Shown here one piece after another: positions 1-64,000 of a stretch of 64,000 bases of DNA (its first letter is position 1; the number at the start of each line of letters is the position of its first letter). This DNA is from an uncultured Opitutia bacterium (GTDB lineage: Bacteria > Verrucomicrobiota > Verrucomicrobiia > Opitutales > Opitutaceae): contig CAIJZY010000017.1 in assembly GCA_903825285.1 (NCBI GenBank), positions 167,405-231,404 of the forward strand, read 5' to 3'. The notes beneath the pieces were generated by a model. That model saw only the letters and a list, made by a program, of their open reading frames with translations, was not told where the DNA came from and did not search any database. A program made the position numbers and the translations under genes.

Positions 1-1158
1 CCAGCGCGCCAGCCGGGGCAGGTCGCGGAACGAGGGATAGCCCCCGAACAGCTCGTCGCCCCCGAGCCCTGACAGCGCGACGGTCACGCCGCCGGCGCGC
101 GCGGCGCGGCTCACGTAATAGGTGTTCACGCCATCCCCGGTCGGCTGGTCAAGGGCGCCGAGCAGCGCGTCGAGGTCGCGCGCCACCATGGCGCCGGTGA
201 GGATGCTGGCGTGGTGCTGTGCGCCGCAGAACCGCGCGGTCGCCGCCGCGGCGACCGCCTCGGAGTAGCCGGCCTCGTCGAACCCGAGCGAGAAGGTGCG
301 CAGCGGCGCGCCGCCCGCCCGGCTCATGAGCCCGACCACGGCGGCCGAGTCGAGTCCGCCGGAGAGGAAGGCCCCGACGGGCACGTCGGCCACGACATGG
401 GCGCGAATCGTGTCGTCGAGCTGGTGGCGCAGCGCGCGGATGAACTCGGGCCGGCTGCCGGCGACGGGCAGGTCGCGCGGCACGGCGGCGAAATTCCAGA
501 ACGTGCGCGGCTCAAGGCGGCCCGCGCGGAACCGGGCGCACTCGCCGGGCAGCAGGCTGCGGATGCCCCGGTAGATCGTCCGCGGGGCGGGCACGGCGAA
601 CCACGCGAGGTAGTCGGCGACGGCGACGGGATCGATCTCGCCCGCGGCGAAGCCGGACGCCAGCAGGGCGTTCAGCTCCGAGGCGAACAGCAGCCGGCCG
701 CCGTCCTCGCGGACGTAGAGCGGCTTGATGCCCAGCGGGTCGCGGGCGAGGAAGAGGCTTTGCTCCGCGCAGTCCCAGACGGCGAAGGCGAACATGCCCC
801 GCAGCCGCGGCAGGCAGGCCTCGCCCCAGCGGGCGTAGGCGGCCAGCAGCACCTCCGTGTCGCACTGCGTGCGGAACACCCAGCCGCCCGCGGCCAGCTC
901 GTCGCGCAGCGCGCGGAAGTTGTAGATCGCCCCGTTGAAGACGAGGTGGAAGCGCCCGTCGTCCGTGACCATCGGCTGGTGGCCGTGGGCCGGATCGAAA
1001 ATCGCCAGCCGCCGCATGCCGATCGTGGCGTCGCCGTGCGACACGAGTCCGTCGTCATCCGGGCCGCGGTGCCGCATGGCATCGCACATCCTCCCGACGG
1101 CCGTCGTGCGGGCCTCCAGGGAATCACGGGCACTGACCACTCCGGCTATGCCACACAT
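1..1158 (-). CDS. asnB: Asparagine synthase (glutamine-hydrolysing), 3' end truncated by window edge
   Basis: Reverse frame starts MCGIAGVVSAR (class II glutamine amidotransferase N-terminal Cys), followed by MRHRGPDDDG, FNGAIYNF, DPLGIKPLY and SGGLDSAAV motifs. Confidence 0.9.
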   Translation of the reverse strand, partial: MCGIAGVVSARDSLEARTTAVGRMCDAMRHRGPDDDGLVSHGDATIGMRRLAIFDPAHGHQPMVTDDGRFHLVFNGAIYNFRALRDELAAGGWVFRTQCDTEVLLAAYARWGEACLPRLRGMFAFAVWDCAEQSLFLARDPLGIKPLYVREDGGRLLFASELNALLASGFAAGEIDPVAVADYLAWFAVPAPRTIYRGIRSLLPGECARFRAGRLEPRTFWNFAAVPRDLPVAGSRPEFIRALRHQLDDTIRAHVVADVPVGAFLSGGLDSAAVVGLMSRAGGAPLRTFSLGFDEAGYSEAVAAAATARFCGAQHHASILTGAMVARDLDALLGALDQPTGDGVNTYYVSRAARAGGVTVALSGLGGDELFGGYPSFRDLPRLARW

Positions 1159-1435
1159 CGCGGAAAGTTGGGAAGGCTTCGCCCCGTCACTTCCCGTGGG
1201 AAGGGACCGGCCGGATGGCCAGACGGGCACAAAGCCATGACGGCGCAGTTTAGGGCTAAACCGCTAATAATAAGAGGCCAACGCTAACCCGAGATGATGG
1301 CAATAGCGGGCTTATTCCCTATCGGACGGAGTAAACGGTGCCTGAAGTCGGACTACGGGAGGGAAATTTCCCCGTTCAACGGCTTCCATCACCCAATCTA
1401 GCTGTCATTTCTGCTGTCCGCGGCGTCCGGGGCAC

Positions 1436-1984
1436 TCAGGCGCAGATCGAGCGGGCGATCTCGGCGGACTTCCCGGGCGAGAACAGCCGCTCGACCAGCA
1501 ACAGGCCAAAATCCACCGCGGTGCCGGCGCCGCGGGAGGTCAGGATGCGGCCGTCGGTGACCACACGCTGGTCCGCCAGGATGTGGGGCAGTTCGCCCGC
1601 CACGGAGAAATGCGCGGTGTAGCGGCGGCCGGCGAGGAGCCCGGCGTCGTGGAGCACGGTGGGCGCGGCGCAGATGGCGGCGAGCCAGCGCCCGTCGGCG
1701 TGCTGGCGGCGCACGAGCTGGGCCACGCGCGCATCGGCGCGCAGCCGGGCCACGCCTGGTCCGCCGGGCAGGAAGAGGCAGTCGAACGTGCGGGCGGGAT
1801 CCGCCAGCACCGCCGCGAGGGTGGTGTCGGCCCGCAGGGTGAGCCCGCACCGGCCCGTGACGTGGAGGCTCTCGGCCAGCGCGGCCACGGTGACCTCGGC
1901 GCCGGCGCGGCGCAGCAGGTCGATCGGGGTGGTGGCTTCGATTTCCTCAAAACCTTCCGCGAGGATTGCGAGGACGGTGGACAT
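1436..1984 (-). CDS. DJ-1/PfpI family protein
   Basis: MSTVLAILAEGFEEIEATTPIDLLRRAGAEV and AICAAPTVLHDAGLL (nucleophile-elbow Cys) typical of DJ-1/ThiJ; internal ATG of longer ORF. Confidence 0.88.
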   Translation of the reverse strand: MSTVLAILAEGFEEIEATTPIDLLRRAGAEVTVAALAESLHVTGRCGLTLRADTTLAAVLADPARTFDCLFLPGGPGVARLRADARVAQLVRRQHADGRWLAAICAAPTVLHDAGLLAGRRYTAHFSVAGELPHILADQRVVTDGRILTSRGAGTAVDFGLLLVERLFSPGKSAEIARSICA

Positions 1985-2002
1985 GGTGTGAGCTTGGCAC
2001 GC

Positions 2003-2920
2003 ATGCACGCCGAAGCCGAAGGAATATTTGCGGGGAAACGCCTGGTGGTGTTCGGCGCCGGCTACCTGGGCGGAGAGTTCGCCCGGCAGGCCCGGGGGCG
2101 CGGGTTGCGCGTGACGGCCCTGACGCGCAATCCCGTCGCGGCAGCCGCGCTGGCGGCGGCGGGCGTGGAGCCGGTGGTGGGTGACCTGGCGGACGACGGC
2201 TGGCACGCGGCGATCCCGGGCGCGGCGGATTTCGTGCTCAATGCCGTGGGCTCCGGCGGCGACGGCCTGGCCGGTTACCGGCGGAGCTATCACGACGGCA
2301 TGCGTTCCATCCTCGCCTGGGCCCGGGCCCGCGGCGCGGCCGGCGTGATGGCCTACACCAGCAGCACCTCGGTCTATCCCCAGGACGGCGGCGTGCGGGT
2401 GGATGAACTGGCCGAGGTGTCGCCGCGCGACGAGCGGGCGGCGGTGCTGATCGAGACCGAGGGACTCCTGCGTGACGCCCTCGCGGGCTCGGGCGGCGCC
2501 CCGGTCGCCGCGCGGGCCTACCTCCTGCGGCTCGCGGGCCTCTACGGGCCGGGGCGGCATTTCCTGCTGGACCAGATTCGGCGCGGGGAGGTGGCGGGCA
2601 GCGGGGAGCATCACCTGAACCTCATCCACCGCGACGACGCGTGCGCCGCCGTGTGGGCGGTGTTCGGTGCCACGGGGCACGCGGGCCCGACGGTGTTCAA
2701 CGTTGCCGACGACACGCCGCTGCGGAAGGCCGAGGCGGTGGCCTGGTTGGCGGCGCGGATCGGCGTGCCGGCGCCGCGCTTCTCGGGGCTACCCGTGACG
2801 GGGCGGCGGGCGGCGACGCCGGACCGGATCATCCTGAACGCCCGCCTGCGGACTTCGCTGCCCTGGGTGCCGCGCTTTCCGAGCCTGCGGGAGGGCTACG
2901 CAAATTTGTTGGCAGGCTAG
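2003..2920 (+). CDS. NAD(P)-dependent epimerase/dehydratase family protein
   Basis: Rossmann GAGYLGGEFARQ, TSSTSVYP, LRLAGLYGPGR, NLIHRDD. Confidence 0.85.
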   Translation: MHAEAEGIFAGKRLVVFGAGYLGGEFARQARGRGLRVTALTRNPVAAAALAAAGVEPVVGDLADDGWHAAIPGAADFVLNAVGSGGDGLAGYRRSYHDGMRSILAWARARGAAGVMAYTSSTSVYPQDGGVRVDELAEVSPRDERAAVLIETEGLLRDALAGSGGAPVAARAYLLRLAGLYGPGRHFLLDQIRRGEVAGSGEHHLNLIHRDDACAAVWAVFGATGHAGPTVFNVADDTPLRKAEAVAWLAARIGVPAPRFSGLPVTGRRAATPDRIILNARLRTSLPWVPRFPSLREGYANLLAG

Positions 2921-2982
2921 GCGGGCGGCCTCAACGTCGCGCTCAACTCCTCGGCAACCCGAACCTCAAACCCTCCCAACCC

Positions 2983-3291
2983 ATGGCCGGCGTCGGCACC
3001 CTTCTCAAACAAGCCCAGAAAATGCAGCGCGGCATCGAGGCGCTCCAGGCCCAGCTCGAGGCCAAGGAGCTCGAGGTCACGAGCGGCGGCGGCGCGGTGA
3101 AAATCAAGGTCACCGCCGCGGGCAAGTTCCTCTCGCTCGCCCTCGATCCCGAGTTTCTCAAGGAGGACGCCAAGACCGTCTCGGACGCCGTGCTCGCCGC
3201 GGTCCAGGACGCCGCGCAGCAGGCCAAGGCGCACCACGACGCCGAGATGGAGAAGGTGACCTCCGCGTTCAAGCTGCCGGGCGGATTCTAG
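2983..3291 (+). CDS. YbaB/EbfC family nucleoid-associated protein
   Basis: LLKQAQKMQ...ELEVTSGGGAVKIKVTAAGKFLSLALDP; directly upstream of recR as is common. Confidence 0.88.
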   Translation: MAGVGTLLKQAQKMQRGIEALQAQLEAKELEVTSGGGAVKIKVTAAGKFLSLALDPEFLKEDAKTVSDAVLAAVQDAAQQAKAHHDAEMEKVTSAFKLPGGF

Positions 3292-3359
3292 CCCGGGCCA
3301 GCGTGCTTTTTCAGCCGGAGCGACGCCTGCGTCGGCCCGGCCACCGTCCCACGTACCCG

Positions 3360-3959
3360 ATGACACCCGCCTTCGAGAAACTGCAGAAGCACCTGAAGCA
3401 GTTGCCCGGGCTGGGCTATCGTTCCTCGGAGCGCATCGCACTGCACCTGCTGGTGGAGAAGCCGGAGCGGTTGCCGGCGCTCGTGACGGCCCTGGAGGAA
3501 GCGGCGAAGGCGGTGCGGCGCTGCACGCGGTGCGGCAACCTTGCCGAGGGTGAGCTGTGCGACATCTGCGCGGATGCCCGGCGCGACACCGCGGTGGTCT
3601 GCGTGGTCGAGCAGGTGCCCGACCTCGTGGCCGTCGAGCGAAGCGGCGCGTACCGGGGCGGTTACCATGTGCTGCACGGCAAGCTCTCGCCGATCCACGG
3701 CGTGGGTCCCGGCGATCTTAATTTTGCGACGCTGCTGGCCCGGTTGGAATCGGGCGAGGTGCAGGAGCTGATCCTCGCGCTGTCGAACGACGTCGAGGGC
3801 GAGGCGACGTGCCATTACCTCACGGAGCGGCTGGCCGCGCTGCCGCGGCCCGTGAAGGTGACGCGCATCGGCTTCGGCCTGCCGAGCGGCGGCGGCGTGC
3901 TGTATGCCGACTCGGTGACGCTGAAGAGCGCGCTCGAGGGCCGGCGCGCGTATTCCTGA
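3360..3959 (+). CDS. recR: Recombination protein RecR
   Basis: LPGLGYRSSERIALHLL, C4 zinc finger CTRCGNLAEGELCDIC, Toprim VVEQVPDLVAVE, YHVLHGKLSPIHGVGPGDL. Confidence 0.96.
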   Translation: MTPAFEKLQKHLKQLPGLGYRSSERIALHLLVEKPERLPALVTALEEAAKAVRRCTRCGNLAEGELCDICADARRDTAVVCVVEQVPDLVAVERSGAYRGGYHVLHGKLSPIHGVGPGDLNFATLLARLESGEVQELILALSNDVEGEATCHYLTERLAALPRPVKVTRIGFGLPSGGGVLYADSVTLKSALEGRRAYS

Positions 3960-4047
3960 GCGGCGTCAGGTCCGGGGGCGCGGAGTATGCTGCGCGCTCA
4001 TGGGGTCGTTCGGGATGAAGCGGTGGCGGGAGCGTTGGATGACACGC

Positions 4048-4449
4048 CTAGCCCTTCTTTGCCGGCGCGTTCGCGTCGGGTTGCAGCTTCAGCCACCGCA
4101 GCGCCGTGGCTGCGTTGCGAAAGACCGCGACCTCGGTGTCCCGCTGCTGGTTCAACAGCTCGAACATGCGGGCCATGCCATACTGCTCGTTGGTCTCCGC
4201 GACGACGGCGGTTTTCACCCGATTCTTCAACTTCACCTTGGCGCGCTGGGTTGAGAGCTCGTGGAGATCGCGGAAGTTGACCTGCATCTCCTTGACGGCG
4301 GCCACATCCACGTAGCGGTGCAGCGACGCCTTGGACGTCCCTTCCAGCTTCGTCAGGAAGGCCGCAATTTCCGCCACGTCCTTGACGGTGACATTACCAG
4401 AGAGGACCAGGCTTACATGATCAGGGTAGATTTTGGCCGTATGGGGCAT
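4048..4449 (-). CDS. Hypothetical protein, possibly STAS/SpoIIAA-like
   Basis: 133 aa ORF, MPHTAKIYPDHVSLVLSGNVTVKDV...; fold suggestion is weak. Confidence 0.6.
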   Translation of the reverse strand: MPHTAKIYPDHVSLVLSGNVTVKDVAEIAAFLTKLEGTSKASLHRYVDVAAVKEMQVNFRDLHELSTQRAKVKLKNRVKTAVVAETNEQYGMARMFELLNQQRDTEVAVFRNAATALRWLKLQPDANAPAKKG

Positions 4450-4607
4450 GGGGATAATTCCACCGTGTCAACAGCAGGGCCCGCGCCAGCGCCGCCGCGC
4501 CCAAGTTACAACTTCCGGCAGATTTCGGATTCGCCCAGGGATCCGCCGCGCTCGGCGGCTGGGGGAGATCAAAGTCATGTGGGCGTGGCGGGGGGAGCCT
4601 TGGTGGC

Positions 4608-4682
4608 TGGTGCGGGCGGAGGGAGTCGAACCCTCCTCTCATGCTTGGGAAGCACACATAATAGCCGATATACTACGCCCGC
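4608..4682 (-). tRNA. tRNA-Gly (anticodon TCC), CCA encoded
   Basis: Reverse complement GCGGGCGTAGTATATCGGCTATTATGTGTGCTTCCCAAGCATGAGAGGAGGGTTCGACTCCCTCCGCCCGCACCA; 7-bp acceptor pairs, TTCGA T-loop, TCC anticodon in 7-nt loop. Confidence 0.95.
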
Positions 4683-4781
4683 GACGCAACCAACAGGTCT
4701 GGGAAGTAGCCGCCTCGCCCCGCGCCGGTCAAGCCCGCAGGAAATCGTGCAGCGGACCGGGCCGCCGAGGGGGCGCCCGGG

Positions 4782-5885
4782 TCACGGCGCGATGGCGGGC
4801 ACGAAGGGCGGGGCCGAGTGCGCCTTGGCGGTGACGGGCAGCTCGAACCAGAAGCGGGCGCCGGTGCCGGGCGTGCTTTCAACGCCGGCCGTGCCGTCGA
4901 GCCGTTCGGCGATGCGCCGGACGATGGAAAGCCCGAGGCCATGGCCGCCGGCGCGCACGGAGGAGATCCGCGTGAAGGGGACAAACATCTTCTGCTGGGC
5001 TGCGGCATCCAGGCCCGGACCCTCGTCCTGCACCCAGAAGCGCGCGGTGCGGCCGTCGGGGCGGGTCTCGCCGCCGAGGGTGATGCGGGCGTGGGGCCCG
5101 CCGTATTTCACGGCATTGCTCAGGTAGTTGACCCAGATCTCGACCACCCACGGGCCGTGGCCGACGGCCACGGGCCAGGTCGCGGAGGTCTTGATCGTGG
5201 CGCCGTGGCGCTGGATCAGCTGCTCGATCCGCGCGGTGGCCTCGGTGACGATGGGCGCCATGTCGAGCGGCAGGGAGTCCACCCGTTGGCGGCGCACCCC
5301 GGCGAGGACCAGCAGTTCGTCGATGATGTTGTTGAGCCGGGCGGCCGCATGGATCGCCTCGCCCACAGTGCGCTTCATCCGGTCGGTGTCGCCCTTGTCG
5401 ATGGCCGAGGACAGCATCTCGAGGTGCATGTACAGCGTGCTGAGCGGATTTCGCAGGTCGTGTGCCACGGTGTGGGAAAAGGCGTCAAGCTCGTCGACCA
5501 GGGCCTTCTTTTCCAGTCGGGCCATGACCGACCGGAGCACCTCGTCCTCGGTGAACGGCTTGGTGATGTAGTCGTCGGCGCCGAGTTCCATGCCGTGCCG
5601 CGACGCGAGCCGGTCGGCCTTGGCGGAGAGGATGATGACGGGCACGGAGCGCAGGGCGGCGTCAGCGTGGAGCTGCTCGATGAGCCCGTAGCCGTCGAGC
5701 CCGGGCATGGCGATGTCAGTCAGGATGAGCGTGGGCGGGTTGCGCCGCGCGGCGGCAAGGGCCTCGTCCCCATTTGTCGCGGCGACGGCGGTGTAGCCGT
5801 TCAGTTCGAGCAGGTCCACCAGCGTGCGGCGGACCGCCTCGTCGTCCTCGGCGACGAGGACGGTGACTCCTTCGTGGTTAAGCAT
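4782..5885 (-). CDS. Hybrid response regulator-histidine kinase (receiver + HisKA + HATPase_c)
   Basis: VLVAEDDEAVRRTLVDLL, ILTDIAMPGLDGYG, KPFTEDEV; HDLRNPLSTL; WVNYLSNAVKYGG, DEGPGLD, GGHGLGLSIVRRI. Confidence 0.9.
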   Translation of the reverse strand: MLNHEGVTVLVAEDDEAVRRTLVDLLELNGYTAVAATNGDEALAAARRNPPTLILTDIAMPGLDGYGLIEQLHADAALRSVPVIILSAKADRLASRHGMELGADDYITKPFTEDEVLRSVMARLEKKALVDELDAFSHTVAHDLRNPLSTLYMHLEMLSSAIDKGDTDRMKRTVGEAIHAAARLNNIIDELLVLAGVRRQRVDSLPLDMAPIVTEATARIEQLIQRHGATIKTSATWPVAVGHGPWVVEIWVNYLSNAVKYGGPHARITLGGETRPDGRTARFWVQDEGPGLDAAAQQKMFVPFTRISSVRAGGHGLGLSIVRRIAERLDGTAGVESTPGTGARFWFELPVTAKAHSAPPFVPAIAP

Positions 5886-8800
5886 GGGGTGCGGCAGTGG
5901 GTGCCACTGCACGATACGGCAGTTCGACCACAAAGCGAGTGCCCGCGGCAGACAGCGATTCCACGGACACCGCCCCGCCCAGCAGGTCGATCATGCGCTT
6001 CACGATGTTGAGGCCGAGGCCGGTGCCCTTGATGTGGCCGACGTTCGAGCCGCGCTCGAAGGGCTCGAAGATGCGGGCGAGGTCGGCGGCTGGCACGCCG
6101 ATGCCGCGATCCTCGACCGTGATCCGCACGTGCTGGGCGTCGGCCCGGACCGAGACGGTGATGGGGGCGCCGGCGGGGGAATAGCGCACGGCATTGCTGA
6201 GGAGGTTGGAAAAGATGTGGTGCAGCAGCCCGGCGTCGCTGGTGATCGGACCAGCCAGGTCGGCAACCTGCAGCTCGATGGGGTGGGCGCTGCGGTCGCC
6301 CATGCGGATCTCGTCGATGACGGACCGCAGGTGCCCCGCCAGGTCGAGGGAGGCGAGCTGCAAGGTGAGGCGGTGGGCCTCCATGCGGTTCAGGGTCAGG
6401 AGGTCGTCGAGCATCTCGGTCATGCGCCGCAGGGAACCGCTGGTGCGCGCGAGCAGTTCGTGCCGCTTGCGGGACTCAGCCGGTCGAAGTGGTTGGTCAG
6501 GAGCTCCACCGAGCCGATCGCGGCGGCCATGGGCGTGCGGAATTCATGCGAGGTCACGGAAATGAAGCGCGACTTCATCTCGGAGACCTGGCGCTCCCGC
6601 TCGAGCATCGCGGCGGCCTCGGCCTCCAGGCGGCGGCGCTCGGTGATGTCGCGCACGAACACGACGAACTCCTCGGTTCCGCTCGGCGCGACGCGCAGCT
6701 CGACCGCGACGGTCCCGCCAGGGATGTCCAGTTCGCTCTCTGCGGTGAGGGTGCGGTTTTCCCGCAGGGCGCGGCGCCCGAGGGGCAGGCTCAGGTCCAC
6801 CAGCGAGGCGGGCGCGGCGGCGGCGGAGGGTGCGCCACGCTCGCGGTCGAGGGCGATCAGGCCCGGCGAATCGTGGGCCCGCTGGTAATGGAGCACCGTG
6901 CGGTCGCCGCGCAGGCGCATCACGATGTCAGGGATCGACTGCAGCAGCGCCTGCACCTCCTGGTTGCGGCTGGCGAGCTCGGCGGTGCGCAGGGTGACTT
7001 GCGACTCAAGCTCGGCGTTGAAACGGACCAGGGTCTCGCGGGCGTCAACCTGGGCGGAGATGTCCTGAAGAATGCACAGGTGGCCCAGCGGCCGCCCGGC
7101 GGCATCGGTTTCGAGCTTGCTCGCAATCAGGCCCCAGAAGCCGCGCCCGGCGGCGTTCACGAAGCGCACCTCCTGCGGGGTGACCGGCGGTGGCGCGACT
7201 GGCTGGGATGGCCGTCCCGGAGTGAATTCCTGCCAGTGCCGGCCGTTCAGGGCGTCGACCGGCTGGTCCAGCATGGCGGCGAGGAAGCGGTTGGCGTGGA
7301 TCAGGCGGCCGTCGAGCGTGGTCTCGAACATGCCCACCTCAGCGTGATCGAAGATCGCCCGGAAGCGCTCCTCGCTCTGGCGGAGGGCGACCTGCACGCG
7401 GCTGCGCTCGGTGATGTCCTCCTTCAGCGCGACGTAGTGGCTTGCCTTCCCGGTGGAATCGAGGATGGGCGCGATGATGGCCAGCTCCACGTAGACCTCG
7501 CCGTCCTTCTTCCGGTTGTGGAGCTCGCCGCGCCAGACCCGGCCGTCGACCAGGGTGCGCCACATCTCGGCGTAGGTCTCGGGTGGGGTGAGGTTGGCCT
7601 TGAGCATGCGCGGGTTCTGGCCCCGCACCTCATCAAAGGCGTAGCCCGTGATGTGGGTGAAATAGGGGTTCACGTATTCGATCCGACCATTGAGGTCGGT
7701 GATCACGATGGAGACCGGAGCCTGCTCGAGGGCCCGGGACATTTTGCGCAGCTCCGCCTCGGCCCGCCGGCGTTCGCTGATGTCGCGGGTGATGCCGAGC
7801 AGGCGGGTGTAGCGCCCATGCTCATCAGGCATCAGCGTCGAGACGACCTCGGTGTCGAGCAGCGAGCCGTCGCGCCGCAGGAATGCAACTTCGTCGACCT
7901 GATGGCGCGCGGACTCGTCGCCGGACACGAGGGCGGCCACGCGGCTGGCGATCTGGCTGGTCAAGTGGGCCTGGGTCTCCGGGGGCTGAAATTCCAGCAT
8001 CGGGTGGCCGATCATCTGATCCGGAGTGAAGCCGCGCTGCTTCAGGGACGAGGGGCTCACGTAGGTGAAGAGGCCGGTGGACAGGTCGCCGAGCCAGATC
8101 ATGTCCGGCGTGTTGTCCGCGATGAAGCGGTAGCGCTCCTCGCTGTCACGCAGCGCCTGCTCCATCCGCTTGCGTTCCGTGACTTCCGACCAGTAGCCCA
8201 CGATGGCGAGGGGGGCTCCCAGGTCGTCATGGACCAGCCGAATCTCGTCGTGCATCCAGCGATAGGTGCCGTCGCCGTGATGGAAGCGGTATTCGCGGAC
8301 CAGGCCGCCGGAGGAAGCCAACTCGCTCATCCCGGCGTCGAGCGCATGCAGGTCATCGGGGTGGACGTGCTTGCGCCAGTGGGCGGAGTCGGAGTGAAAG
8401 TCCTCCGAAGTGTAGCCGAGGAGATCGTGGACATTCTGGCTAATAAACGTCACGTCATAGGGCGCGGTGGGCCGCAGTGAAAAGATGACCGCGGGACTGG
8501 CGGTCAGCAGGAACTGCATCCGGCTCTCGCTGGCGCGCAGACCGGCCTCCGCGGTCATGCGCTGATTGTCTCGGGCAATGACGTCGAGGGCGAACGACAC
8601 CTCGTTGGCGGCCTCGTTGAGGAGCGAGATCTCGGACGGGCCGAAAAACCCGGCCTCGGAGGCGTAGACGGTGAGCACGCCCACGGTGACGCCGTCCCGC
8701 CGCAGGGGCAGGGCAATCGAGGAGCGGATGCCGCTGCGCGCGGCCCGGACCCGCCAGGGCTGGGTGCCGGGGTCGGTGAAAAAGTCATTGGCCACGTAGA

Positions 8801-11141
8801 TCCGCCCTTCGCGGAAGGCCGTGCCGGCGGGTCCGTGGCCATCCAGGGTGTTCGGATCGACGGAGATGCGGATGCCCTCGACGTAGCGGTATTCGTCCCC
8901 GGCCGTCGCCTGGGGCACCAGCAGCTTGGTCGCCGGGTCGGGGCAGCCGATCCAGGCCACGGTGAAGCGGCGAAAGTCGGTGAGGTCGCGGCAGATTTGC
9001 GCGAACAGCTCGGACTCGGTTCGCGAGTGCGCGACGGTCTGGCTGATCCGGGTGAGCACCTGGTACATGCCGCTCAGGCGCTCGATCTCGTTCTCGTGGG
9101 CCTTGCGCACGGAGCTGTCGCGCACGAGGGAGAGCACGTGGCGCCGACCCTCGAGCTGCACCGCCCGGGCGCTGATCTCGACGGGGAAGACGGTGCCATC
9201 CTTGCGCCGGTGGATAGCCTCGAACACATGCGCGCCGATGGTGATGACCCGGCTGAAATCCTCCATGGCCCGGTCAGCATCCCCGCCCCGGAGGTCCCGG
9301 GCCTTCAGCTGGAGCATCTCCTCCATCGAGTAGCCGTAGGTGGCCACGGCGCGCTCGTTGGCCTCGACGATTCGCATCTCCTCGTCGATCAAAAAGATCG
9401 AGTCATTGGCATGCCGCAGGACGAGGGCGAGGCGCTCGACCGCCGCCACGCGGGCGTGCTCGGCCTGCTGCTCGCGCTGCTGCAGTTCGCGCTGCCTCCG
9501 GCGCCAGAGCATGCCCAGAAGCGAGCCGGCGGAGACGACGAGCAGGCCGAGCACGAGGCTGAACTTGAACACCTCGTTCAGCATCGGCGCGTACGCCTCG
9601 TTTCGGTCGAGCTTCGCGACCAGCACCCAGGGCAGGCCGGCGACGGGACGGGCCACGGCAAAGACGGGCACGTTGCGGTAGTCGAGTCCCTCGGATAGGT
9701 CGTAGGTTTGCTCTTGCACGGCACGGAGGCTGATCGAGTCGGTCTGGTACTTAGTGACGCGGTGCACCGCGGACGCATCGTCCACCGCAAAGCGCCGCTC
9801 GTTGAGCAGCACCACAGGCGAGGCGGAGCTGTCGAAGAGGAGAATCTCGCCGGACTCTGAGTGCCCCGGCCACTGTTGGATGGAAGAGAACAGCTGGCCA
9901 AAGACATCGATGCGCACCTGGATCGCCCCGGCAAAGGTGTCGTGCTCCGGCAGGAGGATCGGCGCGAACAGGTCGAGCCGGGGCTCATTCGCCACGTTGC
10001 GCTCCAGGCTGCCCAACAACGCGCTGTGGGACTGCGGCAGATCCCGGGCCACCTCCGGCGGGACGGGCAGAGTGGTGCTGCCCGCAGGCAGGATCAGGCG
10101 TGGGGACAACTGCGCGTCGAGGAGGACCAGGCGCCGGTAGCCGTGGCTGCGGACGATGTTCTCGAAGTAGGGGATGAAGCGAGACCGGTCGCTGTCGTTG
10201 AGCCCCCGGGCGAGCGCGGTCGCGAGGAACGGGGTCTGCGTGAAGGCCGTGATGTCGGCCAGCCGCTCGTAGCGCCACGAGGTGATCTGGGCGACCTTGA
10301 GGTTCGCCACGCCGATGAGCTCATCGGCGATCTCCTCCCGGCGCTGCTCGCGATGGTAGCTGAGATAGGCGTAGCTCGCCACGCCGAGCAGCGCCGCGGC
10401 GATCACGACCACCAGGTCCACGTTGCGCCGCAGGTGGCGATCGCGCAAGTCAACCGATCCCTCGTCGAGGGGATTGAGGTCCAGCAGGAGGCGGTGCAGG
10501 CGGGGTCGCAGCCCGAACCCGAGTGCGAGGGCCAGGCTCAGGCAGCCGATGGCGGCAGCGGTGTAGGGGGCCACGTGCGCGCGCGAGTCGCCGAGCAACA
10601 GCGGCACGCCGGCCGCCTGCCCCAGGATGCTGACCGCGCACAGGACCAGCAGCAGGGTGGCAACGGCAAACCCGACGGTGCGCCAGGGCCGGCCGGCAAA
10701 CCTGACCGTGGCCAGCATGGCGAGATCGGAGGCCAGGATGATCAGCAGCGTGCCGGAGGCCGACGACATGTGCGTCGCGAAAGGCAGGAGGGGCGTGAGA
10801 TCCCAGAGCGGCACCTGCGCCGGAGTTTTGGTCAGGCCCAGCGCGAGGCACCAGAGGATCGTGATGCCGGCGAGGAGGTGAGACGTGCAGCGGGCCCAGA
10901 ACCGCTCACCGCGCAGCAGCCAGAAGAGCAAGGAGCCGCTCAGCACCAGCAGCGCCACCGCGACACTGGGGGCCATGATGGCCGAGCCGCGGTCGTACCA
11001 GTCCTGCGGCAACAGATGCGCACGGACGGCCGCGCCGCGGAGCGCCAGTCCGAGGGCGACGATCACGGCCACCACCATGGTCCGGCGTTCGCCCGGCGAG
11101 GGTGTCAGAGGAATGGCGGGTGGGGACGGCGACGGGGTCAT
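5878..11141 (-). pseudogene. Large membrane PAS/GAF multi-sensor histidine kinase, apparently split by a 1-nt frameshift in HisKA (ORFs 6420..11141 and 5878..6423)
   Basis: Upstream ORF has N-terminal TM helices, extracytoplasmic sensor region, repeated PAS/PAC boxes, GAF-like segment and HisKA SHEFRTPMAAAIGSVELL, then goes out of frame; next ORF supplies MTEMLDDLLTLNRME and HATPase motifs HHIFSNLLSNAVRYSP, GTGLGLNIVKRM. Confidence 0.8.
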
Positions 11142-11276
11142 GGCCAAGGTTCGAACGCACCCAGCATAGTGATACAGCCGGTGCCACACCACGCATTTCT
11201 TGCCTCATGACGTGCGTAAAGTGCGGGCCCGGCGATCGGGTCGAAGGTAACGCACCCGCCCGTCAGGATCCTAGCT

Positions 11277-11882
11277 TCAGGCGGCCTGGCGCCGGATGAC
11301 GCCGACGACCACGCCCTGCGACTCGAGGCGCGCGGGCACGATGTCGGCGTAGCGCGGGTTCGCGGCGCGGAGCAGGGTGCGGCCCTTTTCGCGGAGATAG
11401 GTCTTCAGTGTGGTGGTGGTCTCGTCCACCAGCGCGGCGACGATCTCGCCCGGCCGGGGGTCGCGGCGCACGAGCGCGACGAGATCGCCGTCGAGGATGT
11501 GGGCTCCGATCATCGAGTCGCCGGTCACGCGGAGAAACCACAGCTGGCCCGGCCGGACGCGCCGGAGGCCGAAGATCGCGGGGTCAAGGGTGATCAGGTC
11601 CTCGGGCGCCTGCTCCTGCTGGGCGGGGAGGCCGGCGGGGATGGCGCCGTAGACGGGCGCGGTGAAGAGGTGGCCCTGGACCTGCGTGGCCTTGGAGCCC
11701 CACTTGCCGTCGGCCATCTTGTCCAGGTGCGACTTGCGGGCGAGGGCCTGCAGGTGCTTGTGGATCGTGGGCTGGCTGCACTGGAAGGTGCGCGCGATCT
11801 CCCGCGTGGAGGGCGGCACGCCCTGGCTGCGCTGGTACTCGTGGACGAAGTCGAGCACCTCTTCCTGGCGTTCGGTGAGCAT
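11277..11882 (-). CDS. lexA: LexA family SOS repressor
   Basis: MLTERQEEVLDFVHEYQRSQGVPPSTREIARTFQCSQPTIHKHLQAL wHTH; PAG cleavage-like site; GDSMIGAHILDGD catalytic Ser and TTTLKTY catalytic Lys. Confidence 0.93.
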   Translation of the reverse strand: MLTERQEEVLDFVHEYQRSQGVPPSTREIARTFQCSQPTIHKHLQALARKSHLDKMADGKWGSKATQVQGHLFTAPVYGAIPAGLPAQQEQAPEDLITLDPAIFGLRRVRPGQLWFLRVTGDSMIGAHILDGDLVALVRRDPRPGEIVAALVDETTTTLKTYLREKGRTLLRAANPRYADIVPARLESQGVVVGVIRRQAA

Positions 11883-11883
11883 G

Positions 11884-11916
11884 GGCTGTCGGGTGATAGG
11901 CTGTCATCTGATAGCC
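11884..11916. promoter_or_regulatory. Two overlapping palindromic repeats GGCTGTC-N3-TGATAGSC, candidate LexA operators
   Basis: ggctgtcgggtgataggc (11884-11901) and ggctgtcatctgatagcc (11899-11916), immediately upstream of lexA start. Confidence 0.6.
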
Positions 11917-12015
11917 GTTCGGCGGGCCCGCAAGCTCATTCCGCGCGCGCCGCACCCCAAGAAATGCGCAGCGCCGGAGGTCGACACGCGCCGGGGCGCG
12001 ACGCAGACTCGGGCC

Positions 12016-13098
12016 ATGAAGACCCGCATCGGCATCCTCACGGGCGGCGGAGACTGCCCCGGTTTGAACGCGGTGATCCGCGCCGTGGTGAAGTCGGCCG
12101 CCAAGCGCGGCTGGGAAACCCTCGGCATCTACGGCGGCTTCGAGGGCCTGCTGCGGCCGACGAACACCAAGGTGCTCGACTACACCCAGATGGACGGCCT
12201 GCTGTACACCGGCGGCACGATCCTCGGCACGTCGAACAAGGGCCGGTTCTCCGCGAAGGCCGGCCACGGCGAGTCGCGGGCGATCGACCCGGCGATCCTC
12301 GCCGAGGCGCGCGCCGGCTTCGAGGAGCTCGGCCTGCGGGCGCTCGTGGTCGTCGGCGGCGACGGCTCGCTCAGCATCGCGCAGCAGTGCCTGGAGGCCG
12401 GCATCCCCGTCGTCGGCGTGCCGAAGACCATCGACAACGACATCGAGGGCACGGTGGTCACGTTCGGCTTCGACAGCGCGGTGGCGTTCGCGACCGACGC
12501 GCTCGACCGCCTGCGCTCGACGGCGCAGAGCCACGACCGCGTCATGGTCGGCGAGGTCATGGGCCGCTACGCCGGCTGGATCGCCGCGCATGCCGGCATC
12601 GCGGGCGGCGCCGACGCCATCCTGATCCCCGAGATTCCCTTCAGCTACGAGGCGGTCTGCAAGGTCGTGCGGGACCGCGAGGCCCTGGGCAAGCGCTTCT
12701 CGCTCGTGGTCGTGGCCGAGGGCGCGCGCGAGGCGGGCCGCGGCTATGTCACGCTCGGCGAGACCGGCGCGATCCGCGAGGCGCGGCTCGGCGGCATCGG
12801 CGCGGTGGTGGCCGACGAGATCGGCCGCCGCACCGGCAAGGAGACGCGCGTCTGCGTGCTGGGCCACCTCCAGCGCGGCGGCGCGCCGACGACGTTCGAC
12901 CGGCTGCTCTGCACGCGCTTCGGCGCGGGGGCGGTGCGGCTGATCACGGAGGAGAAGTACGGCTACATGGTCGCCCACAGCCCGCCGGACACCTCGTGCG
13001 TCCCGATCAAGCAGGCGGTCGGCCGCCTGCGCACCGTGCCGCTCGACTGCGACATCATCCGCACCGGCCGCGAGCTGGGGATCAGCTTCGGCGACTAG
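12016..13098 (+). CDS. pfkA: 6-phosphofructokinase
   Basis: MKTRIGILTGGGDCPGLNAVIRAVV, VVGGDGSLSIAQ, PKTIDNDIEGT, MGRYAGWIA, LGHLQRGGAPTTFDR. Confidence 0.93.
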   Translation: MKTRIGILTGGGDCPGLNAVIRAVVKSAAKRGWETLGIYGGFEGLLRPTNTKVLDYTQMDGLLYTGGTILGTSNKGRFSAKAGHGESRAIDPAILAEARAGFEELGLRALVVVGGDGSLSIAQQCLEAGIPVVGVPKTIDNDIEGTVVTFGFDSAVAFATDALDRLRSTAQSHDRVMVGEVMGRYAGWIAAHAGIAGGADAILIPEIPFSYEAVCKVVRDREALGKRFSLVVVAEGAREAGRGYVTLGETGAIREARLGGIGAVVADEIGRRTGKETRVCVLGHLQRGGAPTTFDRLLCTRFGAGAVRLITEEKYGYMVAHSPPDTSCVPIKQAVGRLRTVPLDCDIIRTGRELGISFGD

Positions 13099-13546
13099 CC
13101 GGCGCGCCGGCCGTCTTGGCCGGGACGACCACCACCGGGCACGGCGCCTTCAGCAGGATGCCGTGCGTGGTGCTGCCCACGAGCAGGTCGTAGAAGGCAG
13201 TGTGGCCGTGCGAGCCGAGCACGAGGTAGTCGGCCTTGACCTGCTCGGCCTGCGCGAGGATCTCCGTGACGGGCACGCCGTTCAGCTGGACGGTCTCCAC
13301 GGCGACGCCCGCCTGCTGCAGGCGCTCCGCGAGCCGGTTGAGCTGCTTGGCGGAGGCCTTCTCGCTCACGGCGGCGATCTCGCTGATGTTCTCGAGGTAG
13401 GGGGCGTACTCGCTGGTGATGATCGGGGGCTGCGAGACGTGGAGCAGCACCACGCGCCCCTCCTGCGTGCGGGCGAGGGTGGCGGCCGCGGCCACCACCG
13501 CGTCGGTGATGCCGGAAAAATCAATCGGGGTAAGAATCGTCTTCAT
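13082..13546 (-). CDS. Universal stress protein (UspA family)
   Basis: MKTILTPIDFSG..., VLGSHGHTAFYDLLVGSTTHGILLKAPCPVVVVP. Confidence 0.92.
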   Translation of the reverse strand: MKTILTPIDFSGITDAVVAAAATLARTQEGRVVLLHVSQPPIITSEYAPYLENISEIAAVSEKASAKQLNRLAERLQQAGVAVETVQLNGVPVTEILAQAEQVKADYLVLGSHGHTAFYDLLVGSTTHGILLKAPCPVVVVPAKTAGAPASRRS

Positions 13547-13667
13547 GGACGCAGTTTAGCACCAAACGCCCGTTTGCGCACCGCGTCTGTTGCGGTCGGT
13601 TGGGCGGATTTTGCCCTGACATCGGGATTGCCCGGCCGCCGCAGCGGGCCTTGAGTGCGGTCACCCC

Positions 13668-14822
13668 ATGAGTTCCCTGACCCGGCGCGAGATGATCAAG
13701 AGCACGGCGGTGGCGCTGGCCGGCACGGCGGCGTGGCGCGCGGTGGCGGCGGAGCCCCCGGCGTCCGCGGCCAGCGGACGCATTCCCCTGGTCCATGTCG
13801 CGGACCTGTACCACCCGCCGCAGGACCCGGACGACCACATCGACCTCGCCACGGCGGCGGCGCTGCCGGAATTCGACCTGCGCGGGGTGCTGCTGGACTG
13901 CTCGCGCAAGTTTCTCGAGCCGGCGCCGGCGGGCTGGGATGTGGCGCGGGATCCCGGCTTTGTGCCGGTGGCGCAGCTGGCCTGGCTCACCGGCCGCGCG
14001 ATCCCGGTGGCGGCCGGACCGTTGGACGCGCTGCGCAGTCCCGCGGACGACGCCCGCGACCGCCCGGCGCGCGAGCAGGCGGCCATCACGCTGCTCCTCG
14101 ATCTCCTCGCGCAGAGCCATGAGCCCGTGGTGCTGTTCCTGACCGGCTCGGCGCGGATCGTGACCGCGGCCTACAACCGCGATCCGGCCCTGCTGCGGGC
14201 CAAGACGCGCGCGGTCCTCCTCAACGCCGGCGCGACCGGCGGCCCGAAGCGCGAATGGAACGTGCAGCTCGACGCGGCGGCGTTCGTGGGGCTGTGGCAA
14301 TCGGGCCTGCCGATCCACTGGTATCCCTGCGCGACGGAATCCGGGGCGTTCGACCCCGCGGCGGAGCGCGGCACGTTCTGGCGCGCGGCCCACGCCGACC
14401 TGTTCCGCGATCTCCCGGCGCCGCTTGCGCGCTGGTTTGCCTATGCGATCTCCGGCAGCGGCCGCGGCGACATCCTGCATGCGCTGACCGACGGGCCGAG
14501 CGGCGCGCCGGTGTGGGACCACGCCCTCGCCGGCCCGCGCAACCTCTGGTCCACCGCCTCCCTGGTGCTGGCGGCCGGGCGGCGGCTGGCCCGGACCAAG
14601 GATGGCTGGCGCTTCCTGCCCGCCGCCGCGGTGGGTGATCAGCCGACCTGGCCCCTGCACCTCGATCCGATCAACGCCACCGTCAACGAACAAGGCGCGG
14701 TGGCCTGGCAGCTCACGTCCGCGCCCACGCCTTGCCGCCTGTTCGGCCGCCAGTCTGGCGCCGATTATGCCCGGGCGATGGCCGAGGCGCTCAACGCGCT
14801 GCTGCGGGATTTCCCCGGGTAA
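13668..14822 (+). CDS. Tat-signal protein, nucleoside hydrolase-like
   Basis: N-term SLTRREMIKSTAVALAGTAAWRAVAA Tat-like signal; DPDDHIDLATAAAL and LFLTGSARIVTAA resemble IU-nucleoside hydrolase positions. Confidence 0.6.
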   Translation: MSSLTRREMIKSTAVALAGTAAWRAVAAEPPASAASGRIPLVHVADLYHPPQDPDDHIDLATAAALPEFDLRGVLLDCSRKFLEPAPAGWDVARDPGFVPVAQLAWLTGRAIPVAAGPLDALRSPADDARDRPAREQAAITLLLDLLAQSHEPVVLFLTGSARIVTAAYNRDPALLRAKTRAVLLNAGATGGPKREWNVQLDAAAFVGLWQSGLPIHWYPCATESGAFDPAAERGTFWRAAHADLFRDLPAPLARWFAYAISGSGRGDILHALTDGPSGAPVWDHALAGPRNLWSTASLVLAAGRRLARTKDGWRFLPAAAVGDQPTWPLHLDPINATVNEQGAVAWQLTSAPTPCRLFGRQSGADYARAMAEALNALLRDFPG

Positions 14823-14837
14823 GGCCGGAGCAGCGTC

Positions 14838-17063
14838 CTACGCGTCGTACAGCGCGCGCAGCTCGGCGTCGGTCCGGCGGAGGCGCAGGGCGAGCGCGCG
14901 TGCGAGGCGGGCGAAGACCTTGACCCCGACCACGGGATGCGCCCGGGACATCTCGTCGAAGCGCGCCCGGGAAATGACGAACAGGTCCGCGGCCGCCGTG
15001 GCCGTGGCGGTGGCGGAGCGCTGGCCCCGGTCGAGGAACGCGACCTCGCCGAAGAAGTTCCCGCGGCCAAACGAAGCGATGTTGTGGTAGTTGCCGCCCC
15101 GCAGTGGCAGGGTGATGCGCACCACGCCGCGGCGCACGAGGTAGAGCTCGTCCGCCGGCGCGCCGCTCTGGAAAATGACCTCGCCGGCCCGGTAGCTGCG
15201 CGCCTCGGCGCAGGAGGCCAGCGCCTCGAGCGCGTGCTCCGCGGAGAAGTCGCGGCAGAGGTCGAACTCCGCCAGCGCCAGCGGCGGCCCGTCCGCGGCG
15301 CGGTCGGGCAGCTTCTCGGCCAGCAGCCGGTCCTCGGTCCAGCGCAGCGCATCGTCGAGCGTCTCGAAGCGGCGCCCGCCCGCCGGGCCCGTCATCAGGC
15401 CGAGCTGCGTGAGATACTCCTGCAGCTCGTGCCGCGGCGGCAGGCGGCTGAAGATGAGGCACCCGCCGCGCTCGGCCAGCACGGCCTCGAACTGCTGGAA
15501 GAGGTGCACCGCGGTGTAGTCCATCGCCTGCACGCGGCGCAGGTCGAGGATCAGGTAGCGGCACGCCGCCAGGTCCGCCGCCAGCTCGGTGCGCAGCTGG
15601 TCGGTGGTGCCGAAGAACAGGCTGCCCTGCAGCTCGCACACGACCGTCTGCCCGCCGAACTCGTGCAGCACGGCCTGCTCGGCCGCGAGGTGGTGCTGGG
15701 TGGAGGAGAGGACGTTGCCGGCCGATTTGCGGCGGATGACCGACCCGTGGATCTGCTCGCGGATGAACAGGAGCATGGACAGCGCGACGCCGGCGCCCGC
15801 CGCGGCCATGAGGTTGGCGCCCACGGCGACGACCACGACGGTGGCGACCACCGCGAAGTCGAGCTGGGTCGCGCGCCACCGCAGCAGGCGGAACGAGTGC
15901 CAGTCCACCATGCGGACCGCGACGACCAGCAGGATGCCGGCGAGGGCCGCCACCGGGACCCACGCGATGAGGTTCCCGAGGAGGAGGGCGGCGACGAGCG
16001 TGAATGCGCCGGCGAGCATGCCGGACAGGCGCGTGCGGCCGCCGCTGTCGATGCTGACGAGGGTCGCGCCCATCATGCCCGCGCCCGGCATACCGCCGAG
16101 CAGCGCCGAGACGAGGTTGCCCGCGCCCTGGCCGACGAGCGTGCGGTCCGAGTTGTGCCGGCTGCGCGTGAGGGTGTCGACCACCACGCAGGTCTTCAGC
16201 GTGTCCACGGAGAGCAGGACGGAGAGGGTGAGGGCCGGGACGAGCAGCGGGCGGAGGTCCGCCAGCCGGAGGCCGGCGAGGGCCGCGCCGGCGCCGAACA
16301 CGCCGCTGAAGAGCCCGCCGCCCCCGCCGCCCACCGGGCCGATCACGAGCGGATTGCCGGCCAGCCGGAGCAGCTCCGGCCGGAAGGCGCCGAGCGCGAA
16401 ATAGGCCACCAGGCCCGCGAACAGGCCGAGGATGGTGGCGGGCACCGCGCGGGTGAGCTTGGGGCCGAGCAGCATGGCGGCGACGGTGGCCCCGCCGACG
16501 ACGATGGCGGGCAGCTGCCACTGGGTGAAGTCGGCCAGCCCGGCGCCCGTCCCGAGAAACTTCGGGAGCTGGCTGAGGAAGATGAGCACGCCCACGCCGC
16601 TCAGGTAGCCTGAGACGACCGGGTAGGGGATGTACTTGATGAGCCGCCCGCCGCCGATGAGCCCGTAGGCCAGCTGCAGCGCGCCCGAGAGCACGGCGAT
16701 CACCAGCAGCAGGACGATGATGCGGTCGGGCGCGACCGGTCCGCCGGGCGCGGCCAGCAGCCCGGCGGCGAGCGAGGCGAGCACGGCGCCGGCGGGTGCG
16801 CACGGCGCGGAGATCAGGCGCGGCGCGCCGCCGAACGCGGAGGCGATCACGCCCAGCACCACCGCGCCCACGAGCCCGGTGCGGACGCCGTAGGCCGCGT
16901 AGTCCGGGCCCAGCAGCGTGTAGACCGCCAGGCCGTAGGCGATGGACGACGGCAGCGCGACGAGCATGGCCGCGAAGCCGCCCCAGATCTCGCCGGCGAG
17001 GGGGAAGCGGGGCTGGGCCGGGGGTGGCGGCATCGGCGGCGAGCTTGGCACGGGCGGGGGCAT
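14838..17063 (-). CDS. SulP family anion permease with C-terminal STAS and cyclic-nucleotide-binding domains
   Basis: LAGEIWGGFAAMLVALPSSIAYGLAVYTLLG; STAS LILDLRRVQAMDYTAVHLFQQF; cNMP domain GEVIFQSGAPADELYLVRRG...FGEVAFLDRGQRSATATA. Confidence 0.88.
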   Translation of the reverse strand: MPPPVPSSPPMPPPPAQPRFPLAGEIWGGFAAMLVALPSSIAYGLAVYTLLGPDYAAYGVRTGLVGAVVLGVIASAFGGAPRLISAPCAPAGAVLASLAAGLLAAPGGPVAPDRIIVLLLVIAVLSGALQLAYGLIGGGRLIKYIPYPVVSGYLSGVGVLIFLSQLPKFLGTGAGLADFTQWQLPAIVVGGATVAAMLLGPKLTRAVPATILGLFAGLVAYFALGAFRPELLRLAGNPLVIGPVGGGGGGLFSGVFGAGAALAGLRLADLRPLLVPALTLSVLLSVDTLKTCVVVDTLTRSRHNSDRTLVGQGAGNLVSALLGGMPGAGMMGATLVSIDSGGRTRLSGMLAGAFTLVAALLLGNLIAWVPVAALAGILLVVAVRMVDWHSFRLLRWRATQLDFAVVATVVVVAVGANLMAAAGAGVALSMLLFIREQIHGSVIRRKSAGNVLSSTQHHLAAEQAVLHEFGGQTVVCELQGSLFFGTTDQLRTELAADLAACRYLILDLRRVQAMDYTAVHLFQQFEAVLAERGGCLIFSRLPPRHELQEYLTQLGLMTGPAGGRRFETLDDALRWTEDRLLAEKLPDRAADGPPLALAEFDLCRDFSAEHALEALASCAEARSYRAGEVIFQSGAPADELYLVRRGVVRITLPLRGGNYHNIASFGRGNFFGEVAFLDRGQRSATATATAAADLFVISRARFDEMSRAHPVVGVKVFARLARALALRLRRTDAELRALYDA

Positions 17064-17094
17064 AATCAATCCTCGCGGATTGCCGCGTGACGGC

Positions 17095-18561
17095 TCAGAG
17101 CGCCGCGGTCAGGCGCTCGACGATGGTGCGGAGGATCTGGACGCGGGCGAATTTCTTGTCGTTGCCCGCGACGAGCGTCCAGGGCGCGAACTCCGTGCTG
17201 CACTTCGCGACCATCGTGTCCACGGCCCGCGCGTATTCCGGCCACTTCTCGCGGTTGCGCCAGTCCTCCTCGGTGATCTTGTACTGCTTGTAGGCCACGG
17301 CCTGGCGCTCGCGGAAGCGGCGGAGCTGCTCGGCGGGGCTGAGGTGCAGCCAGAACTTGTGCACGATCACGCCGTGCTCGGCGAGCTGCTCCTCGAAGTC
17401 GACGATCTCGCCGTAGGCGCGGCCCCACTGCTCGGGCGTGGCAAAGCCCTCGACGCGCTCGACCAGGACGCGGCCGTACCAGGAGCGGTCGAAGAGCGTG
17501 GCCTGGCCGGCCCGCGGCAGGTGGCGCCAGAAGCGCCACAGGTAGTGCTGCGCGCGCTCCTCGTCGGTCGGCGCCGCGATGCCCACCACCTGGTAGAGTC
17601 GTGGGTCCATCGCCTGCGTCACGCGCCGGATCGCGCTGCCCTTGCCGGCGGCGTCCCAGCCCTCGAAGACGAGCACCATGGAGCGGCGCTGCTCGTGCAG
17701 CGCCCACGCGAGCTTGGCGAGCCGGCCCTGCTCCCGGGCGAGGGCCTTCTCGTACTCGCGCTCGGTGAGCTTCCGGGTGAGATCCACCTTCGCGAGCACC
17801 GAGGAGGCGGACGGCGCGGGGGCCGCGGACGCGGCGCGGACCGGCGCGGACGGCGGCGGCGGCGCGGCCGTGAGCCGCGCGGTGAGGGCGTCGAGGAGGA
17901 CCTGACCCGCGGTGAGCTCCCGGAAGCGGCGGTCCGTCGCCTCGATCAGGTGCCACGGCGCGGCGGGCGTGTCGGTGCGCCGCAGGGCGCGGCCGGAGAC
18001 CTTGATGAAGCGGTCGTAGAGCTTGAAGTGCTTCCAGTCGTCGGGCGCGAGGCGGCCGTCGCGCTCGAGCTGCCGCAGCCGCTCCTTCTGCCCGGCTTTC
18101 GGCAGGTGGAGCCAGAGCTTCACGATCAGCGCGCCCTCGGCGGACAGCATCTGCTCGAAGGCGACGATGCGGTCGAGGGCCGTGTCGAACCGGCTCGCCT
18201 TGGTCTCGTGGCGGACGCGCCGCAGGATCGGCTCGGTGTACCAGGAGCCGAAGCAGATCGCCATCCGGCCGCGGGCCGGCAGCGCGCGCCAGAAGCGCCA
18301 GTACGGCGGGCGCTCGCGCTCCTCGTCGCTCGGGTTCCAGAACGCGTGCGTGCTCACGCCGCGGGGGTCGAGCCACTCGTTGAGCCGGTGGACCAGCTCG
18401 CCCTTGCCGGCGCCGTCGGCGCCGGAGACGATGACGATCACCGGGAATTTTCGCGTGCGGAGCTCGAAGTGCGCCTGGAGCAGCCGGGTGCGCAGCTTCG
18501 GTGCCGCGGTCTCGTAGCGGGCCGGGGTGATGGTGCGGCCGAGTTCGGCAGCAGCAAACAT
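17095..18561 (-). CDS. pap: Polyphosphate:AMP phosphotransferase, two PPK2 domains
   Basis: Two PPK2 repeats: GADGAGKGELVHRLNEWLDPRG and EGWDAAGKGSAIRRVTQAMDPR; C-terminal FDRSWYGRVLVERVEGFA. Confidence 0.9.
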   Translation of the reverse strand: MFAAAELGRTITPARYETAAPKLRTRLLQAHFELRTRKFPVIVIVSGADGAGKGELVHRLNEWLDPRGVSTHAFWNPSDEERERPPYWRFWRALPARGRMAICFGSWYTEPILRRVRHETKASRFDTALDRIVAFEQMLSAEGALIVKLWLHLPKAGQKERLRQLERDGRLAPDDWKHFKLYDRFIKVSGRALRRTDTPAAPWHLIEATDRRFRELTAGQVLLDALTARLTAAPPPPSAPVRAASAAPAPSASSVLAKVDLTRKLTEREYEKALAREQGRLAKLAWALHEQRRSMVLVFEGWDAAGKGSAIRRVTQAMDPRLYQVVGIAAPTDEERAQHYLWRFWRHLPRAGQATLFDRSWYGRVLVERVEGFATPEQWGRAYGEIVDFEEQLAEHGVIVHKFWLHLSPAEQLRRFRERQAVAYKQYKITEEDWRNREKWPEYARAVDTMVAKCSTEFAPWTLVAGNDKKFARVQILRTIVERLTAAL

Positions 18562-18565
18562 GGGA

Positions 18566-19984
18566 TTAGGCCGGGGTGTTGGCCTCGGCGGGGGTGGGGG
18601 TGCGGATGGCGGCGAGGCAGCGGGCCGTGATGTTGGCCACGGAGCCCTCGCCCTCGATCTCATGCAACAGGCCGGCGCGGCGGTAGTAGGCGATGAGCGG
18701 CTCGGTCTGGCGGTGGAAGGTGGCGAGGCGGGCGCGCACGGTGTTCGGGTTGTCGTCGTCGCGCTGGTAGAGCTCGCCGCCGCAGGTATCGCATTTTCCG
18801 GTCTGGCGCGGCGGCTGGAAGTCGACGTGGTACGGCGCCTGGCAGTCGCGGCAGATCAGCCGGCCCGAGAGCCGGCGGACGATGGCCTCGTCGGTCACCT
18901 TGATGTAGAGCACGTGGCTGAGCCGGCGGTTGAGCCGCGACACCATCTCCATCAGCGCCGAGGCCTGCGGCAGCGTGCGCGGGAAGCCGTCGAGCACGAA
19001 GCCCGGGTGCGTGTCGGGCCGCGCGAGGCGCTCCTCGACCATGGACTCCGTGACGTCGTCCGGGACCAGTTCGCCGCGGTCCATGTACGTGCGGGCCAGC
19101 CGGCCCAGTTCGGTGTGGCGCTTGAGGTTGTCGCGGAAGAGGTCGCCGGTGGCGAGGTGCGGGAGCTTGAGCACGGCGCAGAGCCGCTCGGCCTGCGTGC
19201 CCTTGCCGGAGCCGGGGCCGCCGAGCAGGACGAGGTCGAGGCTGGGCCGCGCGAGGTGCGCGGGCAGCTGCGCGAGGCGCTCGGTGGCGATGATCCCGGC
19301 GGCCTGGGCCCGCGTGGCGAACGGCGCATGGCCGTCCTCGAGCGCGGCGAGGAACTCGGTGAGCCGGCCGCCGACCTCGGCGGGCGTGCCCTCGCCGTTG
19401 ACGATGGCGAGGTGGCCGCTGTCGGTGTAGTGCTCGAGCAGCGGGCCGGTGGTGCGGTGGAACACGCGCAGGCGCGTCTCCACCAGCGCCGGCGTGTCGT
19501 CGGGCCGCGGCAGGAGGTCGCCGTGGCAGAGGTCGCAGTACCCGGCCTGCAGCGGCGGGTGCAGCGTGCGGTGCCAGGGAGTGTTGCAGTGGCGGCAGAT
19601 CACGCGCCCGGCCAGCCGCCGGGTGATCTCGGCGTCCGAGGCGCGCAGGTAGATGACGGCGTCGAGCGGCAGGTTGAAGCGCTGGAGCAGCCCGTCGAGG
19701 AACCGCGCCTGCTCGACCGTGCGGGGGAAGCCGTCGAACAGGATGCCCTGCCACGGCGGGTGCTGCTCGCACCACTCCTCGATCATGGCGTCGACGACCT
19801 CGTCGGGCACGAGCTCGCCCTGCTCCATGTACCGGCGGGCGAGGAGGCCGAGGGCGGTGCGCGACTGCAGGTGCTCGCGGAACAGCTCGCCGGTGGCGAT
19901 GTGATGGAGGTCAAAGCGCGCGCAGAGCGCGGCGGCATGGGTGCCTTTGCCGACACCCGAGGGTCCGATGAGCGCAAGGTTCAT
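18566..19984 (-). CDS. Fused tandem adenylate kinase (two complete ADK domains with Cys-type LIDs)
   Basis: Domain 1 GPSGVGKGTHAA, TGELFREHL, FDGFPRTVEQA, RVICRHC..GYCDLC; domain 2 GGPGSGKGTQAE, TGDLFRDNL, LDGFPRTLPQA, RLICRDC..GKCDTC. Confidence 0.92.
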   Translation of the reverse strand: MNLALIGPSGVGKGTHAAALCARFDLHHIATGELFREHLQSRTALGLLARRYMEQGELVPDEVVDAMIEEWCEQHPPWQGILFDGFPRTVEQARFLDGLLQRFNLPLDAVIYLRASDAEITRRLAGRVICRHCNTPWHRTLHPPLQAGYCDLCHGDLLPRPDDTPALVETRLRVFHRTTGPLLEHYTDSGHLAIVNGEGTPAEVGGRLTEFLAALEDGHAPFATRAQAAGIIATERLAQLPAHLARPSLDLVLLGGPGSGKGTQAERLCAVLKLPHLATGDLFRDNLKRHTELGRLARTYMDRGELVPDDVTESMVEERLARPDTHPGFVLDGFPRTLPQASALMEMVSRLNRRLSHVLYIKVTDEAIVRRLSGRLICRDCQAPYHVDFQPPRQTGKCDTCGGELYQRDDDNPNTVRARLATFHRQTEPLIAYYRRAGLLHEIEGEGSVANITARCLAAIRTPTPAEANTPA

Positions 19985-20183
19985 GACCGGGAGTTTTGGT
20001 GGTTACGGGCGGGAAGACCGGCCGGGAGGCGCAAGATCCCTGCCAGCCCCCGTCCACGGGACGGGAGGCAACGGCTCACGGAGAAACGGTGTCCGGGGAA
20101 GTTCGTTGGCCCCGGGAGTATCGCACATCGCCCCGCGCCGGGCTTCGCATTTCTTGGCAAAAGCGGCGCGGCGGTTGGGCGCC

Positions 20184-21035
20184 TCAGCGCGCCGCCCGCG
20201 GTCGCGCGACCCAGACCGCCAGGCCCATGACCGCGCCGCCAAGCAGGAGCCGCGGCAGGTTGGCGTGCTCGCCGAAGAACAGGAGGGAGCAGACGACGCC
20301 GAGGGGGACCTTGGCATTGTTGAAGACCGCGAGGGTGCCGACGTTCACCTGGGTGGCGCCGCGGTTCCACCCGAAGAAGCAGGCGCCCGAGGCGATGACG
20401 CCGAGGTAGGCCAGCACGCCCCACTGCGTCGCCGTCACGTGCACGGCGCCCCAGTCGGTCAGCACCAGCGAGCCCGCGGCGCAGACCGCGAGCGCGCCGG
20501 CGCAGGGCAGCGCGAAGAGCGCGGTGTCCGGGATCCCGGCCGGCAGCCGGGCCCGCTCGCGCCGCCAGGCGAGCTGGCCGGCGGCGAAGCAGAGGTTGGA
20601 GGCCTGCAGGAGCATGAAGCCGCGGAACAGCGGGCCCTCCGGCGGGGCCTGGTACCAGACGGCGGCGGAGCCGAGCAGCGCGAGCAGCGCCGCGAGCAGG
20701 TGGCGCGGGGCCCAGCGCCGCTCCATCGCGGCGGCCAGCAGCGCGACATAGAGCGGCGTGGTGAGCGTGAAGAGCACCACCGCGTAGGCCGGCAGGTAGC
20801 GGTACGAGCGCTGGTAGAGCAGGTACATCAGCCCGAACTGGGCCGCGCCCACCAGGGCGAGCCGGGCCATGGCGCGCGGGCTCAGGCCGCGCGTCCGCAG
20901 CCACGGCAGGAAGACCAGCAGCGCCAGCGCGAGGCGCAGGGTCGCGACCGCGGTGCTGTCGATCCCGGCCAGCTGGCCCTTGATCAGCCCGAAGGAGAAC
21001 GCCCAGACCAGCGAGACGAGGAGAAGGAGCGGCAT
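20184..21035 (-). CDS. EamA/DMT family transporter
   Basis: Ten predicted TM segments, LLLLVSLVWAFSFGLIKG..., duplicated EamA layout. Confidence 0.82.
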   Translation of the reverse strand: MPLLLLVSLVWAFSFGLIKGQLAGIDSTAVATLRLALALLVFLPWLRTRGLSPRAMARLALVGAAQFGLMYLLYQRSYRYLPAYAVVLFTLTTPLYVALLAAAMERRWAPRHLLAALLALLGSAAVWYQAPPEGPLFRGFMLLQASNLCFAAGQLAWRRERARLPAGIPDTALFALPCAGALAVCAAGSLVLTDWGAVHVTATQWGVLAYLGVIASGACFFGWNRGATQVNVGTLAVFNNAKVPLGVVCSLLFFGEHANLPRLLLGGAVMGLAVWVARPRAAR

Positions 21036-21048
21036 GGCGGGATGCGGC

Positions 21049-22743
21049 TCAGACCCGGAACAGGGCGCCGAGCTTCCGGCCCAGCAGCGCGCTCAGGGCG
21101 GCGATCGTCAGGCCGAGGAACAGCATGGCCCAGACACCGAGGGCGCTGGCGATGAACTTGCCGTCGCCGAGGAGCTGGAAGAGCTCCATGATCGCCTTCG
21201 TGATCGGGTAGAACGCCTGCTTCTGCGCGAGCACGAGCGAGTCGCTCACCTCCAGCATGGCGAAGGAGAAGGCCAGCAGTCCGCCCGCGATGAGGTTGGC
21301 GGCGATCAGCGGCAGGGTGACCTTGACCATCGCCTTGAGCGGCGGGCAGCCGAGGTTTTGCGCGGCCTCCTCCAGCGTCTCGCTCGTCTGCTGGAACCCC
21401 GCCGCCGCGGCGCGGACCACGTAGGGCAGCCGGCGCACCGAGTAGGCGAGGATCAGCAGGATCGTGGGGTTGCGCGCGGGGTTGAGGAACGCGAAGAACC
21501 GCCCCTCCTGCGCCATGGCGAGGTAGCCGAACGCGAGGACCAGCCCCGGCACGGCGAGCGGGAGCATCGCGAGGAAATCGAGGATCTGGCGGCCGGCGAG
21601 GCGGGAGCGGACCACGACGTAGGCGATGGCGATGCCAAGGACCACGTCCACGACGGTGGAGAGGCTCGCGAACTTGAGGCTGTTGGCGATGGCCGGGACC
21701 GTGAGGTCGTGCCCGAGCGCGAGCCGGAAGTTGTCGAGCGTGTAGGCCGGCGGCAGGATCGTCGCGTACCACTCGCGGGAGAACGCGACGAGGACGACGC
21801 CGGCGTGGGGGAGGATGGCGAGGCCGATGACGCCCGCAAACGCCGCGGTGCAGAGCCAGGCCCGGCCCCGCGGCAGCGCGCGCGGCCCGCCGGTGCTCGT
21901 GGCGCGCGCGAGCATGGCGTGGCCCTCGCGGCCGAAGAGGCCCTTGCCGACGGCGTAGATCGCGACCGAGCCGGCGAGCATGAGGGCGACCAGCGCGTAG
22001 GGGAACGGGTTGCCGCCGATGTCGCGCAGGCCGTAGTAGATCTGGACGCTCGTCACGCGCGAGTAGTCGAAGATGAGCGGCGTGCCGAGCTCGGTGAACG
22101 CCCAGATGAACACGATCGTGCCGCCGGCGAACAGGCCGGGCTGGATGAGCGGGAGGGTGATCCGCCGGAAGCGCCGGAAGCCGGTGCAGCCGAGGTTCTG
22201 CGCCGCCTCCTCCATCGCGGGGTCGATGTTGGCGAGGGCGGCGACGGCGTTGAGGTAGATGATGGGGTAGAGCGCGAGCGCCTCGACGAGCGCGACGCCC
22301 CAGAACTGGTGCGCCGCGAGCCAGTCGAAGGTCCAGCCGGTCGGCCGCAGGCCCAGGTGGATGATCAGGGCGTTCAGCGCGCCGTACTGCCCGAAGATCT
22401 GCCGGATGCCGATGGCACCGACGAAGGGCGGGAGGATCATCGGCACGAGGACCAGCGCGCCGAGCAGCGCCTTGCCGGGGAACAGGAAGCGGTCGCTGAG
22501 GAACGCGAGCGGCAGCGCCAGCAGCAGCGCCAGCGTGGTGGCGGCGCAGGCGAGCAGGAAGGAGTTGACCAGGCCGTCGCGGTACGTCGGGTCGGCCAGC
22601 AGCGCGGTCAGGAAGGAGGCCGTGAAGTGGCCGTCCGCATCGAGGAAGCCGCCCTGCAGGATCTGCGCGATCGGCCAGACGAAGAACACCGCGAAGAAGG
22701 CCGCGGTGCAGGCGAAGACGACGCGGGCGAGCGTATGCGACAT
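21049..22743 (-). CDS. Fused ABC transporter permease (FbpB-like, two BPD_transp_1 domains)
   Basis: Two EAA-loop motifs: MEEAAQNLGCTGFRRFRRITLPLIQPGL and LEEAAQNLGCPPLKAMVKVTLPLIAANL. Confidence 0.88.
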   Translation of the reverse strand: MSHTLARVVFACTAAFFAVFFVWPIAQILQGGFLDADGHFTASFLTALLADPTYRDGLVNSFLLACAATTLALLLALPLAFLSDRFLFPGKALLGALVLVPMILPPFVGAIGIRQIFGQYGALNALIIHLGLRPTGWTFDWLAAHQFWGVALVEALALYPIIYLNAVAALANIDPAMEEAAQNLGCTGFRRFRRITLPLIQPGLFAGGTIVFIWAFTELGTPLIFDYSRVTSVQIYYGLRDIGGNPFPYALVALMLAGSVAIYAVGKGLFGREGHAMLARATSTGGPRALPRGRAWLCTAAFAGVIGLAILPHAGVVLVAFSREWYATILPPAYTLDNFRLALGHDLTVPAIANSLKFASLSTVVDVVLGIAIAYVVVRSRLAGRQILDFLAMLPLAVPGLVLAFGYLAMAQEGRFFAFLNPARNPTILLILAYSVRRLPYVVRAAAAGFQQTSETLEEAAQNLGCPPLKAMVKVTLPLIAANLIAGGLLAFSFAMLEVSDSLVLAQKQAFYPITKAIMELFQLLGDGKFIASALGVWAMLFLGLTIAALSALLGRKLGALFRV

Positions 22744-22822
22744 CGGCGCGGAGTGTGGTTGGCGCGTGTCGGGCCCGGCAAGGCGGAATTCGGCTCCGGC
22801 GGCGGACCGTCCCGCGCGGCCG

Positions 22823-23311
22823 TCAGCGCCGAGTCGCCCGACGCAGGTGACGCTCGAAGGCGGCGAGCGTCTCGGTGCTCACGTGATGCTCGATGCCCTC
22901 GGCGTCGATCTCGGCGGCCTTCTCCGCGATGCCCAGGGACCGCAGGAAACTCACCACCGTCGCGTGCCGCCGCTGGCAGGTGTCCGCGAGCGCGTGGCCC
23001 TGGGCCGTCAGGAAAATGGCCCGGTAGGGACGGGCGGTCACGTAGCCGTCGCGCTGCAACCGGGCCAGCGTGCGGTTGACCGTCACATGGGTGACACCCA
23101 GCCGCCGCGCCAGGTCCACCACGCGGGCCTCGCCCTGCGCCAAGGCCAGGTCGGCGATGGCCTCGACGTAATCCTCGGCAATCTCCGAGGCGTGCTCGCG
23201 CCGGGTCTGCTGCAGGCTCTCCGCCTGCAGGGCGGACGGACGAACGGGTTTCTTGGGGTGGCGCGGGGACGGCTGCACGTGCGGGTATCGAAGCAAGGTT
23301 TCGATTGACAA
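22823..23311 (-). CDS. mntR: Manganese transport regulator MntR (DtxR family)
   Basis: HASEIAEDYVEAIADLALAQGEARVVDLARRLGVTHVTVNRTLARLQRDGYV; DAEGIEHHVSTETLAAFERHL; TTG or downstream GTG start. Confidence 0.87.
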   Translation of the reverse strand: MSIETLLRYPHVQPSPRHPKKPVRPSALQAESLQQTRREHASEIAEDYVEAIADLALAQGEARVVDLARRLGVTHVTVNRTLARLQRDGYVTARPYRAIFLTAQGHALADTCQRRHATVVSFLRSLGIAEKAAEIDAEGIEHHVSTETLAAFERHLRRATRR

Positions 23312-23325
23312 GTCGAGCCGGCAAA

Positions 23326-23343
23326 ATGTAGCACATGCTACAT
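23326..23343. promoter_or_regulatory. Perfect inverted repeat ATGTAGCA-CA-TGCTACAT, candidate MntR operator
   Basis: 8-bp perfect arms in the 33-bp gap between divergent mntR and the Mn-uptake operon. Confidence 0.7.
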
Positions 23344-23344
23344 A

Positions 23345-24178
23345 TTGTATAAAACTCTACCAATCACGCGCGTCCTGCTGCTGGCCCTGGCCGGGTGCTG
23401 GGCCGGTCCCGCGGGGGCGGCGGATGACGCCGGGACGGGGTCGCCCCCGGTGGCGGGGCGGCTGCGCGAGCTGTCGACGGACCGGCCGGATGTGACTGAA
23501 AGCCCGTACACGATCGACGCGGGGCACAGCCAGGTGGAGCTGGACTTTGCCAACCTCACGCAGGATCGCGCGGAGGGGGAACGGTCGACGGCGTGGGAGG
23601 CGGCGCCGTGCAATCTCCGGCTGGGAGTGACGGACGACCTGGAGGTCGGGCTGTTTTTGACGCCGTACCGCCGCGTGGAGGAAAAGAACGCGGCGGGCGC
23701 CACCCGGACCCGGTCGGGGACCGGCGATGTCGTTTTACGGGGCAAATGGAATTTCACGGGCAACAACGGCGGCACCGCGGTCGGACTGATTGGTGACATC
23801 AAGCTGCCGACCGCGACCGCAGGCCTGGGCAATGGCGCGGTGGAGGGGACCGTGCTGCTGCCAGTGAGCTGGGAGCTCGGGGACGGATGGGGGCTTGCCG
23901 CGATGACGGGGGTGGATCTCCGCCTCCGGCAGTCCGGCCACGGGCGCGAGGGCGCCTGGATCAACAGTTTCTCATTCGAGCGGGAGCTCACGCCGCATCT
24001 CGCAGGCTATCTGGAGCTGGCTGCGGAGAGTGCGGCGGGTGCACCGACGGTGACCTTGGACGCGGGCCTGATGTACAAGCTTGATGCCAACACTCAGCTG
24101 GATGGCGGCGTGCAGCGCGGCCTCTCCCGCGCGGCGGACGACCTGCATGTCTTTGCCGGGCTCAGCCACCGACTCTGA
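23345..24178 (+). CDS. Outer-membrane transporter-like protein (MetA-pathway-of-phenol-degradation type beta-barrel)
   Basis: Signal peptide ITRVLLLALAGCWAGPAGA; ELSTDRPDVTESPYTIDAGHSQVELDFANLT; barrel-like strands and C-terminal FAGLSHRL; apparent TTG start. Confidence 0.65.
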   Translation: MYKTLPITRVLLLALAGCWAGPAGAADDAGTGSPPVAGRLRELSTDRPDVTESPYTIDAGHSQVELDFANLTQDRAEGERSTAWEAAPCNLRLGVTDDLEVGLFLTPYRRVEEKNAAGATRTRSGTGDVVLRGKWNFTGNNGGTAVGLIGDIKLPTATAGLGNGAVEGTVLLPVSWELGDGWGLAAMTGVDLRLRQSGHGREGAWINSFSFERELTPHLAGYLELAAESAAGAPTVTLDAGLMYKLDANTQLDGGVQRGLSRAADDLHVFAGLSHRL

Positions 24179-25593
24179 TGGACGACGCGCCGAAACAAGA
24201 CATTGCCCCCGACCCGGCGCCCGGCCAAGGCGCCTGGCGGCGCGTCGCGGCAGGCCAGAGCCTACCCGAATCCCATGGCACCATTGCGGTGCCGGTCGGG
24301 GCCGGCTTCTGGCGCAAGGTGCTGGCGTTCTCGGGCCCCGGGTTCCTGGTGGCGGTCGGTTACATGGATCCGGGCAATTGGGCCACGGACCTGGCGGGCG
24401 GGGCGCAGTTCGGCTACACGCTCCTGTCGGTCATCATGATTTCGAATCTGATGGCCATCCTGCTCCAGCACCTGTGCATCAAGCTGGGAGTGGTCACCGG
24501 GCGGGATCTCGCGCAGGCCTGCCGCGACCATTATTCCCGGCCCACCGTCTGGTTCCTCTGGTTTCTCTGCGAGCTGGCCATCGCCGCGTGCGATCTCGCC
24601 GAAGTCGTCGGCTCGGCGATCGGCCTGCAGCTCCTGTTTGGCCTGCCCCTGGTATGGGGCTGCGTCATCACGGCCTTCGACGTGTTGATCGTGCTGCTGC
24701 TCCAGCACCGCGGCTTCCGCTACATTGAGGCGCTGGTCATCACCCTCATCCTCACGATCGGCGGCTGCTTCGCGGTCGAGCTGTTCCTGGCGAAGCCCGA
24801 CTTCGGCGCGGTCGTCGGGGGCTTTGTGCCCCGGCTCGAGATCCTGCGCCGTTCGGAAATGCTGTACGTGGCCATCGGCATCCTCGGGGCAACCGTCATG
24901 CCCCACAACCTCTACCTGCACTCGTCCATCATCCAGACCCGGAAGTTCCTCAAGAACTCCGCCGGCAAGGCCGAGGCGATCAAGTTTGGCACGATCGATT
25001 CCACGTTCGCGCTCATGTTCGCCCTCTTCATCAACGGGGCGATCCTGGTCCTGGCGGCGGCGGCGTTCCATGGGTCGGGCCATGAGCAGGTCGGGGAGAT
25101 CCAGGAGGCCTACCACCTGCTGGATGGCGTGCTGGGCGTGACCTTTGCCGGCGGCCTGTTCGCCCTCGCGCTCCTGGCCTCCGGGCAGAATTCGACCCTG
25201 ACCGGGACGCTGGCCGGGCAGATCGTGATGGAGGGCTTCCTCGACCTGCGGCTGCGTCCGTGGCTGCGGCGCCTGATCACCCGGGCGATCGCCATCGTGC
25301 CCGCCGTCGTCGTCATCGGCGTGTTTGGCGAGAAACAGAGCACGCAGCTGCTGGTGGCCAGCCAGGTGTGCCTGAGCATGCAACTGGGCTTTGCCTGCTG
25401 GCCGCTCATGCGTTTCACCGGCGAGCGGGCCAAGATGGGGGAGTTCGTGAACTCCTGGTGGATCAAGCTGCTGGGGTGGACCGTTACGCTTGTCATTATC
25501 CTCCTGAACGTGAAACTCCTCATCGACACCCTACTGCCTGAGTCGTGGACCCGCTGGCTGTACGGCCTGATCGGCATGCAAGCTCCCGGCTGA
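24178..25593 (+). CDS. mntH: Nramp family divalent metal (Mn) transporter
   Basis: Nramp motifs GYMDPGNWATDLAGG and ATVMPHNLYLHSSIIQTR; start overlaps previous stop (TGATG). Confidence 0.94.
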   Translation: MDDAPKQDIAPDPAPGQGAWRRVAAGQSLPESHGTIAVPVGAGFWRKVLAFSGPGFLVAVGYMDPGNWATDLAGGAQFGYTLLSVIMISNLMAILLQHLCIKLGVVTGRDLAQACRDHYSRPTVWFLWFLCELAIAACDLAEVVGSAIGLQLLFGLPLVWGCVITAFDVLIVLLLQHRGFRYIEALVITLILTIGGCFAVELFLAKPDFGAVVGGFVPRLEILRRSEMLYVAIGILGATVMPHNLYLHSSIIQTRKFLKNSAGKAEAIKFGTIDSTFALMFALFINGAILVLAAAAFHGSGHEQVGEIQEAYHLLDGVLGVTFAGGLFALALLASGQNSTLTGTLAGQIVMEGFLDLRLRPWLRRLITRAIAIVPAVVVIGVFGEKQSTQLLVASQVCLSMQLGFACWPLMRFTGERAKMGEFVNSWWIKLLGWTVTLVIILLNVKLLIDTLLPESWTRWLYGLIGMQAPG

Positions 25594-25605
25594 GGCATCC
25601 TCACC

Positions 25606-26052
25606 ATGTACCGCAAAATTCTCGTCGCGCTTGAGAACGGCCCCGCTGACGAGGCGCTGGTGCCGCATGTCGCCGAACTGGCCCGCCGGCTCGGATCAGA
25701 GCTGCTGCTGGTGCACGTGGCCGACGGCTGGGCCGCGCGCAACTTCGACCAGCTCAAGCTGGCGGAGTCCGCGGAAATGAAGGCCGACCAGGACTACCTC
25801 GATCGCACCGCGCAGCGTCTGCGGGACGCCGGGCTCAAGGTCTCGGCCGAGCTGGCCCTGGGCAATCCACCCACGGAGATCCTCAAGACCGCCGCGCGCC
25901 ATGCCTGCGACCTGATCGCCATGACCTCGCACGGCCACAAGATCATCGGCGACATCTTCCTCGGCAGCACGATCGATAAGGTGCGCCACAACACGATGAT
26001 TCCGATCCTCGTGGTTCGCGCCGGCACGGGAACCGCCGCTGCGGCCAGCTGA
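25606..26052 (+). CDS. Universal stress protein (UspA family)
   Basis: MYRKILVALENGPADEALVPHVAELARR..., IAMTSHGHKIIGDIFLGSTIDKVRHNTMIPILVVR; 13 nt after mntH. Confidence 0.92.
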   Translation: MYRKILVALENGPADEALVPHVAELARRLGSELLLVHVADGWAARNFDQLKLAESAEMKADQDYLDRTAQRLRDAGLKVSAELALGNPPTEILKTAARHACDLIAMTSHGHKIIGDIFLGSTIDKVRHNTMIPILVVRAGTGTAAAAS

Positions 26053-26061
26053 GCCCGCCGC

Positions 26062-27309
26062 TCAGGCGCTGAGCGACGTCAGGACCCAGTCCAGCACGGG
26101 ACTGGCGGTGTCCGCCACGACGACCTGCAGGCCCGTGGTCAGGCCGGAGGGCAGGGGCACGGGCACGGTCAGGACCGGACGCCCGCCGATGCTCGCCGGG
26201 GCCGTGAGGGCCAGGATCCGCAGGCGGTTGGCGAGCGTGCAATCCGCCTTGCGGAGCGCGCCGCAGGGCGAGGCCGGCAGCACGAGAAAATCGAAGCGGC
26301 GGAAATACTCGGTCCACACGCCGCGCAGGGCGTGGGCGGACCGGTCGGCGGCCGCGCGTTGATCCGCGGTCTGCGCGGGTCCGCGCTGGAGCCTTTGCCA
26401 AACGTAGGGATCGTATCGCGCCGCAAAACGCTCGGCCCAGGCCCGGTGGACCTGCCAGGCCTCGTCCGCCACGATGGTGTTGTACGCCTCGACCGCGCCG
26501 GCAAAGGCGGCGCGCAGGGTGTCCCGCGTCACGGCGTCGGCGGGCGGTGCCAGCCGGGCCGCGGCGATGGAGAGGGCCGCCGCGACCTCCGGGTCGAGCC
26601 CCGGCAGCTCGAGATAGCAGCCGGCGGGCGGGCGGGCCGCCGGGGTGAGCCCGATCAGCGCGCGCGTGGCGGTCGCGAGGTCGGCGGCGTTGGCGGTGAA
26701 CCAGCCGGCGGTGTCAAAGCTCGGGGCGAGCGGAAAGGCGTCGGCGATGAAGGCATCGCGCGGCGTGAGCCGGAGGCCGAACAACCCGCAGAAGGCGGCG
26801 GGCAGGCGCACCGAGCCGCCCGTGTCGGTGCCGATGGCCAGCGGGACAATCCCGGCGGCAACAGCCGCGGCGGAACCCGAGCTGGAGCCGCCGGTGGTGC
26901 GGCCCGGGAAACGGGGATGCTCGCAGTCGCCGTAGTGCGGGTTCTCGCCGGTGATGCCATAGGCGAACTCGTGCAGGTGCGTGCGTCCCGCATAGGCCGC
27001 GCCGGCGGTGGCCAGCCGCCGGACCAGCGCGCTGTCCGCCGTCGGGGTGGGGTGCACCTCGGGCAGGAAGGCGGAGCCGGCGAACATGGACTGACCGGCG
27101 ACGGGATAGAGGTCCTTGAGCAGGTAGGGCACGCCGGCCAGCGGGGCGGTGCGGTCCGCCGCGGCGAGGGCCTGGGCGAGCGGGGCCTCGTCCACGAGCG
27201 AGGCGAGGGCGGCGCGCTGCTGGGCCGGCGAGAGGCGGGTCCGCGCGCGGTCGTGCACGGCGCGGGCGGCCGCACCCGGGGCGAGCTGCTGCCAGTCGCG
27301 GAAGGTCAT
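26062..27309 (-). CDS. Amidase signature family protein
   Basis: VPYLLKDLYPVAG catalytic Lys region, GRTTGGSSSGSAAAVAAGIVPLAIGTDTGGSVRLPAAFCGLFGLR. Confidence 0.9.
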   Translation of the reverse strand: MTFRDWQQLAPGAAARAVHDRARTRLSPAQQRAALASLVDEAPLAQALAAADRTAPLAGVPYLLKDLYPVAGQSMFAGSAFLPEVHPTPTADSALVRRLATAGAAYAGRTHLHEFAYGITGENPHYGDCEHPRFPGRTTGGSSSGSAAAVAAGIVPLAIGTDTGGSVRLPAAFCGLFGLRLTPRDAFIADAFPLAPSFDTAGWFTANAADLATATRALIGLTPAARPPAGCYLELPGLDPEVAAALSIAAARLAPPADAVTRDTLRAAFAGAVEAYNTIVADEAWQVHRAWAERFAARYDPYVWQRLQRGPAQTADQRAAADRSAHALRGVWTEYFRRFDFLVLPASPCGALRKADCTLANRLRILALTAPASIGGRPVLTVPVPLPSGLTTGLQVVVADTASPVLDWVLTSLSA

Positions 27310-27402
27310 GCGGCGAGGATCGGCGAAGGCGCGGCCGGAGGCAATCCCGGCGGCGTCCACTTGGGGCTCGCCCTGCGCGGCGGGCAGTTTCCAATGGCGG
27401 GA

Positions 27403-28392
27403 ATGAAACGCGCCTGCTGGTCGATTACCCTCGTGCTGGGACTCCTGCTTGGGTCCGGCTGCGCCCGGGAGCATCCGGCGGCGGCGCCCGGCGCGCTGCG
27501 CAAGGTCGTGCTGCAGTCGGACTGGTTTCCGCAGGCGGAGCACGGCGGGTTCTACCAGGCGCTGGCGAAGGGCTATTATCGCGAGGCCGGGCTCGACGTG
27601 GAGATCCTGCCGGGCGGACCGGGCGCGACGATCAAGCTGAACGTGGCGAAGGGCGTCGCGGACTTCGGACTTTACCGCAGCGACGACGTGATCGTGGCAT
27701 CGAGCCGCGGGCTCCCGCTGATCATGGTCGCGGCGGTGCTGCAGCACGACCCGGAGGCGCTGCTCGTGCACGAGGCGAGCCCGGTGCGGACGCTGGGCGA
27801 CCTGGCCGGCCGGAGCGTGATCGCGCCGCCGAGCATGACCTGGATTCCCTACGTGCAGAAGCGGTACGGCATCAAGTTCGACCTGCGGCCGCTCAACTAC
27901 GGGCTGGCGATGTTCCTCAGCGACCCGGATGCGATCCAGCAGTGCATGCTCACGAGCGAGCCGTTCTTCGCCCAGCAGCACGGGGTCCGCGTGCGGACGG
28001 TGCGGCTGGCCGACTCCGGCTACGATCCCTACCACACGATCATCTGCCGGCGGGAGCTGGTCCGGACGAGCCCCGAGCTGGTCCGCGCCTTCGTCGCGGC
28101 TTCGATCCGGGGCTGGCGCGACTACCTGACCGGCGACCCGGCGCCGGCGTTCGCGCTGATCCGCCAGTGCAATCCGCAGATGTCGGCCGAGCAGCTGGTG
28201 TATTCCCGCGCCGCGCTGATCGCGAACGAGCTCGTGCGTGGCGACCCGGCCAAGGGCGAGGACATCGGCCAGATCTCGATCGAGCGCATCCAGCACCAGA
28301 TCGCGGCCCTGGGTGAGTTCAAGATCATCGCGCAGCCCGTGAACACGGCCAGTGTCGTCACGCGTCAATTCCTGCCGCCCGCGGTCCGCTGA
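27403..28392 (+). CDS. ABC transporter substrate-binding lipoprotein, NMT1/THI5/SsuA-like
   Basis: Lipobox LLLGSGC; LQSDWFPQAEHGGFYQALAKGYYREAGLDVEI; KGVADFGLYRSDDVIVA. Confidence 0.85.
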   Translation: MKRACWSITLVLGLLLGSGCAREHPAAAPGALRKVVLQSDWFPQAEHGGFYQALAKGYYREAGLDVEILPGGPGATIKLNVAKGVADFGLYRSDDVIVASSRGLPLIMVAAVLQHDPEALLVHEASPVRTLGDLAGRSVIAPPSMTWIPYVQKRYGIKFDLRPLNYGLAMFLSDPDAIQQCMLTSEPFFAQQHGVRVRTVRLADSGYDPYHTIICRRELVRTSPELVRAFVAASIRGWRDYLTGDPAPAFALIRQCNPQMSAEQLVYSRAALIANELVRGDPAKGEDIGQISIERIQHQIAALGEFKIIAQPVNTASVVTRQFLPPAVR

Positions 28393-28440
28393 CCCGGTTT
28401 GGCTTTGTCACGGTCCGGATTTGTCCCCAACCCTTGCCCC

Positions 28441-28902
28441 ATGAATCCTGAAGCCAAACTGGCCGAGCTCGGCCTCACGCTCCCGAATCCGCCCGCGGCC
28501 GCGGGCAGCTACGTGCCCACCGTGCGCACGGGCCACCTCCTCTACTGCGCCGGCACGATCTGCATGGTCGGCGGGCAGATGACGCACACCGGCCAGGTGG
28601 GCAAGGAGCAGACGGTGGCGACGGGGGCGAAGGCGGCGGAGGTCTGCGCGCTCAACACCCTCGCCAACATCAAGGCGGCGGTCGGCTCCCTCGACCGCGT
28701 GGCCCGCATCGTGTTCGTCAGCGGCTTCGTGAACGCCATCGACGGCTTCGCCGACAGCCCCGCGGTCATCAACGGCGCGAGCGATCTCTTCCTCAAGGTC
28801 TTTGGCGACGCCGGCAAGCACGCCCGGGCCGCCGTGGCCGTGAACGGCCTGCCCAAGGGCTCCACCGCCGAGGTGCAGGTCGTGGTCGAGTTGAAGCCCT
28901 AG
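28441..28902 (+). CDS. RidA/YjgF-like family protein
   Basis: LTLPNPPAAAGSYVPTVRTGHLLYCAGT...NTLANIKAAVGSLDRVARIVFVSGFVN. Confidence 0.88.
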   Translation: MNPEAKLAELGLTLPNPPAAAGSYVPTVRTGHLLYCAGTICMVGGQMTHTGQVGKEQTVATGAKAAEVCALNTLANIKAAVGSLDRVARIVFVSGFVNAIDGFADSPAVINGASDLFLKVFGDAGKHARAAVAVNGLPKGSTAEVQVVVELKP

Positions 28903-28964
28903 GCCGCCGGAAAGTTTGGCGTTGTGACCGGTTCCGGGGTGTGGATGGTGGCATCCCACACCCC

Positions 28965-29939
28965 ATGAAACGGCTTCTTGCCCTGTTCTGTGCCTCGGCG
29001 CTGGCGGCGATGGCGGCGGCGCCCACCTACGAGATCGCGGTCATTCCCAAGGGAACGACCCATGAATTCTGGAAGGCGATCCACGCCGGGGCCATTGCCG
29101 CCTCGCGCGAGCTGCAGGCCGAGGGCGCCACGGTCAACATCATCTGGAAGGGCCCGCTGCGCGAGGATGACCGCGAGCAGCAGGTGCAGGTCGTGGAGAA
29201 CTTCACCGGCCGGCGCGTCAGCGGCCTGGTGCTGGCCCCGCTCGACGCCCGCGCCCTCGTCGCGCCGACCGAAGCGGCCGTGCGGGCCGGCATCCCCGTC
29301 GTGGTGATCGACTCCGCCCTCAACTCGACGGCGCCCGTCAGCACGGTCTCGACCGACAACTACAAGGGCGGCGTCCTCGGCGCGAAACGGCTCGGCGGGC
29401 TGCTCAACGGCAAGGGCCGCGTGATCCTCCTGCGCGTGCTCGCCGGCTCGGCCAGCACGGAGCAGCGCGAGGCGGGCTTCCTCGACACCCTGGCGAAGGA
29501 GTTTCCCGGCATCCGCGTGGTGTCGAGCGACCAGCACGCGGGGCCCACGCGCGACACCGCCTACCGGACCGCGCAGAACCTCCTCAACCGCTTCGGCCGC
29601 GACGTGGACGGCATCTTCGCCCCCAACGAGTCCTCGGCCACCGGGATGCTGCTCGCGCTGCGCGATGCCGGCCTGGCGGCGGGCCGCATCAAGTTCGTCG
29701 GCTTCGACAGCGGCAGCCAGATCAACGCGGCGCTCAAGTCGGGCGACCTGCAGGGCATCGTGGTGCAGAGCCCCTTTCGCATGGGCTACCTTGGCGTGCG
29801 CACCATGGTGGCCGCGCTCCGCGGCGAGAAGGTCGAGCGCGTGATCGACACCGGCTGCGTGCTGGTGACGCGGGAGACGATGGACCAGCCGGCGATGGCC
29901 GACTTGCTCCATCCGCCGCTGGACAAGTACCTCAACTGA
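28965..29939 (+). CDS. Sugar ABC transporter substrate-binding protein (RbsB-like)
   Basis: Signal peptide; IAVIPKGTTHEFWKAIHAGAIAA, VVVIDSALNSTAPVSTVSTDNYKGG, GIFAPNESSATGMLLAL, VGFDSG. Confidence 0.92.
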   Translation: MKRLLALFCASALAAMAAAPTYEIAVIPKGTTHEFWKAIHAGAIAASRELQAEGATVNIIWKGPLREDDREQQVQVVENFTGRRVSGLVLAPLDARALVAPTEAAVRAGIPVVVIDSALNSTAPVSTVSTDNYKGGVLGAKRLGGLLNGKGRVILLRVLAGSASTEQREAGFLDTLAKEFPGIRVVSSDQHAGPTRDTAYRTAQNLLNRFGRDVDGIFAPNESSATGMLLALRDAGLAAGRIKFVGFDSGSQINAALKSGDLQGIVVQSPFRMGYLGVRTMVAALRGEKVERVIDTGCVLVTRETMDQPAMADLLHPPLDKYLN

Positions 29940-29961
29940 CCGGGAACCCGGCGAATTGCCC

Positions 29962-31476
29962 GTGACGCCGGCCGATCCAATTCCCGCGACCCCGCGCCTC
30001 CGGCTGACCGGCGTGCGCAAGGCCTTCGGCGCCACGCAGGCGCTGCGGGACGTGTCGCTGGCGGTCGCCGCCGGCGAGGTGCATGCGGTCGTGGGGGAGA
30101 ACGGCGCCGGCAAGAGCACGCTGATGAACATCCTCAGCGGGGCGCTGGCGCCGGACGCGGGCCAGCTCGAGCTCGACGGTGTGCGGTACCGGCCGGCGGA
30201 CACGCTCGACGCCGGGCGGCACGGCGTGGCGATGATCCACCAGGAGCTCAGCCTTGCCCCGCACCTCAGCGCCGCGGAAAACATCATGCTCGGCGCCGAG
30301 CCGCAGCGCGCCGGGTGGCTGCGCCGCGCGGAGGCGCGGGCCCGCGCGCGGGCGGCGCTGGCCCGGCTCGGGCACGAGCACCTCGACCTCGACCGGCCTG
30401 CCGGCTCGTTTTCCATCGCCGAGCAGCAGCTCATCGAGATTGCCCGCGCGCTGCGCACCGAGCCCCGCGTGCTGATCATGGACGAGCCCACGAGCAGCCT
30501 GGCGCAGGCGGACACCGAGCGCCTCTTCGCGGTGATCCGCCAGCTGCGCGACCGCGGCGTGAGCGTGATCTACATCAGCCATTTCCTCGAGGAGGTGAAG
30601 CGCGTGGCCGACCGCTACACGGTGATCAAGGACGGGCAGAGTGTCGGCTCCGGGCCGATCACCGGCACCACGCAGGCGGAGCTCGTGCGGCTCATGGTGG
30701 GCCGCGAGGTCACCGAGCTGTACCCGGCGCGGTCGCCGCGGCCGGGGAAGACGCTGCTCACGATCGACCGGCTGCAGTCCGGGCCGCGCCTGGCCCGGGC
30801 GGATCTCTCCCTCGCGGAGGGCGAGATCGTGGGCGTCGCCGGCCTGATCGGCGCCGGGCGCACGGAGCTTGTGCGGGCGGTGTTCGGCCTGGATCGCTGC
30901 GCGGGTGGCGTGGTGGCGCTGGAGGGCCGGGCGGTGACGGGCCGGGATCCGCGCGGCTGCTGGCGGGCGGGCCTGGGATTTTTAAGCGAGAACCGCAAGG
31001 AGGAGGGCCTGATGCTGCCGCTCTCGGTGGCGGAGAACTCCGCGCTCCCCAAGCTCGCGAGTTTCGGCCGGCTCGGCTGGCTGCGTCGCGGCGCGGTGGA
31101 TGCGGCGGCGCGCGAGTGGATCGGCCGCCTCGGCATCAAGGCCCGCGAGCCGGGCCAGCGCGTGGCCGAGCTGTCCGGCGGCAACCAGCAGAAGGTGGCG
31201 CTGGCGCGGCTGCTCGCGTACCCGGCCCGGATCTTCCTCCTCGACGAGCCGACCCGCGGCATCGATGTCGGCAGCAAAGCCCAGATCTACGAGCTCGTGG
31301 CCGGCCTGGCGCGCGAGGGACGGTCGGTGCTGCTGGTCAGCTCGTACCTGCCCGAGCTTTTCGGCATGTGCGACCGCATCGCGGTGATGCGCCGCGGCGA
31401 GCTGGCCGAGTGCCGGCCGACGGCCGCGTGGACCGAGGCGACGCTCATGGCCACGGCGATCGGCACGGCGGCCTGA
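29962..31476 (+). CDS. Sugar ABC transporter ATP-binding protein (RbsA-like, two ATPase domains)
   Basis: GENGAGKSTLMNIL, LIMDEPTSSL, LSGGNQQKVALARLLAYPARIFLLDEPTRGIDVGSK; start codon uncertain (GTG 29962 or TTG 29956). Confidence 0.93.
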   Translation: MTPADPIPATPRLRLTGVRKAFGATQALRDVSLAVAAGEVHAVVGENGAGKSTLMNILSGALAPDAGQLELDGVRYRPADTLDAGRHGVAMIHQELSLAPHLSAAENIMLGAEPQRAGWLRRAEARARARAALARLGHEHLDLDRPAGSFSIAEQQLIEIARALRTEPRVLIMDEPTSSLAQADTERLFAVIRQLRDRGVSVIYISHFLEEVKRVADRYTVIKDGQSVGSGPITGTTQAELVRLMVGREVTELYPARSPRPGKTLLTIDRLQSGPRLARADLSLAEGEIVGVAGLIGAGRTELVRAVFGLDRCAGGVVALEGRAVTGRDPRGCWRAGLGFLSENRKEEGLMLPLSVAENSALPKLASFGRLGWLRRGAVDAAAREWIGRLGIKAREPGQRVAELSGGNQQKVALARLLAYPARIFLLDEPTRGIDVGSKAQIYELVAGLAREGRSVLLVSSYLPELFGMCDRIAVMRRGELAECRPTAAWTEATLMATAIGTAA

Positions 31477-31483
31477 CTTTCCC

Positions 31484-32434
31484 ATGAACCTGAAAACGCT
31501 CCTGACGCGGCTGGGACCCTTCCTGGGACTGCTCCTCGTGATCGCCCTCTTCTCGATCCCGGCGGAGGTCCGCGGCTATTTTCTCACCTACGCCAACTTC
31601 AAGATCATCCTCACCCAGACCGTGATCGTGGCGATCGGCGCACTCGGCATGACGCTCATCATCGTGAGCGGCGGCATCGACCTCAGCGTGGGCTCGAGCA
31701 TCGCGTTCACGAGTGTCGTCGGCGCGCTGCTGATCCAGCGCGGCTGGCCGGCCGCGGCGGTGGTCCTGGCCGTGATCGCCGCCGGGGCGGTCATCGGCCT
31801 GTGCAACGGCGCGGCCATCGCGGGCCTGCGGATGATGCCGTTCATCATCACCCTCGGCATGCTCGGGGTGGTGCGCGGGGCGGCGAAGTGGCTCGGGAAC
31901 AACGAGACCGTCAACTACGACACCTCGGTGATCAACGGCTGGATGACGACGCCCGATCCCTTCGGCTGGTCGCTGCCGGCGGGCGCGTGGGTGGCGCTGG
32001 CGGCGGCGGCGGGCACGGCGGTGCTGCTGCGCCAGACCGTGTTCGGCCGGCACATCTTTGCCCTTGGCTCGAACGAGGCGACGGCGCGGCTGTGCGGCGT
32101 GCCGACCGCGCGGACCAAGATCCTGATCTACACCGTGGCCGGCGCGTTCTTCGGGCTGGCCGGGCTGATGCAGCTCTCGCGGCTGCGGCAGGGCGACCCG
32201 ACGGTGGCGGTCGGGCTGGAGCTCGACATCATCGCCGCGGTGATCATCGGCGGCGCGAGCCTCAGCGGTGGCGTCGGCACGGTGCTCGGCTCGATGATCG
32301 GCGCGCTCATCATGGCCGTGCTCCGCAATGGCTCGCAGCAGATGGGCTGGCCGACATACTTCCAGGAGATCATCATCGGCCTCGTGATCATTGCCGCGGT
32401 GTTCCTCGACCGCGTGCGGTCGCGGACGAGCTGA
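31484..32434 (+). CDS. Sugar ABC transporter permease (RbsC-like)
   Basis: SGGIDLSVGS, GNNETVNYDTSVINGW, IIAAVIIGGASLSGGVGTVLGSMIGALIMAVLRNG. Confidence 0.92.
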   Translation: MNLKTLLTRLGPFLGLLLVIALFSIPAEVRGYFLTYANFKIILTQTVIVAIGALGMTLIIVSGGIDLSVGSSIAFTSVVGALLIQRGWPAAAVVLAVIAAGAVIGLCNGAAIAGLRMMPFIITLGMLGVVRGAAKWLGNNETVNYDTSVINGWMTTPDPFGWSLPAGAWVALAAAAGTAVLLRQTVFGRHIFALGSNEATARLCGVPTARTKILIYTVAGAFFGLAGLMQLSRLRQGDPTVAVGLELDIIAAVIIGGASLSGGVGTVLGSMIGALIMAVLRNGSQQMGWPTYFQEIIIGLVIIAAVFLDRVRSRTS

Positions 32435-32446
32435 AAGTCGAGGGGT

Positions 32447-32500
32447 GAAAGTTGAAAGATTCTGACGCGCGGTCGGTGCCGGGTCGGCCTTTCAACTTTC
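32447..32500. repeat. Inverted repeat GAAAGTTGAAAG...CTTTCAACTTTC
   Basis: 12-bp perfect arms (32447-32458 and 32489-32500), 30-nt loop, between convergent genes. Confidence 0.7.
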
Positions 32501-32535
32501 AACTCGCCGCTTTCATCCCGCAATGGTGAGCGCGC

Positions 32536-33876
32536 TCACAATTGCTTCAGCAGCACCTTGGCGTTGCGGCCGCTTTCCTCGTAGAGCTTCAGGCGGGCCT
32601 CGGGCAGGACCTCCTTGGTTGCCTCCTCGAAGCCGCAGACATTGGTGAAGAAGCCGAAGCTCTGGGTCGAGAGGGCGATCACGCGCACGGCGCCGCGCTC
32701 CTTGGCCATGAGGCAGGCGTACTCGACCATTTTCTTGCCGATGCCCCGGTTATGGTAGAACGGCAGCACGTAGAGCGAGCCGACCTCGGCAAGGTCGGTC
32801 ATGTCGGGGTAGAAATAGAGCGTGACGCAGGCGATGATGTTCTCGTCGATCTCGAACACGAAGAACTGGTCGATGTTCTTCTCGATCGCCTGCTGGGTGC
32901 GGTGGATGAGCTCCTCGCGCCGGACGGCGTTGCGGGTGAGGTTGTAGATCAGCCGCACGTCGCTGCGCTTGGCCTTCCGGATCTGCTGGTAGTCGTTGCC
33001 GTAGACCAGGGAGCCGACGCCCTCGCTCGAGAAGATCTCGTTGATGAGGCCGTCAAAGATGCGGCCGTCCACGATGTGGACACGCGGGGTGCCGGTCTCG
33101 ATGGCCTTGACCGCGTGGGCGGCCTTGCTGCGGGAGGGCTCGGCGATCCGCTCGGGCTTGTCCGACAGGATGGCCCGGAGGGCGTCCACCGAGATTTCCC
33201 GGCGGACCTCGCCGTCGATCTCGAGGCCGCCCTGGTTGGTAAGGTAAATGATCTTCGTGGCGTGCAGCGACTCGGCCAGCTCGGCGGCGAGGAGGTCGGA
33301 GTTGACGCGGAGCGACTTGCCGTCGGGCCCGAAGGCGACGGGGGAGACGATCGGCACGGCCTGCTGGTCGATCAGCGAGGTGATGAAGTCCTTGTCGATG
33401 CGCTCGACGCGGCCGGTGAACTGCTGGTCCACGCCCTTGATGATGCCGACGGGCAGGGCGCGGATGGAGTTCGTGAGCGCGCACTTCAGGCTGTTCTGCG
33501 TGAGGCCCTCGAGGATGACGTGGGAGACGCGCGACGACGCCCGGATGGCGAGGTCGAGGGTGGGGGCGTCGGTGATGCCGGTGCCGAAGGCGTCGGTGAT
33601 GGCGACATTGCGGAGCGCGGCGAGGTCGATCAGCTGCTGGCCGATGCCGTGCACGAGCACGACCTTGATGCCGAGGCTGCGGAGCACCGCGATGTCGACG
33701 AGGAGGTTGCCGAGGTTCTCATCGGCCACGATGGCGCCGTCGATCGCAATGATGAAGATCTGCCCCTGGAAGCGCGGCACGTACTTCAGGATGCCCCGGA
33801 GGTCCGTGGGCTTGATCGTGGTCGCAATCGCGCTGGTGGCGGGAGGCGGGGTGGGCTGGCCGTTGCCGGTACTCAT
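32536..33876 (-). CDS. argA: N-acetylglutamate synthase (amino-acid kinase fold + GNAT domain)
   Basis: KVVLVHGIGQQLIDLAAL, IYLTNQGGLEIDGEVRREIS, C-term GNAT GSLYVLPFYHNRGIGKKMVEYACLMAKERG. Confidence 0.88.
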   Translation of the reverse strand: MSTGNGQPTPPPATSAIATTIKPTDLRGILKYVPRFQGQIFIIAIDGAIVADENLGNLLVDIAVLRSLGIKVVLVHGIGQQLIDLAALRNVAITDAFGTGITDAPTLDLAIRASSRVSHVILEGLTQNSLKCALTNSIRALPVGIIKGVDQQFTGRVERIDKDFITSLIDQQAVPIVSPVAFGPDGKSLRVNSDLLAAELAESLHATKIIYLTNQGGLEIDGEVRREISVDALRAILSDKPERIAEPSRSKAAHAVKAIETGTPRVHIVDGRIFDGLINEIFSSEGVGSLVYGNDYQQIRKAKRSDVRLIYNLTRNAVRREELIHRTQQAIEKNIDQFFVFEIDENIIACVTLYFYPDMTDLAEVGSLYVLPFYHNRGIGKKMVEYACLMAKERGAVRVIALSTQSFGFFTNVCGFEEATKEVLPEARLKLYEESGRNAKVLLKQL

Positions 33877-33916
33877 CAAGGTGGGACCGATGTTCTCGAC
33901 GATGCGGCGCGGCGCG

Positions 33917-34495
33917 TCAATGCACTTGCAGCGACCAGCTCCGCGAGCCGTGCGCGCCGACCAGCGTCACGTGGTAGTGGCCGGGCTTGAGCGAACCGGC
34001 CGGGATGGTGACCCGCACGAGGCTCTCGCGGGACCGGGAGAGCAGGCCGCCGGACAGCCGGTCGAAGCTGGGCGCGACGACGATCTCGTCGCCGCGGACG
34101 TAGAGGTTGGCGCCGGCGAGCTGCTGCTTGTTGTCGGCCAGCGTGCACCGGAAGCCGATGGCATACCCGAGCAGGGCGTTGGCGGCGGGCGCGGCGGAGA
34201 CGCTGACGATCTCGGCGGGCAGGGCGGGCGAGTCTACGAGGGTGTCGCGGAGCGGCGCGGGCAGGCCGGCGCCGGCGGTGGCCGTCGGGGCGGTCTCGCC
34301 CGGGGCCGGCGGATCGGCGGGCAGTTCGGCCTCGAGGGCGATGCGCTGGTAGCCGGCGCCGAGCAGTCGCTGGGTGTTGGCGCGGTCCTTCAGGTCCGCG
34401 TACGGCTGGAAGGCGCGGCCCGGCTTGCGGTAGTGCAGCGTGAGGAAGGTGTACGCGCCGATGCCCAGGATGATCGCGAGGACGATCCATTTCAT
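33917..34495 (-). CDS. Hypothetical membrane-anchored protein
   Basis: MKWIVLAIILGIGAYTFLTLHY N-terminal TM then soluble domain; start chosen at internal ATG. Confidence 0.65.
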   Translation of the reverse strand: MKWIVLAIILGIGAYTFLTLHYRKPGRAFQPYADLKDRANTQRLLGAGYQRIALEAELPADPPAPGETAPTATAGAGLPAPLRDTLVDSPALPAEIVSVSAAPAANALLGYAIGFRCTLADNKQQLAGANLYVRGDEIVVAPSFDRLSGGLLSRSRESLVRVTIPAGSLKPGHYHVTLVGAHGSRSWSLQVH

Positions 34496-34631
34496 GGGCC
34501 AGGGTTGGCGGGCGGCGGGCATGGGCTGCAGTTGTAGGTCGAATGGCGCGGGAGGAAAGCCGGATCTGCGGGCCGGCCGGGGCGCAAATAAATTTGCGCC
34601 GGTGCGCGCGGGCTGCTTCGTTCCGCCCTCC

Positions 34632-36398
34632 ATGAAACTCTGGTCGCAGTACTTCATCCCCACGCTCAAGGAAAGCCCGGCCGATGCCGAGATCCCGTCG
34701 CACAAGCTGCTGATCCGGGCCGGCCTGGTCCGGAAGCTGGGGGGCGGCCTCTATACCTACCTGCCGCTCGGCCTGCGCGTGATGCAGCGGCTGAGCCAGG
34801 TCTGCCGCGAGGAGCTGGAGCGCGCCGGGGCGATCGAGCTGGCGATGCCGCACCTGCACCCGGCCGAGAACTGGCAGCAGGGGCCGCGCTGGGCCGCGGC
34901 GCGCGAGATCATGTTCCGGGCCGACAGCGCGGGCGACGGCCGGCGCGGGCCGCGCGAGCCGGAGTACGTCCTGGGGCCGACCCACGAGGAGGTCATCACG
35001 CCGCTCGTCCGCGCCGAGATCACCAGCTACCGCGACCTGCCGAAGAACTTCTTCCAGATCGGCACCAAGTTCCGCAACGAGATCCGGCCGCGGTTCGGCC
35101 TGATGCGCGCGCGGGAGTTCGTGATGATGGACGCGTACTCCTTCGACGCCACCGACGAGGGCGCGATCCGCAGCTACCACGCGATGAAGGCCGCGTACGA
35201 GGCCTTCTTCCGCCGCATCGGCGTGACCGCGATCGCGGTCGAGGCCGACACGGGCGTGATGGGCGGCAGCTTCTCGCACGAGTTCATGGTCCCGGCGGAG
35301 GTCGGCGACGACGACGTGATCTACAACGAGGAGAGCGGCTATGCCGCGAACCGGGAGAAGGCGACCAGCGCGCTGGTGCCGGCCGACCTGGCCGACGCGC
35401 CGCCCGCGGGTGCGGTGGAGGAATTTCCGACCCCGGGCGTGGTGACGATCGCCGCGCTCGAGGCCGCGCCGTACGCGGTGCCGGCCGACCGGCAGTTCAA
35501 GACCCTGGTCTATGTCGGCGACGGCAAGCCCTTCGTCGTGATCCTGCGCGGCTGCGACGAACTCGAGGAGGCCAAGCTCGGCTCGCTCGGCTTCACCGTG
35601 TTCCGCCCGGCCACCGCCGAGGAGATCGAGCCGGTGCTCGGCGCGAAGCCCGGCAGCCTGGGCGCGGTGCGCGGCACGATCCGCAACCCCGACGCGCTGG
35701 CCGGCGTGTTCGCCGACCATGCCATTCGCCTCGTGGGCAACGGCGTCACCGGGGCGAACCGGGACGGCTTTCACCTGCGCCACGTCAACATTGGCCGCGA
35801 CCTCGCGCTCACGCGCTTCGGCGATTTCCGCCGCGTGCGCCCGGGTGAGCCGGACCCCAAGTCGGGTGCGCCGCTCAAGGTCCGCCGCGGCATCGAGGTC
35901 GGGCACATCTTCAAGCTCGGCACCAAGTACTCCGACAAGTTTGGCGCGGTCTACACCGACGACCAGAAGCAGAACCACCCGATGGTGATGGGCTGCTACG
36001 GCATCGGCATCAGCCGCACGCTGCAGGCGGTGATCGAGCAGGGCCACGACGCCGACGGCATCATCTGGCCGTGGGCGGCCGCGCCGTTCCAGGTGCTGGT
36101 CTGCGTGCTGGACCCGCAGCTGCCCGAGGCGATGGACCTCGCGCGCGCGCTGGCGACGGCCGCGGAGCAGGCCGGCGCGGAGGTGCTGATTGACGACCGG
36201 GCCGAGCGGCCCGGCGTGAAGTTCAAGGACGCCGACCTGATCGGCTTCCCCCTGCGCCTCACGATCGGCGGCCGCGGGCTCAAGGAAGGCATCCTCGAGC
36301 TGAAGTGGCGCGCGCAGAAGGACATCATCAAGGTTCCCGTGGCCGAGGCAGCCGCGCGGGTCGCCGCAGCCGTGAAGGAGGCGTGGGCCAAGGCATGA
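34632..36398 (+). CDS. proS: Prolyl-tRNA synthetase
   Basis: HKLLIRAGLVRKLGGGLYTYLPLGLRV, VLGPTHEEVIT, FRNEIRPRFGLMRAREFVMMDAYSF, GCYGIGISRTLQA. Confidence 0.97.
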   Translation: MKLWSQYFIPTLKESPADAEIPSHKLLIRAGLVRKLGGGLYTYLPLGLRVMQRLSQVCREELERAGAIELAMPHLHPAENWQQGPRWAAAREIMFRADSAGDGRRGPREPEYVLGPTHEEVITPLVRAEITSYRDLPKNFFQIGTKFRNEIRPRFGLMRAREFVMMDAYSFDATDEGAIRSYHAMKAAYEAFFRRIGVTAIAVEADTGVMGGSFSHEFMVPAEVGDDDVIYNEESGYAANREKATSALVPADLADAPPAGAVEEFPTPGVVTIAALEAAPYAVPADRQFKTLVYVGDGKPFVVILRGCDELEEAKLGSLGFTVFRPATAEEIEPVLGAKPGSLGAVRGTIRNPDALAGVFADHAIRLVGNGVTGANRDGFHLRHVNIGRDLALTRFGDFRRVRPGEPDPKSGAPLKVRRGIEVGHIFKLGTKYSDKFGAVYTDDQKQNHPMVMGCYGIGISRTLQAVIEQGHDADGIIWPWAAAPFQVLVCVLDPQLPEAMDLARALATAAEQAGAEVLIDDRAERPGVKFKDADLIGFPLRLTIGGRGLKEGILELKWRAQKDIIKVPVAEAAARVAAAVKEAWAKA

Positions 36399-36700
36399 CG
36401 CGGGTCCAGTCCAGGACGCAGACCACCCCCGCGGCGCAGCGCGAGACCGAGCTCGCGGTGCAGGGCCAGTGGCGCGTGGTGGTCCTGAACGACCCGGTCA
36501 ATCTCATGTCCTACGTGGTCCTCGTCTTCAAAAAGGTCTTCGGCTTCAACGAGTCGACGGCGCGCCGGCACATGCTCGAGGTGCACGAGCAGGGGCGCTC
36601 GGTGGTGTGGACGGGCCTGCGCGAGAAAGCGGAGGCGTACGCATTCACCCTGCAGCAGTGGCATCTCACAACCGTACTGGAGGTCGATGAAGCGCATTGA
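36395..36700 (+). CDS. clpS: ATP-dependent Clp protease adaptor ClpS
   Basis: WRVVVLNDPVNLMSYVVLVFKKVFGFNESTARRHMLEVHEQGRSVVWTG; ATGA overlap with proS stop. Confidence 0.94.
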   Translation: MTRVQSRTQTTPAAQRETELAVQGQWRVVVLNDPVNLMSYVVLVFKKVFGFNESTARRHMLEVHEQGRSVVWTGLREKAEAYAFTLQQWHLTTVLEVDEAH

Positions 36701-37148
36701 GGTCAAGCTGGCCCTGCCGGTCGTCGCGCCGCTGCTCGACGTGATCAAGGGCATGGTGGACAGCCTGCAGCAGAGCCTCGCGGCGCCGCTGGGTGTGCGG
36801 GACCTTGAGCCGGAGTTCGGCGCGAGCTGGACGGACGAGCTGGTCGCGTCGCAGAACGCGGACCTGCGCGTGCTGCTGGCGCTGTTCAACGACGAGTTCT
36901 TCACGGAAGGCGTGGTCGCGTTCGACGCCGACAACGCCGAGCCGATCGTGCGGGCGACGGCGGCGGTGCGACTGCGGCTGCGCGAGCAATTCCTCCGTCA
37001 GCTCGGCGACGAGACGCTGGAGAGCGGCAGCGTCGAGCTGGAGCAGCTGAACGAGCCGGTCCGCAAGGCCTTTATGTGTTATCTGTTCCTCGCGACGGTG
37101 CAGGAGCTCATCATCCAGCACCTCGACTCCACGATCCTGGAGTCGTGA
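36687..37148 (+). CDS. DUF2017-like protein, overlapping clpS
   Basis: 154-codon ORF overlapping the clpS end, immediate downstream position matches the usual clpS-DUF2017 linkage. Confidence 0.65.
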   Translation: MKRIEVKLALPVVAPLLDVIKGMVDSLQQSLAAPLGVRDLEPEFGASWTDELVASQNADLRVLLALFNDEFFTEGVVAFDADNAEPIVRATAAVRLRLREQFLRQLGDETLESGSVELEQLNEPVRKAFMCYLFLATVQELIIQHLDSTILES

Positions 37149-37210
37149 GGATCGGCGCCCTGGGGTGATTCGCATTTGACGGCAGGGTAGTCCGACCTAC
37201 CGTCCCTCCC

Positions 37211-37391
37211 GACACCCTGCAGTGTTCGAGGTGCTTTCAATAACTGCTCTTTGCCTTGAAATTATCCCGGGAGCTGAACCCGCCGCGGAAGATGCTAGGC
37301 CGTAAATCGGAAAGCAGACGCTACGGAGGAGGCGCCCACCTTAACATAAAAAGGTCCTGAGCCTTTGGGCATACGGCACAGGCGGGGCGTC
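37211..37391 (+). ncRNA. ssrS: Probable 6S RNA
   Basis: About 181 nt; closing stem GACACCCTGC/GCGGGGCGTC with one mismatch; next helices GTG..GTGC/GCAT..GCAC around an internal UUCG/CGG loop resembling the 6S closing-stem region. Confidence 0.55.
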
Positions 37392-37401
37392 ACTCTTTCC
37401 C

Positions 37402-37746
37402 ATGAACCCGGCATACTACTACATCCTTCACGTCTTCGCGCTGCTGGTGCTGACCGCGCAGACGTTTTCCGCCTTCGCCAACCCGGCGCCGGAGAACCGC
37501 AAGCAGACGATGATCATCACGGGCGTCGCGGGGCTCCTCATGATCTTCGCCGGCTTTGGCCTGATCTCCAAGGTCTATGCGAACCACTTTGCCGGCTGGA
37601 TGTTCGTGAAGATGGCCTGCTGGCTGGTCTTCACCGCGCTCGGCGGCCTGGCCTACCGGCGCCCGCACCTGCGCGGCAAGCTCGCCTTCACCGCCTTTGC
37701 CGTCCTCCTCATCGCGCTGGTCATGGTGTACGTGAAGCCGTTCTGA
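37402..37746 (+). CDS. Small integral membrane protein (SirB-like)
   Basis: Four hydrophobic segments, MNPAYYYILHVFALLVLTAQTFSAF... Confidence 0.65.
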   Translation: MNPAYYYILHVFALLVLTAQTFSAFANPAPENRKQTMIITGVAGLLMIFAGFGLISKVYANHFAGWMFVKMACWLVFTALGGLAYRRPHLRGKLAFTAFAVLLIALVMVYVKPF

Positions 37747-37759
37747 GGCGGCTGCGAAC

Positions 37760-39937
37760 ATGCCGGACGCGATCTGCGGACTCTGGATCGCCGATGACGG
37801 CCAGGCGCACCTGACCGTCGCGACCCCCGACGGCGGCCGCACGGACCGCGTGGACCGATTCCGGCCCTTTGCCTGGCTCAATGACACGCCCGCGGCGGCG
37901 AACCTGCACCTGGTCACCCTCGAGCGGCTGAACGGGGAGGGGACCTTCGACCGCCTGGTCCACGCGGACAGCCTCGCCGCCTACGACGCGTTTTTGAAGG
38001 AGGCGCGGACGTCGGTGACGGTCGACGCGATCCGCCCGCTCGAGAGCCAGTACCTGCTGCAGCACCGGCAGCGGCTCTTCGGGGAGATGTCCTTCGGCCA
38101 CGTCCGGCGGCTCCAGCTCGACATCGAGACCGGCTCGGAGAGCGGCGACTTCAGCGATCCCACGCAGCCGGGCGACCGCGTGCTGGCGATCGGGCTGAGG
38201 CTGGGCGGCCGCAACCAGCTGCTCCTGCTGGAGGCGATGTCGGATGCGGCGGAGAAGCGGCTGCTCGAGTCGTTCAACGCCGCGCTGCAGGCGGCGGATC
38301 CCGACGTGATCGAGGGCCACAACCTCCACAAGTTCGACCTCGACTACCTGCGCCAGCGCTGCCGGCGGTTCAAGGTGCCCTGCGCCTGGGGACGGTACGG
38401 CCAGCGCGCGTCCTTCCGCCACAGCCGCCTCAAGGTGGCCGAGCGCTGGATCGACTTTCCCCGCTGCGACCTCCCGGGCCGCGCGGTGGTGGACACGTAC
38501 CTGCTCGTCCAGCTCTACGACATCACCACGCGGGAGCTCACGGCCTACGGCCTGAAGGACGTCGCGGTCTATTTCGGCATCACCGAGGAGGCGAGTGCCG
38601 ACCGGACCTACATCGAGGGACCCAAGATTCAGGAGGCGTTCCGGGACGACCGCGATCGGTTCTGCGCGTACCTGGAGGACGACCTGCGCGAGACGCAGGG
38701 CCTGGCCGACCAGCTGCTGCCGACCTACTTCGAGCAGGTGCGGACCTTTCCCACGCTGCTGCAGGAGGCGACGCTCCGCGGCGCGACGTCGAAGATCGAC
38801 CTGCTTTTCCTCGAGGAATACTACCACGCGCGGCAGGCGTGCCCGCTGCCGCCGGAGGTGGCGCCGTTCGACGGCGGCTACACGCGCAGCTTCCAGGAGG
38901 GCGTCTTCCGGGACGTGCTGCACTACGATGTGGCCTCGCTATACCCGAGCCTCCTGCTGGGCATCGGCCGCAATCCGGCGACGGACACCCTCGGCGTGTT
39001 CATCCCGCTGCTGCGGCGGCTGCGCGAATACCGGCTGAAGTACAAGCTGCTCGCGCGGACGGCGCCCGACGAGGAGGAGCGCGCCGAGGCGCAGGCGCGG
39101 CAGGCGAGCTTCAAGATCCTCATCAATTCCTTCTATGGCTACCTCGGCTTTTCCGGCGCGCGCTTCGGCGACGGCGAGCTGGCGGCGGAGGTGACGCGCC
39201 GCGGCCGCGAGCTGCTGCAGGCGCTGATCGCGGAGTTCGCGAAGCACGACTGCACCATCCTCGAGGCCGACACGGACGGCATCTACCTTGCCTCCGCCAA
39301 GTTTTACTCCCGGCCCGACGATCTGCTGGCGGAGGTGGCGCCGATCCTGCCGGCGGGCATCGAGCTGGAGTACGATGGCAAGTACGAGGCCATGTTCTGC
39401 TACAAGATGAAGAACTATGCCCTGTATGACGGCCGGAAGGTGACGCTGCGCGGCAGCGCGCTCCGGTCGCGGGGCATGGAGCCCTACCTGAAACGGCTCA
39501 GCAACCAGCTCATCGCCTTCCTGCTCGGCGTGTCGCCCGAGTCGCCGCTCGCGCTGATCGAGGACTACCGGCGGCGGCTGGCGGACCGCAGCCTGCCGGT
39601 GACGGACCTGGCGAAGAGCGAGACGCTGAACCAGAACCCGGAGCTGTACGAGCGGCTCATGGCGGAGGGCGGCAAGCCGCGGCGGGCCTCGGCCGAGGCG
39701 GCGCTCCAGCTGACGCCCCGGCCCCGCATGGGCGAGCGCGTCAGCTACTACATCACGGCCAAGGCCAAGGGCCGCACCAGCGACTGGCAGCGGGCGCGGG
39801 CGCTGGCGTTGTATGACGCGGCGGCGGCGCCGTACGACCCGGCCTACTATGCGGCCAAGCTGGACGACTGGCTTGAGCGTTATGGGACTTTTCTCGGCGT
39901 GAAGCCCAGCCCGGCGCCGCAGGGGGAGTTGTTCTGA
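37760..39937 (+). CDS. Family-B DNA polymerase with 3'-5' exonuclease domain
   Basis: Exo LQLDIETGSE, VIEGHNLHKFDLDYL; Pol motif A DVASLYPSLLL, motif B KILINSFYGYLGF, motif C EADTDGIYLA. Confidence 0.9.
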   Translation: MPDAICGLWIADDGQAHLTVATPDGGRTDRVDRFRPFAWLNDTPAAANLHLVTLERLNGEGTFDRLVHADSLAAYDAFLKEARTSVTVDAIRPLESQYLLQHRQRLFGEMSFGHVRRLQLDIETGSESGDFSDPTQPGDRVLAIGLRLGGRNQLLLLEAMSDAAEKRLLESFNAALQAADPDVIEGHNLHKFDLDYLRQRCRRFKVPCAWGRYGQRASFRHSRLKVAERWIDFPRCDLPGRAVVDTYLLVQLYDITTRELTAYGLKDVAVYFGITEEASADRTYIEGPKIQEAFRDDRDRFCAYLEDDLRETQGLADQLLPTYFEQVRTFPTLLQEATLRGATSKIDLLFLEEYYHARQACPLPPEVAPFDGGYTRSFQEGVFRDVLHYDVASLYPSLLLGIGRNPATDTLGVFIPLLRRLREYRLKYKLLARTAPDEEERAEAQARQASFKILINSFYGYLGFSGARFGDGELAAEVTRRGRELLQALIAEFAKHDCTILEADTDGIYLASAKFYSRPDDLLAEVAPILPAGIELEYDGKYEAMFCYKMKNYALYDGRKVTLRGSALRSRGMEPYLKRLSNQLIAFLLGVSPESPLALIEDYRRRLADRSLPVTDLAKSETLNQNPELYERLMAEGGKPRRASAEAALQLTPRPRMGERVSYYITAKAKGRTSDWQRARALALYDAAAAPYDPAYYAAKLDDWLERYGTFLGVKPSPAPQGELF

Positions 39938-39967
39938 ACTTTTAGGCAAACACCAAAGGCCAGGGTC

Positions 39968-40076
39968 CAAACGTCAAACAAGGTTCATGGCGTGCAACCT
40001 GCGTGACGAGTCTGGGAAAGCAGTTTCCCGTCGCTGCAGCTAGGGCACTGGAGGCTGGAACCTTGTTTGGCGTTTG
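39968..40076. repeat. MITE/REP-like element with 19-bp terminal inverted repeats
   Basis: CAAACGTCAAACAAGGTTC (39968-39986) and GAACCTTGTTTGGCGTTTG (40058-40076), 18/19 complementary. Confidence 0.7.
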
Positions 40077-40121
40077 TCGGGTGGGTCGTACTGAAATTCC
40101 AAGCGAGCACCAAGACGTCTA

Positions 40122-40649
40122 TCATTTCGCGGCGCCGCGCTTCACGACCCAGTCAATGATGGCGGCGTCGTTGTGCTCGTTGCGCCAGACCAGGCTGAGG
40201 AATTCCGCGGGAAGGATGTCGTGAGCGCGAAAAAAGCGCCGATCACCGCCGCAGCTGTACATCAGCGACGCGGGCAGTTCGCCGCGGAGCTTGGCCTTGG
40301 CCTTCGGAATGATGCGCGGGAGCCACTCAATGCCGCGGGTCGCGTCGGTCTTCGCGGGCATCTTGGTTTCGTCGAGGACGGTTTTGGACGGATGGCCACC
40401 CTGGACGTTGAGGAAGTAGTCGCGCCGGATCAGCTCGATCGCGAGGGCGTTGTCCGGGCCGGGCTCGCCGCCGTTGTTGTGATCCTCGGCATAGTCGTAG
40501 AGGGTCTGCGCGGTCAGGCCGTTGGCGGCCAGGAACGCGGTCTGGGCCGGGTCGAAGAACGTGGCGGCGTCACGCTGGCCCTTGGCGTAGAGCGAGACGG
40601 CGTGGTCGTAGAGTGCGCGGAAGCGCGCGGTGAATTCGTAGTGTGCCAT
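40122..40649 (-). CDS. Conserved hypothetical protein (DUF5069-like)
   Basis: LRGELPASLMYSCGGDRRFFRAHDILPAEFLSLVWRNEHNDAAIIDWVVKR. Confidence 0.7.
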   Translation of the reverse strand: MAHYEFTARFRALYDHAVSLYAKGQRDAATFFDPAQTAFLAANGLTAQTLYDYAEDHNNGGEPGPDNALAIELIRRDYFLNVQGGHPSKTVLDETKMPAKTDATRGIEWLPRIIPKAKAKLRGELPASLMYSCGGDRRFFRAHDILPAEFLSLVWRNEHNDAAIIDWVVKRGAAK

Positions 40650-40715
40650 GACGCGCTAGTGGATGCAGCTCCGCCGCAAACGCAACCGCCAGCGTGTCAC
40701 GGCGGGCGTGACCCC

Positions 40716-41420
40716 TCAGGAGCGCGCGGGAAAGACGAACTCCTGGCGGGCCGGCACGGCGACGGGCTGGCCGCGGCGGGTGGGCGGCGTGAACTGCCAC
40801 TGCGCGAGGGCGCTGGCGGCGAGCGCGGAGTACTCGGCCGCGGTGGTGCTCACCAGCACCGGCATGCGGGGCTGGCCCTTCTCGTCGATGATGAAGTCAA
40901 TGACCGCCTTGCCGCCGCCGGCCTGGGGTGGGGCAGCGGGGGTCACGACGCGCACCGTGGTGAGCGGCCGGTCCAGCTCGCTGGCGCGGCAGACGGCGCG
41001 GGTGACCTGGTTCTGCCGGGAAAAGGCCGAGAGCGACGTGACGCGCGTCATCTGGTCGAGCGACACCACGGCCCCCGTGGCCTCGAAGCGGATGTGCAGC
41101 TCGGCGCAGGCGCGCACCGCCTGGCCATCGCGACGGGCGGGCTCAAAGCGCCAGCGGCCGACGGCATAGAGCGCCTCGCCCACGAGTTCGCGGTGCGTGT
41201 AGCGGGTCACCAGCGCATCGGCCAGCCGGCCGTCGGCGCCGACGCTGACCAGGACCCAGACGTCGCCCGAGTAGACGGCGTCCAGCAGCAGGCTGGTGGG
41301 AAAGCGGAGCTCAACGGTTTGCTCCACACGGAAGGGCGTGAGAGCGGCGTGGCCCGAGAGCGGCGCGCCGAACAGACACCCGGCTATCGCGCACACGGCG
41401 GCGAGAGGAACAGGTTTCAT
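40716..41420 (-). CDS. TonB-like C-terminal domain protein
   Basis: Signal peptide; two TonB_C-like repeats, the second VIDFIIDEKGQPRMPVLVSTTAAEYSALAASALAQWQFTPPTRRGQPV. Confidence 0.8.
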   Translation of the reverse strand: MKPVPLAAVCAIAGCLFGAPLSGHAALTPFRVEQTVELRFPTSLLLDAVYSGDVWVLVSVGADGRLADALVTRYTHRELVGEALYAVGRWRFEPARRDGQAVRACAELHIRFEATGAVVSLDQMTRVTSLSAFSRQNQVTRAVCRASELDRPLTTVRVVTPAAPPQAGGGKAVIDFIIDEKGQPRMPVLVSTTAAEYSALAASALAQWQFTPPTRRGQPVAVPARQEFVFPARS

Positions 41421-41495
41421 GGCACGGATGGGTTGCACCCATAGGATGAGCCCTGAAAGCCAAAAGACAAACCCCAAAGCGCCGCCGGCGCGCGG

Positions 41496-43898
41496 TCAGT
41501 CGGCCGGGCGGAAGTCGATCAGGCGCTTGAATCGGTCGACCTGCGCCACGACGACCTCGAGCCGGTCGTTGAGGGCGAAGCGCCGCTTGCTCTTCCGGCC
41601 GACCAGCGCGGTGCCGTCGTCCGTGAGCAGGTAGTGGTCGCTGGGCAGCAGGTCGGCGGAGACGAAGCCGAAGGTCATGGACTCAAGCAGCTCGACGAAG
41701 CAGCCGTTGGCGCGGACGTCGGTGATGACGGCGAGGAAGCGCGTGCGCGGCTGCCGGTCCAGCTCGCGCTCGAAGAACTCGAGGAGCTTGATCTTCACGC
41801 TCTCGCGCTCGGCCTCGGCGCTGCTGATCTCGGTGAGGCTGAGGTGCTCGGCCAGCCGCTCGATGCGGCTGAGGTCGTAGGCGGGAGCCCGGGGGGCGCC
41901 GCTGCGGGCGCCCTCGCGCGCGAGGTAGGTCTCCAGCACCCGGTGGACCACCAGGTCGGAATAGCGGCGGATGGGGGAGGTGAAGTGCGTGTAGTCTTTC
42001 TTGCTCAGCCCGAAGTGCCCGTCCGGCGTGGCGCGGTACGCGGCCTTCTTCAGGCTGCGCAGGAGCTGCGTGCGCAGCGTGTAGCCCTGCGGGTGGGTGC
42101 GGAGGGTGACGAGGAGCTTGACCAGCTCGGCGCGGTGCGTGAGGTCGCCCACGCGGAGGCCGAAGGTGGCGAGCAGCGCGCGGTATTCCTCGAGCTTCTC
42201 GACGTCGGGCTCGTCGTGGACGCGGTAGAGGGAAGGCAGCGAGCGGGTGCGCGTGAGCCGCGCGACCGCCTCGTTGGCGGCGAGCATGAACTCCTCGATC
42301 AGCTGGTGGCTCTCGTCGTGCTCGATCTTCTCCAGCCGGTCGGCGTAGCCCTGCGGGTCCACGAAGATCTTCGTCTCCGGCATGTCGAGGTCGAGGCTGC
42401 CCTCGGCCATGCGGTCGCGGCGGAGCCGGCTCGCGATGCGCCAGAGGGCGCGGATCCACTGCTGCAGGTCGGTGAGCTCGGCGTCGCTCAGGTCGCGCAG
42501 GGCGCGGCCGGTGGAGCCGGTCTGGTGCTTCGGCGGCAGCGGCAGGGAGCGGATGCGGCCGAGGTCGTCCTCGAACATGAACGCATAGGCCTGCTTGTAC
42601 GTGAGGCGCTTGCGGCTGCGGATGACGGTGTTGGCGTAGGTCGTCTCCTTGATCCGGCCGTTCTTCGCGAAGGTGAGGAAGACCGCCTTGCAGAGCCGGT
42701 CCTGCGCCTCGACGAGGGAGCACAGGCCGTTGGAGAGCTTCTCCGGCAGCATGGGGATGACCACGCCGACCAGGTAGGTCGAGTTGCCCCGCCGCTGGGC
42801 TTCGCGGTCGATTGCGGTGCCGGGCAGGACGTAGTGGGAGACGTCGGCGATGTGGATGCCGACGCGGACGTCGCCACCCTCGAGCGCCTCGTAGGACAAC
42901 GCGTCGTCGAAGTCCTTCGCGTCGTCGGGGTCGATCGTGAACACCGGCTGCTCGCGGTAATCGAGGCGGTGGGCGGCGTCACGCGCCGGGACGCGGTCGG
43001 GCAGGGCGGCGGCCTCGCGCTCGACGTCGGCGGGGAACTCGGTGGCGAGCTCGTACTTCGTGAAGATGCCCAGCAGCTCGGCGCGGGGCTCGTGCGTCCG
43101 GCCGAGCCGGGCGGTGAGCGTGCCGCTCAGCGGGTCGCGGCGGTTGTCCCAGGCGGCGAGCTTGACGACGACCTTGTCGCCCTCCTGCGGGACGGGGCTC
43201 AGCCCGCTGCGGGCCGGATCGCCGACGGCGATCTCGTAGCTGAAACGCGGGTCGTCGGGCTGGACCACGAACTCGCGGCGGCCGCGGCGGAGGTTGCCGA
43301 CGATGGTGTCGCGCGAGCGCTCCAGCACGCGGACGATGGCGCCGATCTTCTCGCCGGGGCGACGGCCGCGGCGGCCCGGGACGATGCGGACAATGACGCG
43401 GTCCCCTGGCAGGGCGACGCCGGTGTCCTCGGGGAAGACCTGGATCGACGGCTCGGGCGTGGTGCCCGGGATGGCGTCGCGGATCACGAAGGCCGAGCCG
43501 CCGGCGCGGAACTGGATGCGTCCGGCGACCTCGTTCTTGCCCAGCCGGGGGGCCGACGTGGCAGCCGGTTCGGACGAGCGTGCGGGTGGCGCGGCGGGAG
43601 CAGGGGCGGGCGCGGGCGTCGAGGCGGCGGCCGCGGCGGCGGCGAGTGCGGCGCGGCGCTTGGACGGCACGAAGACGGGCCGGGTGGCCGGGGCAGTTTC
43701 GGGCCGCTCGGCCGGGCGGGTGAGGCGGCCGTTGGGGGCCCGCACAAGCAGGCCGGCCTTGAGCAGCAGTCTCACCTCATGGGCGAGCTGGCCCCGGAGC
43801 TTGTTGGGCAGGGAGAGGCGGCGGGCGAGCTCGTGCTCGTTGCCGGGCGGAAACTGGGGCTCGCGCACATGGGCGAGGAGGCGGTCACGGAGAGTCAT
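41496..43898 (-). CDS. rnr: Ribonuclease R / VacB
   Basis: DYREQPVFTIDPDDAKDFDDALSYE, GIHIADVSHYV, IPMLPEKLSNGLCSL, HFTSPIRRYSDLVVHRVL, C-term S1. Confidence 0.95.
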   Translation of the reverse strand: MTLRDRLLAHVREPQFPPGNEHELARRLSLPNKLRGQLAHEVRLLLKAGLLVRAPNGRLTRPAERPETAPATRPVFVPSKRRAALAAAAAAASTPAPAPAPAAPPARSSEPAATSAPRLGKNEVAGRIQFRAGGSAFVIRDAIPGTTPEPSIQVFPEDTGVALPGDRVIVRIVPGRRGRRPGEKIGAIVRVLERSRDTIVGNLRRGRREFVVQPDDPRFSYEIAVGDPARSGLSPVPQEGDKVVVKLAAWDNRRDPLSGTLTARLGRTHEPRAELLGIFTKYELATEFPADVEREAAALPDRVPARDAAHRLDYREQPVFTIDPDDAKDFDDALSYEALEGGDVRVGIHIADVSHYVLPGTAIDREAQRRGNSTYLVGVVIPMLPEKLSNGLCSLVEAQDRLCKAVFLTFAKNGRIKETTYANTVIRSRKRLTYKQAYAFMFEDDLGRIRSLPLPPKHQTGSTGRALRDLSDAELTDLQQWIRALWRIASRLRRDRMAEGSLDLDMPETKIFVDPQGYADRLEKIEHDESHQLIEEFMLAANEAVARLTRTRSLPSLYRVHDEPDVEKLEEYRALLATFGLRVGDLTHRAELVKLLVTLRTHPQGYTLRTQLLRSLKKAAYRATPDGHFGLSKKDYTHFTSPIRRYSDLVVHRVLETYLAREGARSGAPRAPAYDLSRIERLAEHLSLTEISSAEAERESVKIKLLEFFERELDRQPRTRFLAVITDVRANGCFVELLESMTFGFVSADLLPSDHYLLTDDGTALVGRKSKRRFALNDRLEVVVAQVDRFKRLIDFRPAD

Positions 43899-43977
43899 GT
43901 ATAGAGGCAGCCCGGCGCGCAGGCCGTGCGTTCTTTCGTAGTTGGCCTCACGAAAGACCCATGTTTTAGTCGGGGCG

Positions 43978-45420
43978 ATGAAAATCGTCCACGTGGCGAG
44001 TGAATTGTTCCCCTACATGAAGACGGGCGGACTCGCGGATGCGGTCTCCTCGCTCGCGGGGGCGCTGGCGGACAACGGCCACGAGGTGGCGGTGTTCCTG
44101 CCCGGCTACCGCACGGCGCTGGAGCACAAGGACGCGGCGGGGGCGGAGCGGCGGATGCGGCTCCGGATCGAGATGGGCGACCAGTATTTGAGCGGCGAGG
44201 TCCGCGTGTTCGCGCCGCGCCGCAACCTCACGGTGTACCTGATCTGCCGCGAGGAGTTCTTCGACCGCCGCAACCCGTACGGCAACGGCGAGCGCGACTA
44301 CGAGGACAACGCGGATCGTTTCATCTTTTTCTGCAAGGGTGTGGTCGAGACCCTCCGCCTGGCCGACCTGCAGGCGGACGTGGTGCACGCGCACGACTGG
44401 CAGGCGGCGCTGGTGCCGCTGCTCGTCCGGGACGCGGAGCGCAAGCAGGGCGTGACCCTCGCGGTGAAGACCGTCTTCACCATCCATAACATCGCCTACC
44501 AGGGCCTCTTCCCCCGCGGCATCTTCGCGCACACGAACCTGCCCGAGGACTTCAACAGCATCGACGGCCTCGAGTACTACGAGCAGACCAACCTGCTGAA
44601 GGGCGGCATCCTGTTCGCCGACCGCGTGACGACGGTGAGCCCGCGCTATGCGCAGGAGATCCAGACCCCCGAGTTCGGCAACGGCCTGGAAGGCGTGGTG
44701 CAGACCCGCGAGCACGACATCGTCGGCCTGCTCAACGGCGTGGACATGGCTGTCTGGAATCCCGGCACGGATGCGCTGCTGCCGGCCCGGTACACGCTCG
44801 CGAACCTGGCGGGGAAGCAGGCGTGCCGGGCGGAGCTGCTCAAGCGCGCGGGGTTTGCCGCAAATTTCCGCGGGCCGATCTTCGGCGTGGTCTGCCGTTT
44901 CGTGGAGCAGAAGGGCGTGGACCTCATCCTGGCGAACCGCGACTTCTTCCTCCGCGAGGACTGCCGGCTGATCGTGCTGGGCTCGGGCGAGAAGCGCTAC
45001 GAGGACGATGTCCGGGCGATGGCGGCGGCGGCGCCGGCCAAGGTCGCGCTCAGCGCGAAGCTCGACGAGGCGATGAGCCACCTGATCGAGGCGGGCAGCG
45101 ACTTCTTCGTGATGCCGTCGCTGTTCGAGCCCTGCGGCCTCAACCAGATGTACTCCCAGGTCTACGGCACGCTCCCGATCGTCAGCCGCGTGGGCGGGCT
45201 GATCGACACCGTGACCGACGTGGATGAATTTCCCGAAACCGGGACGGGCCTGATGTGCGCGCCAACGGCCGCGGGCCTCGGCGAGGTGCTCCCGCGGGCG
45301 CTGCGGCTGTTCGCGGACAAGCCCCGGTACGCGGCCGCCCAGCGGCGCGGGATGATCCGCGACTTCAGCTGGAAGATCGCCGCCGCCGGCTACGAGCGTC
45401 TGTACCAGGAGTCGCTCTAG
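43978..45420 (+). CDS. glgA: Glycogen synthase
   Basis: [64 protein letters not shown]. Confidence 0.96.
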
Positions 45421-45446
45421 GCCGCGGCCGAGGGCCCTGCGCACCC

Positions 45447-46922
45447 GTGGCCTTGACCCCCACACTGCTCTGGTTCCGGCTGGACCTCCGCCTGCAGGAC
45501 AATCCCGCGCTGCACGCCGCGTTGGCCCGGGGCGCGGCGATCATCCCGCTGTACATCCTCGACGAGGCCGGTGAAGGCCGCTGGCGGGCGGGCGGCGCGT
45601 CCCGCTGGTGGCGGCACCACGCCCTGGCGGCACTCGACGCGGAGCTGAGGGCCCACGGTTCGCGGTTGGTATTGGCCCGCGGCGACACGCGGGCGGTGTT
45701 CCGCGAACTCGCCGGGTCCACGGACGCCGGGGCGATCTACTGGAACCGCCGCTACGAGCCGGCCGGCATCGCGCAGGACACGGTCATCAAGACCGAGTTC
45801 TCCGCCGGCGGGCTCGACGTGCGCAGCTTCAACGGTGCGCTGCTCAACGAGCCGCACACGGTGCTGAACCGGCAGGGCCGGCCGTTTCAGGTGTTCACGC
45901 CGTATTGGCGGACGTGCCTCGCGCTGACCGTGGCCGCGCCGGTGAAGTTCTCCGCGGCGACGATCCCAGCCCCGGCGAAGTGGCCGCGGTCGCTGGCGCT
46001 GGACGAGCTGGAACTGCGTCCATCGGTGCGCTGGGATGAGGGTCTGGCGGCGGCCTGGACGCCCGGGGAGGAGGGGGCTGCGAAGCGGCTGGCGCGGTTC
46101 GCCGCGCGGGCGCTCGACGCCTACGACGAGGCGCGCGACCGGCCGGATCTGGACGGCACATCGCAGCTTTCGCCTTGGCTCCACAGCGGTGAGATCAGCC
46201 CGCGTCAGGTCTGGGCGGCAGTGAGGGCGCGGTCGAAGGACACGGGAGTTTTTCCGCCCAGCAACGGTGCGCGCGTGTTCCTGGCGGAGATTGGCTGGCG
46301 CGAATTCGCGCATCACCTCCTGTTTCATTTTCCCCACACGCCGGAGCAGCCCCTCCGGCCGGACTTCGGCCGCTTTCCCTGGGCGCAGGACCCGGGCGGG
46401 CGGCAGCTTCGAGCGTGGCAGCGCGGCGGCACAGGCTACCCGATTGTGGACGCGGGCCTGCGCCAGCTTTGGGCGACCGGGTGGATGCACAACCGCGTGC
46501 GCATGATCGCGGCTTCGTTCCTGGTGAAGCACCTGCGGCTGCCGTGGACCGCGGGCGCGGACTGGTTCTGGGACACGCTGGTGGATGCCGACCTCGCGTC
46601 GAACACGCTCGGCTGGCAATGGACGGCCGGATGCGGCGCGGACGCGGCCCCGTATTTCCGCGTGTTCGCCCCGGTGCTGCAGGGCGTCAAGTTCGACCCG
46701 CAAGGCGACTATGTGCGCCGCTGGGTGCCGGAGCTGGACGGGTTGCCGGCAGAGCACATCCATGCGCCCTGGGAGGCACCGCCGGAAGTGCTGGCGGCGG
46801 CGGGGGTGACGCTCGGGAAGAATTACCCGGCGCCGATCGTCGAGCATCGCGCCGCGCGCGAGGCGGCGCTGGCGGCCTTTCGCCAGCTTCGCGCCGGCTC
46901 GGGTCCGGAGGCCCACCCATGA
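45447..46922 (+). CDS. phrB: Deoxyribodipyrimidine photolyase/cryptochrome family
   Basis: [78 protein letters not shown] start. Confidence 0.94.
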
Positions 46923-47872
46923 ACCCGGAAACCGCCGGTGCGACCCTGCTCGAGGAAGAGGTCAGGCCGTTGTCCATCGTGGTGGCGGGAGCGTCGGGCC
47001 TGCTCGGGCAGGCGCTCGTGGCGCAGCTTCGCGCGCGGGGCCACCGTGTGCGGCGGCTCGTGCGCCGGGCGCCGCGGCAGGCGGACGAGATCCGCTGGAA
47101 TCCGGCGACTGGTGAATTGGACCCGGCGGAACTCGCCGGGATCGACGCGGCGGTGAACCTGGCGGGCGAGAACATTGCGTCCGGCCGGTGGACCGCGGCG
47201 CGGCGCGAACGAATTCTCCGCAGCCGGGTGGATGCCACGCGCACGCTGGTCGCCGCGCTGGGCCGGCTCGACGGGATGAGTCCGGTGCTGGTGAACGCCT
47301 CGGCCGTGGGGGTCTATGGCGACTGCGGCGACCGGGTGGTGACCGAGGCGAGCCCGGTGGGCGCAGGGTTCCTGCCCGGTGTGGTGCGGGCCTGGGAGGC
47401 GGAGACGGAGCCTCTGGCGCGACAGGGCGGGCGTGTGGTGTTGATGCGGCTTGGCGTCGTCCTGACCCCGGAGGGCGGCGCGCTGGCCAAGATGCTCCCG
47501 GTGTTCCGGCTCGGTTTGGGCGGACGGCTGGGAACGGGCCGCCAGTGGCTCAGCTGGATCACTTTGGAGGACGCCGTGGCGGCGCTGCTTCATGCGCTCG
47601 GGACGCCGGAGATGCGCGGGCCGGTGAATGTCGTGACGCGCGAGCCGGTGACGAATGCGGAGTTCACTTTCACGCTGGCCGGGGTGCTGGGTCGTCCCGC
47701 CTGGTTGCCGGTGCCGGCGGCGGCGCTGCGGCTGATTTTTGGCGAGATGGCCGACGCGACGCTGCTGGCCAGCACGCGGGCTTCGGGCGAGCGACTCCGG
47801 GCGACGGGATTTGAGTGCCGGTGGCCGTGGCTGGGCCCGGCGCTACGGCACCTCCTCGGTCCGGGTTCGTGA
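46919..47872 (+). CDS. TIGR01777-type NAD-dependent epimerase
   Basis: [63 protein letters not shown] overlap with phrB. Confidence 0.92.
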
Positions 47873-47934
47873 GCGGCGGGGGCGGCCAAATCTAGGCTTT
47901 TCAAACCCACCTCGGGCTGTACGTTGGAACGTTA

Positions 47935-48354
47935 ATGCAAAAAACGTTCGTGATCTTCAAACCCGACTGCATGGAGCAGCGCCATGTCGGCACTGTGCTC
48001 GCCCGCTTCGAAGCCGCGGGCTTCGATGTGATCGGATGCAAAATGACGCGGCTCTCGCCGGCGTTGCTGCGCGAGCACTATGCGCACGTGGCGACCAAGC
48101 CGTTCTATCCCGAGATCGAGCAGTTCATGAGCTCGCGCCCCGTGGTCATCATGGCGCTGCAGGGCGTGGACATCGTGCAGAAGGTGCGCGACCTGCTCGG
48201 GCCCACCGATTCCCGCAAGGCCGCCAAGGGCACCATCCGGGGCGATTTCGGCACCGAGATGATGAAGAACGTGGTCCATGCCTCGGACAGCGACGACAAT
48301 GCCAAGGCCGAGCTGGCCCGCTTCTTCCGTCCCGAGGAGCTGTTCAAGCTCTGA
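47935..48354 (+). CDS. ndk: Nucleoside diphosphate kinase
   Basis: KTFVIFKPDCMEQRHVG, GTIRGDFGTEMMKNVVHASDS (active-site His). Confidence 0.95.
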   Translation: MQKTFVIFKPDCMEQRHVGTVLARFEAAGFDVIGCKMTRLSPALLREHYAHVATKPFYPEIEQFMSSRPVVIMALQGVDIVQKVRDLLGPTDSRKAAKGTIRGDFGTEMMKNVVHASDSDDNAKAELARFFRPEELFKL

Positions 48355-48379
48355 GAAATTCAGCGGGCTGAACTTTACG

Positions 48380-48406
48380 AGGCGCACCCGTGGGGTGCGC
48401 CTTTTT
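48380..48406 (+). terminator. Intrinsic terminator after ndk
   Basis: AGGCGCACCC/GGGTGCGCCT hairpin followed by TTTTT. Confidence 0.88.
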
Positions 48407-48527
48407 GCTGCCACAACGGCCAGGTCAGGCGGCAGGGGAGCGAGAGCGATTTCCGCCGCGGACGCGCCGGGAGCCTTGACTCGAAGTGAATTTACTCCAC
48501 CCTCGGCCTGTCAGTCCCCAAACCCCC

Positions 48528-48884
48528 ATGGCCCGCATCATCATTCTCGAGGACGACGAGGTGTTCCGTGAAACCCTCGAGCGCGTGCTCACTGACGCCG
48601 GGCACAGCGTGAAGGCCGCGGGCAACGGTTTCGATGGCATGGCCCTGTTCCGGGCGGAGCCGGCCGACCTGATCCTCACGGACATCGTGATGCCGCATGG
48701 CGGGCTGCAGACGATCCGGGTGCTGCGGACGGAATTTCCCAGCCTCGCCATCATCGCGATGTCGGGCAGCCACGTGCGCCTCGACATGGCCGGCGGGATC
48801 GGCGCGAACAAGATGCTCGCGAAGCCCTTCACCTCGGAGCAGCTGCTCAACGCGATCGCGGAAGTGCTGCAGCCGAAGGCTTGA
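48528..48884 (+). CDS. Single-domain response regulator
   Basis: IIILEDDEVFRETLERVL, LILTDIVMPHGG, AMSGS, LAKPFTSEQL. Confidence 0.92.
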   Translation: MARIIILEDDEVFRETLERVLTDAGHSVKAAGNGFDGMALFRAEPADLILTDIVMPHGGLQTIRVLRTEFPSLAIIAMSGSHVRLDMAGGIGANKMLAKPFTSEQLLNAIAEVLQPKA

Positions 48885-49024
48885 GCAGACCAGGCCGGCT
48901 GGATGCCGGAGTGGCGGGCGGCGGTGGGCTCAAATCCATGCCGCGTTTTTGACAAGAAGTGCGGAGCCGTTCGCGGGCAATCGGACTAAGCTCGGCCAGT
49001 TACCCGAAACAAGGAGCGGGTCCC

Positions 49025-49294
49025 ATGAACATCAAACTCCATCTCGATGAGGCGGAATCCGCCCCCGTCGTGCGCTTGGCCCAGCTGTTGGACGTGACTC
49101 CCGAGGACGTGCTTTATACGGCGCTCAACCGCCTGATGATGCATGCCCGCGAGAACGACATCCAGGGTGAGATTGTCCAGACCCGGCTGGCCCGGTCGAA
49201 CAACCTGCCGCTCTGGGCGGACACGGCCGGCTCGGTGCACAACTACGAGGGGCAGGATCCCTGCGAGCCGGGCAAGAGCAAGTATTCCGTCTGA
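49025..49294 (+). CDS. Hypothetical small protein
   Basis: 90-codon ORF with GGAGCGGG-type RBS region; no recognised family. Confidence 0.6.
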   Translation: MNIKLHLDEAESAPVVRLAQLLDVTPEDVLYTALNRLMMHARENDIQGEIVQTRLARSNNLPLWADTAGSVHNYEGQDPCEPGKSKYSV

Positions 49295-49354
49295 CGTTGG
49301 TCGACGCCCGTCGCGAACCGCGCAGACCGCGCGGCGGCGGGGGCGTGGCCGCGC

Positions 49355-49825
49355 TCAGCGCGCCGCCGAGGAGCGCGCGGCCTTGCGCCGGCGTCGGACC
49401 GGGGCGCGGCTGCACATCTTGTCAAAGGCGGCGATCTCGCGGCGCGCGATGTGGCGCAGCGTGGCGCAAAGCTCGGTCACCGCGGCGGTGCGCTCCGTGA
49501 CGGCGCTCGGCGACCGTCCGGACTTGGCCGCAGCCTGATCCGCCTGGGCGTGAATGAGGGCTTCCAGCAGGGCCTGCTCGAGCGCGGGGAAATAGGCGCG
49601 CATGGGATTGCTGTCGTAGCGGCAGACCGGCCGCGGTCCGGCGCTGCGCACCGGCCGGCCGGGCAGGGCGGAGAGCACCTCGTCCAGCGTAAGGTCGAAC
49701 ATGAAGACCAGCGTGTCGGGATTGGCCAGGGGCGTGTGCAGGCGCTCGATGCGCAGCAGCGCCTCCCAGCGGGCGCGGATCTGCGGGCGCATGGCCTGGA
49801 GCCGGAGCAGCAGGTCGGGGTTCAT
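49355..49825 (-). CDS. Hypothetical protein
   Basis: MNPDLLLRLQAMRPQIRARWEALLRIER..., basic C-terminal tail. Confidence 0.55.
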   Translation of the reverse strand: MNPDLLLRLQAMRPQIRARWEALLRIERLHTPLANPDTLVFMFDLTLDEVLSALPGRPVRSAGPRPVCRYDSNPMRAYFPALEQALLEALIHAQADQAAAKSGRSPSAVTERTAAVTELCATLRHIARREIAAFDKMCSRAPVRRRRKAARSSAAR

Positions 49826-50099
49826 GCGGTCATCCCCTCCTGGGGCGCGGCATGACGTCCTAATCTGTGGGCGGAGCAGAAAACTGGGCGCGACCGGAAA
49901 CCGGTGGCGGGATGGGGGGCTCTTTTGGGCAAAATCAATCTCCTCGGGTAACGAACTTCGTTCATGGAACCTACCCGCAGAGGATGCCGCAAAGCCCCGC
50001 GAGCGGCTACGCAGGCGTTGCGCAACATTACGCATATGTTGCGGATCGGTCAGCCGCGCGCGGCGGAGACCCACGGGCGGAACCGCCAAAGGTCGCGGA

Positions 50100-51308
50100 T
50101 CAGCTCCGCAGGAAGCGGTCGTTGAGCCGGCGGTGCCACCGGACATCGCGCCAGTTCGCAAACTGGGGCTGGGCGTAGTTGTGCGGGGTCCAGCCCCACA
50201 TGCCGGCGGCGATGGCGTCATCGACGCTCCATTCCGCCCACTCCAGGAGCCAGCCCCAGTCGAGCTCGGGGCTGTCGAAGTAATACCAGCTCGACCACGA
50301 TTCGCTGGTGGTCAGCGGCATGCCGCGCTCGGCGGCCCAGCCGGCGAAGCGCATGAGCTTCGCGCGCTGCCGCTGGCGGAGCATCGGCCCGATCGCCGCG
50401 GCGGTTTGCTGGCAGCGGCGGGAGAACTCGGCGTGCCAGTCGTTGCGGGTGAAGAGGTGCGGCATGAGCTCGCCGAACTTCGTGCGCTGCGACCAGCGCG
50501 GGTCGGCGTCGGCGTAGAAGTGCACGTCCAGGCAGTCGAGCTCGAGGGGCACGTCGAGCCAGCGCAGGTCGCCGTGGATGGAGGCGGTGAAACGCAGCTC
50601 GGGAAATTCACGGCGCAGCGCGGCGAGCGGGGGATTGAGCTCGTCGGCGATGACCTGCGCCTGGGCGGGCGTGAAGGCGGCGACCCCCCAGTCAATTCCG
50701 TGCTCCTGCTTCAGGCGATGGAGGAAGCCCGGGAAGAAATAGGGCACCTCGTTGGCGAGGTCGACGTAGACGAGCCGTTCGAAGCCGAAGCGCCGGCGCC
50801 ACTGGCGCAGCTGGACGGCCCACATCTCGGCGCCCTCCGCATGCGTGCGCGGGAGCCGGAGCACCGGCGGGCCCTGCAGCGTTGAGCCGGGCAGGTTGCA
50901 AAACCACCAACAGCTGAGCGTGTAGTGAAGCTCCGGGCGGACGAGCAGCTTCTCCATGAACTCGATCAGCCAGCGCCCGGCCGGCGCGGTGACCGCGGTG
51001 TTCCAGTCCCACGGCAGGTACGGCTGTTTCGGATCGGGCCAGTGCAGCCGGCGCGCAGGGTGGGCGAGGTCGATCCACTGCGGCATGGGGTCGAGGCGCA
51101 CGGTGTTGTAGCCGCGCTCGATGGTCTCGTCCAAGACCCGGTCCCAGTCGGCAAAGCTGCCCCCGCGGCCGTGGCGCAGCAGGTAGGCCTGGTCCCACAT
51201 GGCGAGGGTGAGGCGGCGCGGCGTGAGCTGGTCGCGGGCGTCGAAACCGACGCCGGGCGCGGCGGCGGGCCGGGGGGACGCGAGCGTGACTTGGGCGGGC
51301 ATGTCCAT
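50100..51308 (-). CDS. Cellulase-like (glycoside hydrolase TIM-barrel) protein
   Basis: RGYNTVRLDPMPQWIDL, VYVDLANEVPYFFPGF, LDCLDVHFY, PLTTSESWSSW. Confidence 0.7.
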   Translation of the reverse strand: MDMPAQVTLASPRPAAAPGVGFDARDQLTPRRLTLAMWDQAYLLRHGRGGSFADWDRVLDETIERGYNTVRLDPMPQWIDLAHPARRLHWPDPKQPYLPWDWNTAVTAPAGRWLIEFMEKLLVRPELHYTLSCWWFCNLPGSTLQGPPVLRLPRTHAEGAEMWAVQLRQWRRRFGFERLVYVDLANEVPYFFPGFLHRLKQEHGIDWGVAAFTPAQAQVIADELNPPLAALRREFPELRFTASIHGDLRWLDVPLELDCLDVHFYADADPRWSQRTKFGELMPHLFTRNDWHAEFSRRCQQTAAAIGPMLRQRQRAKLMRFAGWAAERGMPLTTSESWSSWYYFDSPELDWGWLLEWAEWSVDDAIAAGMWGWTPHNYAQPQFANWRDVRWHRRLNDRFLRS

Positions 51309-51466
51309 GGTCGTGGGGGGACGGCGCCGGGAGCGGAGCCCAAGGCGCACTCCTGCGTAACGGCGGCACGTGGGGGAGGTCAATCCGATCGCGCCGCCGC
51401 TCGGGTCCGCGTGAATTTCTCCTCGTGAGGCGGCGCGGCGCAGCCTAGAAAGCAGGCAAGTGTCCC

Positions 51467-52621
51467 ATGCGTGAAGCACCCTCCAGCGGCCCCGCCTGTC
51501 AGGCGCGTTGCGCGGCGGCCCTGTGCGCCGGGAAAACGGATCGCGCCCCGGTCTACATCCCGGCCATCGCCTGCGGCGTTTCCTCCGCGCTGCTGGGCCG
51601 GCCGGCGCGCACCGGCACGGGCTCGCTGCGGTTTGCGGAGGTGGCGGCCTGGGCCGACGGCGACGCGGCGCACGCGGAATTTGAGGCGGGCATGATCGAG
51701 GACCTCGTGGCCGTGCATCGGCTCCTCGACGCGGATGTGCTGCGCATGCCGTGGCGGATGAACGAGCGGCCCGATGCGCAGCTCGACGAGCACACGTTCC
51801 GGTTTGGGCCCGAGTCCGGCGAGCACACGATCTGGCAGTACCATCCCGCGGCGGCGGATTTCAGTCCAATGTACCGGTCGCCCCGCGTGATGGCGCCGGA
51901 GGCTCGCCTGCGGCAGGAAATCGCGCAGCTGGAGGCCCTGGCGGCCGACCCGATGCCGGCGGCGCGGGAGTCGATTCAGCCGGCGGTGGACCTGTGGCGC
52001 AGGTTTGGCACCGAGTTCGTCGTGTGCAGCGCCGGCGCGGGCATCGGCGTGGGGCTCGAGCCGGATGACCTGGAACTGCTCGTGACCGCGCCGGATCTTG
52101 TCCGACACAAGATGGCCCTGCAGGGAGAATTCGTGATCGCGGTGGGCCGCGCGGTGAAGGAGGCGGGTTTGCCGCCGGTGATGGCGGGCGGGGGAGACCT
52201 CGCAGGCAATCTCGGCCCCATGTACTCGCCCGCGATGTTCCGCGAGGTGGTGCTGCCGGCCTACGTCCGGTCGGTGGCGGAGCTGAACCGCCTGGGTGTG
52301 CACTACTATTTCCGCAGCGACGGCAATCTGTGGACGCTGATGGACATGCTGTTCACCGAGGCCAACTGCCCGGGCTTCGGCGAGGCCGACCGCGACGCGA
52401 TGATGACGGTGGCTGCGGTGCGCGCGCGGTTTCCACGGCTCGTGATCTGGGGCAATGTCTCGTCTTCGCTGCTGATGTCCGGAAGCGCCGAGGAGGTGGC
52501 GGCCCAGGCGCGCACGGCGGTGTCGGAAGCGGAGCAGCGCGGATATTTTCAGGGCTGCTCCAACGCGATTGTCCAGGGAACGCCGGTGGAAAACGTCTGG
52601 GCAATGATGGCGGAGCGCTGA
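51467..52621 (+). CDS. Uroporphyrinogen decarboxylase-like (URO-D superfamily) protein
   Basis: DRAPVYIPAIACGVSSALLG, MAGGGDLAGNLGPMYSPAMFREVVLPAYVRSVAELNRLGVHYYFRSDGN. Confidence 0.75.
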   Translation: MREAPSSGPACQARCAAALCAGKTDRAPVYIPAIACGVSSALLGRPARTGTGSLRFAEVAAWADGDAAHAEFEAGMIEDLVAVHRLLDADVLRMPWRMNERPDAQLDEHTFRFGPESGEHTIWQYHPAAADFSPMYRSPRVMAPEARLRQEIAQLEALAADPMPAARESIQPAVDLWRRFGTEFVVCSAGAGIGVGLEPDDLELLVTAPDLVRHKMALQGEFVIAVGRAVKEAGLPPVMAGGGDLAGNLGPMYSPAMFREVVLPAYVRSVAELNRLGVHYYFRSDGNLWTLMDMLFTEANCPGFGEADRDAMMTVAAVRARFPRLVIWGNVSSSLLMSGSAEEVAAQARTAVSEAEQRGYFQGCSNAIVQGTPVENVWAMMAER

Positions 52622-52796
52622 CCCCGTCGGCGCTGGCGGGAGACCGGCCCGGAAGGCGTGCCGGTCATGAAAGGATTATGAAATCCGCCGCTTCCCGGCG
52701 TGCTGGCACGGCACCCTCGGCGGGATACGTAATTTTTCCGTTAAATGCGTAGTTACACAGATCGTGTGAGACCGGTGGTGTCCACAGGGTCGGCGC

Positions 52797-53009
52797 ATGT
52801 ACTCCAGCCGGCGCAGCTTCACCCATTCGAACGGCATCACTTTTGTGGATCGCCGTTACGATTTTCTCAGCCGGGTGATCGTGGGCGTGAGCGTGCAGGC
52901 GGGCGCGGCGGACGCGCAGCTTGATTCCGCGGAGCGGATTGGGGCGCTGGAGGAAGCCGAGCGCCTGCTGCGGGAAGTGACCGAGATGTTCGAGCAGCGC
53001 TTCGAATAA
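52797..53009 (+). CDS. Hypothetical small protein
   Basis: 70 aa ORF MYSSRRSFTHSNGITFVDRRYDFLSR... Confidence 0.5.
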   Translation: MYSSRRSFTHSNGITFVDRRYDFLSRVIVGVSVQAGAADAQLDSAERIGALEEAERLLREVTEMFEQRFE

Positions 53010-53025
53010 GCGCCGGTCGGGCGGC

Positions 53026-53244
53026 TTAACGCCGAGCCAATTGCTCCGCGGTCGGCAACTCGTAGCTGATCTTGCCTTCCATGATCTCGCGCAGGGCGGT
53101 GTCCTCGGCCGAGAGTTTCTCGAGCGACTCGACCAGGGGACGATTGCCGTTGCGCAGCTGCTTCACGCGGCGGGACACCACGTTGACCAGGATGTTGGGG
53201 TCGGTGATCAGCTTTAGCGCGGCGTGTAGATAGTCGTCTCTCAT
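53026..53244 (-). CDS. rpoZ: RNA polymerase omega subunit
   Basis: MRDDYLHAALKLITDPNILVNVVSRRVKQLRNGNRPLVE...ALREIMEGKISYE. Confidence 0.88.
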   Translation of the reverse strand: MRDDYLHAALKLITDPNILVNVVSRRVKQLRNGNRPLVESLEKLSAEDTALREIMEGKISYELPTAEQLARR

Positions 53245-53749
53245 GATGAAATGCCGGCAAGCGGCGCTGTGGGTGAAGCCGTTCCGTATAAGAGCGGCTG
53301 AGGCGGACATTTTATGTGGACGGAAGCGCGAAAACGACCCTGATCCGTCGGGTTGCCCGACGTGGGCAGTGAATCGTTTGGGGAGCACCGCCTTAGGTCA
53401 CTCTTAAGACGATGAACCGGCTGCCAGGACTCGCCTCACGAATCCCGGAGCGGGGAGGGCACAATTTGCTTGCCTCGCGGGTCGAAGAGAAGAGATCAAG
53501 AGGCAGAGTCCGGTCAGCATCCAGATGCACGGTTGAGATCGTGGTTTGAGCCAGACAGCAGGACAGCGGTTTTCGCAGGCAGGTTATCTGCAGTGAGCCA
53601 GCTTCGAGTTTTCGGGCAGCGCCAGTGGCATCGAGTCCCAGGGCCTGCCGTCAGCGAGTGATGTCCCTGGCAGTGACGGTTGTCAGCGTGAGGGATGCGA
53701 CCGGATTCATGCCCAGCCTTAACCCAGAACCCATGGATGAAAGGAACCT

Positions 53750-54178
53750 ATGAATCTTACCCAACTATTAACTCAGCGTCGGACCCTGCTGCGGCAGGGA
53801 CACCTGGCCAACCTGGCCTTTGCCTATGTGCGGCTCAGCGAATTTACCCAGCGGCTCGACCGGGCGGGGCTGAAAGGGACGGTGCGCCTGCGGCACGCGG
53901 AGACGGAGACCGGGATTGCGTGGCCCACGCTCACCGTGGATGGGGCCAATGCGTCGGTGGTGGAGGAGCACTTCACGGATGAGGACGTGATCGAATGGGC
54001 GGACGTCTTCACCTTCATCACCGCGGAGAACGAGCTCGACCTCGCGTTTTCGCCGGAAGGACTGGCGGAGCGCTTCCTCGTCCCGCTGCGCGCGGAACTG
54101 GAGCACGCCGGCGTGGTGGTTGACCTCCAACCTCCATCCTCCGCGAGCCAGGCTCACCGGACGGCCGGCGAGAGCTAA
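53750..54178 (+). CDS. Hypothetical protein
   Basis: 142 aa ORF with plausible codon use; no recognised family. Confidence 0.55.
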   Translation: MNLTQLLTQRRTLLRQGHLANLAFAYVRLSEFTQRLDRAGLKGTVRLRHAETETGIAWPTLTVDGANASVVEEHFTDEDVIEWADVFTFITAENELDLAFSPEGLAERFLVPLRAELEHAGVVVDLQPPSSASQAHRTAGES

Positions 54179-54206
54179 ACGCAGTGGTCAGGCCGCGGCG
54201 CTCGGC

Positions 54207-55547
54207 TCAGGCCCGGGCGCCGCGGGCCTTGACCGCGGTCTGGCTCCAGGTGAGCGCCAGCAGGGCGCAGCCGATCAGCGCCGACGCGGCGTAGAGCCCG
54301 ATGGCGCCGTTCCAGCCGAACGCGTCCACCAGCAGGCCGGTGCCCACGCCGCAGACCGAGGCGCCGAGGTAGCCCAGCAGGCCGGTGAGTCCCACGGCAC
54401 TGGAGGACGCGGCCTTGGTGGCGAAATCCGCCGCGGCCACGGCAACGAGCATCTGCGGGCCGTACACGAAGAATCCGAGCGCCCCGAACAGCGCGGCCAT
54501 GGTCAGCCGCTGTCCCGCGGGCACGAAGAACATCAGCCCCACCGCGACGAGCAGGAGGAGCATGAAGAACACCGACACCGGTCCGCGCCGGCCATCGAGC
54601 TTGTCGGAGATCCAGCCGGCGGCGTAAGCGCCGAAAATACCCGCGATCTCGAAGACGGACAGCGACACGCCCGCGTCGTTCAGCGTGAAGCCCTTGGCCT
54701 CCACGAGGTATTTCGGCGCCCAGTCCAGCACGCCGATGCGCACGATATAGATGAAGAAATTGGCGAAGCTCACGATCCAGACCCAGGGGTTGGTGAGGAT
54801 GTGCTCCCGGAAGATGCCCCAGAAGGAATCCTCGCGAGCGACCGCCGGCACGGGTGCTGCGCCCTCGCGGAAGACCTCCACGGCCGGCAGGCCCAGCGAC
54901 TCGGGCGAGTCGGTCAGGCGGTTGAACAGCCACGCGGATCCCGCCGCGCAGAGGGCGGCGGGAACCCAGAACGCCGCGCGCCAGCCGTAATAGGTCACCA
55001 GGTAGCCGGCGCCGACGGCGATCATCGCGCCGCCGACCTGGTGCGAGGCATTCCAGACGCCCCAGGCGCGGCCGATTTCCTTCGGGCTGAACCAGTGCGT
55101 GAGCAGCCGGAAGCAGGGTGGGGAACCTGCGCCCTGGAAAAGATTGTTGAGCGCCCAGAGCGCGACGAAGGCGACGAGGCCGGCGCCGAAGCCAAAGCCG
55201 ACATTGACGAGCGCCGAAAGGAGCAGGCCGCCGGCCATGAGGTAGCGCGGGTTGGTCCGGTCGCCGATGATGCCGCTGAGAAACTTGGAGACGGCATAGA
55301 CAATGGTCGCCGTGCTCAGCAGCAGGCCCCACTGCGTATTGGTGAAGCCGAACTCATCGATGATGGACTTGGCGGCCATCGAGAGATTCTTCCGCAGCAG
55401 GTAGTACAGGGCGTAGCCCGTGGTCATCGAATACATGACGCGGAGCCGCCAGTAGCGGTAGAGCCGCCTGACCTCCGCGGGATCCTCGATCGCGGGAGCG
55501 GCCGCCGGGAGTCGGAGCTGGCCTTGGATCGTGCGGAGCAAATTCAT
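54207..55547 (-). CDS. MFS transporter, glycerol-3-phosphate/hexose-phosphate (OPA/GlpT-like) family
   Basis: YYLLRKNLSMAAKSIIDEFGFTNTQWGLLLSTATIVYAVSKFLSGIIGDRTNPRYLM, NNLFQGAGSPPCFRLLTHWFSPKE. Confidence 0.9.
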   Translation of the reverse strand: MNLLRTIQGQLRLPAAAPAIEDPAEVRRLYRYWRLRVMYSMTTGYALYYLLRKNLSMAAKSIIDEFGFTNTQWGLLLSTATIVYAVSKFLSGIIGDRTNPRYLMAGGLLLSALVNVGFGFGAGLVAFVALWALNNLFQGAGSPPCFRLLTHWFSPKEIGRAWGVWNASHQVGGAMIAVGAGYLVTYYGWRAAFWVPAALCAAGSAWLFNRLTDSPESLGLPAVEVFREGAAPVPAVAREDSFWGIFREHILTNPWVWIVSFANFFIYIVRIGVLDWAPKYLVEAKGFTLNDAGVSLSVFEIAGIFGAYAAGWISDKLDGRRGPVSVFFMLLLLVAVGLMFFVPAGQRLTMAALFGALGFFVYGPQMLVAVAAADFATKAASSSAVGLTGLLGYLGASVCGVGTGLLVDAFGWNGAIGLYAASALIGCALLALTWSQTAVKARGARA

Positions 55548-55773
55548 GAAGGCCAGTGAGACCAAAGCCACGCCGTCACGGGGTCAAAACCAGAGTCAGA
55601 AGCAATCGCCTCGCGGCGCGCAACTCGGCCAACATGGCCGTCTAAAGTGGTGCCCCCACGGGGAATCATTTACCCTCTAAGGCTCCGTCCATTTTCTGAA
55701 ATAGGACATTTATAGGACGTTTTGTTCTCAGTCAGGCTCTGTGGTGGACAGCGCCGCGTCTATTCGAGGCGTT

Positions 55774-56094
55774 TCATTCGGCTTGGACGCGATGGAGTGC
55801 GTAGGGCAATTGCGCAAAGTCTACTCGCAGTTCACGCAATGAACGGTGGTTGATGAATTTCGCCGCTGCGAATACAAGCGCCTGCTTACCCGTGCCCTTG
55901 TTCGCAGCAGCGATTGCCTCGGCATGGGTGCGCGTGAAGGCAGCAGCGGGACTACGCAACCACAACTCGTCTGTCGTCGAGGTCCGGCTGCTTGCCCTCT
56001 GCCGAACAGCTTTTCTCCGGCACCACGAGCAGCTCGCGATACGGCACGCCGAGGTGGTGGGTGTAGATGAAGCTCTTCCCTTTGAAATCGAGTG
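55774..56094 (-). pseudogene. DNA methyltransferase (type III Mod-like) remnant: N-terminus joined out of frame to a C-terminal fragment
   Basis: Reverse strand MPSLDFKGKSFIYTHHLGVPYRELLVVPEKSCSAEGKQPDLDD then, in another frame, DELWLRSPAAAFTRTHAEAIAAANKG...ELRVDFAQLPYALHRV; catalytic middle absent. Confidence 0.6.
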
Positions 56095-56187
56095 ACGGCA
56101 TGCCAAACAGCATGCAAAACGGAAACACGGGCGCGAGGGAATTTCCGCCGGCGCGCGGGGAAACCCACACGCCGGTCGCTGTCAGAC

Positions 56188-56206
56188 AAAAAGGGGCCGA
56201 AGCCCC
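56188..56206 (-). terminator. Intrinsic terminator with UUCG tetraloop
   Basis: Reverse strand GGGGC-TTCG-GCCCC followed by TTTTT. Confidence 0.75.
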
Positions 56207-56210
56207 GTGG

Positions 56211-56576
56211 TCAGTCCTCGTCGAGTAGCATGAGGGTGAGGACCGGCGCGGGCGTGTCGCCGGGTCCGACGTGAAGTTTCAGGTCGTGGGCGCGATTTCC
56301 GATGATAACCCTGAACGAGATGGTATCCGCTTCCCGGTTTCGTTGGCTTATCATGGTCTTCGCGGCCCAGCTTATGTCGTGGAGGATTCCATCGAGGTCG
56401 GAACCTGATTTGGTCCCTTCCTCGATGATAGACCACACCGTGGCGGTGCAGCAAAAGCTCCGGGACCAGTAGACCCGGATGACTTGAAATTGGGACAGGT
56501 TTACGAGCACGCCGTCGTCGATGGCTTGTTGCCGGCTGTAGGAAAAAATGACTTCTCCGAACGGGTTACTATCCAT
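56211..56576 (-). CDS. DUF6573-like mobile-element protein
   Basis: MDSNPFGEVIFSYSRQQAIDDGVLVNLSQF...CTATVWSIIEEGT...GILHDI. Confidence 0.6.
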   Translation of the reverse strand: MDSNPFGEVIFSYSRQQAIDDGVLVNLSQFQVIRVYWSRSFCCTATVWSIIEEGTKSGSDLDGILHDISWAAKTMISQRNREADTISFRVIIGNRAHDLKLHVGPGDTPAPVLTLMLLDED

Positions 56577-57020
56577 GGTTTGCGCCGTCCGGCGGCTCGG
56601 TCGTGTGTGCGTCTTGCACCTTATCGACCTCACTGCCGATTGGCGTTTCGCCTCACCCACGAAAGTCAAAGGGGTGCGGAGCGCCGAGGAGTGGTGACTT
56701 GCTCACCCGACGAGGGGGAAGCGCAGGTTTCCCCGTGGTGGAGGCCCGAAGGGCACGACCTTGACCGTGGGTAAAATGGGAGAAACAGCGGCTGGCAGTG
56801 CGCTAGTAAAAATCGAGTGTTAGCGAGCATCTTTCCTTCCCCTGGGTGCGAGCGCTGCGATGACCCCAAAAGGTCGTAGCAAGCGAGCCGGGCGGGCGGG
56901 AATCTACCCGAGTGGCTGGCAAAGCGGGTCAGCAGTCTCCGAGGACGCGCAGATGAAACGAAACAACGACGGAAGGCAGCGCCGGAGCGCCGGTGCCGAA
57001 ATTGTCCTGGTGTAGCGGAT

Positions 57021-57151
57021 GGGGCGGAAATTCGAGGGGCGGAAATTGGGATTTTACGCCGTATCTGCCCCACGCGCGCCACACCGGCGACGGCAGGGGC
57101 GGAAAGGAATAAGGCAGCCTATAACATAGGCTGCCGTTTCCGCCCCCTGCC
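57021..57151. repeat. Iteron-like GGGGCGGAAA repeats and a long composite hairpin
   Basis: GGGGCGGAAATT at 57021-57032 and 57036-57047; GGGGCGGAAA 57096-57105; inverse TTTCCGCCCC 57137-57146; inner stem GGCAGCCTAT-AAC-ATAGGCTGCC 57113-57135. Confidence 0.75.
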
Positions 57152-57239
57152 GGTCGCCCGGCCAACGAGAAATAGTATTTTAAGAAATCTTGCCCCGGCA
57201 CGTTTCGCCTACGTTTACCTGGCGGTATACTGCCTCGTT

Positions 57240-58400
57240 ATGAATCTACTTAACTGTGCTCCAATCATCGAATTTGAAATCGTCCCGCTCTCTATCATTG
57301 AGGGACTTACAGACGAAAAGGTTATCCAGAATCAGCCGCCAAAAAATCCCGCCCCGGCGTCGGGCGAACTCCCGGACATTGTTTCGGGAGACCATTTTCT
57401 CGAAATCAACTACCCACCACGACGGGAGTTGATTGAGGGGCTGTTGCACCAAGGGACCAAGCTCCTGCTGGCCGGCGCGAGCAAAGCGGGCAAGACTTGG
57501 CTGCTGCTTGCGATGGCAATCGCTGTTGCCACCGGCGAGCATTGGCTCGGCCTGGCGACGAGGCAGTCCCGCGTGCTGTTCATCAACCTGGAAATTCTGC
57601 CCGATTTTTTCCAGCATCGCTGCTGGATGGTGAAGGAAAAAATGGGCCTGAATTCACTTGGCTCCCTCACCGTCTGGAATTTGAGAGGCTACGAAGCGGA
57701 CATTGCAGTAATGGTAGACCACATCCTGGCCCGAATCCAAAAGGACGGCGGCTACGACATGGTCGTGATTGACCCAGTTTATAAATGTTATGGCGGAAGA
57801 GACGAGAACAACGCGGGGGATATGGCGAATTTCCTTTCTCACCTCGAACGAATCGCGGCAAACACCGGCGCGGCGGTCGTTTTTTCCACGCACCATTCGA
57901 AGGGAAATCAAGCCGGCAGGAACGTGCTGGACCGCACGTCAGGCTCCGGTGTATTTGCCCGCGATGCCGACACTTACCTGAGTGTCACCGAACACGAGAA
58001 GGACCAGCATTTCTCGGTGGAATCAGTGGTGCGCAATGGGCCTCCCGTGCCCGCGTTCGTGCTGAGGAAGGCGTTCCCATTATTCGTGCGTGACGACACA
58101 ATCGACCCATCCAAACTGAAGCGGTCGAACCGGCGCGCTGCTCCTGCTTCACAAACTTCCGCCCCTCTCGGCAGGAAGCCGAAGTTCACCGATGAAGAAC
58201 TGCTTAATCTGCTGCCGGCGGCGGGGCTTACTTACGGTGAATGGGAGAAAGCCGCGAAAGATGCGCTGGCCTGCTCGGAAACTACATTCAAAGAAAAGCG
58301 CCGGGCACTCATAGGCAATAAAGCCGTCGCCTTGGAAAAATACCGTTACACGCGGCTCGCCGGCCTGGATTCAGGCGCAACCCCGATGACTGAGACCTGA
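57240..58400 (+). CDS. AAA/RecA-fold ATPase, RepA-like replicative helicase
   Basis: Walker A LLAGASKAGKTWLLLAMA, FINLEI, Walker B YDMVVIDPVYK, VVFSTHHSKGNQAGRNVLDRTSGSGVFARDADTYLSV. Confidence 0.82.
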   Translation: MNLLNCAPIIEFEIVPLSIIEGLTDEKVIQNQPPKNPAPASGELPDIVSGDHFLEINYPPRRELIEGLLHQGTKLLLAGASKAGKTWLLLAMAIAVATGEHWLGLATRQSRVLFINLEILPDFFQHRCWMVKEKMGLNSLGSLTVWNLRGYEADIAVMVDHILARIQKDGGYDMVVIDPVYKCYGGRDENNAGDMANFLSHLERIAANTGAAVVFSTHHSKGNQAGRNVLDRTSGSGVFARDADTYLSVTEHEKDQHFSVESVVRNGPPVPAFVLRKAFPLFVRDDTIDPSKLKRSNRRAAPASQTSAPLGRKPKFTDEELLNLLPAAGLTYGEWEKAAKDALACSETTFKEKRRALIGNKAVALEKYRYTRLAGLDSGATPMTET

Positions 58401-58402
58401 GT

Positions 58403-59149
58403 TCAATTCCCAATGTCCGGAGAACTTCTTCCCAGCCGCTGAACGGCCTTGGCCTGAAACGCTGCGTGGTCCGGATGGCCCCGAAAATCCACCAATGGAC
58501 TTAGCGCGCCCATTGCGTCGGGTCGGTCTGGAATTTCACGGATGCGGTCACAGTGGATACGCTTGGCCGGCAGCCAATCTAGGAATTCACCGGCGGGTCT
58601 GGCTGTGAGATGACAAGACTTGCCTCCATCTGCTATCCGGCGGAGCAATAATCTTAGGTCGGTGCCCGTGGGTGACTTTGCTTGGTATGTGAGAGAGGAA
58701 AACCCGAGAATGAGGTGTTGGCTTCGGCTGATGCCAATGAGTTGGAGCGACGCCCATGGATGGTAATCAGCCCGAAATCCCAAATCCACGATGAACCAAC
58801 CATCACGGGCCGGCGCATTGTCGGGGAGCGGCGCACCGTATTGGCGCGACTGCCGCTTGGACCACACCACCGTCCGCACCCTAGGGGTTAGCGGGCCGAC
58901 GGTGTTGTTTGCATCATCTCGGAAATCGAGCGGTTGACCTGCAACGTAGTCCCGCAGGACGAACGTCGGATAAGTGCACTCCGCCGCCAGATAGCCTTCG
59001 GTCGATACAAAGGTCACCGTCTCTCCCGACAGAGTCGCATAGATGACCGTGTTGGCCGCCAGACACACGTCGTTTGTCTTGATTGTGCTCAAAGGAAGCT
59101 CCGGCCCGCCATGATGACAGCCACAACAGCAATAACCGCCCAAATCCAA
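58403..59149 (-). CDS. Hypothetical protein
   Basis: 248-codon ORF in a lower-GC region; TTG start uncertain. Confidence 0.4.
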   Translation of the reverse strand: MDLGGYCCCGCHHGGPELPLSTIKTNDVCLAANTVIYATLSGETVTFVSTEGYLAAECTYPTFVLRDYVAGQPLDFRDDANNTVGPLTPRVRTVVWSKRQSRQYGAPLPDNAPARDGWFIVDLGFRADYHPWASLQLIGISRSQHLILGFSSLTYQAKSPTGTDLRLLLRRIADGGKSCHLTARPAGEFLDWLPAKRIHCDRIREIPDRPDAMGALSPLVDFRGHPDHAAFQAKAVQRLGRSSPDIGN

Positions 59150-59412
59150 ATCAACGCCTTCATGGAGTCTGCGATATCGGTGTTAACTACCAACGCGCGC
59201 TCCGACTGCTGTTTCACGATGCCGAGGTCGTCCCGTTGCGCGCCGTTTGCTCCGTAGAGCGGCTGCACGGACTGCCGGACAACCTCGGCGACCATACCCG
59301 GCATATTGGCCTGAAGTGCGGCCAGTTGTGACTTGGCGTCAAGCAAGACGCGCTGTGTTTCTGCCAGTGTTGAATGCGTCGCCGTGGCGAGGTCGATGGC
59401 TTTCTCCATCAT
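59089..59412 (-). CDS. Hypothetical small coiled-coil protein with C-terminal TM
   Basis: MMEKAIDLATATHSTLAETQRVLLDAKSQLAALQ...ALIWIWAVIAVVAVIMAGRSFL. Confidence 0.55.
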   Translation of the reverse strand: MMEKAIDLATATHSTLAETQRVLLDAKSQLAALQANMPGMVAEVVRQSVQPLYGANGAQRDDLGIVKQQSERALVVNTDIADSMKALIWIWAVIAVVAVIMAGRSFL

Positions 59413-59429
59413 CAACCGCGAATCAACCG

Positions 59430-60344
59430 TGCCCGCTGGCGCAGCGGATCGGACCCTGCCTGACGAGTTCCATCGGCATCGCGCCCAACTGGATGCTGGC
59501 GAAGATGGCGGCCGACCTGCACAAGCCGGACGGGCTCACGGTCATTGACGATGCCGACATTCCCGGCCGGCTGCTCGACCTGCCGATCAGCGACTTTCCC
59601 GGCATCGGTTCCCAAATGGAGCTCCGCCTGAAACTGCGCGGCATCGGCACCGTCGAGCAGCTGTACCGGGCGACCAAGTCCCAGCTCCACGGCGCATGGG
59701 GCGGCATTGAGGGCGAGCGCATGTATGAGCGGCTCCGCGGGGCCAGCGTCCCGCTGCCGATTCAGAAGAACCAGACCGTCGGCCATTCGCACGTCCTGCC
59801 GCCCTTCCTGCGCACCCAAGAGAAGGCCCACGCCGTGCTCCACAAGCTGCTCCAGAAGGCCGCCATGCGGCTGCGGGACATCGGCCACTACTCCGGCGGC
59901 CTGACCGTTTGGGTGAGCTACCGCAACGGCGTGAAGTGGTACGACGACCTTCGTTTCAACGAGACGCAGGACACCGTCACCCTGACCGCCGCGCTGAACC
60001 AGCTGTGGCGGCGGCGGCCTTGGGAGCTGCTGCACGCCGAGCCGATGCAGCTCGGGCTGGTCCTGACACACCTGCTCGAGATGCGGGGCCACACCCTCGA
60101 CCTGTTCGAACAGCCCAAGCACGACGCCCGCGAGCGGCTGAACCACGCGGTCGACACGGTCAACCAGACCTTCGGCCACGGCTCGGTCTATTTCGGCGGC
60201 GCCCACGGCGTGATCGAAAACGCTCCGATGCGGATTTCCTTCACCTGCATCCCCAAGCCCGAGATTGAGGAGATCGATCCGAAACGGGAAAGAAGGCTCC
60301 GGCCGCTCCCGCCGAAGCCAGCCGAAGCCGAGTCGCCGGACTGA
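59430..60344 (+). pseudogene. 5'-truncated Y-family DNA polymerase (DinB/UmuC-like)
   Basis: Homology begins at LAQRIGPCLTSSIGIAPNWMLAKMAADLHKPDGLTVIDD, continues ISDFPGIGSQMELRLKLRGIGTVEQL and little-finger region; palm N-terminus with catalytic acidic residues missing. Confidence 0.8.
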
Positions 60345-60366
60345 GCCGGAATCATCCAATCGGAGT

Positions 60367-60517
60367 CAGCCACTGAGAGCACGGATGAACACGGATCGAT
60401 GCCTTGGCAGAAAAGACCAAATACTGTGCGATCCACAAAGCCGGGATGTGTCCGGAAAGGAGTAGGCTCAGGCCGCGACTCTGAAAATCCGTGCCCATCC
60501 GAGTGATCCGTGGCTCA
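60367..60517. repeat. Imperfect inverted repeat CAGCCACTGAGAGCACGGATGAACACGGAT...ATCCGTGCCCATCCGAGTGATCCGTGGCTC
   Basis: Arms at 60367-60396 and 60488-60517. Confidence 0.6.
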
Positions 60518-60651
60518 ATTTCCTGGTTCAAACCGAGCCGTCCGCCGGTTTCGGCACCGCCGTATCCCAGCGGCGGGGCGGAACGACGGATTTTCCAAAA
60601 AAGATGCGCGGAATGGGGGCGGATCGGTGTTATGGACTATCACTCCCCCTC

Positions 60652-61839
60652 ATGCGCCAGTTATTGCTCGCTCTCGCCCTGTCCTTTACCAGCGCGATGG
60701 CCGCCGATTCCCAGATGTTTCGCGGCCATCCCTCCCTTAGCGGTGTGACCCCGCCGCCCGGAAAGCCCTTGGAAGGCAAAATCGCCTGGAGCAGCGCCAC
60801 GATGGGCTGGGAGTTGTACCAGCCGCTGGAGAACATGGACGGTCAGGCCGTGTTCCCCTCCACGCCGGCGGTGGTCGGTGGCCGCATTTATCTCTGCGCC
60901 GGGCCCTACCTCTTCGTGTTCGATGCCGCGGGCCAGCCGGTGTACCATGTGAAGCTCAGCGCCTGCACCTTGGCCAGCCCCACCGTGGTTGACGGACTGG
61001 TGTATGTGTCGACCGATGACGGACGGATGCATGCCGTGGAGGCCAAGGACGGCAAGGAACGCTGGACCGCGGTCATCGGCGCCAATCCGTTCATGAAGCA
61101 GGTGGACAATTGGGATGTGTACCACTCCTCCGCCACGGTCGTGGACGGCGTGCTCTACGTCGGCAGCGCCGACGGCCGGATCTACGCCCTGTCCGCCGCA
61201 AATGGAAAGGAGCTTTGGCATTTTCAGACCGGCCACGTCGTGCGCGCGACGCCCGCGGTGGTGGCGGGCCGGGTGTATTGCGGCAGTTTTGACGGCAAGG
61301 TCTATGCCTTGGACGCGGCCACCGGCAGCAAGCTCTGGGAAGTGGATACCGCGACCAAGGGAACTCCCTGGCACGCCGTGCAGGGTTCCTGCGCCGTCGT
61401 CGACGGGACGGTCTACGTCGGCAGCCGCAGCGGATTCCTGTATGCGATCGACGCGGCCACGGGCAAGGTCCGCTGGCAGGAGAGCCATGACGGCAACTGG
61501 GTTCCCAGTTCGCCGGCGGTGCGCGACGGCATCGCGTATGTCGGCCAGTCTGACGGACACAAAGTCACTGCGGTTTCGCCGGACGGCAAGGTGCTCTGGC
61601 GCATTGACGCCCCGAACGAGACCTTCGCCTCACCCCTGCTGGCCGGGGACATTTTGTATGTGGCCGGCAACGACAACTACAACCAGCAGGGCAAGGGCAG
61701 CCTGTGCGCCCTCGAGGCCAAGACCGGGAAAGTCGTCTGGAAACTGGAGCTGCCCGCCAGCGTGTGGGCTTCGCCCGTGCTGGTGGACGGCACGCTCTAC
61801 GCCGCCTGCGCCGACGGCAAGCTGTACGCGATCCGGTAG
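60652..61839 (+). CDS. Secreted PQQ-binding-like beta-propeller protein (BamB-like repeats)
   Basis: Signal peptide MRQLLLALALSFTSAMAA; repeated VVDGVLYVGSADGRIYALSAANGKELW units. Confidence 0.9.
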   Translation: MRQLLLALALSFTSAMAADSQMFRGHPSLSGVTPPPGKPLEGKIAWSSATMGWELYQPLENMDGQAVFPSTPAVVGGRIYLCAGPYLFVFDAAGQPVYHVKLSACTLASPTVVDGLVYVSTDDGRMHAVEAKDGKERWTAVIGANPFMKQVDNWDVYHSSATVVDGVLYVGSADGRIYALSAANGKELWHFQTGHVVRATPAVVAGRVYCGSFDGKVYALDAATGSKLWEVDTATKGTPWHAVQGSCAVVDGTVYVGSRSGFLYAIDAATGKVRWQESHDGNWVPSSPAVRDGIAYVGQSDGHKVTAVSPDGKVLWRIDAPNETFASPLLAGDILYVAGNDNYNQQGKGSLCALEAKTGKVVWKLELPASVWASPVLVDGTLYAACADGKLYAIR

Positions 61840-61953
61840 GCGGCGGCGGACGGGTCGGCGCGGGTTTACTGTATGGAGAAATATCCGGACGCTTTGGCCG
61901 GCGTCCGCTTGTCCCCGGACGCGGGCTCGTCCACGCTGCCTCCACCCCACCCC

Positions 61954-63195
61954 ATGAATGCCCTGTTCCGTTGCGTCCTCCTCCTCGTTTGTTTCCCCGC
62001 GTTTCTCCGCTCAGCCGCCCCGGCCATGTCCGCCGCGCTGACGGCCGGGCAGGCCGAACGCGCGCAGTGGTGCGCGCTGGCCACCAAGCTGGCGGATCCG
62101 ATTCTTGTCTCCCTTTCGCAGCGTCAGCTCAAGCGCGTCATGCCCGTCGAAGCCTTCGATCCGGCCGCCCGCGCCGCCTCGACTCATCTTGAGGCGCTCG
62201 GCCGCCTGCTGGATGGGCTCGCCCCGTGGCTGGAACTGGGCGGCGATGACACGCCCGAAGGCAGGGAGCGCGCCCGGCTCGCGGACCTCGCCCGCCAGGC
62301 CATCGACGCCGCCACGGACCCGGCCTCCCCGGACAAGATGAACTTCACCGAGGGCGGACAGCCCCTCGTCGACGCCGCGTTTCTCTCTCAGGCCATCCTG
62401 CGCGCCCCGCACGAACTGTGGGACAAACTGGACCCGCGCGTCCGTCAGAACCTCATCACCTGCCTCGAATCGACGCGCACGATCAAGCCGCCGGAAACCA
62501 ACTGGCTGCTCTTCTCCTCCACGGTTGAGGCCCTGTTGCACCGCGTCGGCGCGCACCGCGACGAAGCCCGGCTCATGCACGGGTTGGAGCGCTTCCAGCA
62601 CTGGTACGTCGGCGACGGCGTGTACGGCGACGGCGCCGAGTTCCACTGGGATTACTACAACGCCTATGTCATCCAGCCGATGCTGCTCGATATCCTGGCG
62701 GTCGTCGGCGACGAGACCCCGGAGCTGCGGAATTTCCGCACCGAGGTGCACCAGCGCGCGCAGCGCTACGCCGCCATCCAGGAGCGCCTGATCGCGCCCG
62801 ACGGCACCTTCCCCGTGATCGGCCGCTCCATCGCCTACCGGGCCGGCGCCTTCCAGGGACTGGCCGCCGTCGCCCTGCACCACGAGTTGCCCCCCGCGAT
62901 CCGCCCGGGGCAGGCGCGGGCCGCGCTCAATGCCGTCATCCACCGGACGCTCGATGCGCCCGGCACGTTTGACGACCACGGCTGGCTGCGGCTCGGACTG
63001 GCCGGCCATCAGCCCGCCCTGGCCGAGAAATACATTTCCACCGGCAGCCTGTACCTCTGCAGCTTCGCGTTCCTTCCGCTCGGCCTGCCCGCCTCGGATC
63101 CGTTCTGGACCGAACCCGCCACCCCCACCACGTGGCAGCAGGTCTGGTCCGGCGCCGACCTCCCCGCCGACTCCGCGCTGAAGGCCGCGCACTGA
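61954..63195 (+). CDS. DUF2264 family protein
   Basis: Signal peptide; NWLLFSSTVEALLHRVG, WYVGDGVYGDGAEFHWDYYNAYVIQPMLLDIL. Confidence 0.85.
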   Translation: MNALFRCVLLLVCFPAFLRSAAPAMSAALTAGQAERAQWCALATKLADPILVSLSQRQLKRVMPVEAFDPAARAASTHLEALGRLLDGLAPWLELGGDDTPEGRERARLADLARQAIDAATDPASPDKMNFTEGGQPLVDAAFLSQAILRAPHELWDKLDPRVRQNLITCLESTRTIKPPETNWLLFSSTVEALLHRVGAHRDEARLMHGLERFQHWYVGDGVYGDGAEFHWDYYNAYVIQPMLLDILAVVGDETPELRNFRTEVHQRAQRYAAIQERLIAPDGTFPVIGRSIAYRAGAFQGLAAVALHHELPPAIRPGQARAALNAVIHRTLDAPGTFDDHGWLRLGLAGHQPALAEKYISTGSLYLCSFAFLPLGLPASDPFWTEPATPTTWQQVWSGADLPADSALKAAH

Positions 63196-63206
63196 GCCAA
63201 AACAAA

Positions 63207-63234
63207 ACCCCTCCCGCCATAGAGCGAGAGGGGT
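63207..63234. terminator. Hairpin between convergent DUF2264 gene and tRNA-Glu, likely bidirectional terminator
   Basis: ACCCCTCCCGC...GCGAGAGGGGT. Confidence 0.6.
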
Positions 63235-63239
63235 GAAAT

Positions 63240-63314
63240 TGGTGCCCCCACGGGGAATCGAACCCCGCTTTGAAGATTGAGAATCTCCTGTCCTAACCGA
63301 TAGACGATGAGGGC
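63240..63314 (-). tRNA. tRNA-Glu (anticodon CTC), CCA encoded
   Basis: Reverse complement GCCCTCATCGTCTATCGGTTAGGACAGGAGATTCTCAATCTTCAAAGCGGGGTTCGATTCCCCGTGGGGGCACCA. Confidence 0.95.
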
Positions 63315-63385
63315 GAAAATCGGAGGGGATAGGGTTCGGTTTTAGCGGCGGGCGTCAAGCGAGAGTTTTCAGCTTCTTCGCATGC

Positions 63386-64000
63386 TCAATAAAACAGGGA
63401 GCGGTCCAGGCTGCGGTACCGGATGGCTTCCAGCAGGTGCGGCGCCTCGATGCGCTCGGCCAGGGCCAGGTCCGCGATGGTGCGCGCGACCTTGAGAATC
63501 CGGTCGTAGGCGCGGGCGGAGAGGCTGAGCTGCTCCATGGCCTGCTGCAGGAGGTCGCCGAGCGCGGGCTCGATCGCGCAGTGCCGGCGGATCTGCGCGT
63601 GGGTCATGCGCGCGTTGGCCACCGTGCGGGTGCCGGCGAACCGTTCCTGCTGGCGGGTTCGGGCTGCCTCGGTGCGGGACCGCAGCGCAGCGGAGGTTTC
63701 GCCCGTCTGCTCAGAGCGCAGCTCGCTGAGCGACAGGGCCGGGGCGTCGATGTGGATGTCGATGCGGTCGAGGAGCGGGCCGCTGATGCGGGCGCGGTAG
63801 CGCTGCACCTGGGTCGGCGAGCAGCGGCACTCGTGCTTCGGGTCGCCGAGGTAGCCGCAAGGGCAAGGGTTCATCGCGGCGACGAGCATGAACGCGCAGG
63901 GGAGCGTGACCTTGCCCGCGCTGCGGGAGATGGCGACCTCGCCGTCCTCCAGCGGCTGGCGGAGCACCTCGAGGGCGGAGCGCTTGAACTCCGGCAGCTC
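63386..64000 (-). CDS. comM: YifB/ComM family Mg-chelatase-like ATPase, 5' end truncated by window edge
   Basis: [69 protein letters not shown]. Confidence 0.93.

Follow-up and report, generated by a model that had tools for sequence, protein, structure and literature searches.

Genes at the locus

The window, that is, the whole 64-kb stretch of DNA that was analysed, contains a pair of divergent genes near its right end. A 570-bp gap (56670-57240) separates a DUF6573 gene on the minus strand from an ATPase gene on the plus strand. Two further open reading frames lie behind the ATPase gene.

56211-56669, minus strand: DUF6573 gene, 152 aa (Pfam PF20213, E = 2.9e-10)
57240-58400, plus strand: RepA-like ATPase of the hexameric-helicase type, 386 aa, with an AAA_25 core and a helix-rich C-terminal domain; frame intact
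58403-59149, minus strand: ORF of 248 aa inside the element, without a Pfam or PHROG match
59089-59415, minus strand: small ORF of 108 aa with a C-terminal hydrophobic stretch and no Pfam or PHROG family match

Neither Pfam and PHROGs nor phages and viral contigs yielded a relative of the 248-aa ORF. The ATPase matched Pfam AAA_25 (E = 1.4e-35) with Walker A and B present, its best solved relative in the PDB was RSF1010 RepA (1g8y, E = 1.6e-6), and its PHROG matches were phage primase/helicases (PHROG 2597, DNA primase, E = 4e-59). An earlier note on this DNA had called the protein similar to RepA helicases and its neighbor DUF6573-like, and both assignments are borne out by these searches. 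The DUF6573 family was present in 40 of the 252 genomes of the bacterial family. In the predicted structure of the ATPase (pLDDT 84), a confident core spans residues ~41-295, the first 37 residues are unordered, and residues 318-372 form a separate, confidently modelled C-terminal domain. Because full-length TM-scores in a viral fold search with the ATPase were modest, its assignment to a family is based on sequence.

Proteins related to the ATPase act as replicative helicases in phages and in integrase-bearing elements. They were found in 14 of 252 family genomes (own genome included), in many phages, and in loci that carry a tyrosine integrase (L014, L041, L042, and L046). The ATPase shares the same motifs and a RecA-fold core of 35-47% identity with phage AAA_25 replicative helicases that work with a primase (PHROG 2597; e.g., Paenibacillus phage Hayley and the IMG/VR locus L095), and the L095 helicase also resembles it in its short N-terminus and similar length. 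However, in L095 and similar phages the helicase gene comes right after a primase gene, and the proteins of others are long enough for a primase fusion; here, a gap with repeats and a hairpin takes that place. Pfam, PHROG, and profile searches among the ORFs neighboring the ATPase detected neither a primase (including the RepB type) nor a RepC iteron-binding initiator.

Repeats and a hairpin in the divergent gap

The gap contains four repeat boxes, a large hairpin, and an A+T-rich tract. All boxes lie 5' of the ATPase gene, and the A+T-rich tract has boxes to one side only.

57021-57032, plus strand: repeat 1, GGGGCGGAAATT, 12-mer
57036-57047, plus strand: repeat 2, GGGGCGGAAATT, 12-mer, 15 bp from repeat 1
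57084-57161, no strand assigned: nested hairpin that includes repeats 3 and 4
57096-57105, plus strand: repeat 3, 10-base core GGGGCGGAAA, inside the nested hairpin
57137-57146, minus strand: repeat 4, inverted 10-base core GGGGCGGAAA, inside the nested hairpin
57166-57192, no strand assigned: A+T-rich tract between the hairpin and the ATPase gene, a candidate unwinding site

The two identical 12-mers were found where the earlier note had placed them, at 57021 and 57036. The third and inverted copies that it had also listed are both present, but they match the 10-base core only and not the full 12-mer. The core has four exact sites in total on the two strands of the 64-kb window, all within 57021-57146, and in 1000 dinucleotide shuffles of the 570-bp gap no 10-mer occurred in four copies (0/1000). 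The 12-mer has three copies in the 3.7-Mb genome, two of them in this gap. The 12-mer pair by itself is weak evidence because a repeated 12-mer was also present in 110 of the 1000 shuffles.

The nested hairpin likewise agrees with its earlier description and is far above chance. Its outer arms (57092-57105 and 57137-57151) are formed from the last two cores, and its inner stem is GGCAGCCTAT-AAC-ATAGGCTGCC (57113-57135). The DNA fold has an energy of -34.8 kcal/mol (z = -8.2), and none of 200 shuffles was equally stable; the fold of the other strand (z = -7.8) also beat all 200. The hairpin ends ~80 bp upstream of the ATPase start at 57240. The A+T content of the gap reaches its maximum, 67%, in a 30-base window from 57160. 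No DnaA box was present in the gap, the one weak match being located within the ATPase gene.

What could the boxes and the hairpin be? The main rival to a replication origin is an operator for the divergent genes, a possible though unlikely explanation in which a repressor (for example, the C-terminal domain of the ATPase or a lost HTH protein) would bind GGGGCGGAAA and control both the DUF6573 and the ATPase gene. The location of the boxes between two divergent genes fits such a role, operators commonly have inverted pairs like boxes 3 and 4, and related elements come with HTH genes. However, the 570-bp gap and the hairpin are far larger than an operator requires, and no sigma-70-like promoter was detected near the boxes in a scan that has little power here.

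It seems rather improbable that the hairpin terminates transcription or ends an antisense RNA that runs across the ATPase start, comparable to plasmid copy-number control. Read on the minus strand, the inner stem has 10 pairs, a terminator-like score, and TTATTCCTTT behind it, but this tail is a poor T run and no minus-strand gene ends at the hairpin. Furthermore, a terminator leaves the outer stem built of repeat boxes unexplained, and the hairpin region matched no Rfam family.

Finally, the pattern could be an inert leftover, such as a REP- or MITE-type palindromic repeat or a product of chance in DNA of high GC content. In a decaying element, function need not have been conserved. Nevertheless, this explanation is very improbable: four boxes and a hairpin are beyond all shuffles, and a REP or MITE source was rejected because the DNA is single copy in its own genome.

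The gap had no real match in 251 family genomes and no relative among plasmids, with which it shared one 33-bp match only. The boxes were absent upstream of ~90 relatives of the ATPase that are 27-47% identical to it (17 loci in the genomes of the relatives and 80 viral loci, partly overlapping), and the box pair was present in none of the viral contigs. Conservation of the repeats near homologous ATPases, whose absence would by the earlier note refute its reading, was thus absent at every sampled divergence, the closest relative being 47% identical. Because iterons change fast in evolution and no ATPase relative of more than 47% identity was found, the comparison is not a fair refutation.

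Probable attachment sites and decay of the element

The ATPase unit lies between two copies of the 3' end of a tRNA gene, together with the remains of two other genes.

55648-55667, minus strand: displaced 3' end of tRNA-Glu(CTC), distal attachment (att) copy, with 20/20 identity to 63240-63259
55774-56170, minus strand: remnant of a site-specific DNA methyltransferase gene, N- and C-terminal ends joined, ~1.5 kb of the middle lost
59430-60344, plus strand: dinB (Y-family polymerase) pseudogene without its first ~140 codons, at the edge of the low-GC DNA
63240-63314, minus strand: intact tRNA-Glu(CTC) (ARAGORN and Rfam), target gene and proximal attachment site, adjoining comM

The tRNA-Glu(CTC) 20-mer has exactly two copies in the genome, one at 55648 and one in the intact tRNA, and a comparable control search using tRNA-Gly yielded 11 nt at most. 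The genome assembly comprises 62 contigs at draft level, and the present one stops within comM, at window position 64000. The relatives suggest that the organism is a member of the Verrucomicrobiota, perhaps of the Opitutaceae. An intact tRNA gene and a displaced 3' fragment delimit an inserted element in tRNA-gene genomic islands (PMC4383910), and the two tRNA-Glu(CTC) sites enclose 7.59 kb. It appears that the ATPase unit is a remnant of a tRNA-integrated element because the 20-mer is found at these two sites only and the same tRNA is occupied or empty elsewhere in the genus. In other words, the unit seems to be part of a mobile element embedded in the chromosome, as the earlier note had proposed; the displaced tRNA-Glu end supports this proposal and points to integration.

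The 7.6-kb interval does not represent a single clean element, as the DNA between dinB and the tRNA has a host-like GC content. The GC content is 0.58 at 55.65-59.43 kb and rises to 0.67 in the remaining part up to the tRNA; the first 49 kb of the window have 0.70. Low-GC DNA is hence confined to 55.65-~59.43 kb (58% vs 70% in the host), and the shift at ~59.43 kb coincides with the broken dinB. Profile matches to dinB start at position ~140, and the pseudogene is 63-69% identical to the closest intact dinB in its own genome (contig C7) and in family relatives. Likewise, tblastn matched 55952-56170 and 55774-56103 to the two ends of one Chryseobacterium/Proteus methyltransferase region.

No integrase was detected in the window when six integrases were searched (nothing below E = 0.1), and PF00589 in the own genome was confined to other contigs. 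The earlier note had taken the absence of an integrase as the mark of an unusual replicon. That argument does not hold: sister elements at tRNA-Glu carry tyrosine integrases and this copy is decayed, so the missing integrase most likely reflects decay. On the simplest reading of the sequence, a deletion or rearrangement at ~59.43 kb would have taken the integrase side and fused the element to host-like DNA. The part at 59.43-63.24 kb may be cargo or a later insertion. Near the left att copy, there are short GGACA..GGAC repeats similar to those next to the integrases of relatives; with five such patterns in the window, the likeness is only suggestive.

The same tRNA in other genomes of the genus

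The order comM-tRNA-Glu is kept in the genus and the DNA behind the tRNA varies. One genome (G009) has a 3.3-kb element at tRNA-Glu with a DUF5906 helicase, an HTH gene, and an integrase; a second (G010) has a 4.8-kb element with an integrase, a G2P-like Rep, and its own att copy; a third (G005) retains an integrase fragment. In a fourth (G011), a conserved chromosomal gene directly beside tRNA-Glu represents the empty site. The integrases of the sister-species elements at this tRNA are tyrosine integrases. An empty site cannot be defined from the flanking MFS and PQQ genes because they have no orthologues in the genus. Thus, tRNA-Glu(CTC) beside comM is an integration hotspot in the genus that hosts very small elements, and the replication genes at the hotspot differ: an AAA_25 helicase here, a DUF5906 helicase in G009, and a G2P-like Rep in G010.

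The locus resembles tRNA-gene genomic islands (Islander type; PMC4383910) in having an intact tRNA at one end and a displaced exact 3' fragment at the other. The use of the same tRNA by integrase-bearing elements in sister species, where the site is empty or differently filled, is a further likeness. Unlike such islands, this one has lost its integrase, and its interval holds host-like DNA and pseudogenes. The element is a decayed member of a common kind rather than a new system.

A possible replication origin

The best explanation, considered moderately probable, is that the locus is the replication module of a decayed small element integrated at tRNA-Glu(CTC), with the 570-bp gap as its former origin. 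A tyrosine integrase would have inserted the element into the 3' end of tRNA-Glu(CTC), and this insertion would account for the copy of the tRNA end observed at 55648-55667. Later, the element would have decayed by loss of the integrase, gutting of the methyltransferase gene, and replacement of the right side by host-like DNA and a broken dinB. In its mobile, excised state, the element most likely used the gap at 56670-57240 to start replication. Proteins may have bound to the repeated GGGGCGGAAA boxes, melting may have occurred at the A+T-rich tract, and the large hairpin may have been exposed as a structure on which priming or loading took place. The AAA_25 ATPase would be the replicative helicase, and a primase, perhaps also an initiator, would have come from the host or a helper phage.

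An origin function of the gap is plausible, and it is favored because four boxes, an A+T-rich tract, and a strong hairpin are packed beside a helicase gene. It is also favored because integrated elements with iteron origins have precedent: a rep gene with iterons in the neighboring gap has been proven for two integrative islands, SGI1 (PMC7433901) and PLE (PMC7145576). It is weakened because box conservation near ~90 relatives and matches in 251 family genomes are lacking, because the gap has no DnaA box and the unit no primase or RepC, and because a typical iteron origin has more repeats than the two full copies and the two hairpin copies present here.

How does the gap compare with known origins? 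The rep-oriV of SGI1 (PMC7433901) is similar in that an integrated island carries a rep gene with GC-rich direct repeats and A+T-rich DNA in the adjoining gap. However, the Rep of SGI1 is a RepA_C initiator, and four 17-bp iterons and a DnaA box lie downstream of rep, whereas here a helicase is encoded and fewer boxes lie upstream of the gene, with no DnaA box. Compared with phage-inducible chromosomal islands (PICI, as described in PMC6092414), the repeats here lie 5' of the gene and to one side only of the A+T-rich tract. The unit resembles the IncQ replicon RSF1010, whose RepA is the top match to the ATPase among solved structures. The oriV of RSF1010 combines direct repeats, A+T-rich DNA, and hairpins. 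Unlike in RSF1010, RepC and the RepB primase are missing here, and the sequence and count of the repeats differ.

A helicase-only replicon, in which the primase-less AAA_25 helicase would bind the GGGGCGGAAA boxes and hairpin via its own C-terminal domain and so recognise and unwind the origin, is quite improbable. Few replicons are known in this group, and the gap, if it is an origin, would be a compact one.

Other observations

In a sister species (L067:9693-12895), an element of ~3.3 kb with DUF5906 helicase, HTH, and integrase genes lies at the same tRNA-Glu, and the adjacent response-regulator gene is truncated. The own genome has apparently two tandem integrative elements at another tRNA, tRNA-Glu(TTC) (contig C41:136000-155900, locus L040, 5351-17491). 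At this locus, the 3' end of the tRNA is present three times, and two tyrosine integrases and one or more G2P-like Rep proteins are encoded; one integrase frame overlaps tRNA-Glu(TTC).

Host-like genes (cellulase-like, URO-D, RpoZ-like at 53026-53388, and MFS) occupy window positions 49295-55571, between ndk and the att copy. In the sister species, ndk is ~1-9.5 kb from tRNA-Glu; here, the genes at 49295-55571 intervene, which suggests a local rearrangement. Further upstream, a 6S RNA gene (Rfam RF00013, above the gathering score) is present at 37211-37392 on the plus strand of the window.
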